Positions 1 to 64,000 of a DNA stretch of 64,000 nucleotides are shown here, in pieces (position 1 is the first letter of the stretch; every line of letters starts with the position of its first letter). Both the position numbers and the translations under genes were made by a program. The stretch is taken from positions 4,464,001 through 4,528,000 of the forward strand of contig NZ_CP134500.1 in assembly GCF_031760065.1 (NCBI RefSeq), read 5' to 3'. The notes beneath the pieces were generated by a model. It saw nothing but the letters and a program-made list of their open reading frames with translations. It had not been told where the DNA came from and did not search any database. The DNA is from Streptomyces durocortorensis (GTDB lineage: Bacteria; Actinomycetota; Actinomycetes; Streptomycetales; Streptomycetaceae).

Positions 1-111
1 CTGGCGGGCAACGATGTTCTGGACATCCGCGGGGATGTGCGCGACGAGGCCGGTGAGCTGGTCGTGACGGCGTTGACGAAGCTGGTGGCGCGCGCCGCCG
101 AGGAGGCGTGA
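1..111 (+). CDS. FAS1-like/MaoC dehydratase, C-terminal end only (partial)
   Basis: An open frame enters from the left edge and stops with TGA at 109-111; only the last 36 residues are present (ending KLVARAAEEA). The tail, with 'DIRGDVRDEAGELVVTALTKLV', resembles the last hotdog strand of the N-terminal-MaoC-like (HadA/HadC-type) subunit of (3R)-hydroxyacyl-ACP dehydratases. The stop overlaps the ATG of the next gene by one base (TGATG), so the two are translationally coupled, as expected for subunits of one heterodimeric dehydratase. Family call rests mainly on this neighbour; the fragment alone is weak. Confidence 0.6.
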   Translation: MAGNDVLDIRGDVRDEAGELVVTALTKLVARAAEEA

Positions 112-539
112 TGACGGCGAAGGTCTCTTACGAGTCGGTCGAGGTCGGTACGGAACTGCCCGCGCAGTCGTTCCCGGTGACGCGGGCGACGCTCGTGCAG
201 TACGCGGGCGCGTCGGGCGACTTCAATCCGATCCACTGGAACGAGAAGTTCGCGCGCGAGGTCGGGCTGCCGGACGTGATCGCGCACGGCATGTTCACGA
301 TGGCCGAGGCGATCCGCGTGGTCACGGACTGGGCCGGCGATCCGGGCGCGGTCGTCGACTACGGGGTGCGGTTCACCAAGCCGGTCGTCGTGCCCAACGA
401 CGACAAGGGCGCGCTGATCGAGGTCAGCGCCAAGGTCGGGGCCAAGCTGGAGGACAACCTGGTCCGCGTGGACCTGGTCGCGATGTGCGACGGGAAGAAG
501 GTGCTGGGGCTGTCCCGCGCCGTCGTGCGGCTCGCCTGA
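111..539 (+). CDS. MaoC family (hotdog-fold) hydratase/dehydratase, HadB-like
   Basis: A 142-residue single hotdog domain. The central stretch 'YAGASGDFNPIHWNE' followed by 'IAHGMFTMA' is the (R)-specific hydratase signature with the catalytic Asp/His pair (D..N.IH) that adds or removes water on 3-hydroxyacyl thioesters. The start is taken at ATG 111, overlapping the upstream TGA, rather than the adjacent GTG at 108. The small one-domain subunit following a related subunit matches the HadAB-type heterodimer of actinobacteria, likely acting in fatty acid or polyketide elongation. Substrate is not determinable from sequence. Confidence 0.85.
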   Translation: MTAKVSYESVEVGTELPAQSFPVTRATLVQYAGASGDFNPIHWNEKFAREVGLPDVIAHGMFTMAEAIRVVTDWAGDPGAVVDYGVRFTKPVVVPNDDKGALIEVSAKVGAKLEDNLVRVDLVAMCDGKKVLGLSRAVVRLA

Positions 540-636
540 GGCGTACGCCGGTTGTGCGCCCGGGAGCGTCCCGGGCCGGTAGGGGGTGCCCTCTGTGGGG
601 GGCGCCCCTTGCTTCCGTCCCGGCCCCTCCGGCCCC

Positions 637-666
637 TTGACCAAGTTAGTGATTGGGCAATAACTT
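637..666 (+). promoter_or_regulatory. TetR-gene promoter with palindromic operator in the spacer
   Basis: A -35 TTGACC at 637-642 and a -10 TAACTT at 661-666 are 18 bases apart. The expected start point lies about 7 bases downstream, at the ATG (673), and no Shine-Dalgarno sequence is visible, so the transcript is probably leaderless. An imperfect inverted repeat with arms AGTTAGTG and CAATAACT (644-665) fills the spacer and -10, the ideal place for repression. The same arms recur before the MFS gene. Confidence 0.75.
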
Positions 667-672
667 AGCTTC

Positions 673-1230
673 ATGGTCAGGATGAGTGCGGAGGAGCGGC
701 GGGAGAGCGTCGTCCGGGCGGCGATCACTGAGTTCGCCCGCGGCGGCTACAACGGCACGTCCACCGAGGTGATCGCCCGGCGGGTCGGTGTCTCCCAGCC
801 GTATCTCTTCCGGCTCTTCCCCAACAAGCAGGCCATATTCCTCGCCGCCGCCGAACGCTGCCTGGAGGACACCCGCCAGGTGTTCGCGGCGGCATCGAAG
901 GGGCTGGAGGGGGAGGAGGCGCTGCACGCCATGGCCGCGGCGTACCAGCAGCTGATCGTCGACGACGGCGAGAAGCTGATGATGCAGATGCAGATGTACG
1001 CGGCCGTCGCCGCGGCGGAGGCCGCCGGGGACCATGCGTTCGGCGAGTCCCTGCGGGCGGCCTGGGTGCGGATGTGGGACGACGTCCACATCACGCTCGG
1101 AGCCGACGAGAGTGAGACGACGACGTTCCTGGCGTACGGGATGCTCGTCAACACGCTCGCCTCGCTCGGCTTTCCGGGCGACCACCGCGTCTGGTCGGGG
1201 TTCTACGTCTCGGGCAGGCCCACCGAGTGA
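673..1230 (+). CDS. TetR/AcrR family transcriptional repressor
   Basis: 185 residues. Residues about 6-52 form the TetR helix-turn-helix: 'RRESVVRAAITEFARGGYNGTSTEVIARRVGVSQPYLFRLFPNKQ', with the canonical 'GVSQPYLFRLFPNK' recognition helix. The rest is the variable ligand-binding/dimer domain, rich in Met and Tyr near residue 100-110. It lies immediately upstream of, and co-directional with, a DHA2 efflux pump; both have the same palindrome upstream, so it most likely represses itself and the pump until a toxic ligand binds. Ligand unknown. Confidence 0.92.
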   Translation: MVRMSAEERRESVVRAAITEFARGGYNGTSTEVIARRVGVSQPYLFRLFPNKQAIFLAAAERCLEDTRQVFAAASKGLEGEEALHAMAAAYQQLIVDDGEKLMMQMQMYAAVAAAEAAGDHAFGESLRAAWVRMWDDVHITLGADESETTTFLAYGMLVNTLASLGFPGDHRVWSGFYVSGRPTE

Positions 1231-1269
1231 ACAGCGCGCTCCGGGTCCGCCCGGATTTCTGTCCGTAGA

Positions 1270-1287
1270 AGTTAGTGATCAATAACT
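1270..1287 (+). promoter_or_regulatory. Second palindromic operator, before the MFS exporter
   Basis: The 18-mer AGTTAGTGATCAATAACT is a near-perfect palindrome centred on TGATCA. It shares both arms with the operator before the upstream TetR gene but lacks four central bases (TGGG). It lies 45 bases before the MFS ATG, within the short gap after the TetR stop. A clean -35/-10 pair is not obvious here. Confidence 0.7.
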
Positions 1288-1331
1288 AATTACCAGTTCT
1301 GATCGGCGGGAACTGATCAGCAGGGGGAGAA

Positions 1332-2780
1332 ATGAACGAGCAGCACGGCAAGGCGGACCGCGGAAGAGCGGTCTGGACCCTCGTCATCACCAGCGTCGCC
1401 GGATTCATGGCGGCCCTGGACAACCTCGTCGTCACCACCGCCCTTCCCTCCATCCGCGAGAGCCTCGGCGGCGGGCTGGAGGAGCTGGAGTGGACGGTGA
1501 ACGCGTACACCCTGACCTTCGCCGTGCTGCTGATGCTCGGTGCGGCGCTCGGGGACCGCTTCGGCAGGCGGCGGCTGTTCCTGGTCGGCCTCGGCGTCTT
1601 CACGGCCGCCTCCGCCGCGGCCGCCCTGTCACCGGGCATCGGGGAGCTCATCGCGTTCCGGGCGGTCCAGGGCGTCGGCGCGGCGATCATGATGCCGCTG
1701 ACGCTCACCCTGATCGGTGCCGCCGTTCCGCCCGAGCGGCGGGGCGCGGCGCTGGGCCTCTTCGGCGCGGTGAACGGTGTGGCCGTGGCCAGCGGGCCGC
1801 TGATCGGCGGTGCGCTGACCGAGCACATCTCCTGGCAGTGGATCTTCTGGCTGAACGTGCCGCTCGGCCTGCTGCTGCTGCCGCTGGCCCGGCTGCGGCT
1901 CACCGAGTCGTACGCCCCCAGGGCGCCGCTGGACATCCGCGGCACGGTCCTGGTCAGCGCGGGCCTCTTCGGCATCGTCTACGCCCTGGTCAACACCGCG
2001 AGCCATGGGTGGACCAGCCCTCTCGTCCTGACCGGGCTGATCGCGGGCACGGCCCTGCTCGGCCTGTTCGTGCACCACGGCAACCGGGCGGAGAACCCGA
2101 TGCTGCCGATGCGGCTCTTCCGGGGCCGGGCCTTCCTCGGGATCAACGTGGCGAGCCTGCTGATGTTCTTCGGGATGTTCGGGTCGATCTTCCTGCTCAG
2201 CCAGTTCCTCCAGAACGGGCTGGGGCACTCGCCCACCGAGGCCGGTCTGCGCATGCTGCCCTGGACCGGGATGCCGATCCTCGTCGCCCCGCTCGCCGGG
2301 TATCTCTCCGACCGCTTCGGGGGGCGGCCGGTCGTGGTGGCCGGGCTGGCGCTCCAGGCCCTCGGGCTGACCCTGTTCGCCGTGGTCGTCGAACCGGACG
2401 TGAGTTACGCCGCCCAGTTGCCCGCCCTGGTCATCGGCGGGGTCGGCATGGCGATGTACTTCGCGCCGGCCGCGAGCCTCGTGCTGTCCAGCGTCCGCGC
2501 CGGGGAACAGGGCATCGCCTCCGGGGCCAACAACGCGCTCCGGGAGGTCGGCGGTGCGCTCGGAGTCGCGGTCCTCGCCTCGGTCTTCGCCGCGCGGGGC
2601 GGCTACGGCTCGCCGCGGCTGTTCGCGGACGGGACCGTCCCCGCCCTCTGGATCGGGGCCGGAGCGGTGGCCCTGGGCGCGCTCGTCGCGCTCCTGATCC
2701 CGGGCCGCCGCAGTGGGGCCGGGCCCGCCCGGGGCCCGGAGACGCGGGACGCCGCGGAACGGGACGCGGTGGCCGCCTGA
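1332..2780 (+). CDS. MFS drug exporter, DHA2 (EmrB/QacA) family, 14 TM
   Basis: 482 residues, the usual size of 14-TM DHA2 pumps. TM1 carries motif D1 ('GFMAALDNLVVTTALPSI'), the TM2-3 loop has motif A ('GDRFGRRRLFLVG'), and TM5 has the antiporter motif C region ('GVAVASGPLIGGALTEHISWQWIFWLNVPLG'). A strong SD (GGGGGAG) precedes the ATG. Such proteins export lipophilic drugs or natural products in exchange for protons at the cytoplasmic membrane. The neighbouring TetR gene and shared operator indicate substrate-inducible expression. Exported compound unknown. Confidence 0.92.
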   Translation: MNEQHGKADRGRAVWTLVITSVAGFMAALDNLVVTTALPSIRESLGGGLEELEWTVNAYTLTFAVLLMLGAALGDRFGRRRLFLVGLGVFTAASAAAALSPGIGELIAFRAVQGVGAAIMMPLTLTLIGAAVPPERRGAALGLFGAVNGVAVASGPLIGGALTEHISWQWIFWLNVPLGLLLLPLARLRLTESYAPRAPLDIRGTVLVSAGLFGIVYALVNTASHGWTSPLVLTGLIAGTALLGLFVHHGNRAENPMLPMRLFRGRAFLGINVASLLMFFGMFGSIFLLSQFLQNGLGHSPTEAGLRMLPWTGMPILVAPLAGYLSDRFGGRPVVVAGLALQALGLTLFAVVVEPDVSYAAQLPALVIGGVGMAMYFAPAASLVLSSVRAGEQGIASGANNALREVGGALGVAVLASVFAARGGYGSPRLFADGTVPALWIGAGAVALGALVALLIPGRRSGAGPARGPETRDAAERDAVAA

Positions 2781-2836
2781 GCCGGTGGGGGAGGCTCACG
2801 GTCCGTGGCCCGCACGGGGGGCGGAGCCACGGACCG

Positions 2837-2842
2837 TACTCT
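2837..2842 (+). promoter_or_regulatory. murB -10 element (leaderless promoter)
   Basis: TACTCT, a common Streptomyces -10 hexamer, ends 7 bases before the GTG at 2850. There is no Shine-Dalgarno sequence near that GTG, so transcription and translation probably begin together. No convincing -35 is seen. Confidence 0.5.
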
Positions 2843-2849
2843 TGTCCCC

Positions 2850-3905
2850 GTGCAGGAACTCCACGACGCCCCCCTCGCCCCCCTGACCACCTTCCGGCTC
2901 GGCGGCCCCGCCGCCCGGCTGTTGACGGCCACGACCGACGCCGAGGTGGTCGCCGCCGTGCGCGAGGCCGACGACAGCGGTACCTCGCTGCTGGTGATCG
3001 GCGGCGGCTCGAACCTGGTCATCGGGGACAAGGGCTTCGACGGGACCGCGGTGCGCATCGCCACCAAGGGGTTCACGCTCTCCGGAGCGTCGTTGGAGCT
3101 GGCCGCCGGTGAGGTGTGGACCGACGCCGTCGCCCGGACCGTCGAGGCGGGCCTCGCGGGCATCGAGTGCCTGGCGGGTATCCCCGGCTCCGCCGGCGCG
3201 ACGCCGATCCAGAACGTCGGGGCGTACGGGCAGGAGGTGTCCTCCACGATCACGGAAGTCGTCGCCTACGACCGGCGCACCCGGGAGACCGTGACGATTC
3301 CGAACGCGGAGTGCGCCTTCTCGTACCGCCACAGTCGCTTCAAGGCGGAACCCGACCGCTTCGTGGTGCTCCGTGTCCGATTCGAGCTGGAAGAGGCCGC
3401 CGGGCTTTCCGCGCCCCTGAGGTACCCCGAAACGGCCAGGGCGATGGGCGTCGAACAGGGCGAGCGCGTTCCCGCGTCGGCGGCCCGGGAAACCGTGCTG
3501 AAGCTCCGCGCCGGCAAGGGCATGGTGCTCGACCCGGAGGACCACGACACCTGGTCGGCAGGGTCCTTCTTCACCAACCCGATCCTCGAACCGGCCGCGT
3601 ACGAGGACTTCCTCACCCGGGTCCGCGACCGCCTCGGCCCGGACGTGACGCCTCCGGCGTTCCCCGCCGGGGACGGCCGCACCAAGACGTCGGCGGCCTG
3701 GCTGATCGACCGGGCCGGATTCACCAAGGGCTACGGCGACGGCCCCGCCCGGATCTCCACCAAGCACACCCTCGCCCTCACCAACCGGGGCACGGCCACC
3801 ACCGAAGACCTTCTGGCCCTGGCCCGCGAAGTCGTCGCCGGGGTCCACGACGCCTTCGGCGTCACCCTCGTCAACGAGCCGGTGACGGTCGGCGTCAGCC
3901 TGTGA
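2850..3905 (+). CDS. murB: UDP-N-acetylenolpyruvoylglucosamine reductase (MurB)
   Basis: Flavoenzyme that reduces UDP-GlcNAc-enolpyruvate to UDP-MurNAc with NADPH, the second committed step of peptidoglycan precursor synthesis in the cytoplasm. Residues about 20-70 form the FAD PP-loop domain ('LLVIGGGSNLVIGDKGFDG'); 'IPGSAGATPIQNVGAYGQEV' is the conserved FAD-contact segment; 'FSYRHSRFK' and 'SAGSFFTNP' supply the catalytic Tyr/Ser region; 'RAGFTKGYG' completes the C-terminal domain. I chose GTG 2850 (351 aa, VQELHDAPLAPLTTFRLGG) because of the TACTCT -10 just upstream; a longer in-frame GTG at 2805 with an SD-like GGGGGAGG is the alternative. Confidence 0.95.
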   Translation: MQELHDAPLAPLTTFRLGGPAARLLTATTDAEVVAAVREADDSGTSLLVIGGGSNLVIGDKGFDGTAVRIATKGFTLSGASLELAAGEVWTDAVARTVEAGLAGIECLAGIPGSAGATPIQNVGAYGQEVSSTITEVVAYDRRTRETVTIPNAECAFSYRHSRFKAEPDRFVVLRVRFELEEAAGLSAPLRYPETARAMGVEQGERVPASAARETVLKLRAGKGMVLDPEDHDTWSAGSFFTNPILEPAAYEDFLTRVRDRLGPDVTPPAFPAGDGRTKTSAAWLIDRAGFTKGYGDGPARISTKHTLALTNRGTATTEDLLALAREVVAGVHDAFGVTLVNEPVTVGVSL

Positions 3906-3927
3906 GCCGTACGGGCGCGGCAGCCGC

Positions 3928-4563
3928 TCAGTAGGCGATGCCCACGCCCTGTTCCACGGTCCCCGGGTCGTCGAGCATCGCGAGCATCGCGTGCGCCACA
4001 TCGGCCCGGGAGATCGACCGGCCGCTGCGCGGCGTACCGCCCACCACCCGCCGGTAGACCCCGGTGCGCGGACCGTTCGTCAGCTTCGGGGGCCGTACCG
4101 ACGTCCAGTCCGCCGCACTGTGGGCCAGCACCGCCTCCATCCGGGCGAGATCCGCGTACAGATCCGACAGAATCGCCCCGATCACCCTGCGCGTCAGCCG
4201 GTCCATCAGCGGATCTCCCACCGCCTCGGGCCCGACCGGCGCCGCGCTCACCACCACCAGCCGCCGTACGTCCTCGGCCTCCATCGCCGTCAGGATCCGC
4301 CCGGTCAGCCGCTCGGCGATCCCGTTCGCCTTCCGGCCGCGCGAACCCAGCCCGGACAGCACCGCGTCCCGCCCGGCCACCGCCCCCCGCACCGCCGCCG
4401 CATCGTCCAGCGGGACGGCCGCGTGCAGCGCGGCGCCCGCCAGGGACTCCGGGAGCCCCGCGGGATCGCGGACCACGACCGTCACCTCGTGGCCCGCCGC
4501 CAGTGCCTGCCCCACGATCTCCCGGCCGACACCGCCGGTCGCTCCGAACACGGTGAGTCTCAT
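3928..4563 (-). CDS. SDR-like NAD(P)-binding oxidoreductase
   Basis: 211 residues. The N-terminus 'MRLTVFGATGGVGREIVGQALAAGHEVTVVVRD' is an atypical/extended SDR Rossmann motif (GATGGVG), as in NmrA-like and flavin-reductase-like proteins. The usual catalytic YxxxK is not evident; 'RLVVVSAAPVG' and 'DWTSVRPPKLTNG' resemble the BLVRB/NmrA subgroup. It is divergently transcribed from a TetR gene with a palindrome in between, so it is probably that repressor's target. The ATG 4561-4563 sits just after the operator. Substrate unknown. Confidence 0.85.
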   Translation of the reverse strand: MRLTVFGATGGVGREIVGQALAAGHEVTVVVRDPAGLPESLAGAALHAAVPLDDAAAVRGAVAGRDAVLSGLGSRGRKANGIAERLTGRILTAMEAEDVRRLVVVSAAPVGPEAVGDPLMDRLTRRVIGAILSDLYADLARMEAVLAHSAADWTSVRPPKLTNGPRTGVYRRVVGGTPRSGRSISRADVAHAMLAMLDDPGTVEQGVGIAY

Positions 4564-4581
4564 GGTGCGCCCCTCGGTGGG

Positions 4582-4595
4582 TGAGTGTTCACTAA
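4582..4595 (+). promoter_or_regulatory. Candidate TetR operator between divergent SDR and TetR genes
   Basis: TGAGTGTTCACTAA is an inverted repeat with one mismatch per arm (TTAGTG half-site, read on the minus strand as TTAGTGAACACTCA). It lies 19 bases upstream of the SDR ATG and upstream of a -10-like TAGGGT (4600-4605) for the TetR gene, so one bound dimer could repress both. Confidence 0.6.
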
Positions 4596-4662
4596 CCTCT
4601 AGGGTGGACGAACCCCGTGTGATCGTCAACACTTCCCGGGCCCACGCCCGCTTGGAGCACTC

Positions 4663-5253
4663 ATGGACCAGAAGCCCGCCCGCGCGCGGATCGTCGACGC
4701 GGCCCACGACCTGATGCTCTCCATCGGCCTCGCCCGGACCACCACCAAGGAGATCGCCCGGGCGGCCGACTGCTCCGAGGCGGCGCTCTACAAGCACTTC
4801 AGCAGCAAGGAGGAGCTGTTCGTCACCGTCCTCGCCGAACGGCTGCCCAAGCTCGGAAACCTGCTGAGCGGCCTGGCCGCCGGAGAGGGCGGCATCGAGG
4901 ACCACCTCACCGACATCGCCCGGCAGGCCGCCCTGTTCTACGAGCAGACCTTCCCGATGGCCGCCTCCCTGTACGCCGAACCCCAGCTCAAGCACCGCCA
5001 CGAGCAGGGCATGCGCGACCTGGGGACCGGCCCCCACCGCCCGATCCAGCAGCTCGACGCCTACCTGCGCGCCGAACAGGACGCAGGTCGGATCCGGGCG
5101 GACGCCGACACCTACGCCGCCGCCTCCCTGCTCCTCGGCGCCTGCGCCCAGCGGGCCTTCGCCTACTCCACGCTCCCCGGCGGCACGCCCCCGCAGCCCC
5201 TGGACGAGTTCGCCACCGCGATCGCCCGCACCCTGCTGGCCGGGATCAGCTAG
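4663..5253 (+). CDS. TetR family transcriptional regulator
   Basis: 196 residues. The helix-turn-helix is at about residues 8-52 ('RIVDAAHDLMLSIGLARTTTKEIARAADCSEAALYKHFSSKEELF'). A TetR C-terminal ligand domain follows. An SD (GGAG, 4654-4657) precedes ATG 4663. It is divergent from the SDR gene and likely controls it. Its last 8 bases overlap the convergent adenosine deaminase gene, so the two transcripts collide here. Confidence 0.92.
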   Translation: MDQKPARARIVDAAHDLMLSIGLARTTTKEIARAADCSEAALYKHFSSKEELFVTVLAERLPKLGNLLSGLAAGEGGIEDHLTDIARQAALFYEQTFPMAASLYAEPQLKHRHEQGMRDLGTGPHRPIQQLDAYLRAEQDAGRIRADADTYAAASLLLGACAQRAFAYSTLPGGTPPQPLDEFATAIARTLLAGIS

Positions 5254-6259
5254 CCAGCCAGTCGTCGATCCCCGACAGCAGCTTCTCCCGTACGTCGACG
5301 GGCGCCGCCGACCCCCGTACCGACTGGCGTGCCAGCTCGGCCAGCTCCTCGTCGGTGAAGCCGTGGTGACGGCGCACCAGCTCGTACTGGGCGGCCAGCC
5401 GCGAACCGAACAGCAGCGGGTCGTCCGCCCCCAGCGCCAGCGGCACGCCCGCGTCGAACAGGGTGCGCAGAGGGACGTCGGCGGGCTTCTCGTAGACGCC
5501 GAGCGCCACATTGGACGACGGGCAGACCTCGCAGGTCACCCCCCGCTCAGCGAGCTTGCGCAGCAGCCGGGGGTCCTCGGCGGCCCGGACGCCGTGGCCG
5601 ATGCGCGAGGCGTCCAGGTCGTCGAGGCAGTCGCGCACACTGGACGGCCCGGCCAGCTCGCCGCCGTGCGGAGCCGCCAGCAGGCCGCCGTCCCGCGCGA
5701 TGGCGAAGGCCCGGTCGAAGTCGCGGGCCATCCCCCGCCGCTCGTCGTTGGAGAGCCCGAAGCCCACGACGCCCCGGTCGGCGTACCGCACGGCCAGCCG
5801 CGCCAGGGTCCGGGCGTCCAGCGGGTGCTTCATCCGGTTGGCGGCGATCACCACGCGCATGCCCAGGCCGGTGTCCCGGGAGGCGCTGTCCACGGCGTCG
5901 AGGATGATCTCGATGGCCGGGATCAGCCCGCCGAGCAGCGGGGCGTACGAGGTGGGGTCGACCTGGATCTCCAGCCAGCCCGAGCCGTCCGCGACGTCCT
6001 CCTGGGCGCTCTCGCGGACCAGACGGTGGATGTCCTCGGGGGACCGCAGGCAGGACCGGGCGATGTCGTAGAGCCGCTGGAAACGGAACCAGCCGCGCTC
6101 GTCGGTGGCCCGCAGCTTGGGCGGCTCGCCGCCGGTCAGGGCGTCCGGGAGGTGGACCCCGTACTTGTCGGCCAGTTCGAGCAGGGTGGTGGGCCGCATC
6201 GACCCGGTGAAGTGCAGGTGCAGGTGGGCCTTGGGCAACAGACGTACATCACGCTCCAT
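5246..6259 (-). CDS. add: Adenosine deaminase-like protein
   Basis: 337 residues of the metal-dependent amidohydrolase fold. 'KAHLHLHFTGSM' gives the first HxH zinc ligands, 'RIGHGVRAAEDP' the conserved His/Arg segment, 'CEVCPSSNVALG' the substrate-binding strand and 'LALGADDPLLFGS' the paired catalytic aspartates. The family deaminates adenosine or related purine nucleosides for salvage. I prefer ATG 6257-6259, which has an AGGA SD about 8 bases upstream, over a GTG 18 bases further out. The conserved Streptomyces neighbourhood is murB–add–aspC–tRNA-Trp. Exact substrate (adenosine, adenine derivative or other) is not certain. Confidence 0.88.
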   Translation of the reverse strand: MERDVRLLPKAHLHLHFTGSMRPTTLLELADKYGVHLPDALTGGEPPKLRATDERGWFRFQRLYDIARSCLRSPEDIHRLVRESAQEDVADGSGWLEIQVDPTSYAPLLGGLIPAIEIILDAVDSASRDTGLGMRVVIAANRMKHPLDARTLARLAVRYADRGVVGFGLSNDERRGMARDFDRAFAIARDGGLLAAPHGGELAGPSSVRDCLDDLDASRIGHGVRAAEDPRLLRKLAERGVTCEVCPSSNVALGVYEKPADVPLRTLFDAGVPLALGADDPLLFGSRLAAQYELVRRHHGFTDEELAELARQSVRGSAAPVDVREKLLSGIDDWLAS

Positions 6260-6322
6260 CGGAAGATCCTGCCGCACGGTGGGCCGGAGCGGTAGCCGCT
6301 TTCCCGTTTGGGGTGCCGGTCG

Positions 6323-6369
6323 AACAAAAAGTGCCCCCGCCGCCGGGTGGATTCCGGCGGCGGGGGCAC
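6323..6369 (-). terminator. Rho-independent terminator of the aminotransferase gene
   Basis: On the minus strand a perfect 16-bp stem (6331-6346 with 6354-6369, arm GTGCCCCCGCCGCCGG), with a 7-base loop, is followed by TTTTTGTT (6330-6323). It lies 22 bases after the aminotransferase stop codon and before the deaminase gene. Confidence 0.92.
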
Positions 6370-6391
6370 TCCCGGTGGGCAGTGGGGCTTG

Positions 6392-7618
6392 TCAGGCCTT
6401 GGCCTCGCCCAGCAGCTTCTGGATCCGCGAGACGCCCTCGACGAGGTCGTCGTCGCCCAGGGCGTAGGACAGGCGCAGATAGCCCGGGGTGCCGAAGGCC
6501 TCGCCCGGCACGACGGCGACCTCGGCCTCGTCCAGGATCAGCGCGGCCAGCTCGACCGAGTCGGCCGGGCGCCTGCCGCGGATCTCCTTGCCGAGCAGCC
6601 CCTTCACCGACGGGTAGGCGTAGAACGCGCCCTCGGGCTCCGGGCAGAGCACGCCGTCGATCTCGTTGAGCATCCGCACGATCAGCTTGCGGCGGCGGTC
6701 GAAGGCGGCACGCATCTCGGCGACGGCGTCCAGCGGGCCCGAGACGGCGGCGAGCGCGGCGACCTGGGCGACGTTGGAGACGTTCGAGGTGGCGTGCGAC
6801 TGGAGGTTGGTCGCGGCCTTCACCACGTCCTTCGGGCCGATGATCCAGCCCACCCGCCAGCCGGTCATCGCGTACGTCTTGGCGACACCGTTGACGACGA
6901 TGCACTTGTCGCGCAGCTCCGGGACGAGCGCCGGGAGCGAGGTGAAGGTCGCGTCGCCGTAGACGAGGTGCTCGTAGATCTCGTCGGTGAGCACCCACAG
7001 GCCGTGCTCGGCGGCCCAGCGGCCGATCGCCTCGCTGTCGGCCTCGCTGTAGACGGCACCGGTCGGGTTGGACGGCGAGACGAACAGGACGACCTTCGTC
7101 CGCTCCGTGCGCGCGGCCTCCAGCTGCTCGACGGACACCCGGTAGCCGGTGGTCTCGTCGGCGACGACCTCGACCGGGACACCGCCCGCGAGCCGGATCG
7201 ACTCGGGGTAGGTGGTCCAGTACGGGGCGGGGACGATGACCTCGTCGCCCGGGTCCAGGATCGCGGCGAAGGCCTCGTAGATGGCCTGCTTGCCGCCGTT
7301 GGTCACCAGGATCTGGCCGGCCTTGACCTCGTAGCCGGAGTCGCGCAGCGTCTTCGCCGCGATGGCGGCCTTGAGCTCGGGGAGCCCACCGGCCGGGGTG
7401 TAGCGGTGGTACTTCGGGGTGCGGCAGGCCTCGACCGCGGCGTCGACGATGTAGTCGGGGGTCGGGAAGTCGGGCTCGCCCGCCCCGAAGCCGATCACCG
7501 GCCGCCCGGCGGCCTTGAGGGCCTTGGCCTTGGCGTCGACGGCGAGGGTCGCGGACTCGGAGATCGCACCGATGCGGGCGGAGACCCGGCGCTCGGACGG
7601 GGAAGTTGCAGCGCTCAT
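6392..7618 (-). CDS. aspC: PLP-dependent aminotransferase (aspartate aminotransferase type, class I/II)
   Basis: 408 residues. '[18 protein letters not shown]' is the N-terminal substrate loop, '[14 protein letters not shown]' the Tyr region, '[14 protein letters not shown]' the conserved Asn-Pro-Thr-Gly, '[12 protein letters not shown]' the PLP-pyridine Asp, and '[14 protein letters not shown]' holds the Schiff-base Lys. The arginine binding the substrate carboxylate is in 'GYLRLSYAL'. It interconverts aspartate and oxaloacetate with glutamate/2-oxoglutarate. I start at ATG 7616-7618 ([13 protein letters not shown]), where family similarity begins, discarding a 43-residue upstream in-frame extension. 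Confidence 0.92.
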
Positions 7619-7830
7619 GGGGCCATGCTCGCAGACCGGAAAAGCCCTTGGCGCACGCGTTTCAGGGACCGGACCGCACTCGGACAGGAACCGGACAGGA
7701 CCGGTCGGTAGTTGTCTGTTCGACGCAGCGGCCCCGAGCACGTACACTCACCTGTCGTTGGCCTTCACCAACCGCACCGTTCCTGCACCCGGTCACCGGG
7801 AAAGATGCGGTAGGTTGGTGGAAACCACAA

Positions 7831-7903
7831 AGGGTCGTAGCTCAATTGGTAGAGCACTGGTCTCCAAAACCAGCGGTTGGGGGTTCAAGTCCCTCCGGCC
7901 CTG
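7831..7903 (+). tRNA. tRNA-Trp (CCA anticodon)
   Basis: 73 nt folding as a full cloverleaf. The acceptor AGGGTCG (7831-7837) pairs with CGGCCCT (7896-7902) with one G-U pair and discriminator G7903. The anticodon loop CTCCAAA (7862-7868) has CCA at 7864-7866, and the T-arm GGTTCAAGTCC is standard. The 3' CCA is not encoded. It precedes secE, a conserved order in Streptomyces; a single tRNA-Trp here may be co-transcribed with secE. Confidence 0.97.
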
Positions 7904-8009
7904 CTACACACTCCTTCGCCAGGATGTGTGCGCATGTACGTACTTCATTGCACAGCCGTGCGGCTCCACCGGGCGCGGCACGGCCACGACCCGGAATCAG
8001 GTGAGTAGC

Positions 8010-8297
8010 GTGACGGACGCCGTGGGCTCCATCGACATGCCTGATGCCGATGATGAAGCTCCCGAGTCGAAGAAGAAGACTCGGAAGGGCGGCAAGCGCG
8101 GCAAGAAGGGCCCTCTGGGCCGTCTCGCGCTGTTCTACCGCCAGATCGTCGCCGAACTCCGTAAGGTTGTCTGGCCGACCCGTAGCCAGCTGACGACGTA
8201 CACCACCGTGGTGATCGTCTTCGTCGTCGTCATGATCGGTATCGTTACCGTTCTCGACATGGGATTCGCGCGGGTCGTCAAATACATCTTCGGCTGA
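8010..8297 (+). CDS. secE: Preprotein translocase subunit SecE
   Basis: 95 residues from GTG 8010, with the SD AGGTGAG just upstream. A lysine-rich N-terminal half ('[16 protein letters not shown]') is followed by the SecE signature '[20 protein letters not shown]' and one C-terminal TM helix ('[31 protein letters not shown]'). It clamps SecY in the SecYEG channel. It lies between tRNA-Trp and nusG, as in most bacteria. Confidence 0.96.
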
Positions 8298-8370
8298 TCC
8301 CGCGAAGGGCGTCCGACCGGCGCCCCTTTCGCACGTTCCACCCCTTTGTATCCAGGAAGAAGCAGCCATC

Positions 8371-9225
8371 GTGTCTGACCCGAACCTGAACGACGCCGTC
8401 GAGCCCGAGGCTGGCTCCTCCGAGTCCGCCAAGGACGAGCTCGACGTCGTTGAGGCTGCTGACTCCGCGGACCAGGCCGAGACCGCCAAGGCCGCTGCCG
8501 AAGCAGCCGAGGAAGAGGCTGTCGAGGCCGTCGAGGACGAGGCCGCCGAGGCGGTCGAGGTCGAGGACGAGAGCGCCGACGAGGAAGCCGCTGAGCCGGC
8601 CGCCCCCGTCGACCCCGTCGCCGCCCTGCGTGACGAGCTCCGCGGTCTCCCCGGCGAGTGGTACGTCATCCACACGTACGCCGGTTACGAGAAGCGCGTG
8701 AAGGCCAACCTGGAGCAGCGCGCCGTCTCGCTCAACGTCGAGGACTTCATCTACCAGGCCGAAGTGCCCGAGGAAGAGATCGTCCAGATCAAGAACGGCG
8801 AGCGCAAGAACGTCCGGCAGAACAAGCTCCCCGGCTATGTCCTGGTGCGCATGGACCTGACGAACGAGTCCTGGGGCGTCGTGCGCAACACGCCCGGCGT
8901 CACCGGCTTCGTGGGCAACGCCTACGACCCGTACCCGCTGACCCTGGACGAGATCGTCAAGATGCTCGCCCCGGAGGCCGAGGAGAAGGCCGCCCGCGAG
9001 GCCGCCGAGGCCGAGGGCAAGCCCGCTCCGTCCCGCAAGGTCGAGGTCCAGGTGCTGGACTTCGAGGTGGGCGACTCGGTCACCGTCACCGACGGTCCGT
9101 TCGCGACGCTCCAGGCCACGATCAACGAGATCAACGCCGACTCGAAGAAGGTCAAGGGCCTCGTCGAGATCTTCGGCCGCGAGACCCCGGTCGAGCTCAG
9201 CTTCGACCAGATCCAGAAGAACTAG
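8371..9225 (+). CDS. nusG: Transcription termination/antitermination factor NusG
   Basis: 284 residues from GTG 8371 (SD AGGAAGA). Residues 1-90 are an acidic Ala/Glu extension typical of streptomycete NusG and absent from E. coli NusG. The NGN domain follows ('[23 protein letters not shown]…', ~92-200), and the KOW domain closes the protein ('[25 protein letters not shown]'). It binds the RNA polymerase clamp and couples to Rho or S10. A strong terminator lies right after the gene. Confidence 0.97.
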
Positions 9226-9255
9226 CGGCTCCGCCGCTTTCTGGACACACGCCTA

Positions 9256-9304
9256 CCCAGCAGGTCAGAGGGGCTTCGCAGCCCCTCTGACCTGCTGGGT
9301 TTTT
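9256..9304 (+). terminator. Strong Rho-independent terminator after nusG
   Basis: A perfect 19-bp stem (CCCAGCAGGTCAGAGGGGC at 9256-9274 with 9281-9299) and a TTCGCA loop are followed by TTTTT. It separates secE–nusG from rplK–rplA, so rplK needs its own promoter in the remaining 97 bases; I see only a loose TATACC (9316-9321). Confidence 0.93.
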
Positions 9305-9401
9305 GGTCGCACAGCTATACCCGTTATCGTTGTGCGGTATGCCTCCATCCGGATGACCGGAATTGGCGGCGAAACACTCTCACTAGGACCCGGAGAGAGC
9401 A

Positions 9402-9836
9402 ATGCCTCCCAAGAAGAAGAAGGTCACGGGGCTTATCAAGCTCCAGATCAACGCCGGTGCGGCGAACCCGGCCCCGCCGGTCGGCCCCGCGCTCGGTCAG
9501 CACGGCGTCAACATCATGGAGTTCTGCAAGGCCTACAACGCCGCGACCGAGTCGCAGCGTGGCATGGTCGTGCCGGTGGAGATCACGGTCTACGAGGACC
9601 GTTCCTTCACCTTCGTCACGAAGACTCCGCCGGCCGCCAAGCTGATCCTCAAGGCCGCGGGTGTGGACAAGGGCTCCGGCGAGCCGCACAAGACCAAGGT
9701 TGCCAAGCTGACGGCCGCCCAGGTCCGCGAGATCGCCACGACGAAGCTCCCCGACCTGAACGCCAATGACCTCGACGCCGCGTCGAAGATCATTGCCGGC
9801 ACCGCCCGTTCCATGGGCATCACGGTCGAAGGCTGA
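9402..9836 (+). CDS. rplK: 50S ribosomal protein L11
   Basis: 144 residues. The N-terminal '[31 protein letters not shown]' is the thiostrepton/proline-rich face of L11; the C-terminal domain ('[42 protein letters not shown]') binds the 23S GTPase-associated centre. SD GGAGAGAG precedes ATG 9402. It forms a bicistronic unit with rplA. Confidence 0.98.
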
Positions 9837-9916
9837 TTCAGCCCCGTAGCCCTCAGTGGTAGGACCAAGCGCTGGTCCGCACCACGACTCCACACTCTGA
9901 AACCACAGGAGTAGAA

Positions 9917-10639
9917 GTGAAGCGCAGCAAGAACCTCCGCGCTGCGGACGCCAAGATCGACCGGGAGCGCAACTACGCCCCGCTTGAGGCCGTCCGTATC
10001 GCCAAGGACACCGCCTCCACGAAGTTCGACGGCACCGTCGAAGTCGCCTTCTGCCTGGGTGTCGACCCGCGCAAGGCCGACCAGATGGTCCGCGGCACCG
10101 TGAACCTCCCGCACGGCACCGGCAAGACCGCCCGGGTCCTGGTCTTCGCGACCGGTGACCGTGCTGCGGCCGCGGAAGCCGCCGGAGCCGACATCGTCGG
10201 CGCCGACGAGCTCATCGACGAGGTGGCGAAGGGCCGTCTGGACTTCGACGCCGTCGTCGCCACCCCGGACCTCATGGGCAAGGTCGGCCGCCTGGGCCGC
10301 GTGCTCGGTCCGCGTGGTCTGATGCCGAACCCGAAGACCGGCACCGTCACCCCCGACGTCGTGAAGGCTGTCAACGACATCAAGGGCGGCAAGATCGAGT
10401 TCCGCGTCGACAAGCACTCGAACCTGCACTTCATCATCGGCAAGGTCTCCTTCGACGAGACCAAGCTGGTGGAGAACTACGCAGCGGCGCTGGAGGAGAT
10501 CCTCCGTCTGAAGCCGTCCGCCGCCAAGGGCCGCTACATCAAGAAGGCCACGCTGGCCACCACGATGGGCCCCGGCATCCCGCTGGACGCCAACCGCACC
10601 CGCAACCTCCTCGTCGAGGAGGACCCGGCCGCCGTCTGA
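9917..10639 (+). CDS. rplA: 50S ribosomal protein L1
   Basis: 240 residues from GTG 9917 (SD AGGAG). The stretch '[26 protein letters not shown]', the hinge signature '[27 protein letters not shown]' and '[19 protein letters not shown]' are classic L1. It builds the L1 stalk and usually represses its own operon's translation by binding mRNA. A terminator hairpin follows at 10688-10722. Confidence 0.98.
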
Positions 10640-10687
10640 GCCACCGCGCTCACCGGGTAAGCCGCGTCACACGCGTGCACTGTGTGT

Positions 10688-10722
10688 ACGGGCCCCGCAA
10701 CCTTTCGAGGTGCGGGGCCCGT
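10688..10722 (+). terminator. Terminator hairpin after rplA
   Basis: A perfect 12-bp stem ACGGGCCCCGCA / TGCGGGGCCCGT with an 11-base loop. There is no T-run, as often in Streptomyces. It closes the rplK–rplA unit. Confidence 0.75.
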
Positions 10723-10812
10723 CCTCGTATCCGTAAGGACCTATGCCTGTCAGTGCCCTGTGCGACTGTTGTGCGGGGGACGAACAGACGATACGAGGGG
10801 TGGACCGATTCC

Positions 10813-11730
10813 ATGAGGACGAGCACGGCACGACGCGTGGGTACGGCGCTGGCCGCAGCCGCGGCGCTGACGTCGATAGCGGCCTGCAGTGGCTCCGACG
10901 GCTCGGGGGGCTCCAGCGGCTCCGGCAAGGACAAGGCGGGCGCCGTCGCCAAGGCGAGCCCGGTCGCCGCGCTGAAGCAGGTGCAGAAGAAGACGGGCGG
11001 CGCCCAGTCGGCCAAGGTCGACGGCACCATGGACATGGGCGACACCATGTCGATGAAGCAGTCCGGGACCATCGGCTGGGCCGACGGCCTCTCCGGCGAG
11101 ATGACCATCACCTACACCGGCGGCACCATGGGCGACGCCCTGAAGCAGGCCGGCGGCGACGGACCGGTCCGGGCGCGCTATTTCAAGGACGAGTACTACG
11201 CCAACATGGGCGACGCCTTCGCGGCCAAGGCCGGGGGCAAGCACTGGGTCCGGTATTCCTACAAGGACCTGGCCGCCCTGGGCGGGGCCGCCGGCGACGT
11301 CATGCAGGACCAGATCCAGAACAGCACGCCCGAGCAGGGCGTGAAGGCGCTCCTGGCCTCCGGTGACGTGAAGAAGGTCGGCCAGGAGGACGTCCGCGGG
11401 GTCTCCACGACGCACTACTCCGGCACGGTCGACGTCGCCGAGCTGACCGCGAAGAACAGCAACCTGGACGCCGAGCAGCTGGCCGACTTCAAGGAGCAGA
11501 TGGCGCTGGCCGGGGTCACCACCCAGACCGTCGACATCTGGGTCGACAAGGACGACCTGCTGGTGAAGAAGACCGAGCGTGGCGAGATGAAGACCGGCGC
11601 GTTCAATTCGACGCTCTTCTACAGCGACTACGGCACGGACGTACCCCAGGAGAAGCCGTCGGCCTCGGACACGGTGGACTTCACAGAGATGCTGAAGCAG
11701 CCGGGCGGTGCCGGCGTCGGCGCCTCCTGA
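10813..11730 (+). CDS. Lipoprotein, LppX/LprG-like
   Basis: 305 residues from ATG 10813. A lipoprotein signal peptide ends in the lipobox 'SIAAC' (Cys about residue 25), then a Gly/Ser linker. The mature part has '[24 protein letters not shown]', '[15 protein letters not shown]' and '[21 protein letters not shown]', the pattern of LppX/LolA-type half-barrel lipoproteins that bind lipids. It lies between rplA and rplJ, a position where other Streptomyces also carry lipoprotein genes. Exact ligand unknown; the fold call is by pattern only. Confidence 0.75.
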
Positions 11731-11772
11731 GCCTTCCCGAAGGCCTCCCGTAAGGGACGAGCGGGGACGGAT

Positions 11773-11802
11773 TTGCCCGTCCCGCATCCGGTCGCGTACT
11801 CT
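11773..11802 (+). promoter_or_regulatory. rplJ promoter
   Basis: TTGCCC (11773-11778) and TACTCT (11797-11802) are 18 bases apart. The predicted start near 11809 would give a leader of about 208 nt before rplJ. Confidence 0.7.
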
Positions 11803-11808
11803 CATCAG

Positions 11809-12016
11809 GAAGCCAAAGACCGCTGGTCGTCGCTGTGCTCTCGCAAGGGGGACGGCGACCGAAGGTTCCGATTGGATCGGACGACCCGCGCAGGTGACTG
11901 TGGAACGCTCCCGGACTCTGTTCGGTCGAGCCGCGCCCTGGCACTTGTGCTGGGGCGTTTCGTCTTTCCCGGCCCCTTCTGAGCGGTCCTCATCACCCGG
12001 AAGGAGGCCGACGCTC
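11809..12016 (+). promoter_or_regulatory. Structured rplJ (L10) leader with attenuator-like hairpin
   Basis: The segment begins AAGCCAAAGACCGCTGGTCGT. GGTCGTC (11825-11831) can pair with GACGACC (11880-11886), enclosing smaller stems such as CCGAT/ATCGG (11868-11880), a layout like L10-binding autoregulatory leaders. Downstream an 11-bp hairpin (11934-11944 with 11947-11957) is followed by TTTCGTCTTT, a terminator-like element. AAGGAGG at 12001-12007 is the SD. Known L10(L12)4 feedback makes translational or attenuation control likely; the fold was paired by eye. Confidence 0.6.
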
Positions 12017-12574
12017 ATGGCAAGGCCCGACAAGGCTGCCGCGGTAGCCGAGCTGACGGACCAGTTCCGCAGCTCGAACGCCGCTGTGCTGACCGAGTAC
12101 CGGGGTCTCACCGTGGCACAGCTCAAGGAGCTGCGCCGTTCGCTCGGTGAGAACGCCCAGTACGCCGTGGTGAAGAACACGCTGACCAAGATTGCGGCCA
12201 ACGAGGCCGGGATCGACACGCTGGACGACCTGTTCTCGGGTCCGACGGCGGTTGCCTTCGTCACCGGTGACCCGGTGGAGTCGGCGAAGGGTCTTCGTGA
12301 CTTCGCCAAGGACAACCCGAACCTCATCATCAAGGGCGGTGTCCTTGACGGTAAGGCGCTGTCCGCCGATGAGATCAAGAAGCTCGCGGACCTTGAGTCC
12401 CGCGAGGTTCTGCTCTCCAAGCTGGCAGGTGCCATGAAGGGCAAGCAGTCTCAGGCTGCCGCGCTCTTCCAGGCTCTCCCGTCGAAGTTCGTCCGCACCG
12501 CGGAAGCGCTTCGTGCCAAGAAGGAAGAGCAGGGCGGTGCCGGTACGCCGGCTCCCGCCGAGGCCGCCGAGTAA
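12017..12574 (+). CDS. rplJ: 50S ribosomal protein L10
   Basis: 185 residues: '[45 protein letters not shown]' is the rRNA-binding N-domain, then the C-terminal helix that carries L12 dimers, ending in an Ala/Glu tail. It forms the base of the L7/L12 stalk. The gene is co-transcribed with rplL 84 bases downstream. Confidence 0.98.
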
Positions 12575-12658
12575 TCACGCTCAGCGGTCCAGCGGGCTCC
12601 ACGTACGCCCGCCGACATATACATCCGGCACCTGCCGAATAGTGGAAGGACGCCTATC

Positions 12659-13042
12659 ATGGCGAAGCTGTCCCAGGACGACCTGCTCGCGCAGTTCGAA
12701 GAGATGACCCTCATCGAGCTCTCCGAGTTCGTGAAGGCCTTCGAGGAGAAGTTCGACGTCACCGCCGCCGCCCCGGCCGCCGCCGTCATCGCGGGCCCGG
12801 GTGCCCCGGCCGCCGAGGCCGCTGCCGAGCAGGACGAGTTCGACGTCATCCTCACCGGCGCGGGCGAGAAGAAGATCCAGGTCATCAAGGTCGTGCGTGA
12901 GCTGACCTCGCTGGGTCTGAAGGAGGCCAAGGACCTCGTCGACGGCACCCCGAAGCCGGTCCTCGAGAAGGTCGCCAAGGAGGCCGCCGAGAAGGCTGCC
13001 GAGTCCCTCAAGGCCGCCGGCGCCTCCGTCGAGGTCAAGTAA
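12659..13042 (+). CDS. rplL: 50S ribosomal protein L7/L12
   Basis: 127 residues. The N-terminal dimer domain ('[35 protein letters not shown]'), an Ala-rich hinge and the C-terminal factor-binding domain ('[42 protein letters not shown]') are all present. It recruits EF-Tu and EF-G to the ribosome. SD GGAAGGA precedes the ATG. Confidence 0.98.
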
Positions 13043-13090
13043 CACCCCGGGAGTCCACGGACTCCCCGGTCGCGTCACGCGGCCGAAGCC

Positions 13091-13122
13091 AAGGGCGATC
13101 ACCCATCCGGGTGGTCGCCCTT
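13091..13122 (+). terminator. Terminator/attenuator between rplL and rpoB
   Basis: A 14-bp stem with one G-U pair (AAGGGCGATCACCC at 13091-13104 with 13109-13122) and a 4-base ATCC loop. It has no T-run and may only partly stop readthrough into rpoBC, as in other bacteria where rplL output exceeds rpoB. Confidence 0.7.
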
Positions 13123-13659
13123 CGGCGTACCCGTGGCGGCTGCCTTGCTCTTCCGCCGACGGCGAGTAGGGTGATCTTCGCCGTACGCCTCTCGCGGGCC
13201 CCTCAGGGGCGTTCCGGGGGCTTTCCGGCGGTGGCCGGTGAAGGCTCCTGGAGGTCCGTACGGACCGGTGGGCCTTGACGAACCGGACGCGGCGCGCAAT
13301 TCTCAGGACGCGTCATCACTTCGATCCGTATCCGAGGCATGGATCGAGAGTGAAGAGGGCAGTAAGGAAGTGCGCACCCCGCGCGAGGGCTAGCCATAGG
13401 TGTTGAGAACAGCTGTTGAGAGCAACGTGGGTCTCTGAGAACCCCGACTGGACATCAGTGTGCCGCTTGGCTACACTGACCCTTTGCGCTGCCTGTTAGC
13501 TGCCTCCTGCCCGTCACCAGGGGCATGCCCACGCTGAAGCACCGATGGCCGACCCCCTCCGACCTGGTCGTTTGCGACCGATTCGGAACGGTCTGTCTAT
13601 GTGTCCAGAGTGGGACCGGTACGCGCGTAGTGAGTCCGAGCCCTCGGAAGGACCCCCTC
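13123..13659 (+). promoter_or_regulatory. Long rpoB leader with two candidate promoters
   Basis: No gene is seen in this 537-base stretch. Candidate promoter 1 is TTGACG (13275-13280) with AATTCT (13298-13303), spacer 17. Candidate promoter 2 is TGGACA (13449-13454) with TACACT (13472-13477), spacer 17, giving a start near 13484. Between them a hairpin pairs TCACTTCGATCC (13316-13327) with 13341-13353 (one bulge). CAGTGT (13456-13461) and ACACTG (13473-13478) form an inverted repeat over the second promoter. Confidence 0.6.
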
Positions 13660-16600
13660 TTGGCCGCCTCGCGCAACGCCTCGACCGCGAATACGAACAA
13701 CGGTGCCAGCACCGCCCCGCTGCGCATCTCTTTTGCAAAGATCAAGGAGCCCCTCGAGGTTCCGAACCTCCTCGCGCTGCAGACCGAGAGCTTTGACTGG
13801 CTCCTCGGCAACGCCGCCTGGAAGGCTCGCGTCGAGGCTGCTCTGGACAGTGGACAAGACGTCCCCACCAAGTCCGGCCTGGAGGAGATCTTCGAGGAGA
13901 TCTCACCGATCGAGGACTTCTCCGGGTCGATGTCGCTTACGTTCCGCGACCACCGCTTCGAGCCCCCGAAGAACTCGATCGACGAGTGCAAGGAGCGCGA
14001 CTTCACGTTCGCCGCGCCGCTCTTCGTCACGGCCGAGTTCACCAACAACGAGACCGGCGAGATCAAGTCCCAGACGGTCTTCATGGGCGACTTCCCGCTC
14101 ATGACCAACAAGGGCACCTTCGTCATCAACGGCACCGAGCGTGTCGTCGTGTCGCAGCTGGTCCGCTCGCCGGGTGTCTACTTCGACTCCTCCATCGACA
14201 AGACGTCCGACAAGGACATCTTCTCCGCCAAGATCATCCCCTCCCGGGGTGCCTGGCTGGAGATGGAGATCGACAAGCGCGACATGGTCGGTGTCCGCAT
14301 CGACCGCAAGCGCAAGCAGTCGGTCACCGTCCTCCTCAAGGCGCTCGGCTGGAGCACCGAGCAGATCCTGGAGGAGTTCGGCGAGTACGAGTCGATGCGC
14401 GCCACCCTGGAGAAGGACCACACCCAGGGCCAGGACGACGCGCTGCTCGACATCTACCGCAAGCTGCGTCCGGGCGAGCCGCCGACGCGCGAGGCCGCTC
14501 AGACGCTGCTTGAGAACCTCTACTTCAACCCGAAGCGCTACGACCTCGCGAAGGTCGGCCGCTACAAGGTGAACAAGAAGCTCGGCGCCGATGAGCCGCT
14601 GGACGCCGGGGTGCTCACCACCGACGACGTCATCGCGACCATCAAGTACCTGGTCAAGCTGCACGCCGGTGAGACCGAGACGACCGGTGAGTCCGGCCGG
14701 GAGATCGTCGTCGAGACCGACGACATCGACCACTTCGGCAACCGTCGTCTGCGCAACGTCGGCGAGCTCATCCAGAACCAGGTCCGTACGGGCCTGGCGC
14801 GGATGGAGCGCGTCGTGCGCGAGCGCATGACCACCCAGGACGTCGAGGCGATCACGCCCCAGACCCTGATCAACATCCGGCCGGTCGTCGCCTCCATCAA
14901 GGAGTTCTTCGGCACCAGCCAGCTGTCGCAGTTCATGGACCAGAACAACCCGCTGTCGGGTCTCACCCACAAGCGCCGTCTGTCGGCTCTTGGCCCGGGT
15001 GGTCTCTCCCGTGAGCGGGCCGGCTTCGAGGTCCGAGACGTGCACCCGTCCCACTACGGACGCATGTGCCCGATCGAGACTCCCGAAGGCCCGAACATCG
15101 GTCTGATCGGTTCGCTCGCCTCGTACGGCCGCGTCAACGCGTTCGGCTTCATCGAGACGCCGTACCGCAAGGTCGTCGACGGCCAGGTCACCGACGACGT
15201 CGACTACATCACGGCCGACGAGGAGGACCGCTTCGTCATCGCCCAGGCGAACGCGACCCTCTCCGACGAGCTGCGCTTCACCGAGCCCCGCGTCCTGGTC
15301 CGCCGCCGCGGCGGAGAGGTCGACTACGTGCCCGGCACGGACGTCGACTACATGGACGTCTCGCCGCGCCAGATGGTGTCCGTCGCCACCGCGATGATCC
15401 CCTTCCTGGAGCACGACGACGCCAACCGTGCCCTCATGGGCGCGAACATGATGCGTCAGGCGGTGCCGCTGATTAAGTCGGAGGCCCCGCTCGTCGGCAC
15501 CGGCATGGAGTACCGCTGCGCCACCGACGCCGGTGACGTGCTCAAGGCCGAGAAGGACGGTGTGGTCCAGGAGGTCTCCGCGGACTACATCACCGTCACG
15601 AACGACGACGGCACGTACACCACGTACCGCATCGCCAAGTTCATGCGCTCCAACCAGGGCACCTCGGTCAACCAGAAGGTCGTCGTCGCCGAGGGCGACC
15701 GGATCGTCGCCGACCAGGTGCTCGCCGACGGACCGGCCACCGAGAACGGTGAGATGGCCCTCGGCAAGAACCTGCTCGTGGCGTTCATGCCGTGGGAGGG
15801 TCACAACTACGAGGACGCGATCATCCTGTCGCAGCGCCTCGTGCAGGACGACGTCCTCTCCTCGATCCACATCGAGGAGCACGAGGTCGACGCCCGTGAC
15901 ACCAAGCTCGGCCCGGAGGAGATCACCCGGGACATCCCGAACGTCTCCGAAGAGGTCCTCGCGGACCTCGACGAGCGCGGCATCATCCGGATCGGTGCCG
16001 AGGTCGTCGCCGGTGACATCCTCGTCGGCAAGGTCACGCCCAAGGGTGAGACCGAGCTGACCCCCGAGGAGCGCCTGCTCCGCGCGATCTTCGGTGAGAA
16101 GGCACGCGAGGTGCGCGACACCTCGCTGAAGGTGCCGCACGGTGAGATCGGCAAGGTCATCGGCGTCCGCGTCTTCGACCGCGAAGAGGGCGACGAGCTG
16201 CCGCCGGGCGTGAACCAGCTGGTCCGGGTCTACGTCGCGCAGAAGCGCAAGATCACCGACGGTGACAAGCTCGCCGGCCGTCACGGCAACAAGGGCGTCA
16301 TCTCGAAGATCCTGCCGATCGAGGACATGCCGTTCCTGGAGGACGGCACCCCGGTCGACATCATCCTCAACCCGCTGGGTGTCCCGTCCCGAATGAACCC
16401 GGGACAGGTCCTGGAGATCCACCTCGGCTGGCTCGCCAGCCGCGGTTGGGACGTCTCCGGCCTCGGTGACGAGTGGGCCAAGCGCCTGCAGGCCATCGGC
16501 GCCGACCAGGTCGCCCCCGGCACCAACGTCGCCACGCCCGTCTTCGACGGTGCGCGCGAGGACGAGATCTCCGGTCTCTTCGAGGCCACGATCCCCAACC

Positions 16601-17145
16601 GCGACGGCGACCGCCTGGTCCAGCCCTCCGGCAAGGCCAAGCTGTTCGACGGCCGCTCCGGCGAGCCGTTCCCGGACCCGGTCTCGGTCGGGTACATGTA
16701 CATCCTCAAGCTGCACCACCTGGTCGACGACAAGCTCCACGCCCGTTCGACCGGTCCGTACTCCATGATCACGCAGCAGCCGCTGGGTGGTAAGGCTCAG
16801 TTCGGTGGACAGCGCTTCGGTGAGATGGAGGTGTGGGCCCTTGAGGCATACGGTGCCGCATACGCCCTCCAGGAGCTCCTGACGATCAAGTCCGACGACG
16901 TGACCGGCCGCGTGAAGGTCTACGAGGCCATCGTCAAGGGCGAGAACATCCCCGAGCCCGGCATTCCCGAGTCCTTCAAGGTGCTCATCAAGGAAATGCA
17001 GTCGCTCTGCCTCAACGTGGAAGTGCTGTCCTCGGACGGCATGTCCATCGAGATGCGCGACACGGACGAGGACGTCTTCCGCGCGGCGGAGGAGCTCGGT
17101 ATCGACCTGTCCCGGCGCGAGCCGAGCAGCGTCGAAGAGGTCTGA
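13660..17145 (+). CDS. rpoB: DNA-directed RNA polymerase subunit beta
   Basis: 1161 residues. I take the TTG at 13660 ([20 protein letters not shown]), which has SD GGAAGGA 8 bases upstream; the in-frame ATG at 13525 would add 45 residues with no family resemblance. The rifampicin pocket at about residues 418-449 reads '[13 protein letters not shown]', then '[14 protein letters not shown]', with the key Gln, Asp, His and Ser positions all wild type. '[12 protein letters not shown]' and the C-terminal clamp '[26 protein letters not shown]' are conserved. It forms the catalytic core with rpoC 98 bases downstream. Confidence 0.98.
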
Positions 17146-17243
17146 CGGGCCGGCCGGCCGCCTCTCCCGGAGGCGGCCGGCCCTCCCCGGACCCGTTCAG
17201 ACCATTGATTGAGACGAGACCCCGAAAGAGGGATTGACGACAA

Positions 17244-21143
<3,900 letters not shown>

Positions 21144-21164
21144 GCGAGCGACTGTCGCTTGAAG

Positions 21165-21212
21165 GCCTGAGGGAGGCCACTCCGGAACGTTCCGGAGTGG
21201 CCTCCCTCAGGC
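21165..21212. terminator. Bidirectional 48-bp perfect palindromic terminator
   Basis: 24-bp arms (21165-21188 with 21189-21212; outer arm GCCTGAGGGAGGCCACTCC) meet at AACGTT. It sits between rpoC and a convergent small gene and can stop both transcripts. Confidence 0.88.
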
Positions 21213-21246
21213 GTTGTGCCGTCCTGGGGCTCCGGGACGGCCTGGC

Positions 21247-21516
21247 TCAGCCGAGCAGCGCGTGGTGGACCCGGAGCAGGGCGCGGGTGCCCACGGCCAG
21301 CAGAGGGGGCACGTCGGGCAGCGGCACCTTGCGGGCCAGGGCCAGGACGTCGATGACGATCGCGTAGTCGTCGACGACGGACCGCGGCAGTCCGGGGGTG
21401 GTCATGGCCGGGGCGTAGGCGGAAGCGGCGTCACCGTATTCGATGACGGCCAGACTGACGTCGGTGTCGAGCGCGCTCGGTGCCTGGAATACGGGCTCAC
21501 GGTGGTCGGCTGTCAT
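21247..21516 (-). CDS. Small conserved-looking protein of unknown function
   Basis: 89 residues from ATG 21514-21516, preceded by a perfect SD AAGGAGGT. I do not recognise it. The sequence has a polar N-terminus (MTADHREPVFQAPSALDTDV), a hydrophobic mid-part 'DYAIVIDVLALARKVPLPDVPPLLAVGTRALLRVHHALLG', no signal peptide and no Cys. It is the only antisense gene between rpoC and the str operon and shares the bidirectional terminator with rpoC. Good codon bias and the SD make it real; function unknown. Confidence 0.7.
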   Translation of the reverse strand: MTADHREPVFQAPSALDTDVSLAVIEYGDAASAYAPAMTTPGLPRSVVDDYAIVIDVLALARKVPLPDVPPLLAVGTRALLRVHHALLG

Positions 21517-21980
21517 GTGGGACCTCCTTGGGCCGGGCTGGTCCGGGGTCCGGTCGGGCCGGTCCGGGGGCAGTCGGTCTGGTTGGCTGACCGCATTGTC
21601 CGGCATGGTGAGATGCTGCGGCAGGCCGTAATGACGCTGTTTCCGTACCCTGTGATTGCCGGGATCCGGCAATGGCGCAAGCCGCCGCCCGGCAGCCGGG
21701 GAAGGCCGTCACAGGTGGTCGGCGGCCCGGGAGTGTCGGCGTGGACAGCATTTGTTTTGACCCAAGTGCGTGAGGTAGGTACGCTCAAGCCTTGTGCCTG
21801 GGGTGTGCCTGGGCTCGGGTGCGTGTCCTCAACCGCACGGCGAGTCCGTCAGTAGCCACCGCAATCTGCGCCTCTTCCGCCTCATGGGGCGGGGGTCTGC
21901 AGTATTCGACACACCCGACCGCGTGGGTCGGCGATGTTCCAGGTTAGTTTCACGAACGGCACACAGAAACCGGAGAAGTA
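21517..21980. promoter_or_regulatory. Intergenic region with the str-operon promoter and leader
   Basis: 464 bases with no gene. The main promoter is TTGACC (21757-21762) and TACGCT (21780-21785), spacer 17, giving a leader of about 190 nt before rpsL. The first part (21541-21580) is a G/C-rich imperfect repeat of GTCCGG units. The leader carries an element shared with the S10 operon (21907-21931). A possible -10 for the antisense gene is GACAAT (21600-21595, minus). Confidence 0.7.
21907..21931 (+). repeat. Leader element shared with the rpsJ operon (copy 1)
   Basis: 25 bases, identical to 39930-39954 except one A/G change at the seventh base. It contains CCCGACCGCGTGGGTCGG, which folds as a 6-bp stem (CCGACC/GGTCGG) with a GCGTG loop. 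It lies 50 bases before the rpsL start, inside the predicted leader. Confidence 0.75.
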
Positions 21981-22352
21981 GTGCCTACGATCCAGCAGCT
22001 GGTCCGGAAGGGCCGGCAGGACAAGGTCGAGAAGAACAAGACGCCCGCGCTTGAGGGTTCGCCCCAGCGCCGCGGCGTCTGCACGCGTGTGTTCACGACC
22101 ACCCCGAAGAAGCCGAACTCGGCCCTCCGTAAGGTCGCGCGTGTGCGTCTGACCTCCGGTATCGAGGTCACGGCCTACATCCCGGGTGAGGGACACAACC
22201 TGCAGGAGCACTCCATCGTGCTCGTGCGTGGTGGCCGTGTGAAGGACCTGCCGGGTGTTCGTTACAAGATCATCCGCGGCTCCCTTGACACCCAGGGTGT
22301 CAAGAACCGCAAGCAGGCCCGCAGCCGCTACGGCGCCAAGAAGGAGAAGTAA
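21981..22352 (+). CDS. rpsL: 30S ribosomal protein S12
   Basis: 123 residues from GTG 21981. '[21 protein letters not shown]' and '[15 protein letters not shown]' are the decoding-centre loops; both lysines whose mutation gives streptomycin resistance in other bacteria are unmutated. It is the first gene of the str operon (rpsL–rpsG–fusA–tuf). Confidence 0.98.
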
Positions 22353-22354
22353 GA

Positions 22355-22825
22355 ATGCCTCGTAAGGGCCCCGCCCCGAAGCGCCCGGTCATCATCGACC
22401 CGGTCTACAGCTCTCCTCTTGTCACCTCGCTGATCAACAAGATCCTCCTCGACGGCAAGCGTTCCACCGCCGAGCGGATCGTGTACGGCGCCATGGAAGG
22501 CCTCCGCGAGAAGACCGGCAACGACCCGGTCATCACGCTGAAGCGCGCGCTTGAGAACGTCAAGCCCTCGCTTGAGGTCAAGTCCCGCCGTGTCGGTGGC
22601 GCCACCTACCAGGTGCCGATCGAGGTCAAGCCCGGTCGCGCCTCCACCCTCGCTCTGCGCTGGCTCGTCGGCTACTCCCGCGCCCGCCGCGAGAAGACCA
22701 TGACCGAGCGCCTCATGAACGAACTGCTCGACGCCTCCAACGGCCTCGGCGCTTCGGTCAAGAAGCGCGAGGACACCCACAAGATGGCCGAGTCCAACAA
22801 GGCCTTCGCGCACTACCGCTGGTAG
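22355..22825 (+). CDS. rpsG: 30S ribosomal protein S7
   Basis: 156 residues, starting 2 bases after the rpsL stop. '[40 protein letters not shown]' and '[25 protein letters not shown]' are typical. It nucleates the 30S head and in other bacteria regulates str-operon translation. Confidence 0.98.
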
Positions 22826-22863
22826 TCGCTACCCCCATCGAGACCGAGAGAAGATTGAGCCTT

Positions 22864-24993
<2,130 letters not shown>

Positions 24994-25017
24994 CTCTCCC
25001 GAGCTCACGCTTTAGGC

Positions 25018-25046
25018 TTGTCACCGGAGCCCGGTAGGGCATTCTT
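25018..25046 (+). promoter_or_regulatory. Candidate tuf promoter in the fusA–tuf gap
   Basis: TTGTCA (25018-25023) is followed 17 bases later by ATTCTT (25041-25046). A separate tuf promoter in this 160-base gap is known for streptomycetes; my assignment of the hexamers is by eye. Confidence 0.5.
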
Positions 25047-25153
25047 CGCAGAGCGAGAGCAATGCGGCGAATGCCCCCGGCACCGGCATCCCAGCAAAGA
25101 TCACCTGGCGCCGATGAAGCAAGGCGTACAGAACCACTCCACAGGAGGACCCA

Positions 25154-26347
<1,194 letters not shown>

Positions 26348-26388
26348 TTTCTGCTTGGTCCTTGGACCTGGTGGCTCGCTGAGTCGCA

Positions 26389-26430
26389 CGAAGGGCCCCC
26401 GTCTCTCGGAAGAGAGGCGGGGGCCCTTCG
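26389..26430 (+). terminator. Terminator of the str operon
   Basis: A 19-bp stem with one G-U pair (26389-26407 with 26412-26430; arm begins CGAAGGGCCCCCG) and a GGAA loop. It also faces the convergent kinase gene that ends at 26461, so it may act in both directions. Confidence 0.88.
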
Positions 26431-26460
26431 CCATGTGCGGGCGGCCCTTGAACGGTGGCC

Positions 26461-27636
26461 TCAACGGGCGGGCAGCACGGCGGTGACGGTGAACGAGGGG
26501 CCCTCGGGGGCGGCGTGGAACGTTCCTCCGAGGGCGAGGGTCCGGCTCCGCATCCCGGTCAGGCCCTTGCCGCGCCGGGGCGCCGGGTCGGTGCGGAAGT
26601 CCGTTGTCACGGCCACGCCGTCGTTCCGTACGGTCAGGCGCACGTCGGACCCGTCCGCCCGCAGCTCTATCTCGCACCGGGACGCCCGGCTGTGCTGGAG
26701 GACGTTGCCCACGGCTTCGCGCAGGACCGCCCGCAGGCACTCGGCGGTGGCCGGGCCGGTCTCGACCCGGGGCGGCAGTGCGGTACGTACGGCTGTCCCG
26801 GACGCGGTCAGGACCCGCTGGGCGCGAGCCAGCTCGTCGGCGAGCGAGAAGTCTCCGGGGCCGGGGCTGCTGATCGCCCGTACATCGTCCTGGAGGCGTC
26901 GGGCCAGCCCCAGCATGTCGACGAGCGCGGCACGGGTCCCCTCACCCCCGGCCCCCTCGTGACCGGTCCCCTCACGGCCGGGGCCCTTCTCGCGCAGCGC
27001 CGTCTCCCCCTGAACGACGATCGCGGCGAGCGAGGAGCCGACCAGGTCGTGCAGGTCCTGGCGCATCCGGGCCCGTTCCCGCTGTTCCGCGAGGTGCGCC
27101 GCGTGCTCCCTGCTGCTGTGCAGCCGGGCCGAGAGCAGGGCCAGATGGGCGACGGCGAAGACCGTGCTCGCCGTGACCGCCGTACCGAGCAGGACGTTGA
27201 CCGGGCTCCGGTTCGTGACGATCAGACCGGTGGCGGCCAGTACCGGCCCGCTCGCCCCCACCGCCAGAGCGATCGGCACCGAGGCGTTCGGCGGCAGGGT
27301 GAGCAGCACGGCCCCGGCGAGGAAGCCCAGCAGACCCAGCCACCGGTAGTGGAAGAGCAGCAGCGGCAGATAGGTGAGGACCGCCTGCACCAGCAGTAGC
27401 CCCCACCGCCAGCGGTAGGGCAGCCGGTACGGCGGCGGTGCGTACTGGCCCAGCATGACCGCGGGCATCAGCACCAGCACGGTCAGACCGGCGACCACCG
27501 TCCGCTTGTTGAGCGGCGAGGCCGCCACGTCCAGGGCGACCAGGGCGAGCGACCCGAGCACCAGCACGACCAGGGCCCCGACGGCCACGCCCGCGCCCTG
27601 TGGCGCGCCCGTTCCCCGGCGTGCTTTCCGCCGCAT
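26461..27636 (-). CDS. Sensor histidine kinase (NarL/DesK type)
   Basis: 391 residues. About six TM helices fill the first ~200 residues (e.g. '[19 protein letters not shown]', '[18 protein letters not shown]', '[19 protein letters not shown]'). A HisKA_3 domain follows with the phospho-acceptor in '[20 protein letters not shown]', then a Gly/Glu repeat insertion ('[16 protein letters not shown]'), and a HATPase_c domain with '[15 protein letters not shown]' and '[16 protein letters not shown]'. I start at ATG 27634-27636 (SD GGGGGGA); an ATG 48 bases upstream has a poorly spaced SD. No response regulator is adjacent; the nearest is at 35071. Confidence 0.87.
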
Positions 27637-27846
27637 GTGTCCCCCCGACGTCGCGTTCCACGCCTCGTTCGCTGTACGGGCCATTCTTCCTCAGCCGGGG
27701 AGGAGCTCGGAGCCGTCCGGGGCGCGGGGACGCGCCGACCGGCCCGGAAACTCCGCGTACTTCGTGAAGCCTTCACTTCTCCGGCCCTGGCCCGCTTGCT
27801 TGGATCGCCTCTGTTCTGTGCCCGCTACAACAGAGAGTTGCTGACA

Positions 27847-30800
27847 GTGTCGGAGCGCATACCTCCCGCCGACGCGTGGGAGGGCTCATCGCTGGCCCTG
27901 CACCGGCGAAGACGGCTTCTGCCGCGGATCGCCCTCGGCGCCGCCATGGTCCTCGCGGTCGAGACCGCCCTGATGACCGAGAGCGGCCAGGCCGTGGCCC
28001 ATACCCGGCAGGCGCCGACGGCCCCGGCCGCCGCGAAGCAGGCGCCCGAGGGGCCGGGCGAGGCCGCGGACATCCTCTCGGCCAAGGTCGCCGCGAAGCT
28101 CTACGGCAAGCGGGTCGAGGCGCTGTCCGAGCGCACCGAGACCTCCACGACGTGGGTGAACAAGGACGGCTCGCTCACCACCGAGCTGTCGGCCGGTCCG
28201 GTCCGCTTCGAGGAGGGCGGTGCCTGGACCGACATCGACGTCGAACTCCGCGAGACCGCCGACGGTGTCGAGGCCAAGGCCCACCCGAACGGTCTGAGCA
28301 TGGCGGGCAAGGGCGGTGCGCTGCCGCGCTCGGTGCGCGAGGCGGACCGGGCCCCCGCACGCGACCTGGTGACCCTCGGCGAGGGCGACGAGCGGATCAC
28401 GCTCCAGTGGAAGGGGGGACTGCCCGCTCCCGAGCTGGACGGGACGCGTGCCACCTACCCCGAGGCGCTGCCGGGCGCGGACGTCGTCGTCGAGGCGACC
28501 CGTACGGGCTTCGAGCAGTACGTCGAGATCAAGAAGCGCCCGGCCGCCGGATACACGTACACCCTGCCGCTCAAGGCCAAGGGCCTGAAGGCGAAGGAGC
28601 AGCCCGACGGCAGCGTGCTGTTCACCGACCGGAAGAACGGCAAACGGGCCGTGATGCCCGCGCCGGTGATGTGGGACGCCACCGTCGACAAGGTCTCCGG
28701 CGAGCACACCCGCCGGGTGCCGGTGGCGATGAAGGTGGTGAAGCGGAAGGGGGCCGTCGATCTGGTCGTCACCCCGGACGCGGAGTTCCTCGCCGACCCG
28801 GAGACGAAGTACCCGGTGACGGTCGACCCGTCGACCTCGTCGCTGTCGAACGTCTTCGACACGTACGTCCAGCAGGGCGAGACCCGCGACTGGTCCACCG
28901 ATGTGGAGCTGGATTTCGGCAACCCCGGTACGACGAATGCGAACGGCACACCCCGTACCGCCCAGTCCTTCATCACCTGGAACACCGCGCCGATCGCCGA
29001 CGCCCTGGTCTCCAGCGCCAAGCTGAGCCTGTGGAACTTCCACTCGGCGAACACCACCTGCGCCGCCCAGCCGTGGCAGGTCTGGTCCTCGCCCGCCGCG
29101 TCCACGGCCAGCCGGTGGACCAACCGGCCGACGATGACCGCGCTGAAGGCCGAATCCACCGAGACGCGGGGCAACACCGCCTGCACGTCCCAGCCGGACG
29201 GCTGGATCAACGCGAACGTGACCACGCTGGCCCAGGAGTGGGCCGGTGCCAAGGCCTCCCGCGGCCACCTCGGCATCCGGGCCAAGAGCGAGACCACGGT
29301 CGCCCAGTGGAAGCGGGTGAACTCCGCCAACGCCGCGAAGAACCCGCCGAAGCTTTCGGTCACGTACAACTTCCGGCCGCGTACGGGCACCAAGCAGGAG
29401 GCGGGGCCGCCGTTCTTTTCCTACTCCGGCGTCTACATGGTCAACACCCTGACGCCGACCCTGCGTGACACCTTCGTCGATGCGGACGGGGACAAGGTCA
29501 ACGGCACCTTCCAGATCTTCGACAGCGCCACCGACAAGCAGGTCGGCAGCCCGATCGTGTCGAAGTTCGTGCCCTCCGGGCAGCCCGCCTCGGTGACCGT
29601 GCCGTCCGGGGTGCTGGCCGAGGGGAAGACGTACAAGTTCCGTACGAGCCCCTATGACGGTACGCACTACAACACCGGCTGGTCGGCCTGGAAGACCTTC
29701 ACGGTCGACACCAAGGCGCCGTCCGCCCCGACGAAGATCGCCTCCACGGACTATCCGCCCGGCCAGTGGGTCAAGGGCGAGGGGCAGCCGGGCGTCTTCA
29801 CGGTCACCCCGCCGAGCGGGTCCGACCACAACTGGCTGGAATGGTCTTTGGACGGGGTGACCTGGACCAAGGTCGCCACCGGTGGCGCCGCGGCGAACAA
29901 GGCGATCACCGTCACCCCGCCGAAGAATGGGAGCCATACCCTCTCGGTGCGGTCCGTCGACAAGGCGGACAACAAGTCCGAGGTGGTGGACTACCTCTTC
30001 CACGCCGGTTCGGGCGGCTTCGTCCAGCCCTCGGAGGGTGAGCGGACCGCGCGCCGGCTGCCGCTGGTCGCCGAGGCGGAGGCCGGGAAGTACACCGCCG
30101 TCTCCTTCTCCTGGCGGCGCTCCGAGGCCGACCCCTGGGTGCGGATCCCCGTCGGAGACGTCACCTCCGGCGGCAGCGCGCTCACAGCCTGGCCGGTCCC
30201 GCTGACGAACGGTCGGAACGCCCCGCTGGTGTGGAACGCCACCAGCACCGTCGACCCCGACGGCACCGTCCAGCTCAAGGCCGACTTCACCGGCCCGAAC
30301 TCCGCCACCAGCAGCACCGTGCCGCTGACCGCGGTCGTCGACCGCAACGCGGACGGCGCGGCCACCACCGAGGTGGGCCCGGGCTCGGTCAATCTGCTCA
30401 CCGGCAACTACACGCTCTCCGAGACCGACGTGTCGCTCTTCGACCTGTCGGTGTCGCGTACGGCCGCCTCGCGCACCCCGAACCGGGGCGCCGACCAGGA
30501 GGGCCAGGCCGCGATCTTCGGCAAGGAGTGGGTCTCCGGCACCGCCGCAGAGGCCACCGAGTCCGACTACAGCCACGTCCGGCGCGTCGCCGACACCGCG
30601 GTCGACGTGGTGCTGGAGGAGGGCGACTCGATCCACTTCACCGCGAACGCGGCGAGGAACGGGTGGGTCCCGGAGCCCGGCTCCGAGGACCTGACCCTCA
30701 AGGGCAGCGTGAGCGGCACGTTCACACTCTCCGACACCGAAGGGACGGTCACGACCTTCACCAAGGCGGACGCGGCGGCGACCACCTGGCAGGTCAGCAC

Positions 30801-33800
30801 CACCCTCTTCGACGGCCTCGCCAACTCCACCACCAAGGTGATCTCCGAGACCGTCACGGTCGGCGGCAAGAAGCTGGCTCGCCCCAAGCGGATCATCGCC
30901 CCGACCTCGGCCGCCACTACGGCCGCATGCGAGACGTCACCGGCCACCAAGGGCTGCAAGGTCCTGGAGTTCGTCTACGCGACCACCACCACGGCCACCG
31001 GCACGGAGACGAACGCCCAGTTCGGCGACTTCACCGGCCAGGTCCGTGAGATCCGCGCCTGGACCACCAGCCCCGGCGCCTCCGCCGCCACGGCCACCGC
31101 GGTCGCCACCTACCGCTACGACTCCAACGGCAGCCTCCGCCAGCAGTGGGACCCCCGTCTCAGCCAGGCCTCCCAGACGCAGTACGCCTACTACGGGGGC
31201 CGGGTCACCTGGCTCCAGCAGCAGAGCCAGCTCCCGTACACCTTCACCTACGGCAACGCCGGAGCCGGTACGGCACCCAGCGACGGCATGCTGCTCAAGT
31301 CTTCACGCCAGGCCCTCAAGCAGGGCACCGCCGACACGGTCGAGGGCAACGCGGTGACGAGCGTCGTCTACGGGGTCCCGCTCACCGGGGCCAAGGCTCC
31401 GTACGCCATGGGCGCGACCTCCGTGGCGGCCTGGGGCCAGCTCGACCACCCCACGGACGCCACCGCGGTCTTCCCCGCCGACGCCGTCCCGGCCTCGCAC
31501 GACGGCGCCGACCTGGCCTCCGGCGGATACCGCCGGGCCGCGGTGACCTATCTCAACGCCTCCGGCCGTACGGTCAACTCGGCCACGCCCGGCGGCCACA
31601 TCTCGGCCACCGAGTACGACCGCTTCGGCAACACCGTCCGTGAGCTCACCGCGGGCAACCGGGCACTGGCGCTCGGCACCACGGCGGACGACCGCCACAG
31701 CCTCACCGACCTCGGCATCATCGGGCGCGCCTCGGCCGAGCGGGCGCACCTGCTCTCCACGACGTCCGTCTACGACGAGCGCGGGGCGCGGGAGCTGGAG
31801 GAGTTCGGCCCGATCAGGCGGGTGGACCTGACCGAGGACCTCAAGGAAGGGAGCACCGTCCTGGTCGAGGCCGGTACCTCGGTTCCGGCCCGGTCGTGGA
31901 CGGTGAAGGAGTACGACGAGGGCCGCCCGACCGACGGCACGGCCACGGTCCGGGACCAGGTCACCCTGAGCGTCACCGGCGCGCGGGTCCGCGACTACTA
32001 CTCCGCGATGGGGGAGAAGCGGGTCGAGTCCGTCCAGTACGACTGGGCCAAGGGTCTGCCCACGCTCACCACCAAGGACGCCGGCGGTCTCGACCTGACC
32101 ACGACTACCGGGTACGACGCCCAGGGCCGGGTCACCTCCCAGGTGCTGCCCGGGGGTACGGGCGGCGACGCCGCCACCCGGATCACCGAGTACTGGTCGG
32201 CCACCGGCACCGGCTGGTGCAAGGGCCGCCCGGAGTGGGCGGACCGGGTGTGCTGGACAGGACCGGCGGGTGACATCACCGGCGGTGGCTCCCAGCCGAA
32301 CAAGCTGGTGAACACGACCGTGGAGTACGACCGCTGGGGCAACCCGGCCACCGTCACCGACGAGGTCGGCGGGGTGCACCGGACGACCACGACGACGTAC
32401 GACGGTGCCGGCCGGCCGGTCTTCTCGAAGATCGCGGGCGGCCTCGGTCAGGCGGTCCCGGAGACCACCACCGAGTACGACGCGGCCACCGGACAGGTCA
32501 CCAAGGTCATCTCGCCCACCGGCGGAACGGTCACCAAGGCGTACGACCAGCTCGGCCGGCTGATCTCCTACACCGACGCCGACGGCGGTGTCACGAAGAC
32601 CGAGTACGACCTGCTCGACCGCCAGGTCAAGGTCGCCGACTCGGTCCCGTCCACCGTGACGTACACCTACGACCACACCGCCGAGCCGCGCGGTCTGCCC
32701 ACGCGTACCACGGACTCGGTCGCCGGGTCCTTCTCCGCGACGTACGACGCCGACGGGTCGGTCGCCACCGAGAAGCTGCCCGGCGGCTACACGCTGAGCG
32801 TCACCGAGGACACCACCGGTTCCACCGCCTCGCGCGTCTACACCCGGGACAGCGACGGCATGACCGTCTTCAGCGACCGGGTCGGCGAGTCCGTCCACGG
32901 TCAGGTCACCGGCCACCAGGGCTGGTCCAGCCAGACCTACCGCTACGACCGGACCGGGCGGCTGACCAGTGTCGACGACACGGCGGGTGAAGTCTGCACC
33001 CGCCGTGCCTACACCTTCGACAAGCGCACCAACCGCACGTCCCTGACTACGTCGGCCGCCGCCTCCGGCGCCGACTGCACCTCCACAGGAGCCACCACCA
33101 CGACCTACACCTACGACAGCGCCGACCGTCTTGTCGGCCCCGGCCACACCTACGACGCCTTCGGCCGCACCACCGTGCTGCCGGGCACCACCATCGGCTA
33201 CTACGCCAATGACCTGGTCCACCGGCAGACGGCCGGCGACCAGCGCCAGACCTGGCAGCTCGACGCCGGACTGCGCTTCCGCTCCTGGACGGTGGAGACG
33301 GGTTCCGGCTCCACCTGGACCCGCACCGGGGCGAAGCTCAACCACTACGACAGCGACAGCGACAACCCGCGCTGGATCGTGGAGGACACCGGGACCGGTG
33401 CGCTGAGCCGCAATGTCGAGGCCGCGTCGGGCGACCTCGCGGCCACCACGTCCAAGACCGGTGACACGGTGCTCCAGCTCTCCACCGTCCACGGTGACGT
33501 GGCCCTCCAGCTCCCGCTGGACGCGGGCCGGGCTCCCGTCGCCCTGGACAGCGACGAGTACGGCAACCCCCGCGAGGGCCAGGAAGCCACCCGCTACACC
33601 TGGCTCGGCGCCAAGCAGCGCTCGACGGAGACGCTGACCGGCCTCACGCTCATGGGCGCGCGCCTCTACAACCCGGCCACCGGCCGGTTCCTCTCGGTGG
33701 ACCCGGTGTACGGGGGCAACCTGAACGCCTACGAGTACGCGCACGCGGATCCGCTCAACCGGTTCGACCTGGATGGCAGGTGGAGCTGGCGCAAGGCCCG

Positions 33801-34134
33801 CGGGTGGGTGAAGAGGAAAGTGGGATGTACCGCGACCAAGTGTCTCTTCTTCAACAAGAGGAACCGGCATTTCGTCATGCGGGACGGCCGCCCCGGTATC
33901 CACCTCAGGAACCACCGGATTCGCGGGGAGTGGGATCGCCATAATGGCTGGCATGTAAACGTCGGGAAGAAGCACTACCGCGCCCGCGATGCCAGGAGAG
34001 CCGTCACCCGGTGGGGCGGCAGGGCAGTGCGGGGCCTCGGGAGGGCCAGCCGTCGGTGGGGTCCGCCGATCTGGATCCCCGACGAGTTCCACCGCTATCG
34101 GAACCCCTGCTACAAGCGGTCCTGCGTCGCGTAG
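27847..34134 (+). CDS. Secreted DNRLRE/RHS (YD-repeat) polymorphic toxin-like protein
   Basis: 2095 residues from GTG 27847 (SD-like AGAGAG; the frame is open further upstream). The N-terminus has four Arg, a hydrophobic core '[20 protein letters not shown]' and a likely cleavage after AVA, a Sec signal peptide with a long n-region. A DNRLRE-type region begins near residue 320 ('[11 protein letters not shown]', '[10 protein letters not shown]', '[11 protein letters not shown]'), then Ig-like linkers. YD repeats run from about residue 1080 ('YDSNGSLRQ', '[10 protein letters not shown]', '[16 protein letters not shown]') to the RHS core end '[17 protein letters not shown]…[10 protein letters not shown]' (~1978). 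The last ~117 residues are a basic tip (32 K/R, 6 D/E, four Cys, seven His). Such proteins carry C-terminal toxins across the envelope; tip activity unknown. Confidence 0.9.
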
Positions 34135-34150
34135 CCCTTCGTAGTCGAAC

Positions 34151-34196
34151 GTCTGTCGGCCCACTCGGCCCGCCCCGGCCGGGTGGGCCGACAGAC
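34151..34196 (+). terminator. Hairpin between the RHS gene and the small downstream gene
   Basis: A perfect 14-bp stem (GTCTGTCGGCCCAC at 34151-34164 with 34183-34196) enclosing an 18-base G/C-rich loop. It ends 19 bases before the ATG at 34216 and has no T-run. It could terminate the toxin transcript or act as an attenuator separating it from the candidate immunity gene. Confidence 0.65.
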
Positions 34197-34215
34197 CCAC
34201 GAGAGAAGCGAACAG

Positions 34216-34668
34216 ATGCACTACTTCGAAGCGGCGTCCGCCCGCGACATGGAGCTCTTCCTCCAGCAGCTGGCGCCCGAACTGGACGCGGCCGGGGCGA
34301 GGACTCTTCTCGACCTCTACACCGACGAGCCGATGGACGCCCCGCGTGCGCAGGACGCACTCCAGGCGATGAGCGCCATCGCCGAGCAGGCGTCCTCCTC
34401 CACACGCCGGCGCGGATCCTCGCGGTCCCGCGACCCCCTGATGGGGGTGGAGGTCGACCTCCACGACCCGGTGCAGGCCGGCCACTTCGCCCTGCTGGCC
34501 CACCGCGTCATCAACGCGGAAGCCTGGTGCGGGGAGGGCCGCCAGGTCTTCGGGACCGTCGAGTCACCGACCCGTGTCTGGGTCGAACTGCCCCGGGAGG
34601 TCGTCGAGAAGCTGCTCGACGACGGGCGGCGGGCCGGAGCCTCGCTCACCGTCCGGCCCGCGGGGTGA
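34216..34668 (+). CDS. Candidate immunity protein for the RHS tip (unknown family)
   Basis: 150 residues from ATG 34216 (GAGAG upstream). I do not recognise the family. It has no signal or TM segment, so it is cytoplasmic, and it is mildly acidic, opposite to the basic tip of the RHS protein. Residues 1-60 look helical ('ARDMELFLQQLAPELDAAGARTLLDLYTDEP'); 62-72 is a Ser/Arg linker ('SSSTRRRGSSRSR'); the rest has β-like strands ('MGVEVDLHDP', 'TRVWVELP'). The role is inferred only from position and charge, following the toxin–immunity gene order of polymorphic toxin loci. Confidence 0.6.
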   Translation: MHYFEAASARDMELFLQQLAPELDAAGARTLLDLYTDEPMDAPRAQDALQAMSAIAEQASSSTRRRGSSRSRDPLMGVEVDLHDPVQAGHFALLAHRVINAEAWCGEGRQVFGTVESPTRVWVELPREVVEKLLDDGRRAGASLTVRPAG

Positions 34669-34850
34669 GGCTGGAGGATTCGACGGCAGAGGTCGGCCGC
34701 CCGGGAAGTCAGGCCGACTCGATCCGTGCGGGCAGACACGTGAACATCTCACTCCCCCCCGCCCGCCTCTCTGTGGTCCGATCGACATCGACCTGCGCCA
34801 TCCGCCCACCAGGCACCGGTGGCGCGCCATGCAGCGGGGGAGCACCGGAC

Positions 34851-35102
34851 GTGACAGGGCTGACTAAACGCGAGAGAACCGAGATCGCCGCCGTCCGGGC
34901 GGTGGCGGTCCTGGTGTACGCCCTGGCGCTCCTGTGCGCGATGCTCGAAGGCCCGCGTCTGCTCCTCTACTTCCTGCCCGCCCTGCTCGGCTCCCTGATC
35001 GCGGTGTGGTGCGTACGGCAGGGAGTGCTGGCCGCCGTGAGAGGCCGAGCCGTCGGCGATAATCGGCCGAGTGATTACGGTGCTGGTGGTCGACGACCAT
35101 GA
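34851..35102 (+). CDS. Small two-TM membrane protein upstream of the response regulator
   Basis: 83 residues from GTG 34851 (GGGGGAG upstream). 'EIAAVRAVAVLVYALALLCAML' and 'LLLYFLPALLGSLIAVWCVRQGVLA' are hydrophobic helices, and the tail is polar. Its last 32 bases overlap the response-regulator gene in another frame, so the two are translationally coupled. Unknown function; a sensor accessory role is only a guess. Confidence 0.6.
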   Translation: MTGLTKRERTEIAAVRAVAVLVYALALLCAMLEGPRLLLYFLPALLGSLIAVWCVRQGVLAAVRGRAVGDNRPSDYGAGGRRP

Positions 35103-35670
35103 CGTGGTGCGGTCCGGCCTGACGGCACTCCTGTCGGCGGAGCTCGGCATCCAGGTGGTCGGCCAGGCGGCGGACGGCCCTGCCGCGCTCGCCGAGGCGG
35201 AGCGGCTGCGCCCGGATGTGGCGCTGCTCGACATCGACCTGCCCGGGGTGGACGGGATAGCCGTCGCCACCCGGCTGGCGCAGACCCTGCCCGGCTGCCG
35301 CACGCTGATGCTGACCGCGCTCGACCGCCCCGGCCATCTGCGGCGGGCGCTGGCCGCCGGGGCCGCCGGATATCTGCTCAAGAGCGCCACCCCGGCGCAG
35401 ACCGCCGACGCCATCCGGCGGATCGTCGCGGGCGGCCGGGTCATCGACCCCCGGATGCACGGGGAGGCGGACGGGCCCAGTCCGCTCACCGACAAGGAGA
35501 CGGAAGCCCTGCGGCTGGCCGCCGGGGGAGCGCACGCCCGGGAGATCGCCGCCGACCTGTTCCTCAGCGTGGGGACCGTACGCAACCGGCTCTCGTCGGC
35601 GGTCGGGAAGCTCCACGCCCGTACCCTCGTCGACGCGCTGCGCATCGCCGGGCACAACGGGTGGCTGTAG
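35071..35670 (+). CDS. NarL/FixJ-family response regulator (DesR-like)
   Basis: 199 residues from GTG 35071. The receiver domain begins 'ITVLVVDDHDVVRSGL' with acidic pocket DD, the phospho-acceptor in 'VALLDIDLPGVDG', Thr in 'LMLTALDRPG' and Lys in 'GYLLKSATP'. The LuxR-type HTH is 'PLTDKETEALRLAAGGAHAREIAADLFLSVGTVRNRLSSAVGKL'. The start lacks a clear SD and overlaps the preceding small membrane gene. The only histidine kinase in the window of a matching class (HisKA_3) is at 26461-27636, on the far side of the RHS locus. Confidence 0.92.
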   Translation: MITVLVVDDHDVVRSGLTALLSAELGIQVVGQAADGPAALAEAERLRPDVALLDIDLPGVDGIAVATRLAQTLPGCRTLMLTALDRPGHLRRALAAGAAGYLLKSATPAQTADAIRRIVAGGRVIDPRMHGEADGPSPLTDKETEALRLAAGGAHAREIAADLFLSVGTVRNRLSSAVGKLHARTLVDALRIAGHNGWL

Positions 35671-35685
35671 CCACCCGCACGCGCA

Positions 35686-35723
35686 GGGCCCCCGTACCTC
35701 AGGGTGGCGAGGTGCAGGGGCCC
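35686..35723. terminator. Bidirectional terminator between convergent regulator and protease genes
   Basis: GGGCCCC (35686-35692) pairs with GGGGCCC (35717-35723), with an inner CCTC/GAGG stem. It lies between the response regulator stop and the protease stop. Confidence 0.65.
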
Positions 35724-35742
35724 TACGGCTCAAGGGGCGCGG

Positions 35743-36468
35743 TCAGACGCCCGCGATGGACTGGATCCAGGAGCGGTACGCGGTGACGTTCGTGTACGCG
35801 GTCGTGGTCTGCCGGTCGCTGGTGGAGGCCACGCCGACCTGGATGCCGTTCAACGTCATCGGGCCGCCCGAGTCGCCGCCGGCGGTGATGCCGTTGCCGC
35901 GGCGGGCGCAGATCGCCGAGCCGCCGTACGCGTCACCGCAGCCGTGGGTCACCGTCACATTGGCGACCTTCAGGTAGCGGGACTGGCAGTTGGCCTCGGA
36001 GCCGCACCGGGAGGTGGCGCCCCAGCCCCAGACCTGCACGTTCTGTCCGACGCGGACCGTACCCGGCTGGCCGAGGCGGGAGTAGGTGGTCTGCACCGAA
36101 CGGTCCAGCCGGACGAGGGCCAGGTCCGAGCCGTGGGTGTAGGTCTGGACACCGTTCGCGACCACGCCGCCGCTGTGCTGGTCGAGGCTGCCGATGCGGA
36201 ACGACAGACCGCCGCCGGTGACGCAGTGCCTGGCGGTGAGAATCCAGGTCGGCGCGATGATCGTCGCCGAACAGGTCTCGCGGCCGTTGGAGAACAGACG
36301 CGCGGCCCAGGGAGCGTTCTGGGCGTAGCCGCCGCCGATGATCTGGGCGGTCGGGGGCGGGGTGTCCTGGAGCGGCGGCGCGGGTGCGGCCGCCGCGGTA
36401 GGTGCGAAGAGGGCGAGAACACAGGCCGCTGCTGCGGCGAGCGCGGGCACTAACCTGGCTATGCGCAT
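35743..36468 (-). CDS. Secreted trypsin-like serine protease (S1A)
   Basis: 241 residues with a Sec signal peptide ('RLVPALAAAAACVLALFAPTAAAAP') and short propeptide; the mature chain begins near 'IIGGGYAQNAPWAARL'. The catalytic triad is visible: His in 'WILTARHC', Asp in 'HGSDLALVRL' and Ser in 'ITAGGDSGGPM'. Six Cys can form three disulfides. Start at ATG 36466-36468, SD GAGG. The Asp six residues before the catalytic Ser in classical trypsin is replaced here by Gly/Asn ('RRGNGITAGGDSGG'), so P1 preference may differ from Arg/Lys. Likely an extracellular nutrient or maturation protease. Confidence 0.9.
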   Translation of the reverse strand: MRIARLVPALAAAAACVLALFAPTAAAAPAPPLQDTPPPTAQIIGGGYAQNAPWAARLFSNGRETCSATIIAPTWILTARHCVTGGGLSFRIGSLDQHSGGVVANGVQTYTHGSDLALVRLDRSVQTTYSRLGQPGTVRVGQNVQVWGWGATSRCGSEANCQSRYLKVANVTVTHGCGDAYGGSAICARRGNGITAGGDSGGPMTLNGIQVGVASTSDRQTTTAYTNVTAYRSWIQSIAGV

Positions 36469-36580
36469 GGTTGCCTCGTTTCGCGCGACACGCTGGGTGG
36501 GCGTGTCCGTGGGGGATGGTGGGCAACAGGGTGCCGGAGCACGATGGGCCGGGGTACTAACGTTTGGCCATAACACCGCG

Positions 36581-38674
36581 CTATGGAACGGATATTGACG
36601 GTGCGTCATGCTGTCGGGCCGTGCTCCAGGGGCGCCATACCCAGGGCGCCGCGTCCGGCCCGAAACCGACGGAGGCCGGGCGGCCGTTCGGCGCGCCGAG
36701 GTGGAGGGCGGCGCCGTCCAGGGCGACGGGCCCCCGGGACCGTACGGCGGTGCCTTCGGCGGTACGCAGCTGGATGCGGCCCTCCGCGGACCGGCCCAGC
36801 AGGACCGGGCCGCCGGGGGAGGGGGCGGCGGCCACCGGCCCGTAGCCGGCGAAGCGGGGTGTGTTCTCGCTGTTCACCGCGGTGAGACCGGCCTTCGCGG
36901 CGGCCCGGTAGTACAGCTCCACGGACCCGTCCGGCGCGGGGAGGGCGGCGGGTGCGTGGGAGGGGGCGGGGGAGCCGGTGAGCGGGGCGCGGGCGGTGAG
37001 CCCGTCGCCGGGGGAGTCCTGGGTCCAGTGGTGCACCGCCTCGCGTCCGGCCGCGTACACGTGGACGCGGCCGGCCCGGTCCACCGTCGCGGTCAGCCCG
37101 TCCTGCACCTCGCCGCCGCCCAGGTCGTGCCAGGGGCTCCAGCCGCCGGTGACCGCGTCGCGCACCCGGGTGCTGATCCCCTTCTCCGCGTCGCGTACGA
37201 AGAGGTGGACCCGGCCGTCCGGGGCGGCCACGGCGACCGGTATGCCGATGCGGCGGCCGTGGTCGCGGCCGGGCGACGGGTTGCCGAGCCCCCGCCAGGC
37301 GCGGAAGGGGCCCTCCGGTGACGCCTGCTCCAGAAGCACGATCTCGCGCTCGTTGCCCGAGCCGTGGCCGCCGAGCGCCGCGAACCGCAGCCCGAACAGC
37401 AGCTGCCGCCCGTCCGCCGTGCTCGCCCCGCCCAGCACCGGGGCGAGCGGCCCGCCGCCGAGGTCCCGAGGCCCCTCCAGGACCCCGCTGCCGGGGGCAC
37501 TCTCGCTCCACCGCACGGCCCGCAGCCCCAGCACCCCGTACACGGCGAGCCGCCCGTCCGGTTCCGCGGCGACAACGGCCCGGGGGCCCGGATAGCGGTG
37601 ATGAGTGGAGCGGACCCAGCCCTTCCTGTTGGTCAGGGGGCGGTCGCCGCCGACGTTGTAGTCCCCGCAGCCCGACGGATTGCCGCACTCCCAGTCGTGC
37701 GCCCCGCCGTACGGCACCAGGTGCGCGGCCTTCCGCTCCAGCACCGCGGGCGGCAGGTTCTTGGGCCAGTGCCGGTTGTAGTACCCCCGGAACGAGGCCA
37801 CGACGAACCCGGGCACCGGCTCCCCGCGCCCTGTCACCCTCGCCACCCAGCGGATCAGGGCCGCCCAGGCGAAACACCCGGCGGCGGTGTGGTCCGCGTG
37901 GTCGGAGTACCCGCGCTGCTCGCTGTCCCGGCGGCGCTCGTACTCGCTGCTGAACTGGAGGTCGGGATCGGGGTCGAGCGTGTGCACGAGGGTGGGCCGG
38001 TACCGCTCCAGCAGCCCGACCAGGACGTCGATCAGACCCTCGTACGTGTACGAACCGGCCCGCTCCAGCGGCGAGTCCTCGGCGACGACGGTCCGCAGCT
38101 CCAGCAGGCGGTCCTGCCAGAGGCTGGGCAGCCCGAGGCGGCCGCGCCCGGTGTGCATCGCGGTGTTCAGGAAGACCAGCTCGACCCGGCGCGCCCCGTC
38201 GGTCAGGACGTTCACCTCGGCCCGGTGGCCGCCGTGCAGGGACAGCACGGATTTCCGCCAGGGTGTGAACCGGTCGAGCCCGAGCAGCTCGGCGTACGCC
38301 TGCCGCAGGCCCTGGTGCCGGGCGGAGGAGTACGCGGCCCGGTCGGGGGCCGGGCGCGGGGCCCCGGGAATCTTGTTGAGGCCGTCGGCCTCGCCCGCCG
38401 TGAGGTACACGCAGACCACCGGGGTCCCGGCGTCGAGGGCCTCACGGGTGTCCGGGTTCATGAAGTAGAGGTCGTCGTCGGGGTGGGCGAGGAGCTGCAT
38501 GACCAGGGCCCGCCGGGCACTCGCTATGGCCAGGCCGGGCGCCGGGTCGGGTGCGGGGTTCCGGCGGCGGGGAGCCGGCAGGGAACACCCGGCGAGCGCG
38601 GCGGTCGCGGTCGCGGTGAGGAGGAGCGTGCGCCGGGCGACCGGTATTCGGGGCAGGGCAGGTCGATCCGTCAC
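36581..38674 (-). CDS. Tat-exported PIG-L deacetylase lipoprotein with a C-terminal propeller-like domain
   Basis: 697 residues from GTG 38672-38674. 'RRTLLLTATATAALAGC' is a twin-arginine lipoprotein signal. Residues about 55-330 are a PIG-L/LmbE deacetylase: zinc motif 'AHPDDD' with second His pair 'SDHADH'. The C-terminal ~330 residues contain repeated blades with 'APDGRVHLFVRD', 'DRAGRVHVYAAG' and 'APDGSVELYYRA', a PLL/β-propeller-like repeat that may bind sugars. A cell-surface sugar N-deacetylase acting on GlcNAc-containing polymers is the likely role. Natural substrate unknown. Confidence 0.87.
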   Translation of the reverse strand: MTDRPALPRIPVARRTLLLTATATAALAGCSLPAPRRRNPAPDPAPGLAIASARRALVMQLLAHPDDDLYFMNPDTREALDAGTPVVCVYLTAGEADGLNKIPGAPRPAPDRAAYSSARHQGLRQAYAELLGLDRFTPWRKSVLSLHGGHRAEVNVLTDGARRVELVFLNTAMHTGRGRLGLPSLWQDRLLELRTVVAEDSPLERAGSYTYEGLIDVLVGLLERYRPTLVHTLDPDPDLQFSSEYERRRDSEQRGYSDHADHTAAGCFAWAALIRWVARVTGRGEPVPGFVVASFRGYYNRHWPKNLPPAVLERKAAHLVPYGGAHDWECGNPSGCGDYNVGGDRPLTNRKGWVRSTHHRYPGPRAVVAAEPDGRLAVYGVLGLRAVRWSESAPGSGVLEGPRDLGGGPLAPVLGGASTADGRQLLFGLRFAALGGHGSGNEREIVLLEQASPEGPFRAWRGLGNPSPGRDHGRRIGIPVAVAAPDGRVHLFVRDAEKGISTRVRDAVTGGWSPWHDLGGGEVQDGLTATVDRAGRVHVYAAGREAVHHWTQDSPGDGLTARAPLTGSPAPSHAPAALPAPDGSVELYYRAAAKAGLTAVNSENTPRFAGYGPVAAAPSPGGPVLLGRSAEGRIQLRTAEGTAVRSRGPVALDGAALHLGAPNGRPASVGFGPDAAPWVWRPWSTARQHDAPSISVP

Positions 38675-38842
38675 GCGCGTACTCCGTCCGCTTCCCCCGC
38701 AGCGGGCGGGATGACTGCCCTGTCCTGCGTCTGTCGTCTGTGCGAGGGGTCAGACGGAGATCGGCGCGGCGGGGTTGTGCGCGGGCGCGCGGGAGTGACG
38801 CGGATCGCCCTGCTGCCGGACGCCGCCCTCCCGCAGCCGCCG

Positions 38843-39587
38843 TCAGGCGGTGGGCGCGGTCGACCGCGTACCCGTGCTGCCCCGCAGCAGGGCGGCGCCG
38901 AGCGGGGTGAGGGTGTGCAGGACGGAGGAGGCGTGGCGGTGGCTGACGATCAGGCCGTTGTCCCGGAGCGTGGTGGCGTGCTGGCTGGCGGACGACGCGG
39001 AGACGCCGGCGAAGCGGGCCAGCTCGCCGGTGGTGGCGCCGTTGGCGGCGGCGCGCAGGACGGCGGGCCCGGGTGCGCCCGAGCAACGTCGCCAGGGACG
39101 CGCCGGAGCCGAGGTCCCCGGGGAGCGTGGAGTGGTGGGGCTCGTGGCTGAGCGAGTAGAACAGCACCGGTTCGAGCGTCGGCTCGGCGAGGCTCACCGG
39201 GTTGCCCCAGGAGAAGTACGACGGGACGAGGAGGAGACCGCGGCCGTCCAGACGCAGGTCGCGGTCCTCGGGGTAGGTGGCGTGCAGGACGGGGCGCTGC
39301 CAGCGCAGGCAGGGCCCCAGCCCCCGGAGCGCCCCCTCGGTCCCGTGGTCGAGCACGGCGCGGGCGCGGGCGGACCGCTCCGCCTCGACCCGTGCCAGGG
39401 CGTGCTCGCCGTGCGGCGCGATGACGGTGTCGTAGTAGGTCCGCATCGCCCCGGTTCCGGTGCGGCCGGGCTCGTGTTCCCGGGCCGCCTCGGTCCTGAG
39501 CATCGCGAAGCCGGGGAGGCACCGGCCAGGGTTTTCGGTACCGTCCGAAAAGCCCAGGACACCAGGGGGGAGGCTTATGTTCCGCAT
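38843..39587 (-). pseudogene. Decayed ArsR-type winged-helix regulator (frameshift, truncated N-terminus)
   Basis: Read on the minus strand from about 39587, the frame gives 'YYDTVIAPHGEHALARVEAER', then 'DLRLDGRGLLLVPSYFSWGNPVSL' and 'LATLLGRTRA', the middle of a streptomycete ArsR-family regulator. At about 39064-39072, in a G/C run, one base must be skipped to continue as 'AVLRAAANGATTGELARFAGVSASSASQHATTLRDNGLIVSHR', the winged helix, ending at TGA 38843-38845. The usual ~100 N-terminal residues of this type are missing. Either true decay plus truncation, or a base-call error in addition to truncation. Confidence 0.8.
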
Positions 39588-40016
39588 AGTGGCCGGGGCG
39601 GGGGACCCGCCGGATGCGCGCCCGCGTTTGAGTACGCGCTCGCTCGGGGTAGGATTCCCGACTCGATTGGCCAGGCCCGCGCCCCGTATGGCACACTGAC
39701 CAGGTTGCTCGGTTGAGTGTCAATGCTGCGCGCCTCCCGCCGGGAGGACCGGAAGCGAGTCCCACAGTACTCGTCGGCCCTGTATGGGCCGGACGTACGG
39801 GAATCTTCCGGGAAGCAAAGCAGGGCGCCGGCCAGGCACCCGGTGGGTGTTCCGCCCCCGGTTCCGCGGTCTCAGGGCCCGCACCCCCTTGGTTGGGATC
39901 TCCTTCGGGAGATTTTCGTAGAGGGGATGCGACACGCCCGACCGCGTGGGTCGGAGGAGGAGTCCAGAGAACCCCTGGGTTCCAGAGCGTTACGAGAGAC
40001 AGGACTACTAGTAGCC
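39588..40016 (+). promoter_or_regulatory. S10-operon promoter and ~310-nt leader
   Basis: No gene is seen. The best promoter is TTGGCC (39667-39672) with TATGGC (39687-39692) or CACACT (39692-39697); the text GGCACACTGACC resembles the rpoB promoter text GGCTACACTGACC. The leader would be about 310 nt, with several G/C hairpins, and it carries the element shared with rpsL (39930-39954). S10 leaders in other bacteria are sites of L4 feedback; whether this one is so is unknown. Confidence 0.6.
39930..39954 (+). repeat. Leader element shared with the rpsL operon (copy 2)
   Basis: 24 of 25 bases match 21907-21931, with the same CCGACC/GGTCGG stem and GCGTG loop. It lies 62 bases before the rpsJ ATG. 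An adjacent GGAGGAG (39954-39960) follows immediately. Confidence 0.75.
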
Positions 40017-40325
40017 ATGGCGGGACAGAAGATCCGCATCCGGCTCAAGGCCTACGACCACGAGGTCATCGACTCCTCGGCGAAGAAGATCGTCGAGACG
40101 GTGACCCGCACTGGTGCGTCGGTCGCGGGCCCGGTGCCGCTGCCCACTGAGAAGAACGTGTACTGCGTCATCAAGTCGCCGCACAAGTACAAGGACTCGC
40201 GCGAGCACTTCGAGATGCGCACGCACAAGCGCCTCATCGACATCCTCGACCCCACGCCGAAGACGGTTGACTCGCTGATGCGTCTCGACCTGCCGGCGGG
40301 CGTCGACATCGAGATCAAGCTCTGA
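40017..40325 (+). CDS. rpsJ: 30S ribosomal protein S10
   Basis: 102 residues from ATG 40017 ('[29 protein letters not shown]'), the standard size. '[39 protein letters not shown]' is the conserved loop. It opens the S10 operon and also partners with NusB/NusG in antitermination. Confidence 0.98.
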
Positions 40326-40338
40326 GGTGACGCGCGAG

Positions 40339-40983
40339 ATGGCTAAGAACATTAAGGGCGTCCTGGGCGAGAAGCTCGGCATGACCCAGGTCTGGGACGA
40401 GAACAACCGGGTTGTCCCGGTGACCGTCGTCAAGGCCGGGCCCTGCGTCGTCACCCAGGTCCGCACCAACGACAACGACGGCTACGAAGCGGTCCAGATC
40501 GCCTTCGGCGAGATCGACCCGCGCAAGGTGAACAAGCCCCTCAAGGGTCACTTCGCCAAGGCCGACGTCACCCCGCGCCGCCACCTGGTGGAGCTCCGCA
40601 CCCCTGACGCCAGCGAGTACACGCTGGGCCAGGAGGTCACTGCCGAGGTGTTCGAGTCCGGCGTCAAGGTTGACGTCACGGGCAAGAGCAAGGGCAAGGG
40701 CTTCGCCGGTGTCATGAAGCGTCACAACTTCAAGGGCCTCGGCGCCGGGCACGGCACCCAGCGCAAGCACCGTTCCCCCGGTTCCATCGGTGGCTGCGCC
40801 ACCCCTGGGCGTGTCTTCAAGGGCATGCGCATGGCGGGCCGCATGGGTAACGAGCGCGTCACCACCCAGAACCTGACCATCCACGCGGTTGACGCGGAGA
40901 AGGGTCTGCTCCTCATCAAGGGCGCGGTCCCCGGTCCGAACGGCGGCCTCGTCCTGGTCCGTACCGCGGCCAAGGGGGCTTGA
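40339..40983 (+). CDS. rplC: 50S ribosomal protein L3
   Basis: 214 residues from ATG 40339 (SD GAGGTG; the in-frame GTG at 40327 is rejected). '[16 protein letters not shown]' and '[52 protein letters not shown]' reach the peptidyl-transferase centre. Second gene of the S10 operon. Confidence 0.98.
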
Positions 40984-40987
40984 GGTA

Positions 40988-41638
40988 ATGAGCACCATTG
41001 ACATCCTTTCGCCGGCAGGCGACAAGGCCGGTACCGTCGACCTCCCCGCGGAGATCTTCGACGCGAAGACCAGCGTTCCGCTGATCCACCAGGTCGTTGT
41101 CGCTCAGCTGGCGGCTGCCCGTCAGGGCACGCACAAGACCAAGCGCCGCGGCGAAGTCCGCGGTGGTGGCAAGAAGCCTTACCGCCAGAAGGGCACCGGC
41201 CGCGCCCGTCAGGGTTCGACCCGCGCCCCGCAGTTCGCCGGTGGTGGCGTCGTCCACGGCCCGCAGCCGCGTGACTACTCGCAGCGGACCCCGAAGAAGA
41301 TGAAGGCCGCCGCCCTGCGCGGTGCCCTCTCCGACCGGGCCCGTCACTCCCGTATCCACGTCGTCACCGGCGTGGTCGAGGGTGCCGCCTCCACGAAGGC
41401 CGCCAAGACGCTGTTCGGCAAGATCTCGGAGCGCCAGAACCTGCTCCTGGTCGTCGACCGCGCCGACGAGGCCGCGTGGCTGTCCGCGCGCAACCTGCCC
41501 CAGGTGCACATCCTGGAGCCGGGCCAGCTCAACACGTACGACGTGATCGTCTCTGACGACGTGGTCTTCACCCAGGCCGCCTTCGAGTCCTTCGTGTCTG
41601 GCCCCCAGACCGCTGAGACCGAAGGGAGCGACGCCTGA
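40988..41638 (+). CDS. rplD: 50S ribosomal protein L4
   Basis: 216 residues. The loop '[43 protein letters not shown]' lines the exit tunnel and the macrolide site; no insertions are seen. TGA overlaps the rplW ATG by one base (TGATG). Confidence 0.98.
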
Positions 41639-41961
41639 TGAGCGAGGCGACCGTTACCAGCAAGACGTACTCGGACCCGCGTGACGTTCTCGTCAAGCCC
41701 GTGGTCTCCGAGAAGAGCTACGCGCTGCTCGACGAGAACAAGTACACGTTCATCGTCGCGCCCGGCTCCAACAAGACCCAGATCAAGCAGGCCGTGGAAG
41801 CGGTCTTCTCGGTCAAGGTCACCGGGGTCAACACGATCAACCGGCAGGGTAAGCGCAAGCGCACCAAGACCGGCTTCGGCAAGCGCGCCGACACGAAGCG
41901 CGCCATCGTGACCCTCGCCGAGGGCGACCGTATCGACATCTTCGGCGGCCCGACCTCCTAG
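41638..41961 (+). CDS. rplW: 50S ribosomal protein L23
   Basis: 107 residues. '[45 protein letters not shown]' and '[21 protein letters not shown]' are characteristic. It sits at the tunnel exit and docks trigger factor and SRP. Start overlaps the rplD stop. Confidence 0.98.
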
Positions 41962-41999
41962 TGAGGTCGAGTCGTCCGGAATCGGACGAGGACTGAGAA

Positions 42000-42836
42000 A
42001 TGGGTATCCGCAAGTACAAGCCGACGACCCCGGGCCGTCGTGGCTCCAGCGTCGCCGACTTTGTCGAGATCACGCGGTCCACGCCGGAGAAGTCGCTGGT
42101 CCGCCCCCTGCACAGCAAGGGCGGCCGTAACAACGCCGGTCGTGTGACCGTTCGCCACCAGGGTGGTGGCCACAAGCGCGCCTACCGAGTGATCGACTTC
42201 CGTCGTCACGACAAGGACGGCGTGCCGGCCAAGGTCGCGCACATCGAGTACGACCCGAACCGCACCGCGCGTATCGCGCTGCTGCACTACGCGGACGGCG
42301 AGAAGCGTTACATCGTCGCTCCCCGTGGCCTGTCGCAGGGTGACCGTGTCGAGAACGGTCCGACCGCCGACATCAAGCCCGGCAACAACCTGGCGCTGCG
42401 CAACATCCCGGTCGGTACGACCATCCACGCCATCGAGCTGCGGCCCGGCGGCGGCGCGAAGTTCGCCCGTTCCGCGGGTGCCTCCGTGCAGCTGCTGGCG
42501 AAGGAGGGCACCATGGCCCACCTTCGTATGCCGTCGGGTGAGATCCGCCTGGTCGACGCGCGCTGCCGCGCGACGATCGGCGAGGTCGGCAACGCCGAGC
42601 AGTCGAACATCAACTGGGGCAAGGCCGGCCGCATGCGCTGGAAGGGCGTTCGCCCGACCGTCCGCGGTGTCGCGATGAACCCGGTTGACCACCCGCACGG
42701 TGGTGGTGAAGGCAAGACCTCCGGTGGTCGCCACCCGGTCTCGCCGTGGGGTCAGAAGGAGGGTCGTACTCGTTCTCCCAAGAAGGCGAGCAACAAGTAC
42801 ATCGTCCGCCGCCGCAAGACGAACAAGAAGCGCTAG
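42000..42836 (+). CDS. rplB: 50S ribosomal protein L2
   Basis: 278 residues. '[31 protein letters not shown]' and '[19 protein letters not shown]' (with the catalytic-region His) are conserved. It binds 23S domain IV and the subunit interface. Confidence 0.98.
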
Positions 42837-42848
42837 GAGCGGGTTTAG

Positions 42849-43130
42849 ATGCCGCGCAGTCTCAAGAAGGGGCCCTTCGTCGACGGCCACCTCATCAAGA
42901 AGGTGGACGTACAGAACGAGGCAGGCACCAAGAACGTCATCAAGACCTGGTCCCGTCGCTCGATGATCGTCCCGGCCATGCTGGGTCACACCATCGCGGT
43001 GCACAACGGCAAGATCCACGTCCCGGTGTTCGTCACCGAGTCGATGGTCGGCCACAAGCTCGGCGAGTTCTCGCCGACTCGCACCTTCCGCGGCCACGTC
43101 AAGGACGACCGGAAGTCGAAGCGCCGCTAG
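42849..43130 (+). CDS. rpsS: 30S ribosomal protein S19
   Basis: 93 residues: '[20 protein letters not shown]', '[23 protein letters not shown]' and '[14 protein letters not shown]'. It lies in the 30S head beside S13. Confidence 0.98.
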
Positions 43131-43172
43131 CGCGGGGTGGAAACGACTATGACTTACACCGAAGGGACAACC

Positions 43173-43520
43173 ATGGAAGCCAGGGCCCAGGCGCGGTACA
43201 TCCGCGTCACGCCCATGAAGGCCCGCCGCGTGGTGGACCTCATCCGTGGCATGGATGCCACGGAGGCTCAGGCGGTCCTGCGTTTCGCCCCGCAGGCCGC
43301 GAGCGTGCCGGTTGGCAAGGTGCTGGACAGCGCCATTGCCAACGCTGCACACAACTACGACCACACCGACGCCTCTTCGCTGGTCATCAGCGAGGCGTAC
43401 GTGGACGAGGGTCCGACCCTGAAGCGGTTCCGTCCGCGTGCTCAGGGCCGGGCCTACCGGATCCGTAAGCGGACCAGCCACATCACCGTGGTCGTCAGCA
43501 GCAAGGAAGGAACCCGGTAA
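43173..43520 (+). CDS. rplV: 50S ribosomal protein L22
   Basis: 115 residues from ATG 43173 ([35 protein letters not shown]), the start that aligns with L22 of other bacteria. An in-frame ATG at 43149 with its own GGGGTGG would add eight residues. '[37 protein letters not shown]' forms the tunnel β-hairpin. TAA overlaps the rpsC ATG. Confidence 0.97.
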
Positions 43521-44356
43521 TGGGCCAGAAGGTAAACCCGCACGGGTTCCGGCTCGGCATCACCACGGACTTCAAGTCCCGCTGGTACGCCGACAAGCTG
43601 TACAAGGACTACGTCAAGGAAGACGTCGCCATTCGTCGCATGATGACGAAGGGCATGGAGCGGGCCGGCATCTCGAAGGTCGAGATCGAGCGCACCCGCG
43701 ACCGCGTCCGCGTTGACATCCACACCGCCCGCCCGGGCATCGTCATCGGTCGCCGTGGCGCCGAGGCCGATCGCATCCGCGGCGAGCTGGAGAAGCTGAC
43801 CGGCAAGCAGGTCCAGCTGAACATCCTTGAGGTCAAGAACCCCGAGGTGGACGCTCAGCTGGTGGCCCAGGCCGTCGCCGAGCAGCTCTCCTCCCGCGTC
43901 TCCTTCCGTCGTGCCATGCGTAAGAGCATGCAGAGCTCGATGAAGGCCGGCGCCAAGGGCATCAAGATCCAGTGCGGCGGTCGCCTCGGCGGCGCCGAGA
44001 TGTCCCGCTCGGAGTTCTACCGCGAGGGCCGTGTGCCCCTGCACACGCTCCGCGCGAACGTCGACTACGGCTTCTTCGAGGCCAAGACGACCTTCGGCCG
44101 CATCGGCGTGAAGGTCTGGATCTACAAGGGCGACGTCAAGAACATCGCCGAGGTTCGCGCCGAGAACGCCGCGGCCCGCGCCGGCAACCGTCCGGCTCGT
44201 GGCGGCGCTGACCGCCCGGCCGGCCGCGGTGGCCGTGGTGGCGAGCGTGGCGGTCGCGGCCGTAAGCCGCAGCAGTCGGCTCCGGCAGCCGAGGCCCCCA
44301 AGGCCGACGCTACCGCCGCTGCTCCGGCTGCTGAGAGCACCGGAACGGAGGCCTGA
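43520..44356 (+). CDS. rpsC: 30S ribosomal protein S3
   Basis: 278 residues. The KH domain ('[40 protein letters not shown]') and C-terminal S3 domain ('[26 protein letters not shown]') are complete. A ~60-residue Gly/Arg-rich then Ala-rich tail ('[20 protein letters not shown]') exceeds the E. coli length and is usual in actinobacteria. It forms the mRNA entry helicase with S4 and S5. Confidence 0.98.
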
Positions 44357-44361
44357 CCGAA

Positions 44362-44781
44362 ATGCTGATCCCCCGTAGGGTCAAGCACCGCAAGCAGCAC
44401 CACCCGAAGCGCAGCGGTATGTCCAAGGGTGGCACGCAGGTTGCGTTCGGCGAGTACGGCATCCAGGCGCTGACCCCGGCGTACGTGACGAACCGTCAGA
44501 TCGAGTCCGCTCGTATCGCGATGACCCGTCACATCAAGCGTGGCGGCAAGGTCTGGATCAACATCTACCCGGACCGTCCCCTGACGAAGAAGCCTGCCGA
44601 GACCCGCATGGGTTCCGGTAAGGGTTCTCCCGAGTGGTGGATCGCGAACGTCAAGCCGGGTCGGGTGATGTTCGAGCTGTCCTACCCGAACGAGAAGATT
44701 GCTCGTGAGGCGCTTACCCGCGCTGCTCACAAGCTTCCGATGAAGTGCCGGATCGTTCGGCGCGAGGCAGGTGAGTCGTGA
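44362..44781 (+). CDS. rplP: 50S ribosomal protein L16
   Basis: 139 residues: '[37 protein letters not shown]' and '[34 protein letters not shown]'. It positions tRNA acceptor ends. TGA overlaps the rpmC ATG. Confidence 0.98.
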
Positions 44782-45005
44782 TGTCGGCCGGTACCAAGGC
44801 GTCCGAGCTGCGCGAGCTGGGCGACGAGGAGCTCCTCAACAAGCTCCGCGAAGCCAAGGAAGAGCTGTTCAACCTCCGCTTCCAGGCGGCGACGGGCCAG
44901 CTCGAGAACCACGGCCGGCTCAAGTCCGTCCGTAAGGACATCGCCCGGATCTACACCCTGATGCGCGAGCGCGAGCTGGGCATCGAGACGGTGGAGAGCG
45001 CCTGA
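44781..45005 (+). CDS. rpmC: 50S ribosomal protein L29
   Basis: 74 residues, helical hairpin: '[59 protein letters not shown]'. Coupled to rplP and rpsQ through one-base overlaps (TGATG at both ends). Confidence 0.97.
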
Positions 45006-45292
45006 TGAGCGAGAAGACTGTGACTGAGACCAGCAAGATCGACCGCGGTTTCCGCAAGACCCGTGAGGGTCTGGTCGTCAGCGACAAGATGGACAAGACC
45101 GTCGTCGTCGCCGTCGAGGACCGTGTGAAGCACGCGCTGTACGGCAAGGTCATCCGCCGTACGAACAAGCTCAAGGCCCACGACGAGCAGAACTCCGCCG
45201 GCGTCGGCGACCGTGTCCTCATCATGGAGACGCGTCCGCTGTCCGCCTCGAAGCGCTGGCGCATCGTCGAGATCCTCGAGAAGGCCAAGTAA
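45005..45292 (+). CDS. rpsQ: 30S ribosomal protein S17
   Basis: 95 residues: '[45 protein letters not shown]' and '[24 protein letters not shown]'. Last gene before the hairpin pair at 45295-45378. Confidence 0.98.
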
Positions 45293-45294
45293 TT

Positions 45295-45378
45295 CCTGAG
45301 GGGTTTCCCTCAGGTCAGTTCCGCCAGGCTCGGTGAGGTGCCTCTCCGGTAACGGAGAGGCACCCGCCGGGAACCGGC
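45295..45378 (+). terminator. Tandem hairpins between rpsQ and rplN
   Basis: An 8-bp stem CCTGAGGG/CCCTCAGG (45295-45302 with 45307-45314, GTTT loop) is followed by a perfect 12-bp stem GGTGCCTCTCCG (45337-45348 with 45353-45364, GTAA loop) and a small GCCGG/CCGGC. No T-runs. This marks the S10/spc operon boundary; partial termination or an RNA processing site is likely. Confidence 0.65.
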
Positions 45379-45397
45379 AGACGATCAGGAGATAGAC

Positions 45398-45766
45398 GTG
45401 ATCCAGCAGGAGTCGCGACTGCGCGTCGCCGACAACACGGGTGCGAAGGAAATTCTCACCATTCGTGTTCTCGGTGGCTCGGGTCGCCGCTACGCGGGTA
45501 TCGGTGACGTCATCGTTGCCACCGTCAAGGACGCGATCCCCGGTGGCAACGTGAAGAAGGGTGACGTCGTCAAGGCCGTCATCGTTCGCACCGTCAAGGA
45601 GCGTCGTCGTCAGGATGGCTCGTACATCCGCTTCGACGAGAACGCCGCCGTCATTCTGAAGAACGACGGCGACCCCCGCGGCACCCGCATCTTCGGCCCC
45701 GTGGGCCGAGAGCTGCGCGAGAAGAAGTTCATGAAGATCATCTCGCTCGCGCCGGAGGTGCTGTAA
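45398..45766 (+). CDS. rplN: 50S ribosomal protein L14
   Basis: 122 residues from GTG 45398: '[44 protein letters not shown]' and '[29 protein letters not shown]'. First spc-operon gene, at the subunit interface. Confidence 0.98.
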
Positions 45767-45768
45767 GC

Positions 45769-46092
45769 ATGAAGATCAAGAAGGGCGACCTGGTTCAGGT
45801 CATCACCGGTAAGGACAAGGGCAAGCAGGGCAAGGTCATCGTGGCCTACCCCGCTCAGGACCGCGTCCTCGTCGAGGGTGTCAACCGGGTCAAGAAGCAC
45901 ACCAAGGCCGGTCAGACGGCTCGCGGCTCGCAGACGGGTGGCATCGTCACCACCGAGGCCCCCATTCACGTCAGCAACGTGCAGCTGGTCGTGGAGAAGG
46001 ACGGCAACAAGGTTGTCACCCGCGTCGGCTACCGCTTTGACGACGAGGGCAACAAGATCCGCGTTGCCAAGCGGACCGGTGAGGACATCTGA
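45769..46092 (+). CDS. rplX: 50S ribosomal protein L24
   Basis: 107 residues with a KOW motif ('[41 protein letters not shown]'). It is an early assembly initiator. TGA overlaps the rplE ATG. Confidence 0.98.
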
Positions 46093-46649
46093 TGACTGCC
46101 ACCACTGCGCCGCGTCTCAAGACGCGCTACCGCGAGGAAATCGCCGGCAAGCTGCGTGAGGAGTTCTCGTACGAGAACGTCATGCAGGTTCCCGGTCTGG
46201 TCAAGATCGTGGTCAACATGGGTGTGGGCGACGCCGCCCGCGACTCCAAGCTGATCGACGGGGCCGTCCGCGACCTCACCACGATCACCGGTCAGAAGCC
46301 GGCCGTCACCAAGGCCCGCAAGTCCATCGCGCAGTTCAAGCTGCGCGAGGGCCAGCCGATCGGCTGCCACGTCACCCTCCGCGGTGACCGGATGTGGGAG
46401 TTCCTGGACCGTACGCTGTCGCTCGCGCTGCCGCGTATCCGTGACTTCCGTGGTCTGTCGCCGAAGCAGTTCGACGGCCGTGGCAACTACACCTTCGGTC
46501 TCACGGAGCAGGTCATGTTCCACGAGATCGACCAGGACAAGATCGACCGGGTCCGGGGCATGGACATCACCGTGGTCACCACGGCGACCAACGACGACGA
46601 GGGTCGTGCCCTCCTTCGTCACCTCGGCTTCCCGTTCAAGGAGAACTGA
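46092..46649 (+). CDS. rplE: 50S ribosomal protein L5
   Basis: 185 residues: '[25 protein letters not shown]', '[32 protein letters not shown]' and 'FPFKEN'. It binds 5S rRNA and contacts P-site tRNA. Confidence 0.98.
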
Positions 46650-46651
46650 CC

Positions 46652-46837
46652 GTGGCGAAGAAGGCTCTGATCGCTAAGGCCGCCCGTAAGCCGAAGTTCG
46701 GCGTTCGCGGGTACACCCGCTGCCAGCGCTGCGGCCGGCCCCACTCCGTCTACCGCAAGTTCGGCCTCTGCCGCGTGTGCCTTCGTGAGATGGCTCACCG
46801 TGGCGAGCTGCCGGGCGTGACCAAGAGCTCCTGGTAA
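46652..46837 (+). CDS. rpsN: 30S ribosomal protein S14, zinc-binding (type Z)
   Basis: 61 residues from GTG 46652. '[41 protein letters not shown]' holds both CxxC pairs for zinc. Streptomyces usually carry a second zinc-free S14 elsewhere under Zur control; that paralogue is not in the window. Confidence 0.98.
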
Positions 46838-47061
46838 CTCTCCTTCGCCCCCTGGGCGTTGGAAGTACCCGGAGACTCTCGGTAAGCATCTGGTCGGCAG
46901 GAGCCCCGCCTTTCATGCCGTAGGCTTGAAGGGTTGGGCGCCTGCCGCCCAAGACCGACTTACTACGCCGTAGGTCCCCGCACCGCACCCGTCCCGCCAC
47001 TGAGTGGGGAGAGGGATGGTGCATACAGGAAACCCCGGCGAGAGAGGCCGAAGGCCAATTC
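46838..47061 (+). promoter_or_regulatory. 224-base gap before rpsH
   Basis: Contains a small hairpin (TTGGGCG 46934-46940 with CGCCCAA 46946-46952) and a -10-like TAGGCT (46921-46926) with no good -35. Possible internal promoter; nothing else is seen. Confidence 0.35.
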
Positions 47062-47460
47062 ATGACCATGACTGATCCCATCGCAGACATGCTCACGCGT
47101 CTGCGTAACGCGAACTCGGCGTACCACGACTCCGTCGTGATGCCGCACAGCAAGATCAAGTCGCACATCGCGGAGATCCTCCAGCAGGAGGGCTTCATCA
47201 CCGGCTGGAAGGTCGAGGACGCCGAGGTCGGCAAGAACCTCGTCCTTGAGCTGAAGTTCGGCCCGAACCGCGAGCGCTCGATCGCCGGCATCAAGCGGAT
47301 CTCGAAGCCGGGTCTGCGTGTTTACGCGAAGTCCACCAACCTGCCGAAGGTCCTCGGCGGCCTGGGCGTGGCGATCATCTCCACGTCCCACGGTCTCCTG
47401 ACCGGCCAGCAGGCAGGCAAGAAGGGCGTAGGTGGGGAAGTCCTCGCCTACGTCTGGTAG
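47062..47460 (+). CDS. rpsH: 30S ribosomal protein S8
   Basis: 132 residues ([23 protein letters not shown]). The C-terminal '[26 protein letters not shown]' is the RNA-binding signature. S8 represses spc-operon translation in E. coli. The ATG at 47068 is an alternative start. Confidence 0.98.
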
Positions 47461-47481
47461 TCGGGAAAGGAAGGAAAGCTC

Positions 47482-48021
47482 ATGTCGCGAATCGGCAAGC
47501 TCCCCATCCAGGTTCCCGCCGGTGTGGACGTCACCATCGATGGCCGTACGGTCGCGGTGAAGGGCCCCAAGGGTTCCCTCACGCACACCGTCGCCGCGCC
47601 GATCGAGGTCTCCAAGGGCGAGGACGGCGTTCTCAACGTCACCCGCCCGAACGACGAGCGTCAGAACAAGGCCCTCCACGGCCTGTCCCGCACGCTGGTG
47701 GCGAACATGATCACCGGCGTGACCGCGGGTTACTCCAAGGCGCTTGAGATCAGCGGTGTCGGTTACCGCGTCCAGGCAAAGGGCTCCAACCTGGAGTTCG
47801 CCCTGGGCTACAGCCACCCGATCCTCATCGAGGCTCCGGAAGGCATCACCTTCAAGGTCGAGTCGCCCACGAAGCTCAGCGTCGAGGGCATCGACAAGCA
47901 GAAGGTCGGCGAGGTAGCCGCCAACATCCGCAAGCTGCGGAAGCCCGACCCGTACAAGGCCAAGGGCGTCAAGTACGCGGGCGAGGTCATCCGCCGCAAG
48001 GTCGGAAAGGCTGGTAAGTAG
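47482..48021 (+). CDS. rplF: 50S ribosomal protein L6
   Basis: 179 residues: '[35 protein letters not shown]' and '[27 protein letters not shown]'. Located at the sarcin-ricin loop. Confidence 0.98.
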
Positions 48022-48023
48022 CC

Positions 48024-48407
48024 ATGGCATACGGTGTGAAGATCGCCAAGGGCGACGCTTACAAGCGTGCCGCTCTCAAGCGGCGGCACATCCGCGTCCG
48101 CAAGCACATCTCCGGTTCGCCGGAGCGTCCCCGCTTGGTCGTGACGCGTTCCAACCGCCACATCGTGGCCCAGGTCATCGACGACATCGCGGGCCACACG
48201 CTCGCGTCGGCGTCGACCCTGGACACCTCGATCCGTGGTGGCGAGGGCGACAAGAGCGCCCAGGCCAAGCAGGTCGGCGCCCTGGTCGCCGAGCGTGCCA
48301 AGGCTGCAGGCGTCGAGGCCGTCGTGTTTGACCGCGGTGGTAACCAGTACGCCGGGCGGATTGCCGCTCTGGCTGACGCCGCCCGTGAAGCCGGGCTGAA
48401 GTTCTAA
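48024..48407 (+). CDS. rplR: 50S ribosomal protein L18
   Basis: 127 residues, starting 2 bases after rplF: '[36 protein letters not shown]' and '[26 protein letters not shown]'. Binds 5S rRNA. Confidence 0.98.
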
Positions 48408-48454
48408 GCCCCGGTTCCTACGCACAGCGGACGTAACAGAGAGAGGTAAATCCA

Positions 48455-49060
48455 ATGGCTGGACCCCAGCGCCGCGGAAGCGGTGCCGGTGGCGGCGAGC
48501 GGCGGGACCGGAAGGGCCGTGACGGTGGCGCCAGCGCCGCCGAGAAGACCGCGTACGTCGAGCGCGTCGTCGCGATCAACCGCGTCGCCAAGGTTGTGAA
48601 GGGTGGTCGTCGCTTCAGCTTCACCGCGCTGGTCGTGGTGGGCGATGGTGACGGCACCGTCGGTGTCGGATACGGCAAGGCCAAGGAAGTTCCCGCGGCC
48701 ATCGCCAAGGGTGTCGAAGAGGCCAAGAAGAACTTCTTCAAGGTCCCCCGCATCCAGGGCACCATCCCTCACCCGATCCAGGGCGAGAAGGCTGCGGGCG
48801 TCGTCCTGCTGAAGCCTGCTTCCCCCGGTACCGGTGTTATCGCCGGTGGCCCGGTGCGCGCCGTTCTGGAGTGCGCCGGCGTTCACGACATCCTGTCGAA
48901 GTCGCTCGGCTCCGACAACGCGATCAACATCGTGCACGCGACCGTGGCGGCCCTCAAGGGCCTGCAGCGTCCCGAGGAGATCGCGGCTCGCCGTGGTCTG
49001 CCCCTTGAGGACGTCGCCCCCGCGGCTCTGCTGCGTGCACGTGCGGGAGCGGGTGCGTAA
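48455..49060 (+). CDS. rpsE: 30S ribosomal protein S5
   Basis: 201 residues. A Gly/Arg-rich head ('[20 protein letters not shown]') precedes the dsRBD-like S5 domain ('[46 protein letters not shown]') and '[34 protein letters not shown]'. TAA overlaps the rpmD ATG. Confidence 0.98.
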
Positions 49061-49242
49061 TGGCTCGCCTCAAGATCACGCAGACGAAGTCGTACATCGG
49101 CAGCAAGCAGAACCACCGCGACACCCTGCGTTCGCTCGGGCTCAAGCGCCTGAACGACTCGGTTGTCAAGGAGGACCGCCCCGAGTTCCGCGGAATGGTG
49201 CACACCGTCCGCCACCTCGTGACGGTTGAGGAGGTTGACTGA
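49060..49242 (+). CDS. rpmD: 50S ribosomal protein L30
   Basis: 60 residues: '[58 protein letters not shown]'. One-base overlap with rpsE. Confidence 0.98.
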
Positions 49243-49243
49243 C

Positions 49244-49699
49244 ATGGCGGAGAACAGCCCGCTGAAGGCCCACAACCTCCGGCCTGCCCCGGGCGCCAAG
49301 ACCGCCAAGACCCGTGTGGGTCGTGGTGAGGCGTCCAAGGGTAAGACCGCAGGCCGTGGTACCAAGGGTACGAAGGCCCGTTACCAGGTTCCGGAGCGCT
49401 TCGAGGGTGGCCAGATGCCCCTCCACATGCGTCTCCCGAAGCTCAAGGGCTTCAAGAACCCGTTCCGCACGGAGTACCAGGTCGTGAACCTGGACAAGCT
49501 CGCGACGCTCTACCCCGAGGGTGGAGAGGTCACGGTGGCCGACCTGGTCGCCAAGGGCGCTGTGCGCAACAACCACCTCGTCAAGGTCCTCGGACAGGGC
49601 GAGATCTCCGTGGCACTGCAGGTTTCGGTTGACGCCGTCTCCGGCTCCGCCAAGGAGAAGATCACCGCCGCCGGCGGTACGGTCACCGAGCTCGTCTGA
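49244..49699 (+). CDS. rplO: 50S ribosomal protein L15
   Basis: 151 residues from ATG 49244, one base after the rpmD stop. '[35 protein letters not shown]' and '[19 protein letters not shown]' are conserved. Ends before a strong terminator. Confidence 0.98.
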
Positions 49700-49716
49700 G
49701 CCGCGGGACAGAACTG

Positions 49717-49759
49717 AGCCTGGTCGGCTGCCTCTTCGGAGGCGGTCGGCCAGGCTTTT
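49717..49759 (+). terminator. Strong Rho-independent terminator between rplO and secY
   Basis: A continuous 18-bp stem with several G-U pairs (AGCCTGGTCGGCTGCCTC at 49717-49734 with 49739-49756), a TTCG loop and TTTT. It separates the spc ribosomal genes from secY–adk. Confidence 0.9.
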
Positions 49760-50090
49760 CCGCGTGCCCGGGCCTTTCGTGCCGCTGTACGGGAACCGTA
49801 AAGCCTCGGGAAAGGTTGAACGGGTGTTGCCTGTACCGGTGATGGGGGAGCCCGATGACGCTGACGTCCCAATTGATATGGCTTCGCCGCTCTTTCCCGG
49901 CGTGGCGCGGGTGATGGGCGCTGCACCGGGAGGCAGCGCGTGTTTCCTGCTCAGCGCTGGGCCGGGTAGGGTGGCGCCGTTAATCTTTTGTGGCCTCCTT
50001 ACGATGTAGGGCTGCCTTGTATCCGATCCCGTCCAGTCCCATCCAGACCCGTCGCCTCTGACGCATAGCGCGGGGGTCGCAGGAGGCACC
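49760..50090 (+). promoter_or_regulatory. secY upstream region
   Basis: 331 bases with no convincing gene. A candidate promoter is CTGGGC (49957-49962) with TAATCT (49982-49987), spacer 19; a second -10-like TACGAT is at 50001-50006. An AGGAGG SD is at 50081-50086. A 56-codon open frame (49842-50009) is discounted. Confidence 0.45.
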
Positions 50091-51404
50091 GTGTTCACCG
50101 CGTTCGCCCGAGCGTTCAAGACGCCCGACCTGCGCAAGAAGCTGCTCTTCACGCTCGGCATCATCGTGATCTACCGGCTCGGGGCACACATCCCGTCTCC
50201 CGGGGTCGACTACGCGAAGGTGCAGCAATGCATCGACCAGGCCGACTCGGGTGGCCTCCTCGGTCTGATGCAGATGTTCAGCGGTGGCGCCCTGTTGCAG
50301 ATCACCATCTTCGCGCTCGGCATCATGCCGTACATCACGGCCAGCATCATTCTCCAGCTGCTGACCGTCGTGATCCCGCGCCTGGAAGCCCTCAAGAAGG
50401 AGGGGCAGTCCGGCACGGCCAAGATCACGCAGTACACGCGTTATCTGACGGTGGCTCTGGCCATCCTCCAGGGCACTGGCCTCGTCGCCACCGCCCGGAG
50501 CGGGGCGCTGTTCCAGAACTGCTCCGTGGCCAACCAGATCGTCGCGGACAAGTCGGTCTTCACCACGATCATCATGGTCCTGACGATGACCGCCGGAACG
50601 GCCGCCGTGATGTGGCTCGGCGAGCTCATCACCGACCGCGGCATCGGCAACGGCATGTCGATCCTGATGTTCATCTCGATCGCCGCCACGTTCCCCGGCG
50701 CCCTGTGGGCCATCAAGGAGAGCGGCAAGCTGGCCGACGGCTGGATCGAGTTCGGCACCGTCATCCTCATCGGCTTCGTGATGGTCGGCCTCGTCGTCTT
50801 CGTCGAGCAGGCCCAGCGCCGCATCCCGGTGCAGTACGCGAAGCGCATGATCGGACGCCGGTCCTACGGCGGTACGTCCACGTACATCCCGCTGAAGGTG
50901 AACCAGGCGGGTGTGATTCCCGTCATCTTCGCCTCGTCGCTGCTCTACATCCCGGCGCTGATCGTCCAGTTCTCCAACTCCCAGGCGGGCTGGGCGACCT
51001 GGATCCAGGACAACTTCGTGACGGGTGACCACCCGTATTACATCGCGACGTACTTCGTACTCATCGTGTTCTTCGCCTTCTTCTACGTGGCCATCTCGTT
51101 CAACCCCGACGAGGTCGCCGACAACATGAAGAAGTATGGTGGCTTCATCCCGGGTATCCGGGCAGGTCGACCTACTGCCGAGTATCTGAGCTACGTGCTC
51201 AACAGGATCACTTGGCCGGGCTCGCTGTACCTGGGCCTGATCGCTCTGGTGCCGACGATGGCGTTGGCAGGCTTCGGCGGTGCGAACCAGAACTTCCCGT
51301 TCGGCGGGACGAGCATCCTCATCATCGTGGGTGTGGGTCTGGAAACCGTGAAGCAGATCGAGAGTCAGCTCCAGCAGCGCAATTACGAAGGGTTCCTCCG
51401 CTGA
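50091..51404 (+). CDS. secY: Preprotein translocase subunit SecY
   Basis: 437 residues from GTG 50091, ten TM helices. 'FTLGIIVIYRLGAHIPSPGVD' is TM1 and plug region, 'GIMPYITASIILQLLTVVIPRLE' TM2, 'GIGNGMSILMF' TM5, and 'GGFIPGIRAGRPTAEYL' the C4/C5 ribosome-SecA contact loop. Forms the membrane protein-export channel with SecE. TGA overlaps the adk ATG (ATGA). Confidence 0.98.
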   Translation: MFTAFARAFKTPDLRKKLLFTLGIIVIYRLGAHIPSPGVDYAKVQQCIDQADSGGLLGLMQMFSGGALLQITIFALGIMPYITASIILQLLTVVIPRLEALKKEGQSGTAKITQYTRYLTVALAILQGTGLVATARSGALFQNCSVANQIVADKSVFTTIIMVLTMTAGTAAVMWLGELITDRGIGNGMSILMFISIAATFPGALWAIKESGKLADGWIEFGTVILIGFVMVGLVVFVEQAQRRIPVQYAKRMIGRRSYGGTSTYIPLKVNQAGVIPVIFASSLLYIPALIVQFSNSQAGWATWIQDNFVTGDHPYYIATYFVLIVFFAFFYVAISFNPDEVADNMKKYGGFIPGIRAGRPTAEYLSYVLNRITWPGSLYLGLIALVPTMALAGFGGANQNFPFGGTSILIIVGVGLETVKQIESQLQQRNYEGFLR

Positions 51405-52063
51405 TGCGAATCGTCCTCGTCGGGCCTCCGGGTGCCGGCAAGGGAACGCAGGCTGCGTACCTTGCCGAGAACCTGTCGATTCCGCACATCTCCACGGGCG
51501 ACCTCTTCCGCGCCAACATCAGCCAGGGCACCGACCTTGGCAAGCAGGCCCGTGCCTACATGGACGCGGGTCAGCTGGTGCCGGACGAGGTCACCATCGG
51601 GATGGCCAAGGACCGCATGTCCCAGCCGGACGCCGTGAACGGCTTCCTGCTGGACGGCTTCCCGCGGAACGTGGGTCAGGCCGAAGCCCTTGACGTGATG
51701 CTCAAGGACGAGGGCGTGAAGCTCGACGCGGTCCTCGACCTGGAGGTCCCCGAGGATGAGGTCGTGAAGCGGATCGCGGGCCGCCGCATCTGCCGCAACG
51801 ACAGCGCGCACGTCTTCCACGCGACGTACAACAAGCCGAAGACCGAAGGTGTCTGTGACACCTGCGGCGGCGAGCTGTACCAGCGGGACGACGACAGCGA
51901 GGAGACGGTCCGGACCCGGCTGGAGGTCTACCACTCGCAGACCGAGCCGATCATCGACTACTACCGGGCCCAGGGTCTGGTGGTGACCATCTCCGCGCTC
52001 GGCAAGGTCACCGAGGTGACCGCCCGCGCGATGGAGGCGCTGAACAAGCCCTCCGAGGGCTGA
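51404..52063 (+). CDS. adk: Adenylate kinase
   Basis: 219 residues, long-LID type. 'MRIVLVGPPGAGKGTQAAYL' is the P-loop, 'ISTGDLFRANI' the AMP site, 'GFLLDGFPRNVGQAEAL' the core. The LID ('GRRICRNDSAHVFHATYNKPKTEGVCDTCGGELYQRDDD') has CDTC but the first pair is CRND, so a full four-Cys zinc site is absent. Catalyses ATP + AMP = 2 ADP. Coupled to secY. Confidence 0.98.
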   Translation: MRIVLVGPPGAGKGTQAAYLAENLSIPHISTGDLFRANISQGTDLGKQARAYMDAGQLVPDEVTIGMAKDRMSQPDAVNGFLLDGFPRNVGQAEALDVMLKDEGVKLDAVLDLEVPEDEVVKRIAGRRICRNDSAHVFHATYNKPKTEGVCDTCGGELYQRDDDSEETVRTRLEVYHSQTEPIIDYYRAQGLVVTISALGKVTEVTARAMEALNKPSEG

Positions 52064-52092
52064 GCGCCCCCGTACCACCCGCTGTGCAAGCC

Positions 52093-52120
52093 GGCCGCGG
52101 CGCCTCAGGGCGCCGCGGCC
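52093..52120 (+). terminator. Hairpin between adk and map
   Basis: A perfect 12-bp stem GGCCGCGGCGCC (52093-52104) with 52109-52120 and loop TCAG. No T-run. Likely partial terminator. Confidence 0.7.
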
Positions 52121-52199
52121 GACTGCTTGCGCCCGTATCGTTGAATACGCCGCAGCCCCAGCCGTACCCGTCACCGTCGATGCAGAGAGGCGCCGAGCA

Positions 52200-53036
52200 A
52201 TGGTGCAGATCAAGACCCCCGAGCAGATCGCGAAGATGCGCGAGGCGGGCCTGGTGGTCGCTGCCATTCACGCCGCCACCCGTGAGGCGGCCGTTCCCGG
52301 GGCCACCACCAAGGACCTGGACCAGGTGGCCCGCAAGGTGATCGCCGACCACGGAGCGAAGTCGAACTTCCTCGGGTACGGCGGGTTCCCCGCGACCATC
52401 TGCACCTCGGTCAACGAGGTCGTCGTCCACGGCATCCCGGACGAGAAGACGGTCCTCAAGGACGGCGACATCATCTCGATCGACGCCGGGGCCATCGTGG
52501 ACGGCTGGCACGGCGATGCCGCGTACACCGCCTTCGTGGGCATCGGTCACGCTCCGGAGCTGGTCGAGCTCTCCCGGGTGACCGAGGAGTCGATGTGGGC
52601 CGGGATCGCCGCGATGAAGGCGAACAACCGCCTCGTCGACATCTCCAGGGCGATCGAGACCTACATCCGCCGCCAGCCCCGCCCGGCGACCGGGAAGTAC
52701 GGGATCATCGAGGACTTCGGCGGCCACGGCATCGGCACCGAGATGCACATGGACCCGCACCTGCTGAACTACGTCTCCCGCAAGCGCGGCAAGGGCATCA
52801 AGCTGGTCCCGGGCGTCTGCCTGGCGATCGAGCCCATGGTCTCGCTCGGCACGGCGCAGACGGAGACCCTGGGCGACGACTGGACGGTCATCACGACGGA
52901 CGGCACCTGGTCCTCGCACTGGGAGCACTCCATCGCGCTGACCGAGCAGGGGCCGCTGGTCCTGACCGCCCCGGACTGCGGCAGGGCGAAGCTCGCGGAG
53001 TACGGAATCGAGGCGGCTCCGGACCCCCTGGGCTGA
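52200..53036 (+). CDS. map: Methionine aminopeptidase, type I
   Basis: 278 residues. Metal ligands: Asp in 'ISIDAGAIVDGWHGDAAYT' (two Asp), His in 'GGHGIGTEMHMDP', Glu in 'CLAIEPMVS' and Glu in 'WEHSIALTEQG'. The His in 'EVVVHGIPDE' is the substrate-site His. It removes N-terminal Met from nascent chains. No N-terminal zinc finger. It lies between adk and infA as usual. Confidence 0.97.
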   Translation: MVQIKTPEQIAKMREAGLVVAAIHAATREAAVPGATTKDLDQVARKVIADHGAKSNFLGYGGFPATICTSVNEVVVHGIPDEKTVLKDGDIISIDAGAIVDGWHGDAAYTAFVGIGHAPELVELSRVTEESMWAGIAAMKANNRLVDISRAIETYIRRQPRPATGKYGIIEDFGGHGIGTEMHMDPHLLNYVSRKRGKGIKLVPGVCLAIEPMVSLGTAQTETLGDDWTVITTDGTWSSHWEHSIALTEQGPLVLTAPDCGRAKLAEYGIEAAPDPLG

Positions 53037-53208
53037 TGTGACCCCTGCGGGAGGTCTAAGGATCATTCCAGCTGGGCAAACTTGACGGATTCGTCTTTTG
53101 GAGTCCGCTGACGTAGACTGACTCGTCGGCTCTGGTGCATCCGTGTGTCCGCAGGTAGGACAAGGGATCGCGAGAGTCGATCAAGGTAGCCGATTCGAAA
53201 GGCGAAGC
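53037..53208 (+). promoter_or_regulatory. infA promoter region
   Basis: TAGACT (53114-53119) is a good -10; TTGACG (53082-53087) is too far upstream (26 bases) to be its -35. The ~85-nt leader ends at a weak SD (AAAGGCG). Confidence 0.45.
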
Positions 53209-53430
53209 GTGGCCAAGAAGCAAGGTGCCATCGAGATTGAGGGCACCGTGATCGAGTCCCTCCCGAACGCAATGTTCAAGGTGGAGCTCCAGAACGGTCA
53301 CAAGGTCCTGGCGCACATCAGCGGCAAGATGCGGATGCACTACATCCGTATTCTCCCGGATGACCGGGTCGTGGTGGAGCTCTCTCCGTACGACCTGACG
53401 CGTGGCCGGATCGTCTACCGCTACAAGTAG
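53209..53430 (+). CDS. infA: Translation initiation factor IF-1
   Basis: 73 residues from GTG 53209 ('[63 protein letters not shown]…'), an S1/OB fold. Longer in-frame starts are discarded because the family starts here. It blocks the 30S A site during initiation. Confidence 0.98.
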
Positions 53431-53489
53431 ATCTTGCCGGCACCCCGTTTCGGCGGGTGATGGCACTGACCCGGAGAACCTGACATCCC

Positions 53490-53603
53490 ATGAAGGTCAA
53501 GCCGAGCGTCAAGAAGATCTGCGACAAGTGCAAGGTGATCCGCCGTCACGGTCGGGTCATGGTCATCTGCGACAACCTGCGCCACAAGCAGCGCCAGGGC
53601 TGA
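53490..53603 (+). CDS. rpmJ: 50S ribosomal protein L36
   Basis: 37 residues from ATG 53490: '[20 protein letters not shown]…[13 protein letters not shown]'. The zinc site is Cys-X2-Cys … Cys … His. It is very short and lies 59 bases after infA, the usual place. Confidence 0.97.
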
Positions 53604-53797
53604 CGCACGACCGCCTGCATCTCGCAGTTCTTCGCGCGACGCACGTAATTCGTACATACGCAGAGCCCGTCCAAGCCACGGCTGACGACACCTCCGGCGG
53701 GGGCCGGGGACCCGGACGTACCACTGCTCCACGGGAGCGGTCGGCGGTCGGGAGTGGCACTGCGGAAGACCCCCGATCTAACAACTGGAGCCATTGA

Positions 53798-54178
53798 ATG
53801 GCACGCGTTTCAGGTGTTGACATCCCGCGCGAAAAGCGCGTGGAGGTTGCCCTCACCTACGTCTTCGGTATCGGGCGCACCCGGTCCAAGGAGATCCTCG
53901 CCAGCACAGGCGTGAACCCGGACGCCCGCGTCCGCGACCTTGCCGAGGAAGACCTCGTCAAGATCCGCGAGTACGTGGACGCCAACCTCCGCACCGAGGG
54001 TGACCTCCGCCGCGAGGTCCAGGGCGACATCCGCCGCAAGATCGAGATCGGCTGCTACCAGGGCATTCGTCACCGCCGTGGTCTGCCGGTCCACGGTCAG
54101 CGCACCAGCACGAACGCGCGTACCCGCAAGGGCCCGCGTCGCGCCATCGCCGGTAAGAAGAAGCCGGGCAAGAAGTAG
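53798..54178 (+). CDS. rpsM: 30S ribosomal protein S13
   Basis: 126 residues: '[33 protein letters not shown]' and '[40 protein letters not shown]'. Contacts P-site tRNA in the 30S head. The 194-base gap upstream shows no gene. Confidence 0.98.
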
Positions 54179-54282
54179 TCCTCAGCGGACGCACTGCGTA
54201 ATCCGGTTCGCCGGACCACCGCAGCAACCAGCGGTCTTCGCTGTAGGACCGATCACCTCCCCTCTCCATCTGGAGTCAAGAC

Positions 54283-54687
54283 ATGCCCCCCAAGGGTCGT
54301 CAGGGCGCAGCCAAGAAGGTGCGTCGCAAGGAAAAGAAGAACGTCGCTCACGGCCACGCGCACATCAAGAGCACGTTCAACAACACCATCGTCTCGATCA
54401 CGGACCCCTCGGGCAACGTGATCTCCTGGGCCTCCGCCGGCCACGTCGGCTTCAAGGGCTCGCGCAAGTCCACCCCCTTCGCCGCGCAGATGGCCGCCGA
54501 GTCGGCCGCCCGCCGCGCGCAGGAGCACGGCATGCGCAAGGTCGACGTCTTCGTCAAGGGTCCCGGCTCCGGCCGTGAGACCGCGATCCGCTCGCTCCAG
54601 GCCACCGGCCTGGAGGTCGGTTCGATCCAGGACGTCACCCCGACGCCGCACAACGGCTGCCGTCCGCCGAAGCGTCGCCGCGTCTGA
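54283..54687 (+). CDS. rpsK: 30S ribosomal protein S11
   Basis: 134 residues: '[48 protein letters not shown]' and '[18 protein letters not shown]'. Forms the mRNA exit platform. rpsD, which follows it in many bacteria, is absent. Confidence 0.98.
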
Positions 54688-54731
54688 TCCGCGACGGCCG
54701 GTGACGGCCGTGCGTCAGTAGCGCCGGGTCC

Positions 54732-54763
54732 GGGCGGTGCGCCTCATATGGGGCGCACCGCCC
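54732..54763 (+). terminator. Hairpin between rpsK and rpoA
   Basis: A perfect 12-bp stem GGGCGGTGCGCC (54732-54743) with 54752-54763 and an 8-base TCATATGG loop, in the place where rpsD would be. May partly terminate before rpoA; the text after it (GTTACATCT, 54774-54782) is -10-like. Confidence 0.6.
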
Positions 54764-54824
54764 GTACCCTTGTTACATCTGTCGGGCATCAAATAGTGGG
54801 TGCCCACGACTGAAGGATCACCAC

Positions 54825-55847
54825 ATGCTTATCGCTCAGCGTCCGTCGCTGACCGAAGAGGTCGTCGACGAGTTCCGCTCCCGGTTCGTGATCGAGCCGC
54901 TGGAGCCGGGCTTCGGTTACACCCTCGGCAACTCCCTCCGCCGTACGCTCCTCTCCTCGATCCCCGGTGCCGCTGTCACCAGCATCCGGATCGACGGTGT
55001 CCTGCACGAGTTCACCACCGTGCCGGGCGTCAAGGAGGACGTCACCGACCTCATCCTCAACATCAAGCAGCTCGTCGTCTCCTCGGAGCACGACGAGCCG
55101 GTCGTGATGTACCTGCGCAAGCAGGGCCCGGGTCTGGTCACCGCCGCCGACATCGCGCCCCCGGCCGGTGTCGAGGTGCACAACCCCGACCTCGTTCTCG
55201 CCACGCTCAACGGCAAGGGCAAGCTGGAGATGGAGCTGACCGTCGAGCGCGGTCGCGGCTACGTCTCCGCCGTCCAGAACAAGCAGGTCGGCCAGGAGAT
55301 CGGCCGGATTCCGGTCGACTCCATCTACTCGCCGGTGCTCAAGGTCACGTACAAGGTCGAGGCGACCCGTGTCGAGCAGCGCACCGACTTCGACAAGCTG
55401 ATCGTCGACGTCGAGACCAAGCAGGCCATGCGTCCCCGTGACGCCATGGCGTCGGCCGGTAAGACCCTGGTCGAGCTGTTCGGTCTGGCGCGCGAGCTCA
55501 ACATCGACGCCGAGGGCATCGACATGGGCCCGTCCCCGACGGACGCCGCGCTCGCCGCCGATCTGGCTCTGCCGATCGAGGAGCTGGAGCTCACGGTCCG
55601 TTCGTACAACTGCCTCAAGCGCGAGGGCATCCACTCCGTGGGTGAGCTCGTGGCCCGTTCCGAGGCGGACCTGCTCGACATCCGCAACTTCGGTGCGAAG
55701 TCGATCGACGAGGTCAAGGCGAAGCTGGCCGGTATGGGCCTCGCGCTGAAGGACTCGCCTCCCGGCTTCGACCCGACCGCCGCCGCCGACGCCTTCGGCG
55801 CCGACGACGACGCGGACGCCGGTTTCGTGGAGACCGAGCAGTACTGA
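54825..55847 (+). CDS. rpoA: DNA-directed RNA polymerase subunit alpha
   Basis: 340 residues. N-terminal dimer domain with '[31 protein letters not shown]'; C-terminal domain ('[61 protein letters not shown]') for UP elements and activators; then an acidic tail. Confidence 0.98.
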
Positions 55848-56073
55848 TCGCCTCCCGGCTGGAGGTGCCCGGTTCTGAGGGTGCCTCCGGGCCGGGGCTG
55901 AGGCTTTGTCCTCAATCGCCGGACGGGCTCGGTTTCGGCTGATGTCCGGCGAAAGCCGGGTGGGCTTGAGACATCGAGCCCGGTCGGCGCGTACGACTTC
56001 CGGGAGGCGTCCGCCTCACGGGAACTGACACCGGTACCTGATACGGCCGGTGCAGCACACAAGGAGAATCACC

Positions 56074-56574
56074 ATGCCGCGTCCCGCAAAGGGTGCCCGT
56101 CTGGGCGGCAGCGCCGCGCACGAGCGTCTGCTCCTCGCCAACCTGGCGAAGTCGCTGTTCGAGCACGGCCGCATCACGACGACCGAGGCCAAGGCCCGCC
56201 GCCTGCGTCCGGTCGCCGAGCGCCTCGTCACCAAGGCGAAGAAGGGCGACATCCACAACCGTCGCCTGGTGCTCCAGACGATCACGGACAAGAGCGTCGT
56301 CCACACGCTCTTCACCGAGATCGCTCCCCGGTACGAGAACCGCCCCGGTGGTTACACCCGTATCACCAAGATCGGCAACCGTCGTGGCGACAACGCCCCG
56401 ATGGCGGTCATCGAGCTGGTCGAGGCGCTGACCGTGGCCCAGCAGGCCACCGGTGAGGCCGAGGCCGCCACGAAGCGCGCGGTCAAGGAAGACGCCCTCA
56501 AGAAGGACGAGGCCCCCGCGGCCGACGCCGAGGCCGTCGAGAAGGCCGACGACGCGGAGTCGAAGGACGCCTGA
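56074..56574 (+). CDS. rplQ: 50S ribosomal protein L17
   Basis: 166 residues from ATG 56074. '[49 protein letters not shown]' and '[28 protein letters not shown]' are the core; about 45 residues of Ala/Glu/Lys tail follow, typical of actinobacteria. A terminator ends the alpha operon. Confidence 0.98.
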
Positions 56575-56593
56575 GCGTCTTAGCGACCACTGG

Positions 56594-56631
56594 ACGGGCC
56601 CGCATCACCCTTCGGGGCGGTGCGGGCCCGT
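56594..56631 (+). terminator. Terminator after rplQ
   Basis: An 11-bp outer stem ACGGGCCCGCA (56594-56604) with 56621-56631, inner CCC/GGG pairs around a TTCG loop, then TTCTGCT. Ends the alpha operon. Confidence 0.8.
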
Positions 56632-56664
56632 TCTGCTGACCAGGGGAGTTGAGAGGATGACGCG

Positions 56665-57519
56665 GTGAGTGACGAGGCGGAGCCCGGTTTCGTACGGGTG
56701 CGGCTGGACCTGTCCTACGACGGCAAGGACTTCTCCGGCTGGGCGAAGCAGACCGGTCGGCGCACGGTGCAGGGGGAGATCGAGGACGCGCTGCGGACCG
56801 TGACCCGGTCGGCCGTGACGTACGACCTGACGGTGGCGGGCCGCACCGACGCCGGGGTGCACGCGCGCGGCCAGGTGGCCCACGTGGACCTGCCGGAGGA
56901 GGTGTGGGCCGAGCACGAGGAGAAGCTGCTGCGACGGCTGGCGGGGCGGCTGCCCCGGGATGTACGGATCTGGCGGGCGGCCCCGGCCCCTGCGGGGTTC
57001 AACGCCCGCTTCTCCGCGCTCTGGCGGCGTTACGCCTACCGGGTCGGCGACCGGCCCGGCGGGGTCGATCCGCTGGTCCGGGGCCATGTGCTGTGGCACG
57101 AGCGGCCGTTGGACGTGGACGCGATGAACGAGGCGGCCACGCCGATGGTCGGGGAGCACGACTTCGCGGCGTACTGCAAGAAGCGCGAGGGTGCGACCAC
57201 CATCCGTACGCTCCAGAAGTTCAGCTGGGTACGGGAGGAGGCTTCCGGGGTCCTGACCGCGACCGTGCAGGCGGACGCGTTCTGCCACAACATGGTGCGG
57301 GCGCTGATCGGGGCGGCGCTGTTCGTGGGCGACGGGCGGCGTCCGGCCGACTGGCCCGCCGAGGTGCTCGCGGCGAAGGTGCGCGACCCCGGGGTGCACG
57401 TGGTGCGGCCGCACGGGCTGACGCTGGAGGAAGTGGCTTACCCGGCGGACGATTTGCTGGCGGCCCGGGCCGAAGAGGCGCGGAACGTGCGGACGTTGCC
57501 GGGGGCGGGGTGCTGCTGA
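56665..57519 (+). CDS. truA: tRNA pseudouridine synthase A
   Basis: 284 residues from GTG 56665. '[31 protein letters not shown]' is the N-domain; the catalytic Asp is in '[17 protein letters not shown]'; 'FHCHNMVR'-type segment appears as '[25 protein letters not shown]'. It makes pseudouridine at positions 38-40 of tRNA anticodon arms. It commonly follows rplQ. Confidence 0.96.
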
Positions 57520-57570
57520 GCGGTGAACTCCCGGGCCCGCGCCCGGGAGTCGGCGTTCTTCCGCGGGCGG

Positions 57571-58422
57571 TCAGCCGTTGGGGTCCGCGGCAGCCTGGGA
57601 GGCCTGGAGCTGGCCGCGGCGGTGGATCTGGCGGAAGGTGAAGTCCGTGAGGTCGTCGCCGACCGAGAACACGTTCTTGTCCGCGGTGGTGACCCGCTTG
57701 CCGTCGAGGAAGCCGCCGACGGTGAAGTAGGCGTACCGGCCGTAGGAGTTGGTGGTGCGCCGGCAGACCGTGCCGCCGCGGCAGAAGGTGTCGACGCCTC
57801 CGCCGCTGAGCGAGGCGAGGCCGCCCTCGGCCTGGTCGACGGTCTTCTTCGCGCGGGACTCCGTGTCGAAGACGGCGATGCCGACGGTGACGGCCACCCC
57901 GTCCTTGCGGTAGGTGGCGCGGATGAGCTGCCGGCAGCCGTTGTTCGCGAGGATCGCGCCGAGGGCGCCCTGGGTGCCCGACGCGCAGTTCGTGGTGCGG
58001 TTCGTCGCGCCCTTGAGGTGGACGCGGTCGCCCATGGTGAGCTTCTTGCCGGGGAAGAAGCCGTCGACGGTGATCGGCGCCTTGTCCTTGGCGGCGCTGG
58101 ATATGTAGTCCTTGGGGTCCGGCGGGGGCGGCGGCGCGACCGAGGAGAAGGAGGGCGCGGGCGCCGAGGTGTCCTCGGGCAGGTCGGCGGGGGCGGGCAG
58201 TCGGCTCGCGCTCTTGTCGGAGTCGCCCTTGCCGCCGCCGTTCGTGGTGACGACGGCCGTCGTCACGATCGCGCCGATCGCCACGGTGGCGACCACGCCG
58301 CCGCCGATCATCATCAGTTTCCTGCGGCGGGAGCGCGCCGCGGACTCCTCCGCCAGCGCCGCCCAGTCCGGAGTTCCGCCGCCCCCGGGCCCCCAGGAGG
58401 CCCCCCCTTGCCCAAAGCTCAT
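57571..58422 (-). CDS. Membrane-anchored protein of unknown function
   Basis: 283 residues from ATG 58420-58422. A Gly-rich cytoplasmic head ('MSFGQGGASWGPGGGG'), one TM segment at about residues 37-58 ('MMIGGGVVATVAIGAIVTTAVV'), a Pro/Ser/Ala linker, then an extracellular domain with 'KKLTMGDRVHLKGATNRTTNCASGTQGALGAILANNGCRQLIRATYRKDGVAVTVGIAVFDTE' and four Cys. Conserved as hypothetical in streptomycetes as far as I recall; no function is known to me. Divergent from the ABC-F gene over a 66-base gap. Confidence 0.8.
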   Translation of the reverse strand: MSFGQGGASWGPGGGGTPDWAALAEESAARSRRRKLMMIGGGVVATVAIGAIVTTAVVTTNGGGKGDSDKSASRLPAPADLPEDTSAPAPSFSSVAPPPPPDPKDYISSAAKDKAPITVDGFFPGKKLTMGDRVHLKGATNRTTNCASGTQGALGAILANNGCRQLIRATYRKDGVAVTVGIAVFDTESRAKKTVDQAEGGLASLSGGGVDTFCRGGTVCRRTTNSYGRYAYFTVGGFLDGKRVTTADKNVFSVGDDLTDFTFRQIHRRGQLQASQAAADPNG

Positions 58423-58451
58423 GCGCGCAGTTTAGGGCTTTGATAATCCGG

Positions 58452-58481
58452 TTGGGCCAGGGCTTCGCCGACCGTGACAAT
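58452..58481 (+). promoter_or_regulatory. Promoter of the ABC-F gene (leaderless)
   Basis: TTGGGC (58452-58457) and GACAAT (58476-58481) are 18 bases apart. The predicted start coincides with ATG 58489, with no SD. Confidence 0.6.
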
Positions 58482-58488
58482 GCTCGGT

Positions 58489-60108
58489 ATGGGACATCTC
58501 GAAGCGGGCCACCTGGAGTACTACCTACCGGACGGGCGGGTGCTGCTCGGCGACGCCTCGTTCCGGGTGGCCGACGGAGCCGTCGTCGCCCTCGTCGGGG
58601 CGAACGGGGCGGGGAAGACGACGCTGCTGCGGCTGCTGGCGGGGGAGCTCCAGCCGCACGGCGGCTCGGTCTCGGTGAGCGGCGGGCTGGGGGTGATGCC
58701 GCAGTTCGTGGGCTCGGTGCGGGACGAGCGGACCGTACGGGACCTCCTGGTCTCCGTCTCCCAGCCGCGCGTCCGGGAGGCGGCGAAGGCGGTCGACGCG
58801 GCCGAGGAGAAGATCCTCACCGTCGACGACGAGGCCGCGCAGATGGCGTACGCGCAGGCGCTGAGCGACTGGGCCGAGGCGCGCGGCTACGAGGCCGAGA
58901 CGGTCTGGGACATGTGCACGACGGCCGCGCTGGGCGTCCCGTACGAGAAGGCGCAGTGGCGCGAGGTGCGCACGCTCAGCGGCGGTGAGCAGAAGCGGCT
59001 GGTGCTGGAGGCGCTGCTGCGCGGGCCCGACGAGGTGCTGCTGCTCGACGAGCCGGACAACTATCTGGACGTGCCGGGCAAGCGGTGGCTGGAGGAGAAG
59101 CTGAAGGAGACCCGTAAGACGGTCCTCTTCGTCTCCCACGACCGGGAGCTGCTCTCCCGGGCCGCCGAGAAGATCGTCAGCGTCGAGCCGAGCGCGGCGG
59201 GCAGCGACGTATGGGTGCACGGTGGCGGCTTCGCCACGTACCACCAGGCGCGCAAGGAGCGGTTCGCGCGGTTCGAGGAGCTGCTGCGGCGCTGGCAGGA
59301 GGAGCACGCCCGGCTGAAGGCGCTCGTCCTGCGGATGCGGCAGCAGGCGGCGAACAGCCCCGACATGGCCAACCGCTACCACGCGATGCAGACCCGCTTC
59401 AAGAAGTTCGAGGAGGCGGGCCCGCCGCCGGAGCCGCCGCGCGAGCAGGACATCAGGATGCGGCTGCGCGGCGGGCGGACCGGGGTGCGGGCGGTGACCT
59501 GCAAGGGCCTGGAGCTGACCGGCCTGATGAAGCCGTTCGACCTGGAGATCTACTACGGGGAGCGGGTCGCGGTCCTCGGCTCCAACGGGTCGGGCAAGTC
59601 GCACTTCCTGCGGCTGCTGGCGGGGGAGCCGGTGGCGCACACGGGGGAGTGGAAGCTCGGGGCGCGGGTCGTGCCGGGCCACTTCGCCCAGACGCACGCG
59701 CACCCGGAGCTGCTGGGCAGGACGCTGGTGGAGATCCTCTGGTCGGAGCATGCCAAGGACCGGGGCGGGGCGATGGGGGTGCTGCGCCGGTACGAGCTGG
59801 AGCGGCAGGGTGACCAGGCCTTCGAGCGGCTGTCCGGCGGGCAGCAGGCACGGTTCCAGATCCTGCTCCTGGAGCTGGCGGGCACCACCGCGCTGCTCCT
59901 GGACGAGCCGACGGACAACCTGGACCTGGAGTCGGCGGAGGCGTTGCAGGACGGCCTGGAGGTGTACGACGGCACGGTGATGGCCGTCACGCACGACCGG
60001 TGGTTCGCGAAGTCCTTCGACCGGTATCTGGTCTTCGGCTCGGACGGGGTGGTCCGGGAGACGGTGGAGCCGGTGTGGGACGAGCGGAGGGTGCAGCGGG
60101 CGCGGTGA
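58489..60108 (+). CDS. ABC-F family ATPase (ribosome-associated type)
   Basis: 539 residues from ATG 58489 (MGHLEAGHLEYYLPDGRVLL); GTG 58474 and ATG 58480 are alternative starts. Two ATP-binding domains: Walker A 'GANGAGKTT', signature 'LSGGEQKR', Walker B 'LLLDEPDNYLD'; second 'GSNGSGKS', 'LSGGQQAR', 'LLLDEPTDNLD'. A charged linker at about 240-310 ('FARFEELLRRWQEEHARLKALVLRMRQQ') is the P-site tRNA interaction motif region. No TM segments, so it is not a transporter; ABC-F proteins act on ribosomes in translation or antibiotic protection. Which role is not clear. Confidence 0.9.
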   Translation: MGHLEAGHLEYYLPDGRVLLGDASFRVADGAVVALVGANGAGKTTLLRLLAGELQPHGGSVSVSGGLGVMPQFVGSVRDERTVRDLLVSVSQPRVREAAKAVDAAEEKILTVDDEAAQMAYAQALSDWAEARGYEAETVWDMCTTAALGVPYEKAQWREVRTLSGGEQKRLVLEALLRGPDEVLLLDEPDNYLDVPGKRWLEEKLKETRKTVLFVSHDRELLSRAAEKIVSVEPSAAGSDVWVHGGGFATYHQARKERFARFEELLRRWQEEHARLKALVLRMRQQAANSPDMANRYHAMQTRFKKFEEAGPPPEPPREQDIRMRLRGGRTGVRAVTCKGLELTGLMKPFDLEIYYGERVAVLGSNGSGKSHFLRLLAGEPVAHTGEWKLGARVVPGHFAQTHAHPELLGRTLVEILWSEHAKDRGGAMGVLRRYELERQGDQAFERLSGGQQARFQILLLELAGTTALLLDEPTDNLDLESAEALQDGLEVYDGTVMAVTHDRWFAKSFDRYLVFGSDGVVRETVEPVWDERRVQRAR

Positions 60109-60127
60109 CCTCGGAGGTCGGCGCGTT

Positions 60128-60157
60128 TTGACCCATCCGGGGCGGGGCGGGTAGTGT
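60128..60157 (+). promoter_or_regulatory. rplM–rpsI promoter
   Basis: TTGACC (60128-60133) and TAGTGT (60152-60157), spacer 18. A leader of about 178 nt precedes rplM. Confidence 0.7.
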
Positions 60158-60341
60158 CGACGATTGTTATACGTATTGGCTGCGTCGTTCTCATGCGAAG
60201 GCCATTGCGTAGGTTCTCTGGAGCAGTTACCAGTGGCTCGCATACGGGCGGTGTTCCCGGCATTGTGTGCCCCAGCTGCATGATCGCTTCAGAGGTGTCG
60301 TGTGTATGGACCCCATCCACTGAAGAAGCGAAGGCTACGAA

Positions 60342-60785
60342 GTGCGTACGTACAGCCCCAAGCCCGGCGATGTCACTCGCCAGTGGCACATCATTGACGC
60401 TCAGGACATCGTCCTGGGCCGTCTGGCCACCACGGCCGCGAACCTCCTCCGAGGCAAGCACAAGGCGATCTACGCCCCCCACATGGACATGGGCGACTTC
60501 GTCATCATCATCAACGCCGAGAAGGTTCACCTCTCCGGCAACAAGAAGACCCAGAAGATGGCGTACCGCCACTCGGGCTTCCCGGGCGGTCTCCGTTCGG
60601 TGCGCTACGACGAGCTCCTCTCGAAGAACCCCGAGAAGGCCGTCGAGAAGGCCATCAAGGGCATGATCCCCAAGAACAGCCTGGGCCGTCAGATGCTCTC
60701 GAAGCTCAAGGTCTACGCGGGCGACCAGCACCCGCACGCTGCTCAGCAGCCGGTCCCGTTCGAGATCACCCAGGTCGCGCAGTAG
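60342..60785 (+). CDS. rplM: 50S ribosomal protein L13
   Basis: 147 residues from GTG 60342: '[54 protein letters not shown]' and '[31 protein letters not shown]'. Bicistronic with rpsI. Confidence 0.98.
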
Positions 60786-60829
60786 TTCCGGCCACCCCCA
60801 AAGACATACAGAAAGATCTGAGGAGAATC

Positions 60830-61366
60830 GTGGCCGAGACCACTGTTGAGACGACCACCGGCGACACGGTGGGCACCGAGGGCGAAGAGACCTTCGCCGA
60901 GGTGACCACCTTCGAGTCGGAGGTGCCCGTCGAGGGCGAGTACACCAGCGAGTCCCTCGCGGGCCGCTTCGGTGACCCGCAGCCCGCGGCCGGCCTGGGC
61001 CGTCGCAAGAACGCCATCGCCCGCGTCCGGATCGTTCCGGGCACCGGCAAGTGGAAGATCAACGGTCGCACCCTTGAGGACTACTTCCCCAACAAGGTGC
61101 ACCAGCAGGAAGTCAACGAGCCCTTCAAGGTGCTTGAGCTCGACGGCCGCTACGACGTCATCGCCCGCATCTCGGGTGGCGGCGTCTCCGGTCAGGCCGG
61201 TGCCCTGCGCCTCGGCGTGGCCCGCGCGCTGAACGAGGCGGACGTGGACAACAACCGCGCCACGCTGAAGAAGGCCGGCTTCCTCTCCCGCGACGACCGT
61301 GCGGTCGAGCGCAAGAAGGCCGGTCTCAAGAAGGCCCGTAAGGCCCCGCAGTACAGCAAGCGCTAA
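60830..61366 (+). CDS. rpsI: 30S ribosomal protein S9
   Basis: 178 residues from GTG 60830. About 50 acidic N-terminal residues (an actinobacterial extension) precede '[34 protein letters not shown]'. The C-terminal '[12 protein letters not shown]' tail reaches P-site tRNA. Confidence 0.98.
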
Positions 61367-61393
61367 ATATCGCGCCTGCTCGACTGTCACGTT

Positions 61394-61436
61394 CGCCCCG
61401 GCGGCACACTCCGTGCTGCTGGGGCGTTCGTTTATC
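61394..61436 (+). terminator. Terminator after rpsI
   Basis: A 14-bp stem with two G-U pairs (61394-61407 with 61413-61426, loop ACTCC) followed by TTCGTTTATC. Confidence 0.82.
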
Positions 61437-61629
61437 GGCCCTCGCGGGCGTATAACGGCATGAGACGTTCATCGGCCCGCACGGGACGGCAGGCCGGTGA
61501 GCGCCGCCGCGCACCTCTCTCAGGTCGGTCGTGTCACGCCATCCGACCTGCCTTTTTGCATTCTTCGTGGCACTCATTTGCTTTGCTTTGCTGTGGTTTG
61601 TGGTTTCGGAGCACTCTCGGAGGACACCA

Positions 61630-62988
61630 GTGGGACGACTCTTCGGTACGGACGGAGTACGCGGTGTGGCCAACGCCGATCTGACGGCTGAGCTCGCGCT
61701 CGGACTGTCGGTCGCCGCGGCGCACGTACTCGCCGAGGCGGGAACCTTCGCGGGCCATCGCCCGACCGCCGTGGTCGGACGGGATCCGCGGGCATCCGGG
61801 GAGTTTCTGGAGGCCGCCGTCGTGGCGGGCCTGGCCAGCGCCGGGGTGGACGTGCTGCGCGTGGGCGTGCTGCCGACGCCCGCCGTGGCGCATCTCACCG
61901 GCGCGCTCGGCGCGGACATCGGCGTCATGCTCTCCGCCAGCCACAACGCCATGCCGGACAACGGCATCAAGTTCTTCGCGCGCGGCGGCCACAAGCTGGC
62001 CGACGAGCTGGAGGACCGGATCGAGACGGTCTACGAGCAGCACCGCACCGGTGAGCCGTGGAGCCGTCCGACCGGCGCGGGCGTGGGTCGGGTCACCGAC
62101 TACATGGAAGGCTTCGACCGGTACGTCGCCCACCTCATCGGCGTCCTGCCCAACCGGCTCGACGGGCTGAAGGTCGTCCTGGACGAGGCGCACGGCGCCG
62201 CCGCCCGGGTCTCGCCCGAGGCGTTCGCGCGAGCCGGTGCCGAGGTCGTCACCATCGGGGCCGACCCGGACGGCCTGAACATCAACGACGGCTGCGGCTC
62301 GACCCACCTGGACCTCCTGCGCGCGGCCGTCGTCGAGCACGGTGCCGACCTCGGCATCGCGCACGACGGCGACGCCGACCGCTGCCTCGCCGTGGACGCC
62401 ACCGGCGAGGAGGTCGACGGCGACCAGATCCTCGCTGTTCTGGCCCTCGCGATGCGGGAGGCCGGGCAGCTGCGCAAGGACACCGTTGTCGGCACCGTGA
62501 TGTCGAACCTCGGCTTCAAGATCGCCATGGAGCGCGAGGGCATCCGGCTCGTCCAGACGGCGGTCGGGGACCGGTACGTCCTGGAGTCCATGAAGGCCGA
62601 GGGCTTCGCGCTGGGCGGCGAGCAGTCCGGCCACGTCATCGTCCTGGACCACGCCACGACCGGCGACGGCACCCTGACCGGCCTGATGCTGGCGGCCCGG
62701 GTCGCCGCCACCGGCCGCAGCCTCGCCGAACTGGCCGGGGTCATGCAGCGCCTCCCGCAGGTGCTCATCAACGTCCCGGACGTCGACAAGTCCCGGGTGA
62801 CCACCTCGCCCGAGCTGGCCGCGGCGGTCGCCGAGGCGGAGCGCGAGCTGGGCTCCTCCGGGCGCGTACTGCTGCGCCAGTCGGGTACGGAGCCGCTGGT
62901 ACGGGTCATGGTCGAGGCCGCCGACATCGAGCAGGCGCGCGCGGTGGCGGGCCGGCTGGCCGATGTGGTGAAGTCGGCGCTCGGCTGA
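61630..62988 (+). CDS. glmM: Phosphoglucosamine mutase
   Basis: 452 residues from GTG 61630 (SD GGAGGA), the normal size. '[21 protein letters not shown]' opens the protein; the phospho-Ser loop is '[17 protein letters not shown]'; the Mg loop '[13 protein letters not shown]'; the sugar loop 'GGEQSGHVI'; the phosphate loop '[14 protein letters not shown]'. Converts glucosamine-6-P to glucosamine-1-P for UDP-GlcNAc and peptidoglycan. An upstream in-frame hydrophobic extension is rejected as family-foreign. Confidence 0.97.
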
Positions 62989-63298
62989 GCCCGCGAGCCG
63001 GCGCCCACCGGCCGGCGCGGGACGGGTCGGCCGAGAGGGCGGGCACACGTGGCCGACGGTTGCCCCGTGTGGGGCCGCCCGCGTGCGGATGAACGGGGCG
63101 CCCGCGTGGGGTCGCCCCGTTCCGTGTAGGGCGCTGGCCCGCACGCGGGCAGCCGCGGGGCGGATCGGTACGGCAGAGCGTTGACGCCACCGGACGGAGC
63201 CGCGGGAACCGCGTTCCGCCCTCAACGCGTGCTTCTCAGTGGGACGATGGCGAGGCGGGGAGAGCGTCTGCCTCAGTTGCGCATCGGGAGGAGCGACG
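62989..63298 (+). promoter_or_regulatory. glmM terminator and upstream region of the last gene
   Basis: 310 bases with no gene. A 10-bp stem GAACGGGGCG (63091-63100) with 63113-63122 is a likely terminator. Near the end GGGAGGAG (63286-63293) is a strong SD for GTG 63299. Confidence 0.6.
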
Positions 63299-64000
63299 GT
63301 GGCTCGTCGACGGGGGGCCCGCTGCGCCGGTGCAGCCGTGGCCGTGATCACGCTGGTGGTGGGGTGCTCGTCCGGTGGGGCGGACAGGCCGGGTGACGGG
63401 GGAGCGGCGGCACCTTCCGCCGGGGCGGGGGGTGACTCGGGGACGTCTGTGCCGTTACCCGGGAGCAAGAATCCGCAACCGTCGGGGTCGGCGGAGCCGC
63501 CCGCCCCTGAAAGCCTGCCGGGCACGTTCGAGGAGGCCCTGGCGCTCGCTCGTGCCGTCGCCGCCGAACCCGACGTGCTCGGTGCCGACTTCGTCCGGCA
63601 GAGCCCCTACGAGAGCGCACCGCGGACCGTGCCGGTGCTGGACCGGTCCTGCCGCTGGCAGCGCGAGGCCCTGCCGCACGAGGTACTGGCCGGGCTGTCG
63701 CGGTCGAGCGAGGCGCCCGGTGACGGTTCCGGCAGGGGGCCGCTGCGGGTGACCGCTCATGTCACCGTCTACCGGACCACCGCGCACGCCGACGCGGCGA
63801 TGGCGACGTTCCTGGAGGACGCCCTGCGCTGCCCCGACCAGCGGCCCCGGCGTGGCGAACGCGTCACCTCACTCGCATCACTGGGGGAGAAGCCGGTCTT
63901 CCTCGACGCCGAGGACCACATCTTGGAGGTCGGCCGGTACACGGATGACGTGCACGGCGGCCCACACCCCTACCTCTGGGCGGCGAACCGCGTCGGCTCC
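63299..64000 (+). CDS. Lipoprotein of unknown function with an in-frame TTA codon (partial)
   Basis: The frame opens at GTG 63299 (SD GGGAGGAG, 5 bases off) and is still open at the window edge, 234 codons. The signal is 'ARRRGARCAGAAVAVITLVVGC', with lipobox LVVGC (Cys 23). A low-complexity Gly/Ser/Pro linker follows, then a domain with 'FEEALALARAVAAEPDVLGADFV', 'RSCRWQREALP', 'TAHVTVYRTTAHADAAMATFLEDALRCPDQ' and 'GRYTDDVHGGPHP'. I do not recognise the domain. Codon 53 (63455-63457) is TTA, so translation should depend on the bldA tRNA. Confidence 0.75.
   Translation, partial: MARRRGARCAGAAVAVITLVVGCSSGGADRPGDGGAAAPSAGAGGDSGTSVPLPGSKNPQPSGSAEPPAPESLPGTFEEALALARAVAAEPDVLGADFVRQSPYESAPRTVPVLDRSCRWQREALPHEVLAGLSRSSEAPGDGSGRGPLRVTAHVTVYRTTAHADAAMATFLEDALRCPDQRPRRGERVTSLASLGEKPVFLDAEDHILEVGRYTDDVHGGPHPYLWAANRVGS

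Follow-up and report, generated by a model that had tools for sequence, protein, structure and literature searches.

An RHS gene in the window analysed here (64,000 nt of Streptomyces durocortorensis DNA) ends in a tail that very likely serves a secreted polymorphic toxin of the RHS/WapA type as its exchangeable toxin tip. The 150-residue gene behind it is very probably the cognate immunity gene (Table 1). Three sets of comparisons lead to this assignment: the RHS core is kept while tips vary, a rare tip family is linked to its partner gene, and tip and partner diverge together. The hallmarks of an RHS/WapA system found by sequence were RHS/YD repeats, a core, a variable tip, a cleavage-pair motif and a linked small gene.

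Table 1. Features of the putative toxin–immunity locus, with positions in the window
Feature	Position	Strand	Basis or detail
RHS/YD-repeat carrier gene	27847..34134	+	2,095 aa from GTG 27847; stop 34132-34134
DNRLRE domain	28858..29364	+	NF033679, E 1.8e-16; residues 408-576 of the frame from 27637
RHS-associated core domain	33556..33777	+	TIGR03696, E 4e-14; residues 1974-2047; core/tip boundary at its end
Predicted aspartyl self-cleavage pair DPVY-X18-DLDG	33700..33777	+	two Asp 22 residues apart
Putative polymorphic toxin tip, 118 aa	33778..34131	+	11-sequence alignment A3, purifying selection, tip variability
Hairpin, 20 pairs (wobble included), 6-nt loop	34151..34196	+	RNA fold of 34132-34215
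Putative immunity gene, 150 aa, acidic alpha/beta protein	34216..34668	+	follows tip in 7/7 loci; AF2 model

The carrier protein matched RHS_repeat PF05593 in Pfam (E 7.2e-10) and the Rhs_assc_core and YD repeat profiles in an NCBIfam-type scan. Its start was set by comparison with homologues of 1,782-2,078 aa and is probably the GTG given in Table 1, rather than the first in-frame GTG (27637). A hydrophobic N-terminal segment, judged by eye, is a probable Sec signal, and the core closes with a ten-residue stretch encoded at 33748-33777. Related sequences were collected with a pattern in which the second Asp is obligatory, and 18/19 of them have the first predicted cleavage Asp as well; loci L038, L043, L044, L045 and L046 were missed by this pattern and are not among the 19. 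The sole exception was a broken RHS copy in another Streptomyces genome, G141 (locus L002), which has suffered a large internal loss and a frame change and carries Val at this position; its tip and immunity gene are both still open. The RHS–immunity unit sits between a tuf-like and an S10-like gene, and is flanked by a sensor-kinase-like gene (26461-27684, minus strand) and a LuxR-type response-regulator-like gene (35071-35670, plus strand), both named by eye. In genome G014 (L051, 6753-8546), homologues of both regulators (54% and 59%) lie next to an RHS gene that has a different tip, and the surrounding genes differ as well.

The initial annotation had described a basic tail of 117 residues after the core. 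The tail was confirmed and its length corrected to 118 residues, since the earlier boundary lay one codon late. Its composition was as first described, with 32 K/R in 117 residues (33 in 118), 6 D/E, seven His and four Cys, and no core stretch of the same length contained more than 21 K/R. The proposed excess of A/T-ending codons was also evident: GC3 in the tail was 0.847, lower than in all 1,830 core stretches of that length (minimum 0.898, mean 0.946). Each of the 12 further tips from relatives likewise has more K/R than D/E, hydrophobic tips included, and therefore positive charge alone is no argument for a nuclease.

These 12 tips came from a core-end search of 61 genomes (own included), which added 12 RHS genes, spread over 9 genomes other than our own. 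Their core ends were 49-84% identical and their tips had no significant similarity to the present one. In agreement with the expectation that tips differ between related RHS genes, unrelated tips thus follow a conserved core in all 12 genes, and also in the plasmid record NZ_CP107864.1. A Pfam scan of 4/12 other tips identified one DUF6973 (E 8.1e-9) and one that resembles Tox-URI2 below the cut-off (E 0.0029), and two matched nothing; among the L035 and L037-L046 tips, the scan covered L035, L042 and L044. NZ_CP107864.1 (S. europaeiscabiei; L031, 169000-183000) contains two convergent RHS genes that share 5,817 identical nt. The tip starts after nt 5,808, with the divergence falling just past the DLDG boundary, and one gene carries the present tip family and the other an unrelated tip. 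A second plasmid, NZ_CP108040.1 (L059, 133896-149574), has a convergent RHS pair with 99.98% identity over 5,559 nt and two different tips, neither of which, by eye, belongs to the present family. Inversion between such convergent, near-identical copies could exchange tips.

As first proposed, neither the tip nor the small protein could be placed in a recognised family. Neither gave a usable sequence match in Pfam, NCBIfam, PHROGs or PDB; rows in the first three were weak (best E 0.04), with none over the cut-off, and this included the known immunity families of Pfam and NCBIfam searched with the 150-aa protein. Protein searches with the tip retrieved P0001-P0004 (63-78% identity), and a search started from a plasmid tip retrieved P0009-P0011 besides P0001. 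Further tip matches lay in 4 plasmid records and 2 genome contigs. Within the genus, 2/392 genomes had the tip (own and G141), on which single-sequence and profile searches agreed, and it was not found in the phages or viral contigs searched. Such rarity appears cassette-like. The 11 aligned tips share 20 invariant columns (T20, K21, F24, F25, M34, R35, G37, P39, H42, N45, H46, R49, E51, W52, D53, W58, H59, N61, H66 and R78). The tip is under purifying selection, with dN/dS of 0.08-0.35 in six pairs at dS of 1.1-2.2, which is near saturation. Judged by these comparisons, it is a rare, genuine protein family.

Two subfamilies were distinguished. Subfamily I (the present tip, P0001-P0004 and G141) has four Cys (C17, C22, C111 and C116 in the present tip) and a C-terminal extension. 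Subfamily II (the plasmid tips, L030 and P0009-P0011; 43-52% identity) has neither, which suggests that the Cys may pin the extension, via zinc or disulfides. An extra C-x3-C pair occurs just before MRDG in the subfamily II tips of L025, L027, L030 and P0009, and is missing from P0010 and P0011.

The partner gene encodes 150 residues, as annotated, from an ATG 81 nt after the RHS stop. The description of its product as mildly acidic fits a calculated pI of 5.2, obtained for a 161-aa form from an upstream GTG. Its AF2 model (pLDDT 93.2, pTM 0.87) confidently predicts a ferredoxin-like alpha/beta fold, and the protein has no hydrophobic stretch (highest 19-residue mean hydropathy 0.61).

A homologue of this protein is encoded directly downstream of the tip in 7/7 distinct readable loci (own, L002, L025, L026, L027, L029 and L030; at least three on plasmids), with gaps of 67-116 nt; at these loci the tail never occurred without the adjacent small gene. 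This count excludes CP003721.1, a near copy of CP003276.1, and L065, which has the same match values as L029; CP003721.1 agrees by coordinates, and by coordinates tip and partner adjoin in 4/4 plasmid records. P0002, P0004, P0009 and P0011, whose flanks lie outside the readable set, were likewise left uncounted. The P0001 tip is that of L029, and the RHS protein P0003 and the immunity homologue P0008 bear the same strain name. At the 12 relatives' RHS loci with other tips, a partner homologue was found in none (flanks of 109 nt for L037 and >1 kb for the other 11). Seven loci make a small sample; across it, tip and partner distances correlated (Mantel r 0.73; 34/5,040 permutations gave a value as high), which partly reflects the two deep subfamilies. 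In the gene table of L025 (CP003276.1), the immunity gene (4360-4812) is missing, and its place is covered by a hypothetical gene entered for the other strand.

The partner family extends well beyond the tip. Homologues occurred in 22/392 genomes, and 20 of these 22 had no tip match, so part of the immunity family must do another job or guard against other toxins. An order-wide profile search located the family in 11/147 genomes, two of them outside the genus, and at seven of these partner loci besides our own a tip adjoined at L065 alone. On these counts, most copies either stand as orphans or serve other toxins. The homologues at L005-L024 and L066-L071 have no matching tip and make up a broad, uncharacterised family. 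An orphan homologue on an S. finlayi plasmid (L028, NZ_CP045703.1, 4995-5426) lies near ParA/ParB and a short transposase gene.

The 84-nt stretch from the RHS stop codon to the start of the immunity gene (34132-34215) folds at -52.4 kcal/mol (z -6.8). Strong hairpins of differing sequence occupied the toxin–immunity gap at 7/7 family loci (z -3.3 to -6.8; gaps of 70-119 nt including the stop codon, 200 base shuffles each). Flanks of other tips also folded strongly, with z <= -3.3 in 7/15 (first 100 nt, 100 shuffles each); therefore, the hairpin is not peculiar to the present tip family. A hairpin between the genes of a co-transcribed pair is unusual, and counts against the toxin–immunity reading. 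One possibility is a terminator, which would leave the immunity gene to be expressed independently or by read-through.

How the system might work can be proposed largely by analogy. In bacterial teneurin-like RHS proteins, according to PMC13018210, the chain is severed ahead of the toxin by a pair of such Asp. For a Streptococcus suis WapA with DNRLRE and RHS regions, PMC12704120 reports Sec export, self-cleavage and inhibition of neighbours. Here, the RHS protein would be exported by Sec, its shell would enclose the tip, and aspartyl self-cleavage at DLDG would release the tip, which would then enter competing related cells. The tip would act in the cytosol, because the immunity protein is soluble, acidic, signal-less and free of hydrophobic stretches. 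Our guess is that it would cut RNA through its invariant His, Arg, Glu and Asp residues, and the immunity protein would bind and block it inside the producer.

With respect to activity, the tip is somewhat more likely than not a nuclease of some kind; an RNase, the enzyme we favour, has about an even chance. The invariant His/Asn/Arg/Glu/Asp set appears to be better evidence for an enzyme than charge. The structure model of the tip is poor (pLDDT 47.6) and unreliable, so it offers no fold in support of a catalytic site. At this low confidence it has helices at 3-14 and 19-25, then five strands, then a helix. In BECR-fold RNases, which are alpha + beta proteins, the helices precede a sheet of four strands. 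A more specific and tentative proposal is that the tip represents a new toxin family whose catalytic site (H42, N45, H46, R49, E51, D53, H59, N61 and H66) is its own, with a new family of ferredoxin-like immunity proteins as its partner. The two would move among convergent identical RHS copies on Streptomyces plasmids, where inversion could swap tips, and the hairpin would separate toxin and immunity expression.

We judge it unlikely that the tip is instead a diverged member of the colicin E3 fold, with EWD and His66 forming a reduced Tox-ColE3 (PF09000) site, i.e. the Asp and second His, on three neighbouring strands. Like colicin E3, the tips have EWD followed 13-16 residues on by a conserved His. 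D53 and H66, the putative counterparts, are invariant in 11/11 tips and 13 or 15 residues apart; the spacing is 15 in two PF09000 domains from Streptomyces and 16 in colicin E3 itself. In the weak tip model, D53 ends one strand and H66 lies two strands further on. PMC3482391 states that the first active-site His of colicin E3 is not conserved across the fold and that the second is. However, colicin E3 has two more active-site residues, the first His and Glu, whose positions are not conserved in the tips, and the DPxTG stretch is absent. Profile similarity was at best weak and not significant: a tip profile scored 0.9-2.2 bits against three ColE3 domains in hmmsearch (composition correction off), values reached by 43/1,882, 207/1,977 and 131/1,889 scored shuffles. 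In hhalign, the probability was 0.7% (E 0.076, 10 columns), and Pfam gave no PF09000 row for 8 tips. In addition, the resemblance was chosen after the fact. PMC3482391 describes Ntox9, which follows RHS repeats in one Streptomyces protein, as largely beta, lists Arg, Glu, Trp and His as its conserved residues, and likens its mechanism to colicin E3. The Ntox9 motifs given there, RxY and WxE, are not invariant in the present tip.

Equally doubtful is a metal-dependent nuclease of the HNH/His-Me finger type, with a site made up of H42, N45-H46, H59, N61 and H66. The dense invariant His and Asn between residues 42 and 66 would suit such an enzyme, but the tip had no HNH-type Pfam row and the weak model, five strands and then a helix, has no clear beta-beta-alpha unit.

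A membrane-active or peptidoglycan-directed toxin is improbable, even though the tip is basic and several other tips are hydrophobic. The tip itself has no hydrophobic stretch (top 19-residue mean hydropathy 0.14), and nor does its partner. By comparison, the hydrophobic tips of L039 and L041 precede frames with hydrophobic stretches (2.44 and 2.30). This association is imperfect, as the hydrophilic tip of L046 precedes a frame with a stretch of 2.18, and the simple gene filter used gave no downstream frame for five loci and the second L031 gene. For peptidoglycan, a GH25-like match was marginal and covered 22 residues. Least probable is that the tail is a structural or surface-binding RHS end and the small gene, whose family is indeed widespread without tips, a fortuitous neighbour, given the 7/7 linkage, the core/tip mosaic with 5.8 kb of identity, and sibling tips of toxin-type families.

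Returning to the toxin–immunity assignment, the locus resembles the Gram-positive WapA/RHS toxins, as represented by S. suis WapA-CT1 in PMC12704120, in its DNRLRE region, RHS core, probable Sec-type N-terminus, variable C-terminal toxin, adjacent immunity gene and self-cleavage (here predicted). In contrast, the toxin families named in that paper (NucB-like and colicin E5-like) differ from the present tip family, and the SecF-like and sortase genes it places upstream of S. suis wapA were not noticed among the neighbours in our window. The hairpin between toxin and immunity gene is a further difference from WapA-CT1. The closest counterparts are the Streptomyces plasmids CP003276.1, NZ_CP027023.1 and NZ_CP107864.1 and the RHS proteins P0001-P0004 and P0009-P0011, which share the tip motif and core boundary and, where readable, have the same immunity family next door. 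In the open-access library searched, we found no paper on this tip family or on such Streptomyces RHS toxins, although others may exist.

In conclusion, the type of system is known; its toxin belongs to a family with no entry in the libraries searched and is very probably antibacterial, and its neighbour is very probably protective. The locus would bring two families absent from those libraries, one of toxins and one of immunity proteins, to a widespread type of weapon on which our literature searches turned up little for Streptomyces. The two plasmids on which identical or near-identical RHS genes differ in the tip alone provide a direct and testable case of tip exchange, and the broad spread of immunity homologues without tips offers a ready test of orphan immunity.
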